A DNA stretch of 36,638 nucleotides. Origin: a virus. The stretch covers positions 1 to 36,638 of IMG/VR virus record IMGVR_UViG_3300046011_005003. One strand, written 5' to 3'. How positions within the stretch are numbered: position 1 is the first letter of the stretch; each line of letters opens with the position of its first letter. Position numbers and translations under genes: made by a program. This document shows positions 1 through 36,638 of this stretch, piece after piece. The notes beneath the pieces are model-generated. The model was not told where the DNA came from. It saw nothing but the letters and a program-made list of their open reading frames with translations, and did not search any database.

Positions 1-12
1 CTCTTCCGATCT
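1..12. other. Illumina adapter remnant (left)
   Basis: The 12 bases CTCTTCCGATCT are the 3' end of the standard Illumina adapter and not biological sequence. They are joined directly to the first base of the 12-bp terminal repeat, so the adapter was ligated to a real DNA end. Confidence 0.97.
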
Positions 13-24
13 GTCGAGCGTCAC
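13..24. repeat. cos: cos terminal repeat, left copy
   Basis: The 12 bases GTCGAGCGTCAC lie immediately after the adapter. The identical 12 bases lie immediately before the adapter at the other end. Fill-in of 12-nt 5' overhangs during library end repair gives exactly this duplication, while 3' overhangs would be trimmed away. Lambda-type terminases also leave 12-nt 5' ends. When the ends are joined, the outer bases GGT...ACC show partial two-fold symmetry, as expected of a nicking site. Confidence 0.85.
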
Positions 25-143
25 CGCAAGGAGTCAAGCCCCAGGAGGACCCGCTTGTTTCATAGGCTTATGGCAACCATCAAAGCCCATCAGGATGATT
101 ATCTCTGGTTTGTCTGTCTCAACTGAAGAGGGGGCGCGGGGGA

Positions 144-782
144 TCACTTCAACCCCGAAGTTCTGAGCGCTGAATCAATCGCATCATTCATGCGCTTCTG
201 CCACACAGCCTGCACAACCCTACGGGCAACATCTTCAAACATCAGGCGCTTGCTGATGTTTGCCTTTGGTTCAAGCGCGTACATGATACGCAGCACAGAC
301 CGCTTGCCCTTACCGGTACGCTGGGCCAGCAGATCACCACGCTTGCCCTTAATAATAAAAGCATTACTCAAAGCTCTCGGCTTCTGGCTCTTCATAACCA
401 GGTCACGCTTGGTACGCTTAACACCATACTGAATATCACCACGGATACTTGAAGACCCAACCAAAGGCACAGCCAAGTGCTTGCGGTGCGGCTGCTTGGT
501 ACCGCCAGTCTCATGCAATGGCAACCATGGTGCGCGGGTAAACACGGCAGACTCAAGCGTCTGCTTATTTGCTGGGATGATCTTGATACCGTAAGGTGTG
601 TTGGGCTTCCACCAGCCAGTACGCAGTGTGAACTTCTCAGGCAAAACCCTGATCTCTTCAGCCTGTGCATCCTTGGCAATCATAGTTAATCCATAAGCCA
701 CGCTGAACCGCAGATCTCGCTCACGCAGATTATTTAAACGGCGGATTATTTCTTTATCGCCAGACAGATCAATCTTGATCAT
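144..782 (-). CDS. Virion morphogenesis / tail-completion-like protein
   Basis: This 213-residue basic protein resembles phage minor tail or virion-morphogenesis proteins of the HK97 gp10 type: an N-terminal helix rich in Arg and Leu, a central segment with a His-Glu-Thr-Gly-Gly stretch and an Arg-Thr-Lys-Arg-Asp motif. The family assignment is from memory and only moderate. An ATG at 899 is in frame, but the ATG at 782 begins the conserved-looking part and leaves room for a GGGG-containing leader. The gene lies far from the other virion genes, next to the left cos end, and directly downstream of a strong terminator-like hairpin. Expression may therefore depend on antitermination. Confidence 0.6.
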   Translation of the reverse strand: MIKIDLSGDKEIIRRLNNLRERDLRFSVAYGLTMIAKDAQAEEIRVLPEKFTLRTGWWKPNTPYGIKIIPANKQTLESAVFTRAPWLPLHETGGTKQPHRKHLAVPLVGSSSIRGDIQYGVKRTKRDLVMKSQKPRALSNAFIIKGKRGDLLAQRTGKGKRSVLRIMYALEPKANISKRLMFEDVARRVVQAVWQKRMNDAIDSALRTSGLK

Positions 783-796
783 CACACACCCCACAA

Positions 797-840
797 ATAA
801 AAAGCCCCGGCAGGCTGGAAGGAGGAAACACCCGCCGGGT
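797..840 (-). terminator. Rho-independent terminator, minus strand
   Basis: Read on the minus strand, 840-831 pairs with 814-805 (core CCCGGC/GCCGGG plus further pairs), and the stem is followed by GC and five T (803-799). It closes the small early operon that begins at 1681. The next gene starts only 17 bases beyond the T tract, so the hairpin may also act as a regulated terminator for that gene. Confidence 0.75.
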
Positions 841-846
841 AACTCA

Positions 847-999
847 TCAACGCTTGGACACAGATACAACGGTAATACCGTTCTTGCCGCTGCCATCATG
901 CCAGACCTGCCCTACAGCAACGGTAGACATATCCATAATGCTACACGTGCCGTCAGACCACTCAACATCTGCCCATATAACAATCTTCTTTGGTTTCAT
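847..999 (-). CDS. Small hypothetical protein (50 aa)
   Basis: This short reading frame starts with Met-Lys-Pro-Lys-Lys and has no recognised domain. Support comes from context: the ATG overlaps the stop of the upstream gene in an ATGA arrangement, a GGGGTGAGG Shine-Dalgarno stretch lies just before it, and the frame ends just ahead of a strong terminator. The protein is mixed polar and beta-prone, with Trp at residues 9, 14 and 33. It is the last gene of the early left operon before the hairpin. The function is unknown. Confidence 0.55.
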   Translation of the reverse strand: MKPKKIVIWADVEWSDGTCSIMDMSTVAVGQVWHDGSGKNGITVVSVSKR

Positions 1000-1205
1000 G
1001 GCCTCACCCCTTCAACGCCCCTAAACCACTGGGGGACATACTCACTGCATCCGACCTGATACCCATTAACCCAGGCCAGCACACTATCCCTTGCGTGGAG
1101 ATTGTAGTCACGGCAGCGGCCTTGCAGCTTGCACCCGTCGCACAGGCAAGAAGGCCCATACATGCCAGACACCTGCGTTCTTGCATCGTCACTTCGCTTG
1201 GCCAT
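996..1205 (-). CDS. Small Cys-rich protein, possible zinc-binding
   Basis: This 69-residue protein has five cysteines (residues 20, 22, 25, 31 and 53), the first four clustered as in small zinc-binding phage proteins. The family is not recognised. The ATG at 1205 is chosen over an in-frame ATG at 1358 because GGAGGTGAT lies at ideal spacing before it. A second frame starting at GTG 1213 has no such support. The stop overlaps the start of the next gene (ATGA), so the two are probably translationally coupled. Confidence 0.6.
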   Translation of the reverse strand: MAKRSDDARTQVSGMYGPSCLCDGCKLQGRCRDYNLHARDSVLAWVNGYQVGCSEYVPQWFRGVEGVRP

Positions 1206-1209
1206 AACA

Positions 1210-1491
1210 TCACCTCCGCACCAGTGGCTGGATCTGTAACAACGCCTCAGTGGCGTCCATCTGATCAGCAGTAGGGCTGGCCATGCGAAAAGCCTTCGGG
1301 CGTACCGTGTCAGCACGGTAAATACGCTGCTCTTCTTCGGATTCCACTGTCTTGACAATTGCGTCGATAAACATCCAACACAGCAACCACACCATCAACA
1401 CCAGGATAAGCGCGGCCAGAATATTGGTGGTCTTGTCATTCATCAACTCAAACTCTCGGTGGTGCGGCAGATAGCATTTGTAATCACGCAT
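1210..1491 (-). CDS. Small single-pass membrane protein
   Basis: This 93-residue protein has one strongly hydrophobic segment at about residues 25-46, followed by an acidic and polar C-terminal region. That predicts an inner-membrane protein with one transmembrane helix. The start at 1491 overlaps the end of the upstream gene and has AGGGGG at good spacing. A second Met at residue 17 (1443), just before the membrane segment, is an alternative start. It is encoded in the early left operon. The function is unknown; a role in exclusion or regulation at the membrane would be a guess. Confidence 0.6.
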   Translation of the reverse strand: MRDYKCYLPHHREFELMNDKTTNILAALILVLMVWLLCWMFIDAIVKTVESEEEQRIYRADTVRPKAFRMASPTADQMDATEALLQIQPLVRR

Positions 1492-1681
1492 GGCTCATCC
1501 CCCTGTACTCTGCCCGCTTGCGCTTCAGCAGATCTTTGTTGTGCTGCTTAATGGTTGCCATATCAGCCCCCAGCACCTGCCGTGCTGATTCAGAAATAAC
1601 TGGCACCACCAACATATCTAGGCGGCGCTCAAGGCGCTCCAGCTTTTCCAGAATCATTATTTCAGCGGGGGATAGGGTCAC
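1484..1681 (-). CDS. Small HTH-like/coiled-coil protein, early operon
   Basis: This 65-residue protein has an N-terminal leucine-rich helix that looks like a short coiled coil (residues 9-24). A C-terminal basic region (about 29-60) vaguely resembles the helix-turn-helix of AlpA/excisionase-type proteins, but that link is weak. The GTG start at 1681 has AAGGA at 7-8 bases. It is the first gene after an operator and promoter at 1693-1739, so the phage repressor probably controls it directly. The position would suit an excisionase or early regulator. Confidence 0.5.
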   Translation of the reverse strand: MTLSPAEIMILEKLERLERRLDMLVVPVISESARQVLGADMATIKQHNKDLLKRKRAEYRGMSHA

Positions 1682-1692
1682 TGTTTTTTCCT

Positions 1693-1711
1693 TTTACCAC
1701 AGTGGTGTAAA
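1693..1711. promoter_or_regulatory. Operator O1 (19-bp palindrome)
   Basis: TTTACCACAGTGGTGTAAA is the most symmetric of three related 19-bp sites (others at 1920-1938 and 1953-1971) sharing TTTAC at one end and TAAA at the other. It lies at the start point of the promoter upstream of the gene at 1681. It is probably bound by the repressor at 1975, the Cro-like protein at 1714, or both. Confidence 0.75.
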
Positions 1712-1739
1712 TACTAATCAAAAAAAAACGAGGGTTCAA
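1711..1739 (-). promoter_or_regulatory. Early left promoter
   Basis: On the minus strand TTGAAC (1739-1734) and TAGTAT (1716-1711) are 17 bp apart, a fair sigma-70 match. The -10 element overlaps the stop codon of the Cro-like gene and abuts operator O1, so a repressor bound there would block it. Confidence 0.55.
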
Positions 1740-1908
1740 CGCCAAGAGCTCTGGATAGATTCATTAAAGACTGGCCGGATGGGGTTCTAGTGCCAAGCTC
1801 CCAATGACCTACTGCTGACAAGGCCACATTTGATGCACTGGCTACGTCTGCCAGAGTCATGTTTTTTTCTTTTCTTAAGCTCTTTAATTTTGTTTGGTTG
1901 AATTTCAT
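1714..1908 (-). CDS. Cro-like XRE-family regulator
   Basis: This 64-residue protein is almost entirely one XRE-type helix-turn-helix domain. It has a basic N-terminal helix, a Leu-Ala-Asp-Val-Ala turn near residues 19-23 and a Gly-His-Trp-Glu-Leu-Gly segment in the recognition region (residues 34-39). A single small domain with no dimerisation or cleavage part is typical of Cro-type regulators. It diverges from the larger repressor at 1975, with two operator copies between them. No good Shine-Dalgarno precedes the ATG. The TTGCAA at 1940-1945 reads the same on both strands, so it could serve as a -35 for this gene with a weak TAAAAA -10, giving a very short leader. Confidence 0.85.
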   Translation of the reverse strand: MKFNQTKLKSLRKEKNMTLADVASASNVALSAVGHWELGTRTPSGQSLMNLSRALGVEPSFFFD

Positions 1909-1919
1909 AATGTTTGTTT

Positions 1920-1938
1920 TTTACCACAGTAGAATAAA
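1920..1938. promoter_or_regulatory. Operator O2
   Basis: TTTACCACAGTAGAATAAA shares its left half with O1 and its right half with O3. It lies 33 bp (about three helical turns) from O3 in the divergent promoter region between the Cro-like gene and the repressor, over the likely -10 region of the Cro-like gene. Confidence 0.7.
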
Positions 1939-1939
1939 A

Positions 1940-1968
1940 TTGCAATAGTTTTTTTACATAGGTAGAAT
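1940..1968 (+). promoter_or_regulatory. Repressor promoter (leaderless transcript)
   Basis: TTGCAA (1940-1945) and TAGAAT (1963-1968) are separated by 17 bp. Seven bases past the -10 is the A of the repressor ATG at 1975, so the mRNA probably begins at the start codon, as in lambda cI transcribed from PRM. There is no Shine-Dalgarno. Operator O3 covers the -10, which suggests autorepression. Confidence 0.7.
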
Positions 1969-1971
1969 AAA
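1953..1971. promoter_or_regulatory. Operator O3
   Basis: TTTACATAGGTAGAATAAA is the third member of the 19-bp operator set. It overlaps the -10 of the repressor promoter and ends four bases before the repressor start codon. Confidence 0.7.
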
Positions 1972-1974
1972 AAC

Positions 1975-2343
1975 ATGAAAGCCACCGAATTTATAAAAAA
2001 ACTTGTGAACGATGGGGTTAGCCAGTCCGAGATAGCCCGCAAAATTGGTGTAGCAAATGGCACCATCACAAAATACTTGTATTCTGATACGGAGCCACAA
2101 AAAGAAACGATTAAAAAAATAGCAAAAGCATACGGCAAACCCATGTCGTTTTTCATCGACGATTTTTCAGATAGCACTGTAATTGCCGATCCTCCGCCAC
2201 AATACAAACCCAAAACACCAGCCAGGCTGATGGCAGAACAGCAACTGGATGAACTTTCAGAAGAAGAACTCACAGATCTGATCTACCACCTGCTGGGCCG
2301 GAACCGGCCGCCATTTACGGACGGCTATAAATCACCAAAATAA
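1975..2343 (+). CDS. HTH phage repressor
   Basis: This 122-residue protein has an N-terminal XRE-like helix-turn-helix (residues 5-55; Ser-Gln-Ser-Glu-Ile-Ala-Arg-Lys-Ile-Gly begins the motif). A Pro-rich linker (about 70-85) and an acidic helical C-terminus follow. No LexA/CI-type Ser-Lys peptidase domain is present, so RecA-stimulated self-cleavage is unlikely. Induction would need another route, such as an antirepressor. It is transcribed opposite to the Cro-like gene and flanked by the operators, which marks it as the lysogeny maintenance repressor. Its mRNA is probably leaderless. The 3' end overlaps the end of a convergent small gene by 29 bp. Confidence 0.85.
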   Translation: MKATEFIKKLVNDGVSQSEIARKIGVANGTITKYLYSDTEPQKETIKKIAKAYGKPMSFFIDDFSDSTVIADPPPQYKPKTPARLMAEQQLDELSEEELTDLIYHLLGRNRPPFTDGYKSPK

Positions 2344-2446
2344 TTGCAGCCAACATTGCCAGAGGTTTTACATCCGCTGATAAAATACGCTCAATCTCGT
2401 GCAATTTGTCAGCATCATCTACAAAAGAACCAAAATCATTAAACAT
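2315..2446 (-). CDS. Small hypothetical protein (43 aa)
   Basis: This frame encodes an acidic N-terminal half and a hydrophobic C-terminal stretch (about residues 26-40) that could be a membrane anchor. An upstream ATG at 2503 is in frame, but the ATG at 2446 has GGGGGTG at ideal spacing and is preferred. The last 29 bp overlap the end of the repressor gene on the other strand, so the two transcripts are convergent. No family is recognised. Confidence 0.45.
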   Translation of the reverse strand: MFNDFGSFVDDADKLHEIERILSADVKPLAMLAAIILVIYSRP

Positions 2447-2558
2447 TACACACCCCCGTAAATTAGTAATGTTTAATAAAAGCATATATTCAAAAAGCGA
2501 CATATACAGGAAATACGCAATCGTGCGGCGTAAAACCCCTATGCAAACATTACATAAA

Positions 2559-2580
2559 TGTCACTACATTGTCGTTACAT
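2559..2580. repeat. Tandem 11-bp repeat
   Basis: TGTCACTACAT is followed directly by TGTCGTTACAT (9 of 11 identical). Further ACATTAC/GTAATGT variants occur at 2448-2474 and 2546-2555. The cluster lies in the 169-bp gap between two small minus-strand genes, next to the ribbon-helix-helix gene, and could be its binding site. One repeat per helical turn is typical of such regulators. Confidence 0.5.
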
Positions 2581-2615
2581 TATAATTACAGGTGTTTAAA
2601 ACAGACAGGGGAAGG

Positions 2616-2756
2616 TTAGCGGCTTGACTCGCGGTGAATTAAAAATCTCAGGTAGACAGAAACTGACATATTATTTTTCTCAGCGAGTTGTTTAAGCAGG
2701 TCCTTTTCTTCGTCCGTAACTCTAATCTGCACAAGTGACAGCTTGAGCTTAGGCAT
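2616..2756 (-). CDS. Ribbon-helix-helix DNA-binding protein (Arc/CopG-like)
   Basis: This 46-residue protein fits the ribbon-helix-helix fold: a beta strand with alternating residues (5-14), an acidic first helix (15-28), a Met-Ser-Val-Ser turn and a second helix with Tyr-Leu-Arg (31-41). Such proteins dimerise and bind short tandem repeats, like those at 2559-2580. A promoter TTGATA-17 bp-TATACA on the minus strand predicts a transcript starting at the ATG itself, so it would be leaderless. In the lysogeny region it could be an Arc-like regulator or an excisionase-type factor. The fold call is good; the role is inferred. Confidence 0.75.
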   Translation of the reverse strand: MPKLKLSLVQIRVTDEEKDLLKQLAEKNNMSVSVYLRFLIHRESSR

Positions 2757-2770
2757 GTGGCTTGTATACA
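2743..2770 (+). promoter_or_regulatory. Promoter for lipoprotein-like gene
   Basis: TTGAGC (2743-2748) and TATACA (2765-2770) lie 16 bp apart. Transcription would start near 2777 and leave a leader of about 44 bases before the GTG at 2821. The -10 lies in the near-palindrome TGTATACA, shared with the divergent promoter of the ribbon-helix-helix gene. Confidence 0.55.
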
Positions 2771-2791
2771 AGCGCTGGGCAAAATTATCAA
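2763..2791 (-). promoter_or_regulatory. Promoter of ribbon-helix-helix gene
   Basis: On the minus strand TTGATA (2791-2786) and TATACA (2768-2763) are exactly 17 bp apart. The expected start point is at or next to the ATG at 2756, so the mRNA would be leaderless. It faces and overlaps the promoter of the lipoprotein-like gene, so only one may fire at a time. Confidence 0.6.
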
Positions 2792-2820
2792 GAAGTAAAG
2801 AAAATAAAGAGGGGGTAGTT

Positions 2821-3513
2821 GTGAGCTTTCTTAAATATTTACTGATAACTATTTGTTTAATTTCGACAGGATGCGCAGCTCCTCATAAGTACGCTCAGGT
2901 AATGCCAAAAATAAATGCTGGCAATGATTACACGGCAGGGGAGATCAAAACAAAATCTGTAGGCGATGTCATGCTGGCGAACTTCAACACTAAAGAAATG
3001 CCAGCTTTTGAAGCCGCTCAAGACATAAAGATACCGCAGTCTCTGGGGTTAAACCTTGATGTAATACGTACGGGGTCAAGCTGTAAAATTGAAGCGCAGT
3101 ATGACAACGGCTTGTACTTTTGCCACATGAACCCGCCAATAATGAATGATGCTGCTCTTATAAGAGGATTCAACATGTGTCTGCTGGTTGCTGAATCTGG
3201 AGAAATTAAAAACATATCCTGGTGCCATACACCTGGTGATTCGATAATGTCAGATCCTTATTCAGGGCTATTTTTAAAGCGGGCAAAGCACTATGCAGCC
3301 GGATCATTCAGATCAGAACTCGTATATAACGGCAGATCAAGAGAAACCATTAAACTGCTTTACAGAGAATACTTGGACAACATGGCAAGGCCAGCGTTTT
3401 CCCAAGAACTGCTTTACGATTTATCTGAATCAAAAAAAATAGGTTTCAAGGACATGCTTATTGATGTAATCGAAGCGAAAAACACCGGAATAACTTTTAA
3501 AATAGTGAAATAA
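2821..3513 (+). CDS. Putative lipoprotein, lysogenic cargo gene
   Basis: This 230-residue protein begins with a basic residue, a hydrophobic stretch (about 6-16) and a Ser-Thr-Gly-Cys sequence at 15-18. That looks like a lipoprotein signal, although the -3 position is Ser rather than the usual Leu. The rest is soluble, with four more cysteines that could form disulfides in the periplasm. The GTG at 2821 is chosen because GAGGGGG lies before it and the signal starts there; an upstream ATG would give a polar N-terminus. The gene has its own promoter, lies in the lysogeny module on the + strand and has AT-rich codons, all typical of a phage cargo gene expressed in the lysogen. Superinfection exclusion is possible but not shown. 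Confidence 0.7.
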   Translation: MSFLKYLLITICLISTGCAAPHKYAQVMPKINAGNDYTAGEIKTKSVGDVMLANFNTKEMPAFEAAQDIKIPQSLGLNLDVIRTGSSCKIEAQYDNGLYFCHMNPPIMNDAALIRGFNMCLLVAESGEIKNISWCHTPGDSIMSDPYSGLFLKRAKHYAAGSFRSELVYNGRSRETIKLLYREYLDNMARPAFSQELLYDLSESKKIGFKDMLIDVIEAKNTGITFKIVK

Positions 3514-3525
3514 TCGTTAATTATC

Positions 3526-4662
3526 ATGAGCCTAGAACGCCATCCAACATACCCAAACACCTGGAAAGCCCGCTACTATCCAGACGGGCGCAAGATAGAC
3601 CCAAAGACCGGCAAGGCATCAAACAAGCGGGCCACCGTCTGGTTTGAAGGTGATGAAGCATCGGCCAGGGCATGGTATGTTAACCTGTTGCACACCGCAG
3701 CACCGCAAAAGGTTGTCCAGCTGGCACCAACCATAGACCAGGCATACAAAGACTTCTGCATTTACTACCGGAACCAGGTATCAGACCGCACATATAAAGA
3801 CTTTCTGCTTACCTACAGGCGGCACCTCAAAAACTTTTTCGGCACCTTCCGCCCGGCCATGCTCACGCCTGCTGTGTTTGACGCCTATAAAGATCTGCGC
3901 AGCCGCGACAAATACCTACCCGGCAAGCCTGGTCAGAAACCTGATGCAGATACAAAAGAGGAAACAGCTAAACGCCGGACGGTATCCAAACGAACAGTAC
4001 AAAAAGAAATCACCTATATCCAATCATTTTTAAAATGGATGGCCACCAACAACAGGGCGCTGCCGTTGGCATTCAAGGTCAATAATTATAAGGCCAGCCA
4101 GACAGAAGCACCGGCAAAGATTATACCCTCCAGGCGTGAGATGATCCTGCTGATCAGATCCTGCCGGGGCGATCGTGACAGAAAATACCGTTCAATATTA
4201 GCAGTGGCATATTATGCCGGGTTGCGCCGATCTGAATTGTTGGGGCTGGATGGTAAAAACATTGACCAGGCATCTGGATACATGCGGATAAAAGGGAAGG
4301 GTGACAAACTGCGCACCGTGCCGATCCTGACAAAGTTAAAACCATACATCAGGAAAGCCCACAAGCGCGGCAGACTGTTTTCCAACCCCGACACAAAGGA
4401 AGCATGGGACAATCTGGATAAGTTGCTAGAACGGGGCTGCAAGAAGGTTGGTATGCCGGTAATATCTCTGCACACCTTCCGCCATGCCTTTGCTGTCCAT
4501 GCCATTATGCGGGGCGTTTCACTGCGTACCCTGCAGCTAGTAATGGGGCACAGCACTATAAAAACCACCGAGAAATACCTGCACCTGGTGCCGGCAGATT
4601 TAACCCACGATCTGGATCATCTCTCAAGGCGCAGTGCGCCTTTGAAAAATGAAAATACATAA
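3526..4662 (+). CDS. int: Tyrosine-recombinase integrase
   Basis: This 378-residue integrase has an N-terminal arm-binding region (1-60), a core-binding domain (70-180) and a C-terminal catalytic domain (200-355). The catalytic residues are visible: Arg234 in Gly-Leu-Arg-Arg, a Lys near 256-258, His316-x-x-Arg319, His342 in Gly-His-Ser, and the nucleophile Tyr351. It inserts the phage at the host attB and, with a helper, excises it. The attP core lies 35 bases downstream and matches a tRNA-Arg gene, the usual target of this class. It starts 13 bp after the lipoprotein-like gene and has no clear Shine-Dalgarno, so it may be read from the same transcript. Confidence 0.95.
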   Translation: MSLERHPTYPNTWKARYYPDGRKIDPKTGKASNKRATVWFEGDEASARAWYVNLLHTAAPQKVVQLAPTIDQAYKDFCIYYRNQVSDRTYKDFLLTYRRHLKNFFGTFRPAMLTPAVFDAYKDLRSRDKYLPGKPGQKPDADTKEETAKRRTVSKRTVQKEITYIQSFLKWMATNNRALPLAFKVNNYKASQTEAPAKIIPSRREMILLIRSCRGDRDRKYRSILAVAYYAGLRRSELLGLDGKNIDQASGYMRIKGKGDKLRTVPILTKLKPYIRKAHKRGRLFSNPDTKEAWDNLDKLLERGCKKVGMPVISLHTFRHAFAVHAIMRGVSLRTLQLVMGHSTIKTTEKYLHLVPADLTHDLDHLSRRSAPLKNENT

Positions 4663-4696
4663 ATAAAAACAATACATTGATTAAAAATTCCGCAAA

Positions 4697-4741
4697 CTTC
4701 TAAGCCGTAGGTCGCAGGTTCGAATCCTGCAGGGGACGCCA
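4697..4741 (+). other. attP: attP core (3' half of tRNA-Arg UCU)
   Basis: These 45 bases can be read as a tRNA from the anticodon loop to the CCA end: anticodon TCT at 4699-4701, stem 4704-4708, variable loop, T arm 4714-4730 with the TTCGAAT loop, acceptor 4731-4737, discriminator G and CCA at 4739-4741. Bases upstream of 4697 do not pair with the 3' anticodon stem, so no complete tRNA gene is here. Tyrosine integrases commonly use such a segment as the attachment core and so restore the host tRNA on integration. The T arm and acceptor resemble the E. coli tRNA-Arg with anticodon CCU. Confidence 0.88.
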
Positions 4742-4749
4742 AATATCAA

Positions 4750-4774
4750 GGGCTTACGCGAGTAAGTCCTTTTT
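4750..4774 (+). terminator. Rho-independent terminator after att core
   Basis: An 8-bp stem (4750-4757 with 4762-4769) closes a GCGA tetraloop and is followed by five T. It lies nine bases after the tRNA CCA end. After integration it would terminate the restored tRNA gene, and in the free phage it would terminate integrase transcription. Read on the minus strand it lacks a good T tract but could slow the long structural transcript. Confidence 0.8.
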
Positions 4775-4778
4775 AAAT

Positions 4779-4796
4779 GTGGTGCATAGTGGTGCA
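4779..4796. repeat. Possible integrase arm sites
   Basis: GTGGTGCA occurs at 4779-4786 and again at 4789-4796, a 10-bp repeat, with a partial inverted copy near 4806-4813. Direct repeats within 60 bp of an attP core are typical of integrase arm-binding sites. The assignment is inferred from position. Confidence 0.4.
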
Positions 4797-4812
4797 CTTT
4801 TAAAATGCGCCA

Positions 4813-5121
4813 CTAAGGTGCCGGTACTCGCTCTACCCGGTACAAATGTTCCACCTGGGCCAGATCTGTGGCAGTGATTATCAGTTGTTTGTATTCCGTG
4901 CGGGTGCCTGGTGTTTGGCAGGTGTTTTTATTTGCTGGAATGGTGATGACAACGCTGGGGCCTGAAACTGCCAGGGGTGTTGTGGGGATAATATCGGCAT
5001 CGGTGGTGGCGTCAACCAGGCGGTAACTTGCGCCGGTTGGCGTGGTTGGCTCTCCTGCAGCATTTTTAAATGTTGCGGTTACTACGTATTCAGTAAGTTC
5101 CGGTATAGTATCAACTGACAT
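4813..5121 (-). CDS. Hypothetical protein, end of tail operon
   Basis: This 102-residue protein is Thr-, Pro- and Val-rich with alternating hydrophobic residues, suggesting a small beta-sandwich. It is the last gene of the structural operon and overlaps the upstream gene by 11 bp. Its position after the fibre genes suggests a virion or fibre-associated role, but no family is recognised. The stop lies next to the attP arm repeats. Confidence 0.65.
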   Translation of the reverse strand: MSVDTIPELTEYVVTATFKNAAGEPTTPTGASYRLVDATTDADIIPTTPLAVSGPSVVITIPANKNTCQTPGTRTEYKQLIITATDLAQVEHLYRVERVPAP

Positions 5122-5380
5122 GGGTCACCTCAATAGTCGGATATGTTGCGCTGGTGCTGATGGCTGGCCAGGTGGTTGTGATGCTTGCTGAAGGTTTAAG
5201 GCCGGTTGAGGTCAGGCTTTGAAAGGCTCCAACAGCGTCAATGCGGGGGCGGGCGGCTGTTGTGGTTATGCTCGGCCATGCCGTGGCAAATTCAACAGTG
5301 ACCGGGATCTCAGGCGATGACCCGTTATCACCCCAGCTGCTACCCCATGTTGCGCCCCATGCTTTGCCCCAAACGCTCAC
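5111..5380 (-). CDS. Trp-Gly repeat small protein
   Basis: This 89-residue protein opens with a Trp-Gly repeat (Trp at residues 4, 8, 12 and 16, each followed by Gly) and continues with a Thr/Ser-rich part containing two similar segments around Ala-Trp-Pro and Thr-Trp-Pro. The GTG start is directly behind the TAG stop of the upstream gene. The context is tail fibre-associated; the function is unknown. Confidence 0.6.
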   Translation of the reverse strand: MSVWGKAWGATWGSSWGDNGSSPEIPVTVEFATAWPSITTTAARPRIDAVGAFQSLTSTGLKPSASITTTWPAISTSATYPTIEVTHVS

Positions 5381-5881
5381 CTATGGCCCCCAGGGGTCTT
5401 GTTCGGTTCCTGCCCCGTTGATGGCCTGGCCTTTAATGGCAACAGTGTTGACAGGTATAGTCGTAGCCTGCAATGCCGCTACAACCTCTGCTGCGACCTC
5501 TGCTGCTGTTGGACCGGTACTGCCACTTGTACTGATACCTTGCGCCTGCACAGGTACGGTGTAGTTCACGTTTACCTGATAGTTGCCAAGTGTCCTTACT
5601 ACCGGCGTACCTCCACCCTCGACAAACAGGTTGCCAGTGATAGTCAGGTCGTGGTTTGATTCCATCGGTCTAACTCTCCACGTACCCTGAAGGAAGTAGT
5701 ACGGTGGAATCGACAAGCCACCACCTAGGTCGTCAGACCCCACTTGCCGAATCACTATCCCGTACTTGCCATTATCGCTTGTAGCCGCCCAATCTTCCCA
5801 TCTGCTGAATATTTCGGTGGCGGTTACGCTGGCAGAGTCAAGTATTATTCTTTTGTTGGATGCGTCAAAAGTGATAGCCAC
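5381..5881 (-). CDS. Tail-associated structural protein
   Basis: This 166-residue protein resembles a phage protein often found beside tail-fibre genes: an N-terminal Phe-Asp-Ala-x-Asn-Lys-Arg-Ile-Ile segment, a middle stretch with Tyr-Phe-Leu-x-Gly and Trp-Arg-Val-Arg-Pro-Met-Glu, and a Gly-rich region. The match is from memory. An Ala-rich helix lies near the C-terminus (about 125-140). It follows the large gene at 5891 by 9 bp in the same operon and is probably a virion tip or fibre-associated protein. Confidence 0.7.
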   Translation of the reverse strand: MAITFDASNKRIILDSASVTATEIFSRWEDWAATSDNGKYGIVIRQVGSDDLGGGLSIPPYYFLQGTWRVRPMESNHDLTITGNLFVEGGGTPVVRTLGNYQVNVNYTVPVQAQGISTSGSTGPTAAEVAAEVVAALQATTIPVNTVAIKGQAINGAGTEQDPWGP

Positions 5882-5890
5882 AAGATCCCC

Positions 5891-7276
5891 TTACGCTGCT
5901 GAGTACACACGATCTGCTTCTGCTACCAATGATAGGCTTATGCCTTTTGATCGGGATAAAGTGCCAGTAGCAACGGCATACTTACCTGAACCGGGACGAA
6001 TACCAATTAACGTGACTGGCTTGTCCGTACCGGCTGTACCACCAAGCGTGTCTCCGTCGTAGTCAAAGGTAAAAGCAATGGTTCCTGTGCTGATAGTCCC
6101 CGTAATAGGGTTATCTTCTGCATCTTGAACAGTGATTGCACCAGACTCACCAAAGTCATCACCAGCGGCAGGGCCTGTGGTGAACATCAGCCGATAAGAT
6201 GAGCCTGCTCCAACAAGCACCGAGTTGAATGCCATGTTGCCAGCAGCAGTGTATGGGTTAGTACGCTTAACAGCGTTCTTGTCGTAGAACTCAACACGGT
6301 TACTATCAGCAGCAAGAACGTCATCAATGTAGACCCCTGTGGCTGTCTCAAGAGTATCTCCGGTAAACTTGAGTAGATCAGCAGCAGTCTTGCCTGTTAC
6401 TGTGCCAGCATCACCGCCTACGTTTATGTTGCTGTTCTGACGAAGCAGGTATTGGATCTTTGCATAGATCTGCTCAAGTGTGCCGCCGTTGCCTTCAATG
6501 ATAATCCTGAAAGGATAGCTTATGGCCCCAATAGTCCTGCTTTGGTCGCTGGTGTAGTAAGCAACAGTGATACCAGAGTAAGGCGCACCTGACATTGCAC
6601 TGTCACCTGTTGCCTGTACAGCACCAAGTAACGTAGTGATCTTTAGGTCATCCTCGTTTGACACAAGGAAGTTGACCTTATTAGCACCAGTTCCGGTAGC
6701 ACCAGTATCTGCCAGAATGGATGATTTAAATTTCTTGCCATATTCACGGCAGAATGTCTTAGCATAGGTACGCTTATCAAAGTTACCGTGGGTAGAGTCG
6801 CCATAGACTTTAACGCCTACGTTAAACTGATCTGTAAAAGGAAAGTTGGTAGGAGCATCAGCAGCATCCAAGTGATAGTATGGCTGAACAGTGGTTGCTG
6901 GAGTTATTTCACCCAGACCAATGAATCCTGCGTACTGTTGCAACAAAACACCGGCTGCCGAGTATTCCGACCAACCACCATCACGTAGTGCGTTCCTTGT
7001 GGTATCGTCAGCGAATGACCAGCCTGAGAAAGTAGCACCATCGGTGCCTATCTGAAACTGGCCCGAAAGTGCGTCAATGGCATAACATGGGAATGGACTA
7101 TCTTGATAGGTACTTGTAGCCCACAAATCCACCAGCTTTGAATACAGAGCTTGCCAGCTAACACCATCCTTAAACACTAATCCACCAGCAGCAAGAAACT
7201 GAATAGTCTTGGCTGGCTCGTTTATCACAAGGTTGGTTCCCACCACCAACGAGGTTTTACTTGTTATCTTAGCCAT
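5891..7276 (-). CDS. Tail tip / fibre-associated structural protein
   Basis: This 461-residue protein is Gly-, Thr- and Ala-rich with many short beta strands, has no signal peptide and looks like a virion protein. A C-terminal region (about 370-450) resembles an Ig-like or jelly-roll beta domain. AAGGAG precedes the ATG. It lies between the giant fibre gene and several small tail-associated genes and is likely part of the distal adsorption apparatus. No precise family is claimed. Confidence 0.7.
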   Translation of the reverse strand: MAKITSKTSLVVGTNLVINEPAKTIQFLAAGGLVFKDGVSWQALYSKLVDLWATSTYQDSPFPCYAIDALSGQFQIGTDGATFSGWSFADDTTRNALRDGGWSEYSAAGVLLQQYAGFIGLGEITPATTVQPYYHLDAADAPTNFPFTDQFNVGVKVYGDSTHGNFDKRTYAKTFCREYGKKFKSSILADTGATGTGANKVNFLVSNEDDLKITTLLGAVQATGDSAMSGAPYSGITVAYYTSDQSRTIGAISYPFRIIIEGNGGTLEQIYAKIQYLLRQNSNINVGGDAGTVTGKTAADLLKFTGDTLETATGVYIDDVLAADSNRVEFYDKNAVKRTNPYTAAGNMAFNSVLVGAGSSYRLMFTTGPAAGDDFGESGAITVQDAEDNPITGTISTGTIAFTFDYDGDTLGGTAGTDKPVTLIGIRPGSGKYAVATGTLSRSKGISLSLVAEADRVYSAA

Positions 7277-7288
7277 TGGTTACTCCTT

Positions 7289-10200
7289 CTATGCTGTATA
7301 GTTGCGGTCTTGTGTAAGAGAAATTGGAATGCTTGAATCGGTAGTGCTTATGCTTAAACCTCTAAGATACTGTGGTACATATCCCGGCTTAATAAACCCT
7401 ACGTCAATGGTATCTGCTCCTGAATACACGTAAGGAATACTTGTGCTTCCATATGAATCCACCTGATACAGGATGTTAGATGTCCCCGCCTCAAGTACCA
7501 CCATATCCGTACCCGTTGGTAATCCTGTGAACGTCAGCGTATTCACGTCCAGCGGGTAAGTATTACCCGTCATATCTGCCCAAGAGGAAGTCATGTAAAT
7601 CCGTAGGTAAGTTATGGCTACCGTGTTTGTGGTAACTGTCGTGATCCGCCACTTCATCTTGAAACCAGTAGCGGCAATCGTCTCAGTGATCAGGTTTGCT
7701 GCCGACATGGTTTTCCAAGCACCATAACCACTGCCGGTGTCCAGAGCGTACTCAAGCAAGTAGTTGCCTATTGTGCCACCGGACATGAGCGGAGTGATGT
7801 TTTGGAATGCTGTGTAACCTTTCACCCAATCAGAGGTTTCCCAGATGGCTTGATTGCCGACAACACCCATCAGGATACCACCTGCGCTGTTATACTTTGC
7901 TGTGCCTGATACCATCGTAAAATATGTAGCTGTTTCAGTTGTTGGCTCATTGCAGCACAGCACAAACTCGTTACGATTTACTCCGATGAACTGCTGGCTG
8001 AAGTGCGTCCCATAGATGGATGCCTGCCCTGTCGCAGTCAGGTTGCCAGAAAGCCCTTTGACTGTTTCGTTCAAGTCTGCATGTACCGGACCGTAGATAG
8101 CGTGAGTGCCTATCTGGTATTGGTTTTTCAGGAACACTGATTCAACGATAACACCCTTGTTGGTGTTTACCCCTGTAAGCAATCCTGTCCGTACTCTGTC
8201 AAAGTAGATTCTTTGCAGCTTCACGTTAGCGTTTGCAGCACCTTCCACAACAGCCGTTCCAAGTGCGTACAGGTTCGGTGCCCAAGTGCCACCGCTTAAC
8301 GGTACTGATGGAATACCCACATTGCGAACCTTGATGTTTGATGAAGCCGCATAGGTAACGACACCGTTATACGGATGGACGTTTGGCACAGTGCCGTTCA
8401 GCCCGAATGTCACCCCGTCTATGGTCACGTTGGACGAAGATGCGATGTTGAACGCATAGTACGGAGTTGTTGCGTTTGTGTAGCCAGTGATCCTGTCGTT
8501 ATAATCTAGGTTATTAAAGGTGATGTTGTCGCAAAGCGTAGTGATTGATATTGTACCGTTGTAAACACGGCAGTTGTTAAACGTAATATTAGTGCAAGTA
8601 TTGATCGAGAGTGGGTAGCCAGTTGAACGTGCGTACTGCACAATACCAAAATCACAGTCATCAAAAGTTGTGCCGATGTTGTAATAAAGGGCTACAGCGT
8701 GGCCCGTTGTTCCCGGAGCGTTGGTTCTTGGGAACGAACTGGCTTTGATCGTGCCACCCGCAAAGCAGGACTGGAAGTTCAGTATGTTTAAGTCTTGGGC
8801 TGTTAAGCCACCGACAATAACCTCTTCCAGCCAGACTGCTGTTGCACATTCCTGAAGCAGAATACTGTCAGCAGTGCTTGTATATTTGAGGCTTACTGAA
8901 TACGGCTGGAGCAGGTTGAAGTACCAGTTGCCTGCGGTCAGGTATTCACAGTCAATCGCTCCTGCTGCTGTAACGGCAAACTCAGGTCGAGAGGTTATAG
9001 TGGCGTGAGGGGCAATGTTTGTTGCCCTTGTCCCTGTAGCGCAACTCATACCTATGATGTTTGGAATCCTGACCTTGCAACCTGAAGCCCAGACGTAACC
9101 AATATCAAACTTCAGCGATACGTTGCTTGTGGTGATCGCTGCAGTGAATGGCATGTTGATGGTCAGCGTAGTGGTCGAGGGAACGGTCTTTATTGTGTAA
9201 GCACCGTCTACCCCTGCGCCTGATGTAAAGTCGCAGTAGATCCTGTTACCTATCGCAAGGTTATGTACGGCACTGGTGGTGATGGTAAGCGTGTGATACG
9301 CCGTTGCTGCACCAGCGGTCAAAGCTACTGTGTGTGGGTATTTAGCCCAATATATTGCTGTGGTTGTAACAGCATAAATCTCTCTGGTTCCATCAACACC
9401 TGTGCCTGATGTCACGTCAAGGTAGACTGATTCCCCTACGTTGCAGCCGTGAGCGGTAAAGGTAACAGCGATACCTTCTCTTGAGGACACGTTGCCGGAA
9501 GTGTTTGCTGCTGTGATAGAAACCGTGAAATAGTACGGGTCAAGGACAGTCGCGGTATATATGCCGTCTGGTGCTGTGCCTGTGGTGAAGTCGAGTCCTG
9601 TTTGTTGTCCATCAACAAGGAAATGACCAGCAGAGCAATAGACTGTGCATACATTGGATGCCAGCACATAAGTTCCTGCCCGTGTCAGTGAAGCGTAGGT
9701 TGATGCTTGAGCCGCAACAGATACATACGTTCCTGTCAGGGTCTCAGCTTCACCAATCTGTATCTGTCCTGAACCGATAGACTTAACCACGGACTGTCTA
9801 CGGTCTGATTCTCCTTGTGCTGCTCCTATATGCTGCTTTGCCCAACCGTTTGTTGCTGAGAACAGAGCTGGTACTTTGTCATAGTTATTGGAGCCGGGAC
9901 TTGATTCAATCCATACGGCAGGGACATAAGTTGCTGCACCACCACCGTTAGTCGGGACTTGGATAACCTGACCTCTGGCGCCAGTAGTGTTATCAAGATA
10001 GAACCATTGTCCTCTTGTTGTGTATTTACCCAGACGTGGCACAGTGATATTTGCAGCATCATCGTGGACGACTTCAATCCAGCCTGCTACATCAGCACCC
10101 GCAGCAGTTGCAGCGATACCTGTCAAGGCTCCTGCTGCGAATGCTCCGCCTGTGACTTCCCTGAGCTTGATAAAACCTGTGGCCCCTATAGTTGTTGAAG

Positions 10201-10513
10201 GTGCTGAAGTAAGAGATGCCCAATAGCCTAGGAAATAACCAGAAACGCCACCCTGAGTAATAGTTGTTCCGATAGAGCAAGTACCTGATCCGCCAGTAAT
10301 AGCAAGCCAGCGAACTTGAGTAGCATCGATGAATACCTCGCCCTCGTTACAGGTGATTGACCCAAGAGAGCCAGTCATTGAAGTGGGGCTGTTTAGGTGG
10401 AATCTGGTGTCAGTACGGATAGTGAATTTTGCGCCACTATTGACGGTCCATGCCTCACCAGCCGTACGTGCTACACCGCCGTCCAAATATGTATCTACGG
10501 CTATTGTTGCCAT
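7289..10513 (-). CDS. Large tail fibre/spike with beta-helix
   Basis: This 1074-residue protein is probably the main receptor-binding fibre or spike. Residues 288-345, 348-405 and 407-468 are three related repeats, each with an Asp-Phe/Val-Thr-Ser/Thr-Gly-x-x-x-Asp-Gly core. Residues about 560-730 have the Asn-Ile-Thr-Phe-Asn-Asn-Cys/Leu rungs of a right-handed parallel beta-helix, as in spikes that bind or cut surface polysaccharide. The C-terminal part (about 860-1074) is Thr-rich and beta-prone. A GGGGG stretch precedes the ATG. No catalytic residues can be named from sequence alone. Confidence 0.8.
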   Translation of the reverse strand: MATIAVDTYLDGGVARTAGEAWTVNSGAKFTIRTDTRFHLNSPTSMTGSLGSITCNEGEVFIDATQVRWLAITGGSGTCSIGTTITQGGVSGYFLGYWASLTSAPSTTIGATGFIKLREVTGGAFAAGALTGIAATAAGADVAGWIEVVHDDAANITVPRLGKYTTRGQWFYLDNTTGARGQVIQVPTNGGGAATYVPAVWIESSPGSNNYDKVPALFSATNGWAKQHIGAAQGESDRRQSVVKSIGSGQIQIGEAETLTGTYVSVAAQASTYASLTRAGTYVLASNVCTVYCSAGHFLVDGQQTGLDFTTGTAPDGIYTATVLDPYYFTVSITAANTSGNVSSREGIAVTFTAHGCNVGESVYLDVTSGTGVDGTREIYAVTTTAIYWAKYPHTVALTAGAATAYHTLTITTSAVHNLAIGNRIYCDFTSGAGVDGAYTIKTVPSTTTLTINMPFTAAITTSNVSLKFDIGYVWASGCKVRIPNIIGMSCATGTRATNIAPHATITSRPEFAVTAAGAIDCEYLTAGNWYFNLLQPYSVSLKYTSTADSILLQECATAVWLEEVIVGGLTAQDLNILNFQSCFAGGTIKASSFPRTNAPGTTGHAVALYYNIGTTFDDCDFGIVQYARSTGYPLSINTCTNITFNNCRVYNGTISITTLCDNITFNNLDYNDRITGYTNATTPYYAFNIASSSNVTIDGVTFGLNGTVPNVHPYNGVVTYAASSNIKVRNVGIPSVPLSGGTWAPNLYALGTAVVEGAANANVKLQRIYFDRVRTGLLTGVNTNKGVIVESVFLKNQYQIGTHAIYGPVHADLNETVKGLSGNLTATGQASIYGTHFSQQFIGVNRNEFVLCCNEPTTETATYFTMVSGTAKYNSAGGILMGVVGNQAIWETSDWVKGYTAFQNITPLMSGGTIGNYLLEYALDTGSGYGAWKTMSAANLITETIAATGFKMKWRITTVTTNTVAITYLRIYMTSSWADMTGNTYPLDVNTLTFTGLPTGTDMVVLEAGTSNILYQVDSYGSTSIPYVYSGADTIDVGFIKPGYVPQYLRGLSISTTDSSIPISLTQDRNYTA

Positions 10514-11032
10514 TTAATGCCCCCAGACTAGACCACTTGTTGGCTTAACAAACCTCATGGTGCAGCAAATAGGAGAAGGCCGATCTGGATAGGGCAACTT
10601 CCAGCCTATCAGCCAGTTGAAGTCATAACTTTCTGTTACCCCTATTTTACCATTCCAGAAGAACCATCCTGTATCCGCCACATATAGAATGTTGTCGTGA
10701 GAACCGTACATTGTAAGCGTGTAGTCAGTCTGTGGAGCCAGTTTATATGCAAACCCATAGGCAGGGTTACGCCATAGCCACATGAAGCGGCATACCCATA
10801 CCTGCCATCCACTCAGTAAGTTATATGGCACGTCAAGCCACGGTCTATGCTCTGTTTGCCAGCCGTTGTCACCATCAAGGCTATTATCCCATGTTTGAAA
10901 CCACCAGCACCATGAAGGTAGCCAAGCGTTCTTTTGAAACAGGACAAGGAATGGAACAAGAACGTATGTTGCTACCGTTGCCAAGATGAAGAGGGGCAGC
11001 ATCAGCAGGTATCTCAGTATTCCGAGTGTCAT
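10514..11032 (-). CDS. Membrane-anchored Trp-rich phage protein
   Basis: This 172-residue protein has one N-terminal transmembrane segment (about 8-32) and an unusually Trp- and Tyr-rich body with a Trp-Arg-Asn-Pro-Ala-Tyr-Gly-Phe motif (about 87-94). It resembles a family of phage proteins found beside tail fibres (DUF7338-like, from memory). It overlaps the upstream gene by 4 bp (ATGA) and abuts the fibre gene. A role in host surface modification or exclusion is possible but unproven. Confidence 0.7.
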
Positions 11033-11319
11033 AGCAGCCCCTGTAACTCAGTTCTCAAAGCAAGGGCTTGAGCGTTAAGGGTGGCAAGATAGGCTGTGTC
11101 ACCTTCCGCTACAGGTCTGATACGCTTGATGTCTAGTGCGGCAAGCTTGTTTTTAATCTCTGCTATGCGAGGGTTTGGCACAGGGTCAGCAGGTTCAGGC
11201 GTGTTGCCATCGGCAAGCCATTGGAGATAGGCTTGATAGTCAGTGTTAGCTTCTGCAAACGGAATACAGGCGTTGTCTGTCAGTCTTATTATTGAATTTC
11301 CATTTGTAAGTTTATACAT
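11029..11319 (-). CDS. Tail fibre assembly-like protein
   Basis: This 96-residue protein has an N-terminal segment with Ile-Pro-x-Ala-Glu-x-Asn-x-Asp-Tyr and a Tyr-Leu-x-Trp-Leu helix, followed by a Pro-rich linker and a C-terminal helix. That pattern is common in short proteins encoded after tail-fibre genes, thought to aid fibre folding or assembly. GGGAG precedes the ATG. It follows the fibre gene at 11331 by 11 bp. Confidence 0.75.
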
Positions 11320-11330
11320 ATAAACACTCC

Positions 11331-12353
11331 CTAGAGTTCGGCAGAAAAGGTTAGGAAATCATCAGCACTATTGGTTTGAAGTATCCAGTTGGTAGCCGTG
11401 GTAGAAATCACTTTTAAACTAAACCCAGTAGGGTGCGGAGCCTCCAAATAAGGACCGGAGCAACCTGCAACCACCCATGTCCCGCTAGTCACACATGAAG
11501 GAGCAGTCCTCATGGTAACAGGAAACGATATAGGGGTTTGAAACTCTTGACCAACCCCTGATGAGATACCAAACCACCTAAAGGAATCCGCATCTCCATG
11601 TTGCTGATAATACCTCTGGCACAAAGCCAACTCAGTACCAATCGGGCGGTGTTCAAAGGGAGTTGCAACAGTGCCTAGCTCAAGCTGTACTTTGCTTACT
11701 GTGCCAGGGCCAAACTCAATGGTAGTATCTGTGCCACCAGTGATTGAACCGGTTACGCCAGAAGCACCATAACTACCTGCGCCAATCTTGCCTTGCGCTG
11801 TGCCTGTCCAACTCAATACATAAGTACCACTTTGCAGGTTTAGACCTTCAACCACTTGCCGCAATATTTTACCTGCCGGAATAGTAACGGTGGTTACGTT
11901 AGCGGTCGTGCTGAATGTGTAGGTATCTGCACTGGCTGCCATCTTCCAACGGTCGTGACCGTAAAGCCCTGCTCCAACAGCAGCACCGGAAACGTAGACT
12001 CGCTGGTTGATACCGAAGTTGCCGTTGATTATTACGTTGCGGAAACCAGACAATGCCCCACCGTCAAAGGCTAGTTTGGCGTTGGTGATTGTAGCGTTTC
12101 CGAGTAGTGGCGCATTTAGCACTTGCCCCGTCGATAGTGTTAAAATATCAATCCAAGCGTTGTTTGCGGCATTGCGCTGTTTTAACTTGTTGTTTGCCGT
12201 ATCCGCCCAGAACATAAACGGATAGGTCGCGCCTGGTTCGGTTGCCCCACTGCTATTGCTTACAGCCGCCTGCAATGCGGCATTGATTGCCGCCCGCATG
12301 GTAGGGCCGGTGTTGGCGTCCAGCGTGGTAATATCAAAATCATGCTGACTCAT
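11331..12353 (-). CDS. Tail fibre protein
   Basis: This 340-residue protein has an N-terminal virion-attachment part (1-100) and a C-terminal region with the [11 protein letters not shown] motif (about 108-118), a Gly-His-Asp-Arg-Trp motif, a Gln-Leu-Glu-x-Gly stretch and Phe-Glu-His-Arg-Pro. These are hallmarks of many phage fibre C-terminal domains. It lies directly after the tail hub gene, where lambda-like phages encode their fibres, with AAGGAGG before the ATG. Confidence 0.85.
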
Positions 12354-12365
12354 GGTGCTGCCTCC

Positions 12366-15197
12366 TTAATATCCTACTGATTGCCAGTCTATGGTACGGG
12401 CCACACCAGACCCTGCATTCAGGACCTGCATGGTGAAGCCAGATGTCGTGATGTTGGTGATTTTTTCCGTGTCCCCGCTGGTTGCTCCGATAATAGTGGT
12501 CCTGACTATAGGTGGTACCATGTAGGGGGTAGAAAAATTGATAGAGGTACCGCCAGAAGCAATGTCCACGCCTTGACCGCGCTCTGCCCTGTCCGGCATA
12601 TCAACATCCACGGCAAAGGACGAAACCTGTGGTACGTTTGTTGGTATGGTGGTTGCCAGTTTCAGGCGGAACTGCAACGACATTGCGGTGTAGTCCCCAG
12701 CGACAAACGGCATCCAGTCACCCCAGTTGCTGCCGTCCATACTGGTGCGTATCTGCGGCTGGACGTTTACGCCAGGGACAACAGAGCCGTCAAAGTTTGC
12801 TACTGCATCAAAGTCCTGCACTGAATCAAAGAGTGAAGAGGTATCAACCGCTGCATAATCTACCTGCACAGCACAGCGGGAGGTTTGCACCGTGCCAAGA
12901 TCAACCTGTTCTGCCATGGCATAGTAACCCTCTGGCCGGGCTCCACCATAGGTGTCAATATTGGCCCAGGCATCCCAGTCAGTCAGATCGTCAACCAGGC
13001 CGGCCATATCAAGATACAGTTTGCCTGCCAGTTCATAGCAGCCGGTTTTGCTTCCCGGCCACGTTGCGCCGTCATCAGCAACGGCAATAGCGTTGTAATT
13101 TGCAAGACTGGGTATGGTGGTGATAACGCTGGCAGCGACAAGGCTTTCACGCAGGCCGGTGTCTATGGCCTTTACCAGGTAAATGCCGTCAAGCGCGGCT
13201 GGTATGGTTAAGGTGGTTGAAAAGGCGGTTCCCATGTCAAGAGCGTTTTCCCAGGCTGATGCAGGGTTATTGCTGAACCGCACTGAGTAGTTGAGCAGAT
13301 CAACATCAGCCACGGCATCCCAGGAGAGGATCAGGCCGCCGTATGATGTTGCCGAGGCGCGCAAGTTTAGAACGTTTGCGGGGGGGGCGGTTTTGCCAAG
13401 CACTTTAACCGTCAGAGACGAAGGGGCGGATGTAACGCCCAGCATACTTACTGCCATAACGGCAAATGTATGGTTTCCATCGGTGACATCATTGATAACA
13501 AAGGCATCATCAATAGTTTGTCCCTGGCTTATACCGTCCATCTGCACTATGTAATAATTAACTGTGGCGCTGGTAGCCTGCCAATCAAGCTGCACCTGGG
13601 TGAAAAAACCAGTGCCGTTTGATAATGTCTTGAGTGATTCTGTTGCTGTCAGCCCTTGCGGGGCAGGCACGTTAAACGGATCAGGCAGCATGGTGTTTGG
13701 TGCCGGATCAACAACGGTTTCCATGCCACTGTTCCAATCATATGATGCCGCTGATTCTTCGATTAGAGACAGGTTTACGCCCCCATTCTCTGACATCTCC
13801 CATTTAATAACCCGGAACTCTTTTTCTACCCAACCCATGCTTGCTATTGACAGTGGCACCACATCGCCGGGCTTCAGGCCAAACAGTGATAGTTTGCCGG
13901 GCAGAGAAACGACAATTCCCTGCAGTTCACGCTCAAGGTGTATTTTTGCCAGTCTTTGTGCAGTGGCACTGCTGGTGGTAAATGACAGCTCTATGTCTTG
14001 TGCCAGTTCCCTGCCGTCCAGTGTTTTTGATAAGCTATTAGTCACATAAGGAAAATCAACAGGCTGCCAATATTCAGTAGGGTCACAAAACGTACCCCTC
14101 ACCGTATTAAATTTATCTCTGGATGATTTAGTGGGCTGAACACCCAAGGCTCCAGAAAGGTCAGACTCGGTAATAATATAATCAACCGGGGCAGTGTAGG
14201 CTGCAGGCTGAATATAATACTGGCCCTGTGACCATACTACATTGCCAACCGCACCGGTAAGCAGCTTTTTGACAATATCAATCGGCTTTTCTGCAGCTCC
14301 AAATGTTCCGTTCATGGTATAACGCTTTTCGGTGCCGCCCGACGCAAGGGCGATATCTTCATCGCAAATATTAGCTGCTATTACCGCCTGGTTATTATTT
14401 ATTTCATCAGGGGTTGCTAATATGCCGTAGGCTTTTGTTAAATAATCCCGTATGCAAAGAGCCCAATTGTTTGTATAGCCGGTTGTGCCTGTTCGTGGGT
14501 CATAAATCTGATTATTGCCTTTAACTACGCATTTAATATTAGTAATACCATTGGGGAAAGCCTTTGAATTGTATTCAAGCCGAACAACAACGTAGGCCAC
14601 ACCACGCAATCTATGGTTGGCAGTCCACTGTCCGCCGGATGCCGCCATTAATCCAGCGTCTGCTGCCTGATCTGGGCTGCCCAGGTGTTTGGTTATTTCG
14701 ACCAGGCTTCTGGTGGAAGCGGGGGAGTCAACCACCCATATCTGCCCAAGGTAGTTAACATTCCCATATTCGTCCGGCTCTGAATACTGATCAACCCAAT
14801 GGCCAACCTCTGCCACAGACACACTAAAAACAGGATCTGTTGAAAGCTTGTCACCTAAATAGACGTCTCCTATTTCTTCGACCTGATGCCCGGCCAGGGC
14901 AATAAGCATATACAAGTATTCATGTGCCGCGCCGGTTGATAATATATAGACAAGCGGACCAGACACCATCACCTGGCCATAGATAAATTGACGTGGCTCC
15001 ACTGAAGATCTGACAACCTGTGTTCTGTCCCGCAGCGATGAAGCGTTACCGCCCATGGACGGGGTTTTCATAGTTGCCATCATGTATGCGGAATAGGCTA
15101 TGGCCACCACCATAACAATGGCCGATACCAGCACCACAACTGCCATGGCGTAGGAGATACTAAGCGCTACCGCTATAGCTGAGACTACGCCTGACAT
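12366..15197 (-). CDS. Tail tip hub / host-specificity protein (gpJ-like)
   Basis: This 943-residue protein matches the central tail hub of siphoviruses (lambda gpJ-like). It has a hydrophobic N-terminus (about 5-42), a hub domain (about 60-480) and two fibronectin type III-like domains (about 511-600 and 603-690) that lead to the host-facing C-terminus. It caps the tail, contacts the cell and triggers DNA ejection. It starts 13 bp inside the end of the upstream gene, with AAAGG at good spacing. At 943 residues it is somewhat shorter than lambda gpJ. Confidence 0.85.
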   Translation of the reverse strand: MSGVVSAIAVALSISYAMAVVVLVSAIVMVVAIAYSAYMMATMKTPSMGGNASSLRDRTQVVRSSVEPRQFIYGQVMVSGPLVYILSTGAAHEYLYMLIALAGHQVEEIGDVYLGDKLSTDPVFSVSVAEVGHWVDQYSEPDEYGNVNYLGQIWVVDSPASTRSLVEITKHLGSPDQAADAGLMAASGGQWTANHRLRGVAYVVVRLEYNSKAFPNGITNIKCVVKGNNQIYDPRTGTTGYTNNWALCIRDYLTKAYGILATPDEINNNQAVIAANICDEDIALASGGTEKRYTMNGTFGAAEKPIDIVKKLLTGAVGNVVWSQGQYYIQPAAYTAPVDYIITESDLSGALGVQPTKSSRDKFNTVRGTFCDPTEYWQPVDFPYVTNSLSKTLDGRELAQDIELSFTTSSATAQRLAKIHLERELQGIVVSLPGKLSLFGLKPGDVVPLSIASMGWVEKEFRVIKWEMSENGGVNLSLIEESAASYDWNSGMETVVDPAPNTMLPDPFNVPAPQGLTATESLKTLSNGTGFFTQVQLDWQATSATVNYYIVQMDGISQGQTIDDAFVINDVTDGNHTFAVMAVSMLGVTSAPSSLTVKVLGKTAPPANVLNLRASATSYGGLILSWDAVADVDLLNYSVRFSNNPASAWENALDMGTAFSTTLTIPAALDGIYLVKAIDTGLRESLVAASVITTIPSLANYNAIAVADDGATWPGSKTGCYELAGKLYLDMAGLVDDLTDWDAWANIDTYGGARPEGYYAMAEQVDLGTVQTSRCAVQVDYAAVDTSSLFDSVQDFDAVANFDGSVVPGVNVQPQIRTSMDGSNWGDWMPFVAGDYTAMSLQFRLKLATTIPTNVPQVSSFAVDVDMPDRAERGQGVDIASGGTSINFSTPYMVPPIVRTTIIGATSGDTEKITNITTSGFTMQVLNAGSGVARTIDWQSVGY

Positions 15198-15622
15198 GAA
15201 TCTGCCTTTCTGGTTGAAAGCCTGCCATGTTCTTCAGTAAATTGGGCCTCTGCCTCTTCAACCGTTGCCGCATCGGTGGCAAAAAGCATGGTCAGGTGCA
15301 GTTCTGCGTGGGCAATAAACGCCTGCTTGCGCCCGGCACTGGCCTGTAGTACGTGGTAACCATGCAGGCGCATGGTTCTGTTACCTATAAAAACAGTCGT
15401 GTCACCAGATACAATCAACACTGTATTAACCTTGATCAACGCGCCGGTTATCATTACCCCCGCCGGTATACAAGCGGTACGGGCATACAGCCCCGCATGC
15501 AGCGTGTGTGTTATCTGGACAGCAATCTGCGGTTGCTGGAGCATCAGCTTTTCCAGCTCTTGCACTTTTGCAACCTCTGCAGGCAGCATAGCCGGTAGTA
15601 TGGACGCGCTCAGGTTATGCAC
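15185..15622 (-). CDS. Small beta-rich tail-module protein
   Basis: This 145-residue protein has an N-terminal helix, a central beta-rich region (about 40-115) that may form a cupin-like barrel, and an acidic helical end with Val-Glu-Glu-Ala-Glu. An ATG at 15667 would overlap the upstream gene by about 50 bp. The GTG at 15622 has GGAG at 7 bases and only an 8-bp overlap, so it is preferred. It is sandwiched between an acetyltransferase and the tail hub. The function is unknown. Confidence 0.65.
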   Translation of the reverse strand: MHNLSASILPAMLPAEVAKVQELEKLMLQQPQIAVQITHTLHAGLYARTACIPAGVMITGALIKVNTVLIVSGDTTVFIGNRTMRLHGYHVLQASAGRKQAFIAHAELHLTMLFATDAATVEEAEAQFTEEHGRLSTRKADSCQA

Positions 15623-16064
15623 GTTGGCGCTCCTTAAAAAACACCTGGTTGGTGTGGCGATAACCAAAGCCAGGCAACACCCGACACAAATGCCCGCCCA
15701 CCGGGGCGCTGATCAGGACACCGGCAGAGTCCAGCCAGGCTGTTTCAAGTTCCCGAATCAACCTTGCACCGGCACCACCCTTGCGGTAATGCTCCAGCAC
15801 AAAGACTGATTCAATGATTGTGGCTTTTACACCGTAATGGGGCAGGGTATTCTGCAGAGCCACGCCAAACCCAACCATCACACTGTCTGCGTACACACCC
15901 ATGCATACAATGCTGCTGTGCTGTTCAAGCAGCCTGTAGGTTGTTAAATGCCCGGTTGGTTCCGGCATGCCTGAAATAGCGCACTCTGCAGCATATTGGC
16001 TGATCAGATCACGGTTTTCGGGTGCCAGGATATCAGCGGCGGTACATGGCCTGATTTCAATCAT
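15615..16064 (-). CDS. GNAT-family acetyltransferase
   Basis: This 149-residue protein has the GNAT fold: an N-terminal Ile-Arg-Pro strand, a central Glu-Ser-Val-Phe-Val-Leu strand (about 85-91) and the acetyl-CoA loop Arg-Lys-Gly-Gly-Ala-Gly (about 95-100). A Phe-Gly-Tyr motif lies near the C-terminus. It would move an acetyl group to an unknown amine substrate. The ATG at 16064 overlaps the upstream stop (ATGA) and has GGGGG before it, which beats the ATG at 16076. Its place among tail genes suggests modification of a tail or host-surface component, but that is inference. Confidence 0.85.
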   Translation of the reverse strand: MIEIRPCTAADILAPENRDLISQYAAECAISGMPEPTGHLTTYRLLEQHSSIVCMGVYADSVMVGFGVALQNTLPHYGVKATIIESVFVLEHYRKGGAGARLIRELETAWLDSAGVLISAPVGGHLCRVLPGFGYRHTNQVFFKERQRA

Positions 16065-16615
16065 GCGCGCCCCCATATAATTTCTTTTTCTGTCATCTGG
16101 GCCACAAACTCAAAACCAAGGTCGTCCGGGTATTCGCTGATCTGGTCTGCATGGTTGTATCTGCGCTCGCGGGGGCGCTCCCAATCAACAAGCTTACTTT
16201 CTACCGTAAGCTGGATGGTGGCGGTATTGCCCACTTCTATGGGCATGGTATCCATGCGACCTTTGAAAATAATAACCGGATCATTTAAAAGTGCGTAACT
16301 GTTGGTAAGTGGCGCAAGCCAGATAGTGGCTGGTCTGCCTTGATACCCGGACGAAAGCGCCAGGGCGATCATTTCGGGTGGTACGCCGGAAAGTGTCAAG
16401 GTGATGCCGTACATTTCCAGCTGCTCACCTTCTGCAACCGCACTTATGCCGCCCAGGTTACCCAGTCCGGTCCATGTATTTCCGCCATACTCAAAATTAT
16501 ATCCGGCATTGCAACAGCGCACGGTTCCAGTTTCAAACTGTAATTCCACCAACACAAGCAGCGGCACATTATCGGCCTGCAGTGCGGTAACGACATCTTC
16601 AGTCAGCGCACGCAT
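16061..16615 (-). CDS. Minor tail / tail tip assembly protein
   Basis: This 184-residue protein resembles tail-tip proteins of the DUF2163 type from siphoviruses. It has an N-terminal helix, a beta-rich core with a Cys-Asn-Ala-Gly-Tyr segment and a Glu-Arg-Pro-Arg-Glu-Arg-Arg-Tyr motif near the end (about 145-152). It lies between distal tail genes and the hub, as lambda gpL/gpK do. AGGAGG precedes the ATG at six bases. The function is inferred from order and family resemblance. Confidence 0.7.
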   Translation of the reverse strand: MRALTEDVVTALQADNVPLLVLVELQFETGTVRCCNAGYNFEYGGNTWTGLGNLGGISAVAEGEQLEMYGITLTLSGVPPEMIALALSSGYQGRPATIWLAPLTNSYALLNDPVIIFKGRMDTMPIEVGNTATIQLTVESKLVDWERPRERRYNHADQISEYPDDLGFEFVAQMTEKEIIWGRA

Positions 16616-16761
16616 AACAGCCTCCTGGTAACACCGGCAAGCAGGGCAGCCCCTAATCTGTACTGCCTGCCATTGATCTGGATCAGCACACCACGTCGGC
16701 TGACTGTAAACCTGGCATCAATTGTGAAACTATCACCGGTCATGTTTGGTTCGATGATCAC
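16603..16761 (-). CDS. Small overlapping tail-module protein (52 aa)
   Basis: This GTG-started frame overlaps the upstream stop (GTGA) and runs 13 bp into the next gene. GGAGG lies at ideal spacing before the GTG. The protein is basic and beta-prone, with an Ile-Gln-Ile-Asn-Gly turn (27-31). No family is recognised, and the case rests on translation signals and the gap it fills between two tail genes. Confidence 0.55.
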   Translation of the reverse strand: MIIEPNMTGDSFTIDARFTVSRRGVLIQINGRQYRLGAALLAGVTRRLLCVR

Positions 16762-17366
16762 GTGAACACCTCCATACCTTCAAAGGTGACTGTTGGCCTG
16801 CGCTCCGGGTCGATGACAATCTGGTCCTGCTCATCGTCTGCCAAACGCATAACGCATACAGGGCTTGATACAGTAATGGCTGCATTATCTGCGGGGCTAT
16901 ACCGTAGGGGTGGCTCAAAGACCAGGGTGGCGTTCCCGCTCACGTCGCTGCTACAGGTAGCCGTGATAATCTTCAGCTCGCCATTCACACCGATATAATC
17001 GCCAGGCAGCAGCAGATTCGCTTGCGATGGTGTCCATCCATCAGTTATCAGAGTGGCACCGGTTTGTGCAGCGCCCTTGACCACCGGCGTACCGGCTGCA
17101 GTTCCTGCCGGAGTCTTATGACTGCGGTCGCCAAGGTAAAACCGGCCTGCCATGCCACGCAGTTGGGCAAAAAATGCCTTCAAAATCCGCGCATCAGTAT
17201 GGCTGATAGACCTGTATTCAAGCGTAAACGTCCAACGTGCCCCAGGAAGCTCCACGGTTTGCACAGTGCGGTTTAGGGGTGATTCAAAGGCTTGTGTATT
17301 GGGCATTAAAGAAAAACGGCATACAGCCGGTGCCACAGACAGGGTTGGAAAAGTAAGTATAGACAT
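16758..17366 (-). CDS. Distal tail / minor tail protein
   Basis: This 202-residue beta-rich protein begins with Pro-Thr-Leu and contains an Arg-Trp-Thr-Phe-Thr-Leu-Glu-Tyr strand (about 44-51) and a Phe-Tyr-Leu-Gly-Asp segment (about 76-80). These are seen in distal tail proteins that follow the tape measure gene, analogous to lambda gpM. Its start overlaps the tape measure stop by one base (TAATG). Confidence 0.7.
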   Translation of the reverse strand: MSILTFPTLSVAPAVCRFSLMPNTQAFESPLNRTVQTVELPGARWTFTLEYRSISHTDARILKAFFAQLRGMAGRFYLGDRSHKTPAGTAAGTPVVKGAAQTGATLITDGWTPSQANLLLPGDYIGVNGELKIITATCSSDVSGNATLVFEPPLRYSPADNAAITVSSPVCVMRLADDEQDQIVIDPERRPTVTFEGMEVFT

Positions 17367-19456
17367 TATGCCCTCCCAACGGCACGGGAGTACGCTCCGC
17401 CACGGTTAAGGCTATTCATGATATCGGTCTTTGCATCTTCTCTGGCTTTTTTCATGGCGGCATCAATTCTGGCCAGCACTCCAGCGTCTGCACCACGGGC
17501 ATCAATGGTAATGTTTTGTGTTACGCCACCACCGGCACCATCAGCGCGGGGGGTGATCCAGCCGGATTGATTAGGGGTGAAGATCTCAGGGCGCTTTTCA
17601 CCCACCAGGTAGGATTGACCGGCAACCACCGGGCCGCCTGATTCACGCTTGCCAGCAACAGAGTTTGCAACTGACATGATACCGACTGCTCCGGTTATTG
17701 CAGCGTTGGCATACCCCATCGCCAGAATTGAGGCGGCCATGCCTTGCCCGGCAATAGGACCAAGACCAACAGGGGGCGGCAAGAGTGCTGCAGACGAAGC
17801 AGCGTGGGCGTTCATAATAATTTGTGCTATGGCCAGGGCTTTCATGGCCACCATCGCGGCGATCTGTATTGCAGATCCTTCAGCTGATGATTCAGCCAGC
17901 AAGGCAAGCGACTGCTCCGCAAACTGCATTTTGCTTGAAAGCATCTGTTGGTTGTAGCGTTCTTCTATTTGCAAAAGTTCTGCTTTTTGTTCTTCTGCCT
18001 TTTTTAATTCGTCAGCTGACTGATCCCACCGGCTGGGGTCAAGACCAGATCCGCTGCCGGTAAGGCTATAGCGGCTGTAGTTAAGTGCTCCGTCCTCCCT
18101 ACCGGTGTTGCTTAGCCTGACTGTAGATCTGAAAGGCTGCTTATCTTTGGGTATTTGCAGCTCCTGGCTACTGAATGCTGTTGCTCCAAACGACGCGCTA
18201 GATTCAAGAGCGCCAGTTTCAAGACTAAGTCGTTTTGATAATTTTTCTCTAATTCTATCTAGTGCGGCTTCAAGATGCTCAGCTTCTTTGCGCTCTTTTT
18301 CAAGGGCTGCAGCTGCTTTCCTTGAGGCTGATTCTGTGGCAGCTCCGGCTTGTGTACCGGCCTGCATCTTAGACCGTAGCGCCTGGGTTGCTTTTTCTGC
18401 TGCGGTGTAGTCTGAATTTTTCTTTCCGAAATTCTTTTCCATCAATGAATCAATTGATTCTTTGGCCAGACTATCTGCAATTCCGGCTGCCTTTTTTTGA
18501 CGGGCGAGCCCTTCAGCGCTGAAAACACCACGGCCTGAAAACAGGTTGTCCCAGAAGGTTTCACGTTTCTGCGAGTTAGCAGCCAGCTTTATGCCAAGTA
18601 TTTGCACGGCCACGGTAGCTTCTTGAATTTTACTGATGGCCGGAGTGATGAATTTTACAATGTCAGTGAAAACAGGCAGCAAAGCCGTACCAGCTACTGA
18701 TTTAGCCTCAAACATGGCGTTATTGAAGCGGGCCAATTCCGCAGCGGCTGATTTAGCCCCTTCTGTCGCAGCAACACCAAAGGTGCTGTGCATGGATGCG
18801 CCCAGCTTAGGCAGCACATCCTCAACCAGCAAGGTGCCCTTTTTCTGCATATCAAGCAGTTCTTTGGTTGTTATGCCCAGCGCATCAGCCATTAATTTAA
18901 AAACAGGCAGGCCAGCTTCGTTGATGGTTTTTAAATCCTCCATCTCAAACTTGCCCTTCATAATGCCCTGGTTTAATTGTGCCCAGGCGCGCTCCTGATT
19001 GACGGCAGACATTCCTGTGGCAGCCATGCCCTCAGAAATGCCGACAAACGCGTCACGGGCTTTCTGGCCTTCGTTTGCGGTTCCTTTTACCGCGTTCATA
19101 AACCTGCCATAGCTGCCGGACAGGCCAACCATATCAAGGCCCAGTTTGTTGGCTGCCTCTTTTACAAATTCCATCTCCCGCGCGCCAAGATCAGCTGACC
19201 CGGCAAAAACAGCAAACTGCCTGTTAAGCTGGTCAAGTTGCATCCCGGCCTGCAGCAGATCCTTGGTAAGCGCGGCAACGCCAACCAGGCTGATAGCCCC
19301 GGCCATGCTGGTTATAACTGAATTCATCTCAGTAAACCGGCGGCTGGTTTTATCAACCTGATTATTAAGGTCTGTCATTTTGCGCTGGATTTTATCAAAC
19401 GCGCCGGACGCCTCATCACTGGCTGCTATTCTTATTTGGAGTTTGTTGTCAGCCAT
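17366..19456 (-). CDS. Tape measure protein
   Basis: This 696-residue protein has the N-terminal tape-measure domain (1-230) with Ala/Gln-rich helices, a long helical middle with a coiled coil (about 375-405 and 490-520) and C-terminal hydrophobic segments (about 540-625). It sets tail length and is ejected during infection. At about 0.15 nm per residue the tail would be roughly 100 nm. It follows the G/GT chaperone region by three bases, the standard order in siphoviruses. Confidence 0.92.
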   Translation of the reverse strand: MADNKLQIRIAASDEASGAFDKIQRKMTDLNNQVDKTSRRFTEMNSVITSMAGAISLVGVAALTKDLLQAGMQLDQLNRQFAVFAGSADLGAREMEFVKEAANKLGLDMVGLSGSYGRFMNAVKGTANEGQKARDAFVGISEGMAATGMSAVNQERAWAQLNQGIMKGKFEMEDLKTINEAGLPVFKLMADALGITTKELLDMQKKGTLLVEDVLPKLGASMHSTFGVAATEGAKSAAAELARFNNAMFEAKSVAGTALLPVFTDIVKFITPAISKIQEATVAVQILGIKLAANSQKRETFWDNLFSGRGVFSAEGLARQKKAAGIADSLAKESIDSLMEKNFGKKNSDYTAAEKATQALRSKMQAGTQAGAATESASRKAAAALEKERKEAEHLEAALDRIREKLSKRLSLETGALESSASFGATAFSSQELQIPKDKQPFRSTVRLSNTGREDGALNYSRYSLTGSGSGLDPSRWDQSADELKKAEEQKAELLQIEERYNQQMLSSKMQFAEQSLALLAESSAEGSAIQIAAMVAMKALAIAQIIMNAHAASSAALLPPPVGLGPIAGQGMAASILAMGYANAAITGAVGIMSVANSVAGKRESGGPVVAGQSYLVGEKRPEIFTPNQSGWITPRADGAGGGVTQNITIDARGADAGVLARIDAAMKKAREDAKTDIMNSLNRGGAYSRAVGRA

Positions 19457-19459
19457 GGG

Positions 19460-19783
19460 TCACCCAAAAATAGTTGCAAGTTTTTCTTCCAATTCTTCCG
19501 GTGTTTCTGCGCGTGGTTCAGGCTGATCAATAAAGTTCATAAAATCGCCTGGTGCGTACGGGTCTGGCTTTTGTTTGCTGTCTCTGTTGATGTTTGCTTG
19601 CAGTGCCATCTGCTGGCCATGCCGCAATTCGCTGCGGTATTCTCCAAACGGTTCAAGTGCTCCGTATGCCATCCATCCGGCAAGCTGGCTGCTGGTTAAG
19701 CAGGCAAGCAGATGGTCGGGGCTTGGGTAGCCCAGCGCAAGGGTTAGTCGGTACACAAACAGCGCCCTTGGCCGGGCCTTTAG
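19460..19783 (-). CDS. Tail assembly chaperone T part (via -1 frameshift)
   Basis: This frame is translated as an extension of the protein encoded at 19780-20130. A slippery heptamer A AAA AAC at 19789-19783 sits just before the upstream TAA, and a -1 slip there enters this frame without a stop. The added 107 residues contain the Leu-Ala-Gly-Trp-Met-Ala-Tyr and Glu-Pro-Phe-Gly-Glu motifs of the gpT/DUF4035 family. The fusion would be about 223 residues. It shepherds the tape measure during tail assembly, as in lambda gpGT. A GTG at 19756 could start a free T protein but has no Shine-Dalgarno. Confidence 0.85.
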   Translation of the reverse strand, partial: LKARPRALFVYRLTLALGYPSPDHLLACLTSSQLAGWMAYGALEPFGEYRSELRHGQQMALQANINRDSKQKPDPYAPGDFMNFIDQPEPRAETPEELEEKLATIFG

Positions 19784-20130
19784 TTTTTTATATCTGTTTC
19801 CTGTGCTGTGCCTGACAGACCGTTAATGTCCATGGCAGCAGTCAGAAGCCTGCCGAATATCTGCGGCCTGAACCGGGCCAGCTGGCCAGCTTCATCATCA
19901 GAAAAGAGGCGGTTGCCATCATCATCAACCAGGCAACGGACCACCAAAGAAGGGCCAAAGGTTGACATCTTTAACATGCCGTCTTCCGTCTGGTTGGTCT
20001 TGTCATTAAACAGGCTGAATGAATCTGCAGCCCCCAGCTCGCTGATGATGACCTGACCGCCATCAACATCAACCAGCTGGGTTTTAAGTCTGCCCATACT
20101 CAGCAGATCAAGTTTCTGCAAGGTTGCCAT
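19780..20130 (-). CDS. Tail assembly chaperone (gpG-like)
   Basis: This 116-residue protein is the first part of the G/GT chaperone pair. Short and acidic, it lies between the tail tube and tape measure genes, as does lambda gpG. AAGGGG precedes the ATG. Its last codons form the slippery site, so most ribosomes stop here and a minority make the longer GT fusion. Confidence 0.85.
   Translation of the reverse strand: MATLQKLDLLSMGRLKTQLVDVDGGQVIISELGAADSFSLFNDKTNQTEDGMLKMSTFGPSLVVRCLVDDDGNRLFSDDEAGQLARFRPQIFGRLLTAAMDINGLSGTAQETDIKN
19783..19789 (-). promoter_or_regulatory. -1 ribosomal frameshift slippery site
   Basis: Read on the minus strand in the G frame, the heptamer is A AAA AAC followed by TAA. 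The T frame is the -1 frame. A weak hairpin (GCCC/GGGC, loop six) lies just downstream at about 19778-19765. Confidence 0.85.
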
Positions 20131-20140
20131 TGGTTACCCC

Positions 20141-20782
20141 TTATGCCTTGGTTACGCTGCCGCTGATTTTAAGGGTGATGCTGCCGGACTGAACGCCATC
20201 AACCGATGCTTTGGGGATGGTAGGAAAGTTCTTGACCAGCGCGTTAAAGGTGTAAGTGGTGCCCTGTGGCGTGGTGATTTTGTAGCTCTTGATCTGGCTG
20301 CCTTCAAAGGCGGTGCGTGCAGCGCCCTGTCCGGCATCGGTGGGCAGGTAGTTGATCTCAACCGTGACATCGCCAGAATCCTGCAGGCCGGGGAAGAACT
20401 CCTTGCCGGTGCTATCCAGATCCGTTACGTCAATTTCATTGACCGATGCACCGCCGGCTGAAACATCTTTGCACTCGCCAACCTTCGCCCAGGTTACCGG
20501 GGTTGCAGTGCCACCGCTGGTGTAGGTAGTAAACAGCCGTGAATCAATATCAACAACAAAGGTGTTGGTCCCAGCATCCATAACGGTTGCAGTAAGTGTG
20601 TTGATTTCTGTCATGCCGCCAACAGAGGCGAAGGTTACGCGATCACCCTTAACCAGCCCGTGGGCTGTGGAGCTTACTTCTGCCTTAAATGCTTTGGTGA
20701 TGGCAGTGACGGTTTTTGCGCCGGAAGTGCCGGAGCCGATATGCAGGGTGGTGCCCTGCGCTTTGAGTGCGTTGATTGACAT
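20141..20782 (-). CDS. Major tail (tube) protein
   Basis: This 213-residue protein has the makeup of a siphovirus tail-tube subunit: Ala/Thr/Gly-rich beta strands, an Ile-Asp-Val-Thr-Asp-Leu-Asp-Ser segment (about 116-123) and a C-terminal Gly-Ser-Ile-Thr-Leu-Lys strand. A region at about 30-90 appears to be an inserted beta domain. AAGGAG precedes the ATG. Gene order (terminator, tube, chaperones, tape measure) supports the call. Confidence 0.88.
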   Translation of the reverse strand: MSINALKAQGTTLHIGSGTSGAKTVTAITKAFKAEVSSTAHGLVKGDRVTFASVGGMTEINTLTATVMDAGTNTFVVDIDSRLFTTYTSGGTATPVTWAKVGECKDVSAGGASVNEIDVTDLDSTGKEFFPGLQDSGDVTVEINYLPTDAGQGAARTAFEGSQIKSYKITTPQGTTYTFNALVKNFPTIPKASVDGVQSGSITLKISGSVTKA

Positions 20783-20800
20783 GGTGGTGTCTCCTTATGG

Positions 20801-21211
20801 TTAAATAGAACCTGAATCTGTGTAGTAGGTAAGGGCGAGCTCTGCCAGCCCGACTGCTTCTATGGTGCCTGCCTGTGCTGCATAGACTTCATGGCCGGTC
20901 AGTTCATCAACCACCACCAGTCCGCCCAGGGTGTTATCAACCTGAAAGGCTGCCAGCATTAGACTGATACCGGTTTGTGCATCAGCCCAGGCAGTGACGC
21001 CGGTGGTCCAGTAGGTAAGTTCTACCTGCAGGCGGTGCTTGGTGTAGCCGTCAAGCGTTTCTTTGCCGGTGTCCGCTCTGCCATCTTTGATAACAATGCA
21101 GGGCATTTCTGATACGGTTGCCGGGTCTTTGCCCAGAGTAACGGACTTGACGCCAGTAACCGCCTGCATGGCTGCAACCAGTGCAGCGACTATCTGTTGC
21201 CGGGTTGTCAC
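20801..21211 (-). CDS. Tail terminator-like protein
   Basis: This 136-residue protein fits the minor tail/terminator class (lambda gpU-like): an N-terminal helix, a central Ile-Val-Ile-Lys-Asp-Gly strand and a Gln-Val-Glu-Leu-Thr-Tyr strand. It would cap the tail tube at the head-proximal end. The GTG at 21211 overlaps the upstream stop (GTGA) and has AAAGGTG before it, so it is chosen over the TTG at 21238. It sits between the lysis cassette and the tube gene. Confidence 0.7.
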   Translation of the reverse strand: MTTRQQIVAALVAAMQAVTGVKSVTLGKDPATVSEMPCIVIKDGRADTGKETLDGYTKHRLQVELTYWTTGVTAWADAQTGISLMLAAFQVDNTLGGLVVVDELTGHEVYAAQAGTIEAVGLAELALTYYTDSGSI

Positions 21212-21657
21212 CGTGCCACACCTTTGGTTTTCTCCCAACTGCGGCCACCAACATACCCGACATAACCGACACCGAATAATGTATAGAGGTCGCTCGGTAT
21301 TGCTCTAAATCCTTTGCTCATGTTATCGAAAAACAACGCCATCTGAGTGGGGTAAAATACCCCGACCAAAGGTGCCAGTATGCCGCATGTGAGAAGTATC
21401 AAATAAAAAACATAATTAAATGATGGTCTGGCACGGCTGGTCCACGGGTCGCTTGATTTAGCCTCTGCGGTGATCATTTCCATCTGCGCGTTGGTGGCGG
21501 CTAACTCCAGATCCATGGCTTTTGCCTGCAGCTGCATTGCCAGCTCTGGCGTCATTTCTTTACCGACAATGGCTTCCCTGATATCACGGGCCAGCTGCCC
21601 GATACCGCCAAGCAGACCGCCGGTTGCGCCACTTGCCAGCTCACTGATCACGCTCAT
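21208..21657 (-). CDS. Holin, 3TM GTA-type
   Basis: This 149-residue protein resembles the three-transmembrane holin class known from gene transfer agents. It has an N-terminal helical region, an Asp-Pro-Trp-Thr-Ser-Arg-Ala-Arg-Pro motif (about 68-76) and two clear hydrophobic segments (about 80-102 and 123-140). Holins form inner-membrane holes that release endolysin. GGAGGG lies at six bases before the ATG at 21657, better than the ATG at 21678. The gene overlaps its neighbours on both sides by four bases. Confidence 0.75.
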   Translation of the reverse strand: MSVISELASGATGGLLGGIGQLARDIREAIVGKEMTPELAMQLQAKAMDLELAATNAQMEMITAEAKSSDPWTSRARPSFNYVFYLILLTCGILAPLVGVFYPTQMALFFDNMSKGFRAIPSDLYTLFGVGYVGYVGGRSWEKTKGVAR

Positions 21658-21806
21658 TTGCAACCCTCCAATTTCCATGCTTCATAATCTGACTTGCGAG
21701 GTTCGCACCAATCTGTCCACGGGGTAACGTATTTACCAAAGCGGTCACACCAGTTTTTTGCCCTGGTAAACCGTGGGCAGTTTTTGCAAAACTTTCCGGT
21801 GCTCAT
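21654..21806 (-). CDS. Small Cys/Trp-rich lysis-cassette protein (50 aa)
   Basis: This frame has Cys at residues 7, 10, 20, 34 and 49 and four Trp, a pattern that suggests a compact metal-binding or disulfide-stabilised microprotein. Its start and stop both overlap neighbouring genes in ATGA form, so it is part of a tightly coupled lysis operon. No family is recognised. Confidence 0.65.
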   Translation of the reverse strand: MSTGKFCKNCPRFTRAKNWCDRFGKYVTPWTDWCEPRKSDYEAWKLEGCK

Positions 21807-22033
21807 TGCTTCGCCCAGACCTTTATGCCCAGAGCCAGGGCTATAAAAACGCCACCAACTACGACAGTGATAATCCCTTTCAGGATGTTTGATCTGGTTT
21901 CTTGCAAAAGCTTCAGCAGATCCCGCACTGCGGCGACTTCATCATCAGAAAAAGAGCATTCGCAGTGGTTGGCGGCCAGGGCCTTTGAAAGAGCGGCTAT
22001 GTCTGCATCAGACAGGGTGCGTTCAGGTGGCAT
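21803..22033 (-). CDS. Small membrane protein of lysis cassette
   Basis: This 76-residue protein has an acidic helical N-terminus (1-45) and a single C-terminal transmembrane helix (about 51-72) ending in Lys-Gln. The layout resembles XhlA-type holin-associated proteins. It lies between the endolysin and holin genes and could be an antiholin or a second holin component. Confidence 0.65.
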   Translation of the reverse strand: MPPERTLSDADIAALSKALAANHCECSFSDDEVAAVRDLLKLLQETRSNILKGIITVVVGGVFIALALGIKVWAKQ

Positions 22034-22047
22034 CAGGTGGCCTCCGT

Positions 22048-22515
22048 TTATGGTTTCCAGGCTGCACGGCGGTGCCAGCCCTTTAAAAAAACGTACAGTT
22101 GCGGTTTACGGGTTGCCAGCATGGTGTAAAAGGCTGCCTGTTGCTGGCAGACTAGATCAACCAGACCAATGGTTGCGTTGGCTGTTTTTATGGTTTGCGG
22201 TCCTATGATGCCGTCATCTGTTACACCAATGGCGCGCTGGAAAAGTTTGTGAGCCTGCTTGTGTCCCATGTTGACAGCCATATCAAATAACTTGATGGCT
22301 GCGGCTTCGTCTTCCAGCTGGTCATAGGCTGACTGCCAGTAGTCGCGTAGGTAGATTTCAATTGCCTGATCTTTGGTTAAACCTTTGATGTCCAGCTTTG
22401 GGTAGTTGCGCTTTGTGATGCCGAAGTTAGTTTCTCCACCCGGATCGTTTGGGTGGTTCACATAGCCGCCTTCATGCCTCAAAATATGCGGTATGGCCTT
22501 TTCGAAGCGGGTCAT
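22048..22515 (-). CDS. Endolysin, GH108 muramidase
   Basis: This 155-residue enzyme has the GH108 signature: the His-Glu-Gly-Gly motif with catalytic Glu15, an Asn-Asp-Pro-Gly-Gly-Glu-Thr-Asn-Phe-Gly-Ile segment (23-33), and a C-terminal peptidoglycan-binding-type region (about 95-150). It cuts the glycan backbone of the cell wall. It lacks a signal peptide, so it needs the holin encoded downstream. Its start overlaps the upstream head gene by one base. Confidence 0.92.
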   Translation of the reverse strand: MTRFEKAIPHILRHEGGYVNHPNDPGGETNFGITKRNYPKLDIKGLTKDQAIEIYLRDYWQSAYDQLEDEAAAIKLFDMAVNMGHKQAHKLFQRAIGVTDDGIIGPQTIKTANATIGLVDLVCQQQAAFYTMLATRKPQLYVFLKGWHRRAAWKP

Positions 22516-22805
22516 CAGAAGTCCCTCGTTAAATCAAGTTCGACAAAACCAGCGCCATCCGGCACGCGGTTGTATGCCTGGTGATCTACGTTGTTGATGG
22601 TTATAATGGTCTGGTTCAGCTCAACCAGTTCTGCATCAGCCGTTGACAGCAGCAGGGTTGGTTCATCCGTCCAGACTGCAGCACCGTTACGGACTATTTC
22701 CCGTGGTCCGGTGCTGTAGATGCCGGTTAATGGGGTGATGCCGATCAGCATGGTTTGACCCATTGCTGCTATCATTGCGGCTATGTCAGAGGGGCTGAAT
22801 TGCAT
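22515..22805 (-). CDS. Head-tail completion protein (gpFII-like)
   Basis: This 96-residue beta-rich protein resembles the lambda gpFII attachment family: a short N-terminal helix, then a beta barrel with Leu-Leu-Leu-Ser-Thr-Ala and Ile-Thr-Ile-Asn-Asn-Val-Asp strands and an acidic end. It would complete the head so the tail can join. Its position after the coat gene supports this, although the lysis genes follow instead of the tail genes. Confidence 0.65.
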   Translation of the reverse strand: MQFSPSDIAAMIAAMGQTMLIGITPLTGIYSTGPREIVRNGAAVWTDEPTLLLSTADAELVELNQTIITINNVDHQAYNRVPDGAGFVELDLTRDF

Positions 22806-22825
22806 TTAGGCTCCGTTGGTTCTGC

Positions 22826-22854
22826 GCCGGGGCTGTCTACCTACCAGCCCCGGC
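22826..22854. repeat. Hairpin after coat gene
   Basis: A perfect 9-bp stem (22826-22834 with 22846-22854) encloses an 11-base loop in the gap between the coat protein and gpFII-like genes. No T tract follows on the minus strand, so mRNA stabilisation or pausing is as likely as termination. Confidence 0.6.
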
Positions 22855-22863
22855 TTTCAGATC

Positions 22864-24006
22864 TTAGTTACCCAGCAACAGCGCCATGTGCTGCGGCACG
22901 GTAGCTTTAACACCCCAGGAGATGCCGACCTCGTACTGGTTGGCATGGTAGCCCTTGTATTGAGCGAAGCGGAACGGCAGTCCGGTGATAGGGTCCTGCA
23001 CGATCAGTTCATCAGTTGCCATATCTCCGCCTTCTGGCTGCTTTGGCAGACGTGCCAGCAGATGGATGGCGGAACGTGCAAAGACCATTGACCGGGAGCA
23101 GACACCTACCACAACAACGGCGTTACCGTCTGCCAGAGTGGTTTGCAGGCCAGGTGCAGCAATGGTAATCGGGCCAGCTGCAGCGCAACCGGTGACCACG
23201 ACATATTTGTGCTTGGTGTTTGAGCCCAGGGTGATTACATCTCCAGCCAGGATGGTGCCGGTGCCTGTCTTAAGGGTGATGGTGGTTGCGCCAAGGGCAT
23301 GAGCACCGTTTACAACATAAGGGCCGGTGTTGGTGCCGACTGCGGTGGTGGTGACAATACCGGCAGATTCGCGCAGCGGCACGCCGTAGATATCCATCAG
23401 CACGCCTTTGTCAAGCATGTTGCCGCCCTGGAATGACCCAAGCCCAACCAAGGTGCGAAGGTTTGCGCCGGATGAGGTATCGAGTACACCCTGGATATCG
23501 CCCATGGGAGCGCCGTTGTCCTGGAGGATCTTGCGGACCTGTGCAACTTCGCCCAGGTTTGTACCAAACAGGGCAGCAGGTGTGGTGGCATGTGCAGCGT
23601 ATGCGCGGGATGCCTGTGCATGCAGCGCGCCCAGATCAATCTCGATCAGGTTACGCAGGCGGCGGATTGCCTGGGCAATTTTGTTGTTCTGGATGCCTGT
23701 TTTTGCTTCTTGGCCAATTTTAGCTTCATCATCGCCGGTCCAGTAAAACGGAACTGACTTTGACTTGGTAAGTTTCATGGTGCCTGCGCCGGTTGTTTCG
23801 TCAACCAATGCTGGGGGGTTGGCTGCCGGGGTATTGTCCCGCTCTGCGCCAACAGCGGTGATGTCGTAGGTGATATCCTGGTTAAGTGCTGCCTGCTCTG
23901 CTTTACCGCTTACGGTTACAGCATTTATCAGGCCGCAAGGCTCGTTGCTGACATTATCAACGGTGTCATAGATGTACTGGATCAGTCCGGTTAGTGTGTT
24001 TGCCAT
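22864..24006 (-). CDS. Major capsid protein
   Basis: This 380-residue protein resembles P22-type and other HK97-fold coat proteins: an N-terminal helix, a Val-Pro-Phe-Tyr-Trp segment (about 85-89), a long helix (about 108-140), an inserted beta domain (about 225-290) and a C-terminal part with Gly-Leu-Pro-Phe-Arg-Phe-Ala. It forms the icosahedral shell. AGGAG precedes the ATG. It follows the protease/scaffold gene by 30 bp, as in other head operons. No separate decoration protein is seen. Confidence 0.85.
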   Translation of the reverse strand: MANTLTGLIQYIYDTVDNVSNEPCGLINAVTVSGKAEQAALNQDITYDITAVGAERDNTPAANPPALVDETTGAGTMKLTKSKSVPFYWTGDDEAKIGQEAKTGIQNNKIAQAIRRLRNLIEIDLGALHAQASRAYAAHATTPAALFGTNLGEVAQVRKILQDNGAPMGDIQGVLDTSSGANLRTLVGLGSFQGGNMLDKGVLMDIYGVPLRESAGIVTTTAVGTNTGPYVVNGAHALGATTITLKTGTGTILAGDVITLGSNTKHKYVVVTGCAAAGPITIAAPGLQTTLADGNAVVVVGVCSRSMVFARSAIHLLARLPKQPEGGDMATDELIVQDPITGLPFRFAQYKGYHANQYEVGISWGVKATVPQHMALLLGN

Positions 24007-24036
24007 GGTGGTAACTCCTTATAGTGTAGTTAGTGA

Positions 24037-24453
24037 TTAAACGATCTTGGTACCGGCAGCCAGGGCCACGCGGCGGTCGGTTTCGTTCAGGGCATTAAAG
24101 TCTGAACGCTTCATTGTTTTTGCGCTGGCAGCATCATCAGCATCAACAGCCGGTACTGCCGGAGAGGCTTCAAGGTCTGCGGCGGTTGCAGCTGCACTGC
24201 GCTGGGCTTTTTCTGCCTCTACAATGGCAAGCGCGGCATCACTGGCCTGGCTTGTGCCATCAAAGGCAAGTTGTTCGACAAGGGCCTCATGGCCGGGGAT
24301 GGAACAGGCGCGCACGGCGTTGATGCGCTGGATCTCTGCAGCGGCACCTTCAGCACGGGCAGCGGCCAGGGCTTCGGCATGTCCTGCGGTGGCTTCAGCT
24401 GCAATGGCCTCTACCAGTTCGGGGCAGTCTGCTTTCAGTTGGTCAATGGTCAT
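24037..24453 (-). CDS. Nested scaffold protein (Nu3-like)
   Basis: An in-frame ATG at codon 303 of the protease gene is preceded by GGAG nine bases away. The product would be 138 residues: the helical Ala/Glu-rich C-terminal part alone. Lambda makes its Nu3 scaffold in the same way from the end of gene C. It shares the protease reading frame. Confidence 0.6.
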   Translation of the reverse strand: MTIDQLKADCPELVEAIAAEATAGHAEALAAARAEGAAAEIQRINAVRACSIPGHEALVEQLAFDGTSQASDAALAIVEAEKAQRSAAATAADLEASPAVPAVDADDAASAKTMKRSDFNALNETDRRVALAAGTKIV

Positions 24454-25359
24454 AATTTTTTTCTCCGTTTCTGTGGCCGTGACAGCACTGGTCCGGCTGA
24501 TTGATTTTGTTTGTGGGGTGCGGGTAAGCTCCCTGACCTGCTGTATGGTTTCGGCCAGGGTGGCAACACTGTCCACCAGACCGGCATCAATGGCTTTCTG
24601 GCCCAGAAACACCCGGCCATCTGCCATGTTAAAAAGTACATCCTCAACAGTGCAGCCCCGGTTAGAGGCTACTGATTCAACAAACAGCTGATAAATCTGA
24701 TCAACATCGGCCTGCAGCATGGCCCGGCCTTCTTCAGTCAATGCCGCATACTGGCTGATGGCACGCTTGTAGCGGCCTGCGGTGACTTCCGTGGTTTTAA
24801 TGCCCTGCTTTTCTTCCCAGGTGCTGATATCCATGTGACTGGCGACTACGCCGATACTGCCGACATCGGTGGTCAGGTCTGCCATGGTGATCTTATCAAC
24901 GGCTGAACCGATCCAGTAGGCAGCGCTGCACATCATGCCGTCTGCACAGGCCATGGTCGGCTTGGCTCCACGGTTGGCCCGCAGTATGTCGGCCAGTTGC
25001 ATGGTGCCGTCAACGGTGCCGCCGGGGCTGTCGATATGCAGTACAATCCCCTTGACTGCCGGATCATTGAGGGCTGACAGGTAATCATTAGCGATCTGAT
25101 CAGTTGAAGCGCCTCCACTGATCTGGGTCATCAGATTCATGCGCTTGCCGATAACCCCATGCACCGGGATAACTGCAACGCCGTCTGTTATCTGCACATT
25201 TGCACGGGTGTTGTTTAAGGTTTTGCCGGTTGCTGCTTCTATGGCGCTGATGTCGATCTTTTCAGCCCGGTGCAGGTGGCTGGCATAGATACGCTGGATC
25301 TCTTCCAGCATCTGCGGCCTGATGGCCCATGGGCCGTTTACGATGTCAATCAGTCTCAT
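24037..25359 (-). CDS. S49 prohead protease (gpC-like)
   Basis: This 440-residue protein has an S49/SppA-type serine peptidase domain (about 30-275) and a helical Ala/Glu-rich C-terminal extension (about 300-420) that fits a scaffold. Ser145 in Cys-Ser-Ala-Ala-Tyr and Lys198 in Arg-Tyr-Lys-Arg fit the Ser-Lys pair of the family. It matures the prohead and then degrades. It lies between portal and coat genes, as lambda C does. A nested scaffold start is described separately. Confidence 0.92.
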   Translation of the reverse strand: MRLIDIVNGPWAIRPQMLEEIQRIYASHLHRAEKIDISAIEAATGKTLNNTRANVQITDGVAVIPVHGVIGKRMNLMTQISGGASTDQIANDYLSALNDPAVKGIVLHIDSPGGTVDGTMQLADILRANRGAKPTMACADGMMCSAAYWIGSAVDKITMADLTTDVGSIGVVASHMDISTWEEKQGIKTTEVTAGRYKRAISQYAALTEEGRAMLQADVDQIYQLFVESVASNRGCTVEDVLFNMADGRVFLGQKAIDAGLVDSVATLAETIQQVRELTRTPQTKSISRTSAVTATETEKKIMTIDQLKADCPELVEAIAAEATAGHAEALAAARAEGAAAEIQRINAVRACSIPGHEALVEQLAFDGTSQASDAALAIVEAEKAQRSAAATAADLEASPAVPAVDADDAASAKTMKRSDFNALNETDRRVALAAGTKIV

Positions 25360-25364
25360 GGCGG

Positions 25365-27008
25365 TTACTCCGTTTCGGTGTCCGGCTGGTCTGCTTCCGG
25401 TTCCGGTTCTGCTTTTTCTGCTGCGGCTTCATAGGCGCTGATGGTGATGCCGTTAGCACGCAGGATGCTGCGCTCTTTGAGGATCTGCGGCAGCTTGTCC
25501 TCCCATGGAGTTCCGGTCAGCTTGCGGCTTTCTTCATCCAGGGTGCTGATGGTCAGCTCCACCCGCTTGGCTGCGGCGTTGACTTCTTTCAGCGGGTCAA
25601 GCTGGCTAGGGGCGTCACCTATCCAGCAGCTGCCCAGCCAGGCTTTGCGGACCAGCGGATCAGCAAAAAATCCGGGGGCATTCAGGCGGCCATTGATAAC
25701 CGCTTCAGTGATGATTGCCTCATAGACTGGTTGGCAGAACTGGCTTACCAACCAGTGACGGCGGCGGTTGAAATAATCCCATGCCTCTTCAAGTGCGGCA
25801 CGGGCTGCGCTGTAGGATGCGGTGAAGTGCTTGACCAGCAGCTCAAACGGCAGTTCAAGGCTCATGCCGATCTGGCGCAGGATGCTGGTGACAAAGGGAT
25901 CAAAAGCGGGGTTAGGTCTGCCGGGGTTAACTGATTCCACTTTTTCGCCAGGCAGCAGCCCGATAACAGAACCGTAACCCAGCTCCATGCCGGTGGTGTC
26001 TGCCTGCAGGCTGGCGTCACCGGTTGGGTTGCTTTGGGTGGCAGCAGGGCCAAGCTGCGGGTTGCCGGTTTCATTGGTAACAAAGACGGTGAGCATGCCG
26101 GATACCACGGCAGCCATAACCTCGGCATCGGTGTAGCGACCAAGCTGCTTGATCAGTTCCACAACAGGGGTCAGGTACGGTACGCCTCTAGTCTGGCCGG
26201 GACGGGTCTTGTCCAGCAGGTGCAGGCAGAGTGGTGAACCGTTGCTGCTGAAGGCAGGCAGTTTTGACCAGGTAAGTTTATCAGTGCCGGTGCGGCGGAT
26301 GCTGCCGGGGTGCTGGTTGAGCACGTGGTACGCAACCGGTGCGCCGTTTTCGTCTTTTTCAACACCGCCGGAAAGTCGGGCAGTGGGGGGCTTATTGTCG
26401 GGGTTGCAGATACGGGCAGCTTCTATCAGCTGCAGTTTTGTTTTGTAGGGGGAACCGGCACGGGTAATACGGGGCAGGTTAATAAACAGGTCACCATCTT
26501 CTAGCGCCTTGCTGAATACCAACGCTTGCAGCAGGCTGAAAGGCAGCTGGCGTTCTGCGTCAATCTCGCGGGTTTCTGCTGCCAGTCTAAATTCACGCTC
26601 GGCCATACGCTCCCAGGCATCGGCAGTAGCGTCATCAATCTTCAGCACTTCGCGGTCAATCTGGGCCTTTACCTTTAAGCCGGTGCCAACAACCTTGGTG
26701 ATGTTGGTGCGGATGGCACCACCGGCAATGGCGTTGTTACGGTAGAGGTGTTGGGATTCTTCGCGCAGGGTGGAAAGGTCTGGCAGGATGGCGGTATCAG
26801 CATCACGCTCTGATACCCGGCCAAGCTGGTTGGCACGGCGGGTGCGGTCTGCTCCGGTGTAACCACCGGCAACAGCCATGCGGACCCGTTGTTGGTAACG
26901 CTGCGCGCCTTTGATCGGGTCAATGAAGTTAACCAGATCATCCATCCAGGTAACCGGAACGGTGATCTGCTTACCGGCAATGGTTATTTCACGGGCAAGC
27001 GTGCTCAT
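25365..27008 (-). CDS. Portal protein (gpB-like)
   Basis: This 547-residue protein fits lambda-type portals (gpB), with the conserved Arg-Asn-Asn-Ala-Ile-Ala-Gly-Gly segment (about 90-97), a Leu-Leu-Asp-Lys-Thr-Arg-Pro-Gly-Gln segment (about 265-273) and the Ala-Ala-Leu-Glu-Glu-Ala-Trp crown/stem region (about 425-431). It forms the dodecameric DNA entry ring. The ATG at 27008 overlaps the stop of the gpW-like gene (ATGA) and has GGAGG nine bases before it; the ATG at 27074 is unsupported. The C-terminus is acidic and low in complexity. Confidence 0.93.
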   Translation of the reverse strand: MSTLAREITIAGKQITVPVTWMDDLVNFIDPIKGAQRYQQRVRMAVAGGYTGADRTRRANQLGRVSERDADTAILPDLSTLREESQHLYRNNAIAGGAIRTNITKVVGTGLKVKAQIDREVLKIDDATADAWERMAEREFRLAAETREIDAERQLPFSLLQALVFSKALEDGDLFINLPRITRAGSPYKTKLQLIEAARICNPDNKPPTARLSGGVEKDENGAPVAYHVLNQHPGSIRRTGTDKLTWSKLPAFSSNGSPLCLHLLDKTRPGQTRGVPYLTPVVELIKQLGRYTDAEVMAAVVSGMLTVFVTNETGNPQLGPAATQSNPTGDASLQADTTGMELGYGSVIGLLPGEKVESVNPGRPNPAFDPFVTSILRQIGMSLELPFELLVKHFTASYSAARAALEEAWDYFNRRRHWLVSQFCQPVYEAIITEAVINGRLNAPGFFADPLVRKAWLGSCWIGDAPSQLDPLKEVNAAAKRVELTISTLDEESRKLTGTPWEDKLPQILKERSILRANGITISAYEAAAEKAEPEPEADQPDTETE

Positions 27009-27223
27009 CGCGGTATAGCCTCCATGACACGGATGCCACCTGAACGGGACAGGCGCGAAACGCGAGCATCCCAAATAGTGATCATGGCGGAGATATCCTT
27101 TAACTGGTGGCGCTTGAAAGTCTTGTTATCAATGGTTACTTCTGCATTGATGCCAAGCTGTTCTTCAATATTCAGCCAGTAGGCAAGTTTATCTTCTGCT
27201 TGTTGTAGAGTGATTCCGGCCAT
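27005..27223 (-). CDS. Head-tail joining protein (gpW-like)
   Basis: This 72-residue helical protein, starting with Ala-Gly-Ile-Thr-Leu-Gln-Gln-Ala, resembles lambda gpW, which binds beneath the portal before FII and the tail attach. Its size and place between terminase and portal fit. AAGGGG precedes the ATG, and its end overlaps the portal start by four bases. Confidence 0.8.
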   Translation of the reverse strand: MAGITLQQAEDKLAYWLNIEEQLGINAEVTIDNKTFKRHQLKDISAMITIWDARVSRLSRSGGIRVMEAIPR

Positions 27224-27303
27224 GTGATCCCCTTGTTTGGAGCATGGCCGTTATGGTGGAGGGTTTTAAGGTAATTGTGAAGGGTGCTACTGTCCGTTGT
27301 TGT

Positions 27304-27319
27304 CCGTTAATGTCAACGG
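27304..27319. repeat. 16-bp inverted repeat near HTH gene
   Basis: CCGTTAATGTCAACGG has perfect 5-bp arms around a 6-bp centre and overlaps the stop codon of the HTH gene at 27313. A partial copy of the unit occurs at 27293-27299. It may be an operator for that protein, inferred only from proximity. Confidence 0.35.
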
Positions 27320-27561
27320 TCACGGTGGATGGTACGCATACGCTTGACGTAGTTACGCAGTTCTGATGCCAGGAAACGTGTGTTTTCGCGGTCAGGGGTG
27401 TCTGAATAGGTGGCAATCATCCCTTCATCAACCCTGCGGCGGATGGTGCGAGTACTGACAGACAGGATCTCTGCGGCGGTGTCGATGTCGATCAACACCG
27501 ATTGTTCCAGTATTTCTCGCTTGTACTGCTCTACTTCAGCCCGTGTGATATGTGCTGTCAT
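27313..27561 (-). CDS. MerR/excisionase-like HTH protein
   Basis: This 82-residue protein has an N-terminal helix and a winged-helix HTH of the excisionase/MerR type (about 25-65): Asp-Thr-Ala-Ala-Glu-Ile-Leu-Ser-Val-Ser-Thr-Arg-Thr-Ile-Arg-Arg-Arg followed by the wing. It overlaps the terminase stop by four bases, so it is cotranslated with terminase. A DNA-binding gene between terminase and gpW is odd. It could regulate late genes or bind DNA during packaging. Confidence 0.75.
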   Translation of the reverse strand: MTAHITRAEVEQYKREILEQSVLIDIDTAAEILSVSTRTIRRRVDEGMIATYSDTPDRENTRFLASELRNYVKRMRTIHRDR

Positions 27562-29423
27562 TGGTTCTGTACCCCCCGTGATAGTATTCTGCGTGCTGTA
27601 GTTTGGGTTTCTTTGCGTGGTATGCGTAATTTAAGGATCTCTCTCAACGCCAGGGCATAGACGTTGCAATCCCAGTAGTCAATACGCTGTTGTTTTTTGC
27701 TGTGCTGCCAGTCGCCGTGATCGTCTTTTGTTTCTCCGGTGTAGTGCTTGGCAAAGGCACTATCAATATCAGCATGAAAGGCCAGGGCGGTGGTGCTGTC
27801 TGGATCAAGCTGCAGCAGACGCTCAAGCTCATCTTTAAATAGATCAACCCGCAGGTTTGCCCGTGTAAGTCCGCCAGGTATGGCCTTGTTTGTGCCAGGC
27901 CAGGTGGCGATGTTTTTGAAGCTTACCAGATCACCGGTTCTGCCGTGCATGCCTTTGATCGGGATCATTACCCGGTTGCGGCTGCACCATTCGTATACTT
28001 CCATGGTGCGGCTGTGCTTCTGCCAGCCCCTCCGCGTACCGCCTGAGTCAATCAGGCCGTTGCTGATTCTGAACTGCCTGCTTTCATGATCCTGCCAGGT
28101 GGATTGCAGCAGTCCTTCAAGGTCGGTAAATTTCTGCACTATGCCGTGGCGCACCATCTGTAATTTGATTTCTGGTGCATAGCCTGCTGACCAGAGCTCA
28201 TAATAAAAGCTGTCCTGTTGAGTATCCACCAACAGCCAGAGTGCGGCGGTGTCTGGCGGGATAAGATCCGGCGGAGTGTCTGAACAGTAGCGCAGCAGGT
28301 TTTCTTCAGTGACAGCTGCAGCCTGTTCCTCTACAAAATCAATCGCCTCATAGCCGTTTGCCCAGGCTACCTTTGCGGCATGTTCACCCTGTTTGGCACG
28401 CAGCCAGGCCGCGCCGATCTCTGCCAGGGTGATATCAAGGCATTCCCAGGCGCGATGGTGGAAGCCTACCTTGTGGGGGCGGTGGTTATCTGCACCCTGG
28501 ACGCAGTACCAGTGCCCCATTCTGATGGCGTGTTCACGGGCTTGATCATCCCACAGGCTACCGCATTCATTGCAGGCGTAACTGCAGCTGTTGCGCTCGA
28601 CCTCTTCAGGTGTGGCGTTTTCCGGTATGACCAGATGTTCTGTATCCATTTTGATGAATTCATCACAATGGGGGCATTTGACGCGGTATTCCCAGACCTG
28701 ATGGCAGTTCTGCACACCTTTGTAGATAAACAGGCCAGCCGGAGTGCTGGAGAAAAAGCGTTTATACCGGCCTTTGTAGTTGCGGTTCCGCTTTTTGATC
28801 AGGGTTATCGGGTCTGCTTCTTTGCCCACAGTGGGGGGGTATTTGTCTACCTCATCACCAAAGCAGTGCTTGGCTGTCCAGGTGGCCATGGAGCTTGCAC
28901 TGTTGGCGTGTGCCGGCCAGATGGTAACGCCGTTGACCAGGTTGATCCGCGCCAGGGTGGTGTCATCCTGTCGGGCTGAGAGGTAACGGGCCAGCCGGGG
29001 TGATTTCTGCAGGGTGGGGCGCAGTTTGCCGCTGGTTACTTTGGCGGCGGTGTCTTCTGTGGGCATCAAGTAGAAGATGCCGCCGGGATCGCAATCAACC
29101 GCCCATCCGATGCAGTTGATCATGGTGTTGGTTTTGCCGGATTGCTCTACACCACAAAACCAGACTTCACGCACCCAGGGCAGGCCAAAGGTATCCATGA
29201 TCTTGACGGTGTGGGGTGCATAGTCATGCCGCCATGGGCCTTCATGGGCTCCATCGGAAACCACGCGGTATTTTTCCGCCCATTCGCTGACCTTGATCTT
29301 TTCCGGGTGCCGCATAACCAGACGCAGCTGGCGGGGCAGTTCAAAAGATACTTCACGACCTGCCAGAAAGGCAGGGAAGTGATCCGGCAGCGGGATGGTA
29401 TGGGAGAGCAGGGCGGGTTGCAT
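27558..29423 (-). CDS. terL: Terminase large subunit (gpA-like)
   Basis: This 621-residue protein matches the lambda gpA terminase family. Walker A is Gly-Val-Glu-Gln-Ser-Gly-Lys-Thr (91-98), Walker B carries Asp190-Glu191, and the coupling motif Ser-Ser-Thr-Pro lies at 225-228. A zinc-binding insert has Cys250, Cys253, Cys284 and Cys287, and the nuclease domain begins near Leu-Leu-Val-Asp (about 395). It packages DNA and cuts at cos. gpA-type terminases leave 12-nt 5' ends in lambda, matching the terminal repeats of this genome. Confidence 0.95.
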   Translation of the reverse strand: MQPALLSHTIPLPDHFPAFLAGREVSFELPRQLRLVMRHPEKIKVSEWAEKYRVVSDGAHEGPWRHDYAPHTVKIMDTFGLPWVREVWFCGVEQSGKTNTMINCIGWAVDCDPGGIFYLMPTEDTAAKVTSGKLRPTLQKSPRLARYLSARQDDTTLARINLVNGVTIWPAHANSASSMATWTAKHCFGDEVDKYPPTVGKEADPITLIKKRNRNYKGRYKRFFSSTPAGLFIYKGVQNCHQVWEYRVKCPHCDEFIKMDTEHLVIPENATPEEVERNSCSYACNECGSLWDDQAREHAIRMGHWYCVQGADNHRPHKVGFHHRAWECLDITLAEIGAAWLRAKQGEHAAKVAWANGYEAIDFVEEQAAAVTEENLLRYCSDTPPDLIPPDTAALWLLVDTQQDSFYYELWSAGYAPEIKLQMVRHGIVQKFTDLEGLLQSTWQDHESRQFRISNGLIDSGGTRRGWQKHSRTMEVYEWCSRNRVMIPIKGMHGRTGDLVSFKNIATWPGTNKAIPGGLTRANLRVDLFKDELERLLQLDPDSTTALAFHADIDSAFAKHYTGETKDDHGDWQHSKKQQRIDYWDCNVYALALREILKLRIPRKETQTTARRILSRGVQNQ

Positions 29424-29956
29424 TAATCTGTTTCCTGATCCTTTGTGAACATCCCTTCAATACGTCCGGCGTTGACTACTTCGTTAAATGCTCGGCTTAC
29501 CAGTTCTTCTGCCTGTTCGTACACTTCTGGACCACGGGCCGGATCACCACCGGCAGCATGGATGATGGCCACGCTGCCAATGTGTATCTGGTGCCGCAGG
29601 CTATCACGCAGGGTGCCGATAACGGCGGCCATTTGTGCCCAGGCTTCTTCTTTCTGCAGCCAGTTGGCATCTTCTTTACGGTTGGCGATACGGGCCTTTT
29701 CTACTTCCATTTCCAGCTTTTCAATTTCTAACCGGCGTTTTTTATCTTCCTGGTCAATTGACGGGGCTGCCTGCCTGACAAAACCGAAGACTTTTTCTGC
29801 GTATTCCATGACCTGGTATTTACTGAGAGTCTTATCAGCGGCAATGCTGATCTTGCCATCAGCACAGTCTTGATAAAACTTGCCGGTGCTGATCTGGCCA
29901 CGGTTCTGCAGCCACAGCAGGGCTTCTTTTCGGTTTTTGAAGCGGTCTTCAGTCAT
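29423..29956 (-). CDS. terS: Terminase small subunit
   Basis: This 177-residue protein has an N-terminal winged-helix-like DNA-binding region (1-60), a central charged coiled coil (about 70-105) and a C-terminal helical part that may contact the large subunit. This layout resembles lambda Nu1-like small subunits. It recognises cos and recruits the large subunit. The start has TGAGG before it, and its stop overlaps the large subunit start. Confidence 0.85.
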   Translation of the reverse strand: MTEDRFKNRKEALLWLQNRGQISTGKFYQDCADGKISIAADKTLSKYQVMEYAEKVFGFVRQAAPSIDQEDKKRRLEIEKLEMEVEKARIANRKEDANWLQKEEAWAQMAAVIGTLRDSLRHQIHIGSVAIIHAAGGDPARGPEVYEQAEELVSRAFNEVVNAGRIEGMFTKDQETD

Positions 29957-29962
29957 AATGCC

Positions 29963-30109
29963 TCAGTACGTCACGCAGGTGGTCAGCACCGCAGCACTCA
30001 GCCAATAAACAATCTTGCGCCAGTCGCTGATGTCGTGCCAGGCATACCCGGCGGCCGCCAGCACATCCAGTACGATCAACAGGGTGGGGAAGGTTTTTGT
30101 AGTTAGCAT
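29963..30109 (-). CDS. Small membrane protein (48 aa)
   Basis: This 48-residue frame has two hydrophobic segments (about 8-23 and 33-47) around a polar Asp-Ile-Ser-Asp-Trp-Arg-Lys turn, so a small hairpin membrane protein is likely. GAGG lies before the ATG, and it overlaps the upstream stop by seven bases. It immediately precedes the terminase small subunit. The function is unknown. Confidence 0.6.
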   Translation of the reverse strand: MLTTKTFPTLLIVLDVLAAAGYAWHDISDWRKIVYWLSAAVLTTCVTY

Positions 30110-30420
30110 TGTGTCGCCTCTGCTACAGCATCAAGCATTAATCCTGCATGGCGCCGTATTACGTCTGACACCGGGCCGTCAACAACATCAAAGATGCTGA
30201 CAAGTCTGGCTTTATCCAAACCTTCCGGCAGATAAATGTCACACATTCTGATTGCTGCTTCTTCAGCAGATCTGGTGCGGTTCCAGCGGGCGCTGTGTTG
30301 TTTTTCTTCAGCCTGAAGGGTACAGATCATGGACAGTATGATGCATGACATCAAAAACGCCCGGTTTCTATCTACGCTTTCAGGTTCTTGCAGAAGTTGC
30401 ACAAAGGTGGTTTTAGTCAT
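30103..30420 (-). CDS. Hypothetical protein
   Basis: This 105-residue protein is mostly helical, with a hydrophobic stretch at 23-36 and a charged middle. The family is not recognised. It is coupled to its neighbours: its start overlaps the upstream stop by four bases and its end overlaps the next start by seven. Confidence 0.65.
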   Translation of the reverse strand: MTKTTFVQLLQEPESVDRNRAFLMSCIILSMICTLQAEEKQHSARWNRTRSAEEAAIRMCDIYLPEGLDKARLVSIFDVVDGPVSDVIRRHAGLMLDAVAEATQC

Positions 30421-30689
30421 GGGTAATAACCCCTTGCGTTGTTTTTATGATAGACGGCTTCCATTAGATCTTTGATGTTGACTTTGTATTTTTCTTCCAG
30501 TATCCGCAGGGCAGTTTCTGCGCTGTGATATACGTCCATGACTTCTCTGGCCACATGCATGATGTCTGGATTGCCAAGTTCTGCAGCGGCTTCTGTTGCT
30601 TCTGTGTTGATGTGTTTGACCTGTCCATATATGCCGTTTTCATCAACAAATTTAGTGCGCGGGAAGTGATAAATCATATTAATCATCAT
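30417..30689 (-). CDS. MazG-like nucleotide pyrophosphohydrolase
   Basis: This 90-residue protein has the all-helical MazG signature Glu30-x-x-Glu33 ... Glu49-x-x-Asp52, which binds Mg2+, and the typical length of single-domain phage MazG-like proteins. These hydrolyse nucleoside triphosphates to monophosphates and may clear altered or alarmone-type nucleotides during infection. Its ATG overlaps the upstream stop (ATGA). A GGAG lies eight bases before the ATG. Confidence 0.8.
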   Translation of the reverse strand: MMINMIYHFPRTKFVDENGIYGQVKHINTEATEAAAELGNPDIMHVAREVMDVYHSAETALRILEEKYKVNIKDLMEAVYHKNNARGYYP

Positions 30690-31066
30690 GGTGATGGCTC
30701 CATTAAGGTTGCATAGTAGTGGCGCTGTATGGTTTGGGCTTTAATCCGGCTGCCGGTGGCCTGCCTGATAAGGCTGGCTATGGTGTTCCAACTCTCCGGC
30801 TTTTTGGCTGATCTCATTTGTTTAATGCTGTCAATAAACGGCCGTACCAGTTCTATGGTGCGGTCTTTTAGCAGGCTGTTGGGTAGTTTGTTGGCTTTAA
30901 GGTCTGCAGTCATCGGCATGACTGGAGTTATTTCCAGCGCCGTGCGGGTTCCGCAGTTGATGCACTTGTAGACCAGTTCTCCCAGGTAGCGGGCACCGCC
31001 ACCGTCTATCTGCCGGCATTCATCATGTCCCTGGTACATCTTGCGGCTGCATTTTGGGCAGTTCAT
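30686..31066 (-). CDS. Zinc-ribbon protein, possible regulator
   Basis: This 126-residue protein begins with a zinc ribbon, Cys-Pro-Lys-Cys (3-6) and Cys-Ile-Asn-Cys (35-38), followed by a helical region that may be HTH-like (about 85-115). The ATG at 31066 overlaps the upstream stop (ATGA) and has AAAGG before it; the ATG at 31099 lies inside the upstream gene. A role in phage transcription control is possible. Confidence 0.7.
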   Translation of the reverse strand: MNCPKCSRKMYQGHDECRQIDGGGARYLGELVYKCINCGTRTALEITPVMPMTADLKANKLPNSLLKDRTIELVRPFIDSIKQMRSAKKPESWNTIASLIRQATGSRIKAQTIQRHYYATLMEPSP

Positions 31067-31194
31067 ACGTTTTCCTTTGCGTGTGGGCAGAAGGGGCAAA
31101 GTTTACCAGCGCTTGAACAGCCTATTTCCCTGCAGGCGGCCTGGTGGCTTTTGCGTATTTCTGCTTTTGTGAGTCTTTTTTCTGTGCTGGCCAT
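31063..31194 (-). CDS. Small Cys-rich protein (43 aa)
   Basis: This 43-residue basic frame has Cys at 21, 26, 33 and 36, with the last pair in Cys-Pro-Phe-Cys-Pro, a likely zinc knuckle. Its stop overlaps the start of the zinc-ribbon gene (ATGA), implying coupled expression. The upstream ribosome signal is weak. No family is recognised. Confidence 0.5.
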   Translation of the reverse strand: MASTEKRLTKAEIRKSHQAACREIGCSSAGKLCPFCPHAKENV

Positions 31195-31208
31195 GTCGCT
31201 TTGTACCT

Positions 31209-31256
31209 TGTTTTTAGGTCGTTATTTCATGTTTTTAGGCTACTAATTGCAGTAGC
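31209..31256. promoter_or_regulatory. Direct repeats and palindrome upstream of late genes
   Basis: TGTTTTTAGG occurs at 31209-31218 and 31230-31239, spaced 21 bp (two helical turns). It is followed by the inverted repeat GCTACT/AGTAGC (31239-31256, six-base centre). The cluster lies in a 130-bp gap ahead of the gene run that leads to terminase and may be a regulator-binding site. No clear sigma-70 promoter is seen here. Confidence 0.4.
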
Positions 31257-31318
31257 TTACTTAATTTCAGCCCCGTATTTTGTCGTTTTTGCCGGGTGAT
31301 TTAGGGTGTCTAATACGC

Positions 31319-31325
31319 GTTAGGT
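31319..31325 (-). other. attC half-site D (R'' box)
   Basis: ACCTAAC, read on the minus strand, overlaps the TAA of the gene at 31325. It is the exact complement of the R' box at the start of the same cassette (31848-31842). No matching R' box is seen downstream before 31195, so the site is partial or decayed. Confidence 0.5.
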
Positions 31326-31615
31326 TACTCTGCTGCTGTTCGGTGCTGCAACCGGCCATAAAAATCAACCGTATCTTGGCTTGGCATCACTCTGCCTTGT
31401 TCAATGTCGCAGACATCAGAACCCTTCACTTTCAGCATTTTAGCCAGCTCTCTGATGCTATAGTCATTCTGCTGTCTTATTGCTTTCAGCTTTTGACCGT
31501 GTTCCCTGTATGGTTCAGGTTGTCTCAACTTTGCATACAGTTCAGGGTGCTTCTCTTTTAGTTGTTCGTCAGTCAGCCATTCGCTTGTGCCATCGGCGTA
31601 ATCGAGGTGGATCAT
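31325..31615 (-). CDS. XRE-family HTH protein in cassette
   Basis: This 96-residue protein has an N-terminal segment (1-35) with Trp and Leu and a C-terminal XRE HTH (about 40-85) with Ile-Arg-Glu-Leu-Ala-Lys-Met-Leu and a Val-Cys-Asp-Ile-Glu-Gln-Gly-Arg recognition part. Its start overlaps the upstream gene by four bases (ATGA), so the two are one unit, resembling a toxin-antitoxin pair in layout. It ends in an attC-type R'' box. Whether it controls its own unit is unknown. Confidence 0.75.
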   Translation of the reverse strand: MIHLDYADGTSEWLTDEQLKEKHPELYAKLRQPEPYREHGQKLKAIRQQNDYSIRELAKMLKVKGSDVCDIEQGRVMPSQDTVDFYGRLQHRTAAE

Positions 31616-31818
31616 GGTTGCACCTTCTCCTTACTGTCCACGTAATCAAAATACTCGTTGACTACTTCAGGCGGCAGATCGTTGACAAATGCCATCTCTG
31701 CCATTGCAGAAAAATGGCTGTCGTTGTACGCAGGATTGCGCTCGTACTCTGCCTGAGATAGTCTGGAATGTGAGTGCATCAGGCTAAAAAGAAACTCTTT
31801 GTTAACTGGTATTTTCAT
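31612..31818 (-). CDS. Hypothetical protein, first gene of cassette
   Basis: This 68-residue protein is acidic with a helical middle. The family is not recognised. The ATG at 31818, with GAGGGG before it, is preferred over an ATG at 31887, which would lie inside the attC site. It lies 24 bp after the attC R' box and couples to the HTH gene. The layout suggests a toxin-antitoxin or regulatory pair, but the protein does not look like a known toxin. Confidence 0.65.
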   Translation of the reverse strand: MKIPVNKEFLFSLMHSHSRLSQAEYERNPAYNDSHFSAMAEMAFVNDLPPEVVNEYFDYVDSKEKVQP

Positions 31819-31841
31819 AATAGCTGCCCCTCGTATTCGTA

Positions 31842-31910
31842 ACCTAACGTGTCGTTCAAGGCGCGACTGGCTCACTCTGTTCGCCATCGGCCTTAACTCT
31901 GGCGTTAGGG
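31842..31910 (-). other. attC: attC-type recombination site A (69 bp)
   Basis: Read on the minus strand the site has R'' CCCTAAC (31910-31904), L'' GTTAAGGC (31897-31890), L' GCCTTGAAC (31862-31854) and R' GTTAGGT (31848-31842). L'' pairs with L' except for one extra G on the L' side. Inner pairs CGA/TCG and TGGC/GCCA continue the stem, with one extra base each, always on the same arm. That is the folded-strand pattern of integron attC sites. The site starts one base after the stop codon region of the gene at 31912. Confidence 0.85.
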
Positions 31911-31911
31911 G

Positions 31912-32205
31912 CTAATCCGGCGCAATTATCGCTTCAGCAATGGTTCTGCCGCACTTCAGCACTGTTTTGCAGCCGTCAACTGGGTCGTTTATTTCAACCG
32001 TGTAACATTCAGCCAGTTCAGCACAGCGTTTGCGCTCTATTGCGGTGGCTTGCATCCATGCTGTTTCCCATGCTTTCCACATCACTTGGTTTGGCCAGTA
32101 ACCAGCTTTGTCAAATGCGGTTCGGCACTGTGTAGGCACGGGCTCCCCTAACGTCTCAATCAACTCGGACTTGCTTACAATGCTTGTATTATCAACGCTT
32201 TCCAT
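31912..32205 (-). CDS. Hypothetical cassette gene
   Basis: This 97-residue protein has no clear domain. Its middle has a Trp-Lys-Ala-Trp-Glu-Thr-Ala-Trp helix (about 43-50) and a Glu-Arg-Lys-Arg-Cys segment seen in several small phage proteins. The ATG at 32205 is inside attC site B, so the first 18 or so residues would be encoded by the recombination site itself. A GTG at 32139, just after the R' box with AGGGGAG before it, gives a 75-residue protein that lies wholly inside the cassette and may be the true start. It ends at the R'' box of attC site A. Confidence 0.6.
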   Translation of the reverse strand: MESVDNTSIVSKSELIETLGEPVPTQCRTAFDKAGYWPNQVMWKAWETAWMQATAIERKRCAELAECYTVEINDPVDGCKTVLKCGRTIAEAIIAPD

Positions 32206-32270
32206 GTGAGCTCTTCTTTCCTGTCTGTCATTCCATCTGGCGCAATCCGGTTATCTCGTGTGCGTTATAC
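32146..32270 (-). other. attC: attC-type recombination site B (125 bp)
   Basis: R'' GTATAAC (32270-32264) overlaps the stop of the gene at 32265, and R' GTTAGGG is at 32152-32146. L'' AACCGG (32252-32247) pairs with L' CCGAGTT (32168-32162) with one extra A, and TTGC (32245-32242) pairs with GCAA (32174-32171). The outer parts closely match site C. The long terminal part makes it the length of Vibrio-type repeats and contains the ATG of the next gene. Confidence 0.75.
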
Positions 32271-32540
32271 GACATCCGCACCTTTGATCTTGGTCAGTAC
32301 CTTCTCTAAATGTTCGGAAAGTATTTCCCGGTGCTTATCGGTGAAGCCCGTATATATTTCTTCTGGTACTGAGTTAAAAAAACTTATGAAATCAGAGAAC
32401 CCACGTAGTACAGCGGCTTCACCTTCTTGGTGGTTGTCAGCTATTGCCAAGCGGCAATCATCAGCGTCAATGTGAAATCCTACTTCGCAAGTGTTTTTAC
32501 AGCCATCAACGTAAATCTCTATGTCCTTGTATATTTTCAT
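32265..32540 (-). CDS. Hypothetical cassette gene
   Basis: This 91-residue acidic protein has no recognised domain; it mixes beta strands (2-35) with C-terminal helices (about 55-88). The ATG at 32540, with GGGAGG five to six bases before it, replaces an upstream ATG at 32570 inside the attC site. It starts shortly after the R' box of site C and ends on the R'' box of site B, as integron cassette genes do. Confidence 0.7.
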   Translation of the reverse strand: MKIYKDIEIYVDGCKNTCEVGFHIDADDCRLAIADNHQEGEAAVLRGFSDFISFFNSVPEEIYTGFTDKHREILSEHLEKVLTKIKGADVV

Positions 32541-32556
32541 ATCAACCTCCCATGTC

Positions 32557-32619
32557 GTATAACAGCTCAATCAACTCGGACTGGCTTACAGCCAGCCGGT
32601 TATCTCGTTTGCGTTAAAT
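32557..32619 (-). other. attC: attC-type recombination site C (63 bp)
   Basis: R'' ATTTAAC (32619-32613) overlaps the stop of the gene at 32614, and R' GTTATAC is at 32563-32557. Inside, AAC-CGG-CTGGCT pairs with AGCCAG-CCG-GTT, with extra T and A bases only on the second arm and a three-base loop. It shares the R''/L'' and L' segments almost fully with site B. Confidence 0.8.
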
Positions 32620-32859
32620 TGCCAATGCACCTTGGCCTAAACTTTCAGCCCTAACCCTGCCGGACTTGATTGCAGATACATACGGCTCATCATCCGGCCA
32701 AGCCGTGCACCTGGTACGATATGTTTTTATGGCGGCATCAGAAGTTTTGAACCGCTTGGCCTCAGATAATTTTTCTGTGGCATTCCAATATTTTCCAGCT
32801 TCCATAAAAAACATAGTCCGTGGCGGTTTATGACCGCTTGTCCAGGCTAAAACAAACAT
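32614..32859 (-). CDS. Hypothetical protein before attC site C
   Basis: This 81-residue basic protein has Trp-rich and Lys/Arg-rich stretches and no recognised domain. Its stop lies in the R'' box of site C, as in a cassette, but no matching R' box is visible upstream. It overlaps the upstream gene by 13 bp, so it may be an original phage gene and the boundary of the array. Confidence 0.6.
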   Translation of the reverse strand: MFVLAWTSGHKPPRTMFFMEAGKYWNATEKLSEAKRFKTSDAAIKTYRTRCTAWPDDEPYVSAIKSGRVRAESLGQGALAI

Positions 32860-33014
32860 GACTGTTTCTCAGCTTCCAACCGCTTGAGCACTAAACGGCG
32901 GCATTCAGCTTTTAAATGCCGGTACTGCAAGCAGCTGCCGCATGCATCAGGGCGATTGCAGACATCGTGATCCTTAACGCCTGGGCCATAGCCTTTAGTG
33001 TCCGGGAAAACCAC
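32847..33014 (-). CDS. Small Cys-rich protein (55 aa)
   Basis: This GTG-started 55-residue frame overlaps the upstream TAG by one base (TAGTG). It has Cys at 19, 25, 28, 38 and 53, with Cys-Gly-Ser-Cys at 25-28, suggesting a zinc-binding microprotein with a basic helix after it. No family is recognised. Confidence 0.55.
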   Translation of the reverse strand: MVFPDTKGYGPGVKDHDVCNRPDACGSCLQYRHLKAECRRLVLKRLEAEKQSCLF

Positions 33015-33184
33015 TATTCACCATCCGCCAGATCGCCTGCCCAGATGATCAGCCCTTCATCACCACCGCCCATATCAACTTCATCAATCACGCAAAGCGT
33101 CATGCCAGTGTCAATCAGGACATCTTCATCCCCATGCTGTTTAACCAGGTGCTGCAGCCGTGAAATAAGATCCGATGCTTTCAT
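33014..33184 (-). CDS. Small acidic protein (56 aa)
   Basis: This frame starts at an ATG with GGAGG five bases before it, one of the best ribosome sites in the region. The protein is acidic, with a helical start (Leu-Ile-Ser-Arg-Leu-Gln) and a beta-prone Gly-Gly-Gly-Asp-Glu stretch. It is the first gene after the replication-origin region. No family is recognised. Confidence 0.65.
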   Translation of the reverse strand: MKASDLISRLQHLVKQHGDEDVLIDTGMTLCVIDEVDMGGGDEGLIIWAGDLADGE

Positions 33185-33205
33185 AAAACCTCCGTTTTTT
33201 TAATC

Positions 33206-33520
33206 CGTCCCGAGTGCGTCCCGAGACGTCCCAAGCTTTTTGTTTACTTGGGACGTTGAAACATTTTGTTTTTATTACTTAATTACTTAATCCGTCCCAA
33301 GCGTCCCAAGAAAAAGGGGGAGTGTACCCCATAGGAAAAACAACACTCTTTTTTTACATCCCGTTGTTTTGTGTTGTGTCACATGCCTCGCGCATGGGAT
33401 GTACTGCGGCTGTTTCTCGGGACGCTTGGGACGGATTCGGCTATAAAAGAACAATTACGGTTTGTTACAACGTCCCAAGCTGCGTTTTTTCTTGGGACGT
33501 CTCGGGACGCTCTCGGGACG
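33206..33520. repeat. ori: Putative replication origin, 12 iterons in mirror symmetry
   Basis: Twelve copies of CGTCCC(G/A)AG occur. Six are on the + strand (33206, 33217, 33227, 33293, 33302 and 33471, left ends). Six are inverted (33247, 33416, 33425, 33491, 33501 and 33512). Each copy has a partner at the same distance from 33363: all six coordinate pairs add up to 66726. The centre holds A/T-rich tracts and nested inverted repeats such as GGGG/CCCC and CATGC/GCATG. It lies 10 bp past the end of the P4-type primase-helicase gene, whose P4 homologue binds iterons at its origin. Confidence 0.8.
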
Positions 33521-33530
33521 GATTCAGCAG

Positions 33531-35870
33531 TTACAATTCATCATCAACCAGTAAAAGGTTGTGGTAGAAGTAGAGCCTTCGCCCTCCACCTTCCCGTTTT
33601 CTTTCAATTTTTGGTAAATGGCCCTTTAATTCTTTGCCGAAGTTGTTTTCTGTCTTTGGTTTATATCCACGCTTGCTGCAAAACTTTACGTACCGCTCAT
33701 AAACCTTGAGCGTTTCGATCTGGGCTTCGTGACATTCTTCAACATGGGAGTTGATGAAGCCGATCACCGGGTTGTTGTTTTCGGCAAAACGGGCCTTGCA
33801 TTCGACCAGGTACGGTATTTCTTCATCCTTGAAACCTTCTTCCTGTAGCAGTTTAAGGGCGTGGATCAGTTGGATGAAGATGCCGTCAAGCTCGGCCAGC
33901 AGTTTATCTGCCAGGCCCAGATCTGGAGTGCTGAAGCTGCGGGCGGTTTCAACGATGATCATCCGACGCAGCAGGCCCCGGCTGGTGTCTTGTATGGGCG
34001 GAAATTTGTTGGCGGCAAAGATGTGCTTGGCCACCGGTTTGAAGCTGAAGCCGTCGCGGTGTTTGTAGCTGGCGCTGATACGATCACCAGAGACAACTGC
34101 CTTGAACATGCCGGACTGCAGCAGGCCGCCCTCGATCTCGGTTGATACGTTTAAGAGCTTGTCTTTCAGCAGTACCCGCTGGAATTGATCTTCAAGGGCT
34201 CCCAGGCTTACGTTGCTGACGTTTATTTCGCCCAGCAGGAATTCCATGATACGGATGAATGTTGATTTACCATCACCACCAGGCCCGATCAGGAACAGGG
34301 CTTTTTCGTGTTTGGTTTCACGGGTGAAGCAGTAGGCCATAAATTTAAGAACTTCACGACGTGAGGCCGGGTCTTTGATAAAATCGGTCATAAACTGGCT
34401 GAATACTGGGCATTGCGGGATGTTGTCAGGATCTGGTTTGAAGGATATATCCAGGCAATAGGTGTTGAGGTTGTCTTGATTATGGGGATCTACTTGCATG
34501 TTTTGCAGGCTGAAGATTCCGTTTTGCAGTGGCAGCATGCCGGGCCGGTCGTTGAATGATCTGTCACCACGGATGCCGGACATATCAGCGACTATCCGCG
34601 CTACATCGGACACGTATTGCGTTTTCCCGACATCACCGAGCAGCACCAGGATCTGGTGACGTATGGTTGATTCGTGTATTTCTTCCCAGCAACGACCGTT
34701 CCATTGGTAAGTGACACCTATTTTGGGATCGTTTGCTATTTTACGGGCGGTAAGTACATCGTTTGCCACCCGGACAGGCCGCAGGCTGCCACCTTCAAAA
34801 TATTTCTGTTGTTCGTCCGGTACGCGCTCGGCTTTTTCAGCACGGCTGCGTCCGGTTTTGCTTTCTTTTTTACCGACCTGGACGGCATCCAGTAGCAGGT
34901 TGGTGAATTCTTCAGCGGTTTTGCCGTGCTTGGTAAACCAGTCAGTTACATCGTCGCCTTTTTCCATGAAGGAAGGCCACTGGATGATCCAGACGCTACC
35001 GGCGGCATCGGCCAGTTTATCCGCTACTTTTTTTGCACCTTTTGCGCCGGGTTCGTCTGCGTCGTAAGCGATGTAAACTTTACGGCCGCCAAAAAAACGG
35101 TTGAAGCGTTTATCATCCCAGCTGTTGGCACCGCTGGTTTGCGTGCAGGCGTTAAAGCCGTTGCTAATGGCGGTAATGGTGTCTTTTTCGCCTTCACAGA
35201 TGATGATCGGGCAGCCCGCCCAGGTTGACGGTGCCGGAAACAGTTTTGCTTTGCCATATCCAGCGCCCCAGCTGATGATTTTATTATCAGCACCACCAGG
35301 CAGGTACAGTCTGATATTGACCATAGCGCCGTCATCGCGCCGGATAGGTATTGCCAGGCGGGTTTCATCCTTGAAGGTACGAAGCCTGAACCCAAAACGG
35401 TCGATTACTTCTTCCGACCATCCGAATTTATCAATACAACGCTTGCGCCAGTTTTCAGGCAACAGTGGTAATTGTTCCCATTCTTTTTCCGGGATGATCT
35501 TTGTTGCGTCATCAGAGGAATCATCCCCCGCGCCCCCCTCCGCACCCGGAGTTAGACCCCCCTTGCGCTTGCCAGATGTAGGGGCAGGAACCGTGCCATC
35601 ACTATAACGGGCCTTGAATGCCTTGAAAGCCTCGGTGTTGTCTGTGTGGCCGGTGGCTGCGCCCCATAAGGCGATCAGGTCGCCTTTGAATCCGCAGGCA
35701 AGGCAGTTGCATGCGTCTTTTACGGCGTTGTATGAAAAGCTGGTGTTGTGGTCGTCGTGGGCAGGGCAGAGTCCGTGCAGTTCATCGCCCCGTTGCTCCT
35801 GGACGGTGAAGTGATCAGTAGCGATCTGCTGGCGCTGGTCTTGTGAGAGGTTATCGGTGGACCAGCTCAT
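33531..35870 (-). CDS. P4-type primase-helicase
   Basis: This 779-residue replication protein has an N-terminal zinc finger (Cys35, His38, Cys56, Cys59). A TOPRIM primase domain follows (Glu226 in Cys-Glu-Gly-Glu-Lys-Asp; Asp270-x-Asp272). Then come a D5-type N-terminal domain (about 440-510) and a superfamily 3 helicase with Walker A Gly-Pro-Gly-Gly-Asp-Gly-Lys-Ser-Thr (529-537). It would open the origin, unwind DNA and make primers, like P4 alpha. The ATG at 35870 overlaps the upstream stop (ATGA) and has AAGGA. The in-frame ATG at 36056 adds a low-complexity Gly/Ser/Arg region that is probably not translated. Confidence 0.93.
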   Translation of the reverse strand: MSWSTDNLSQDQRQQIATDHFTVQEQRGDELHGLCPAHDDHNTSFSYNAVKDACNCLACGFKGDLIALWGAATGHTDNTEAFKAFKARYSDGTVPAPTSGKRKGGLTPGAEGGAGDDSSDDATKIIPEKEWEQLPLLPENWRKRCIDKFGWSEEVIDRFGFRLRTFKDETRLAIPIRRDDGAMVNIRLYLPGGADNKIISWGAGYGKAKLFPAPSTWAGCPIIICEGEKDTITAISNGFNACTQTSGANSWDDKRFNRFFGGRKVYIAYDADEPGAKGAKKVADKLADAAGSVWIIQWPSFMEKGDDVTDWFTKHGKTAEEFTNLLLDAVQVGKKESKTGRSRAEKAERVPDEQQKYFEGGSLRPVRVANDVLTARKIANDPKIGVTYQWNGRCWEEIHESTIRHQILVLLGDVGKTQYVSDVARIVADMSGIRGDRSFNDRPGMLPLQNGIFSLQNMQVDPHNQDNLNTYCLDISFKPDPDNIPQCPVFSQFMTDFIKDPASRREVLKFMAYCFTRETKHEKALFLIGPGGDGKSTFIRIMEFLLGEINVSNVSLGALEDQFQRVLLKDKLLNVSTEIEGGLLQSGMFKAVVSGDRISASYKHRDGFSFKPVAKHIFAANKFPPIQDTSRGLLRRMIIVETARSFSTPDLGLADKLLAELDGIFIQLIHALKLLQEEGFKDEEIPYLVECKARFAENNNPVIGFINSHVEECHEAQIETLKVYERYVKFCSKRGYKPKTENNFGKELKGHLPKIERKREGGGRRLYFYHNLLLVDDEL

Positions 35871-36190
35871 GAAATGTCCTTGTGACTTGTGATGGTGCCG
35901 CCGAATACCCGCTTGATCTCTAGCATCTTGTCCAGTTGATCCGGGCTCTGTTCGGCCAGCTGCCGCATGAATGGTATTTCTGGTGGCGTAAAGAGTGCCA
36001 GCCCCAGGCGCTTGGACTCGGCTACTGCTGCCGCCGGTGCCGGATGAACCGTGCAAAGCAGGATTTCTGCCCCGTTGCTGGCACGCTTGATCTTGACCAG
36101 GGCGGACAGATCTGGTGTAGCAGGTGGTGGTGCCGGGGCATCAAACAGAGACAGGTTGACGCCAGCCAGTGATTGCACAGGACTATTCAT
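35867..36190 (-). CDS. Hypothetical protein upstream of primase
   Basis: This 107-residue protein has a Pro/Ala-rich part (about 20-30) and a C-terminal helical segment (about 75-95). No family is recognised. The ATG at 36190 overlaps the stop of the upstream gene by eight bases and is preferred to the ATG at 36262. It lies between a zinc-ribbon/HTH gene and the primase, so a replication or regulatory role is possible. Confidence 0.6.
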   Translation of the reverse strand: MNSPVQSLAGVNLSLFDAPAPPPATPDLSALVKIKRASNGAEILLCTVHPAPAAAVAESKRLGLALFTPPEIPFMRQLAEQSPDQLDKMLEIKRVFGGTITSHKDIS

Positions 36191-36539
36191 GCGCCGGATC
36201 ACCTGCAACGGATTGTAATATCCTCTCGCGCCAGTAACGTACTGTGGCAGGAGCAAGGCCAAGCTGTGCAGCTATGGCAGGAGCATCATCAGCCACGGTG
36301 TAGCGGAAAAACAGGGCAATGAATTGTGTGTTACTAAGGCGGGAGTTATGCAGGATCGTGCCAAAACGCCAGTTGCCGTAAAAATCACAATGCTGGCACT
36401 TTACGCGACCACCATCAGCCATGCTGCGCTGTACCTTTTGGCTGAATAACTGCCCACACTGCGGACAGCATGAGCTGTCAACGCCAGCTATCTTCTGGGC
36501 AAGCGGTCTGGCTATGGCGTCAAATTCTGAACCCAACAT
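36183..36539 (-). CDS. Zinc-ribbon/HTH protein, transposase-derived?
   Basis: This 118-residue protein has a zinc ribbon (Cys-Pro-Gln-Cys at 25-28 and Cys-Gln-His-Cys at 48-51), then a Gly-Thr-Ile-Leu-His-Asn-Ser-Arg-Leu segment (60-68) and an HTH (about 80-110). It resembles the N-terminal DNA-binding part of IS1595-type transposases, but the catalytic DDE domain is absent. It is the first gene after the right-end promoter, with AGAGGTG before the ATG. A role as an early DNA-binding regulator is inferred. Confidence 0.75.
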   Translation of the reverse strand: MLGSEFDAIARPLAQKIAGVDSSCCPQCGQLFSQKVQRSMADGGRVKCQHCDFYGNWRFGTILHNSRLSNTQFIALFFRYTVADDAPAIAAQLGLAPATVRYWRERILQSVAGDPAHE

Positions 36540-36550
36540 GCAACACCTCT

Positions 36551-36578
36551 AAAATATTGATAAATTTCATTCTTTCAA
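36551..36578 (-). promoter_or_regulatory. Right-end promoter for main operon
   Basis: On the minus strand TTGAAA (36578-36573) and TATTTT (36556-36551) are 16 bp apart. Transcription would begin near 36544, just ahead of the first gene at 36539, and lead into the replication genes. It is the only promoter-like pair found between cos and the first gene. Confidence 0.5.
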
Positions 36579-36586
36579 CCGACAAA

Positions 36587-36600
36587 CCATTTTTAAATGG
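36587..36600. repeat. Palindrome beside right cos
   Basis: CCATTTTTAAATGG (arms CCATTT/AAATGG) lies 14 bp from the right cos copy. Such A/T-rich dyads near cos can bind a host bending protein or terminase, but this is inferred from position only. Confidence 0.35.
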
Positions 36601-36614
36601 ACTCACTCATCGGG

Positions 36615-36626
36615 GTCGAGCGTCAC
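36615..36626. repeat. cos: cos terminal repeat, right copy
   Basis: GTCGAGCGTCAC lies directly before the right-hand adapter and is identical to 13-24. It is the other filled-in cohesive end. Confidence 0.85.
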
Positions 36627-36638
36627 AGATCGGAAGAG
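36627..36638. other. Illumina adapter remnant (right)
   Basis: AGATCGGAAGAG is the start of the standard Illumina adapter and the reverse complement of the first 12 bases of the window. It is technical sequence, not phage DNA. Confidence 0.97.

Follow-up and report, generated by a model that had tools for sequence, protein, structure and literature searches.

Pieces of integrons are already known from phages: captured host integrons and 17 attC clusters have been described in their genomes, and several of the phage attC sites are used by IntI1 (Qi et al. 2023, PMC9892861). Complete integrons were captured by Vibrio anguillarum p16, Shewanella M16-3 and P1 (with class 1), and a CALIN in the cryptic Shewanella prophage M16-3 begins with a host-type attI (PMC9892861). 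The locus described here resembles the phage CALIN of that study in carrying an attC array without intI inside a phage genome, and its relatives resemble the captured complete integrons in that intI-bearing integron parts are found in phages. However, the integrases of p16, M16-3 and P1 are host or class 1 copies (PMC9892861), whereas those of the L005 type described below form a clade of their own, and Qi et al. 2023 (PMC9892861) describe no phage family sharing a host-type attI. Beyond the presence of integron pieces in phages, established by that study, what follows appears to be new: in the searchable papers, outside subscription literature and preprints, we found neither a phage-only integrase clade nor systematic gene inversion nor an integrase-less family with a shared host attI reported.

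The array lies in the virus record IMGVR_UViG_3300046011_005003 of IMG/VR, all 36,638 bases of which were analysed and are called the window hereafter. It encodes a large terminase of the GpA type, a primase-helicase resembling D5 and a tyrosine integrase of the phage type, and the array sits between the primase side and the small and large terminase genes, with cassettes that run from D to A, from A to B and from B to C. The features are as follows.

27558-29423, minus strand: large terminase gene
29423-29956, minus strand: small terminase gene
31063-31194, minus strand: flanking phage gene, 43 aa; 74% identical in the phage record L005 (1588-1710), there directly after intI
31195-31325, plus strand: attI of the host type (Trichlorobacter/Geobacter chromosomal integron), aligning over its full length with host intI-attI spacers
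31301-31325, plus strand: attI core, TTAGGGTGTCTAATACGCGTTAGGT; its R box is site D of the preliminary description (31319-31325)
31320-31904, plus strand: cassette 1, between G|TT recombination points, with two inverted genes; GTTAGGT and ACCTAAC exact complements
31325-31615, minus strand: cassette 1 gene a, inverted, 96 aa, HTH_3 domain (Pfam HTH_3/HTH_31)
31612-31818, minus strand: cassette 1 gene b, 68 aa, seen as an ORF only; frame open to 31887 within attC A
31842-31910, plus strand: attC A, closes cassette 1; covariance model 33.7 bits, E 1.9e-5
31905-32264, plus strand: cassette 2; GTTAGGG and CCCTAAC exact complements
31912-32205, minus strand: cassette 2 gene, inverted, 97 aa; start codon 53 nt inside attC B
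32146-32270, plus strand: attC B, closes cassette 2; covariance model 54.7 bits, E 3.8e-10
32265-32613, plus strand: cassette 3; GTTATAC and GTATAAC exact complements
32265-32540, minus strand: cassette 3 gene, inverted, 91 aa, seen as an ORF
32557-32619, plus strand: attC C, closes cassette 3; covariance model 62.6 bits, E 6.7e-12
32614-32859, minus strand: phage gene that flanks the array towards the replication genes; phage L020 has a 42% homologue
33531-36056, minus strand: primase side

The preliminary description was right in seeing here, within a phage, cassettes of the integron type that lack an integrase. We believe that this is probably an integrase-less phage integron built on a copy of a host attI; its cassettes, with their inverted genes, would be loaded in trans, the host IntI being the most likely enzyme. 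The phage itself appears to be temperate, with a host among the Geobacteraceae, as the attI and attC types and the prophage relatives suggest. No match to the window was found among GenBank phages by megablast or in an Rfam scan, and the primase, used as bait for viral relatives, found none. All array-bearing phage records are metagenomic contigs, mostly partial, and those of the near-identical phages L002, L003 and L006 stop before the array locus, so that they offer no empty site for comparison. Upstream of the primase, the segment 33190-33530 contains dense (C)GTCCCAAG/CTTGGGACG repeats, including a 34-nt inverted pair that is 97% complementary; they are iteron-like and possibly an origin or repressor region. 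A lipoprotein-like ORF adjoins the phage integrase (2743-3513, plus strand) and is a possible lysogeny gene.

When we searched the window with a covariance model built from 31 attC of plasmids (class 1 integrons), Trichlorobacter/Geobacter chromosomes and other phages, and none from the window, all three of the previously proposed attC were recovered at their positions, every one on the plus strand (E 1.9e-5 to 6.7e-12), and no further attC was found up to E = 10. The attC claim rests on this model because a structural scanner used alone gave about 2.3 chance matches per strand of window-sized sequence; site B, which has a long loop, was found by the model under default filters but missed when the filters were switched off. 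The three sites have the R''-L''-loop-L'-R' hairpin with RYYYAAC/GTTRRRY boxes, and the extrahelical bases lie on one arm, as the preliminary description had noticed. Covariation is evident in the inner stem of the attC alignment, where 90% of the cells of 12 pairs are paired and 9 pairs have changes on both sides, and when the partners were slid by one column the pairing of the whole structure fell from 87% to about 39%. In class 1 plasmid attC, which the scanner placed on the cassette-gene strand, the unpaired extra bases occupy the same arm, so that all three window sites point along the plus strand. Sites B and C are of the Trichlorobacter/Geobacter chromosomal type, and site A is not of host type. 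With two or more attC and no intI nearby, the array is a CALIN.

Exact complementarity between the R' box that opens a cassette and the R'' box that closes it, already noticed in the preliminary description, holds in 3/3 window cassettes. The stop codons that it had placed in or by the R'' boxes actually fall within or next to the opening R' boxes of the cassettes. Across six phage records the boxes agree by cassette in 18 of 24 cases, against 2 of 29 for the two boxes of a single attC; when the boxes were permuted, a procedure that ignores relatedness, agreement averaged 3.0 and reached at most 10 in 20,000 permutations. Host arrays show the same trend (18/30 by cassette vs 7/41 by site). The record G002 contains two copies of one cassette that are identical at 291/291 positions; their identity breaks off at the closing R' box, and at the opposite end the resemblance extends into the adjacent attC, a site of the same type. 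This R''/R' pattern fits cassette exchange, from which we infer recombination itself. Several phage proteins have SELIE, the translation of the L'' motif, at their N-terminus, and one could argue that the motif is protein-coding (leader SxSELIExLG) and that its resemblance to attC is incidental. We regard this as highly implausible, given the covariation of the stem, the cassette rule of the R'' and R' boxes and the occurrence of the same motif in host arrays with genes on the other strand; indeed, the covariation and the box statistics would already refute it, unless both were alignment artefacts.

Site D, described earlier as a half-site, turned out to be the core of an attI: beyond the alignment with host spacers, this core is identical at 40/49 positions to that of L057, the best host copy, while the next best place in the window reaches 26/49. 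The array thus starts with an attI, as an integron array does. The R' box of attC C includes the stop codon of the flanking gene at 32614-32859, and an attG-type insertion at that stop codon was dropped as a candidate because D proved to be an attI. The rule that the R'' box is complementary also predicts the first opening box in G002, G085 and G004, where we found the box with a D-like sequence upstream. Exactly one host-type attI occurs in each of the 8/8 integrase-less array virus records found (G000-G004, G082, G085 and G086, with G002 and G003 sharing one array), that of G086 having two mismatches to the pattern. Different terminases and different cassettes are found among the phages with this attI. 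IntI is present in 7/11 Trichlorobacter/Geobacter genomes, and in the host genomes the same attI stands next to it, with attC arrays of the same type. The sedentary chromosomal integrons of these bacteria are therefore like the phage array in attI sequence, attC type and R''/R' rule.

As had been stated, there is no integron integrase in the window: nothing exceeds the TIGR02249 cut-off, the phage's own integrase scoring 40.8 bits against a cut-off of 265 bits, so that the linked intI of a complete integron is lacking. Related phages, on the other hand, carry an integrase and an attI of their own at this position. The closest informative relative is L005, with 66% identity in TerL, 73% in TerS and 67 and 74% in two neighbours; its IntI scores 313 bits with TIGR02249 (cut-off 265), has the IntI 2A3V as nearest solved structure, and is encoded exactly between the cassette and the homologue of the gene at 31063. 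In L005 the intI, attI and attC are linked in canonical order, and its attC is of the same type as those of the window; no host-type attI was found in it. Relatives of the L005 IntI occur in fourteen viral records and several genomes of the host's class. Terminase, portal or primase genes are close by in most of the loci examined, and a few loci have no recognised phage gene in the stretch read.

In a tree with 36 chromosomal integrases and class 1, the phage IntI group in a single separate clade (100/100); such monophyly is partly expected because likeness to L005 served to define the clade, and the informative point is that in this tree no integrase of a chromosomal array falls inside it. 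To judge from these loci, the clade would be confined to phages and prophage-like loci. Its identity to the host and class 1 IntI is about 36-43%, and it is absent from 50,697 GenBank phage records, where the best match was 39.6%. Its attI is a different conserved element from the host-type attI. On the strand opposite intI, attC-like sites were found within 1.3 kb upstream in 10/17 loci, against 0.03 per control block, and most attC of the IntI-bearing phages gave a weak covariance-model match or none. The gene adjacent to the phage intI was co-directed with it in 9/12 cases, as scored by ORF length, and the cargo near intI includes C5 and N6/N4 DNA methylases.

An integrase of this clade, supplied by a co-resident phage, might serve the array of the window, or the array might be a remnant from which intI was deleted. 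In favour of this are the syntenic L005, which has intI between its array and the gene 31063, the monophyly of the phage IntI beside phage packaging genes, and the shared attC type. However, the window attI is of the kind that matches the host attI (40/49), and on an attI profile made from the IntI-bearing phages site D scores 3.7 bits against 10-40 bits in leave-one-out scoring of its members; moreover, the spacer between attI and the gene 31063 is host-like and without any intI remnant. We therefore consider such a source unlikely, and loading by an integrase of the host remains our preferred reading.

With the attC polarity on the plus strand, the minus-strand genes are inverted within their cassettes. 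In canonical cassettes the gene is co-directed with attC, whereas here the inverted frame is the longer one in 3/3 window cassettes. Among the integrase-less phage cassettes 19/24 have their longest frame against attC, in contrast to 1/30 host cassettes (Fisher p 4e-9, with orientation scored mainly by longest ORF and cassettes of one record not independent). An inverted 64-aa gene is common to G001 and G002 (70%); its substitutions fall mostly on third codon positions of the inverted frame (14/11/32), and L098, which has an integrase, carries a weaker homologue. In nine of the 24 cassettes the inverted gene starts inside its own attC, and most of these yield a shared leader around SELIE. Since the start codon of the cassette 2 gene is within attC B, the N-terminus of its protein (..SKSELIETLG..) is encoded by the attC, and this leader peptide recurs in other phage cassettes. 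Chromosomal integrons of the Treponema denticola type also have an unusual direction of intI with respect to the cassette genes, but there the turned element is believed to be the intI gene; in the present case intI, attI and attC follow one another in canonical order, and it is the genes within the cassettes that are turned. Phage attC clusters do not all show inversion: in phage TJE1, whose attC sites were tested by Qi et al. 2023 (PMC9892861), our scanner found three attC sites again, and the genes run in the normal direction, along attC.

The idea that a host integron feeds genes to the phage is therefore upheld for the entry site, given the attI, the two of three attC of host type and the IntI in 7/11 genomes, and is too simple for the cargo. 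Host integrons have intI and genes that run along attC in 29/30 cases, while the phage array is without intI and its genes are inverted; as host genes are normal and phage genes mostly inverted, the host pool has not simply been copied into the phage cassettes. Direct exchange between host and phage arrays was not seen, since no cassette gene common to both was found. Published phage integrons include captured host segments (PMC9892861), and the host-like spacer beside attI must come from a host-type integron, so that a piece of host integron captured once by ordinary recombination, now a passive fossil on which no integrase acts, has to be weighed. Against it are the phage cassette genes, inverted unlike those of the host, the boxes that are still exactly complementary in 3/3 window cassettes, the 291/291 identical duplicate of G002 that ends at an R' box, and the presence of the same attI in phages with different terminases and different cassettes. 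Taken together, these make a passive fossil decidedly unlikely.

In the preferred reading of an integron loaded in trans, the temperate phage would carry the copy of the host attI between its replication and packaging genes, and cassettes would be inserted there by site-specific recombination at G|TTRRRY, as the box pattern suggests. The recombinase would most likely act in trans, because the phage has no integron integrase, and the chromosomal IntI of the host is the probable candidate. Because the genes are inverted relative to attC, a phage operon running from primase through cassettes and attI to terminase could transcribe them. More broadly, and with somewhat less assurance, we lean towards the view that phages run a branch of integrons of their own, in which some have the phage-only integrase clade with its attI beside the terminase and others a copy of the host attI with the host integrase in trans, both drawing on a pool of inverted cassettes that are expressed by the phage operon and in some cases start translation inside attC. 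If so, phages do more than pick up integron debris and maintain an integron as a permanent means of exchanging accessory genes near the boundary of replication and packaging; the form with attI only would amount to parasitism of a bacterial gene-capture enzyme, and there would be a direct cassette route between bacteria and phages. The question of who moves cassettes between cells would become testable in a Geobacter model.

Among the cassette products, the proteins of cassette 1 gene b and cassette 3 have no family match, and the latter has no relatives in viral contigs. The protein of cassette 1 gene a has a 64% homologue in a Geobacterales genome (L153 of G058, 1477-1770) that is not in any cassette, with no attC detected nearby; it is a possible non-cassette source of the cassette gene. 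The attI-proximal cassette genes of two phages (L052 8774-9637 and L073 11444-12178) match the BrxP and SspD models, and their products are probably PAPS-reductase-like proteins. Integron-integrase-like genes outside the main clade were seen near GpA terminases in L011 (245-1207) and L013 (1264-2154), with 39% and 34% identity to the L005 IntI, respectively, and a 38% match to the phage IntI, annotated as xerD, occurs in the enrichment-culture virus Rctr41k (KX853513, 4692-5633). Finally, the phage of record G085, which also has an attC array, carries a reverse-transcriptase-like gene beside two similar genes (L085 10827-13790), a locus that resembles a diversity-generating retroelement and may be one.
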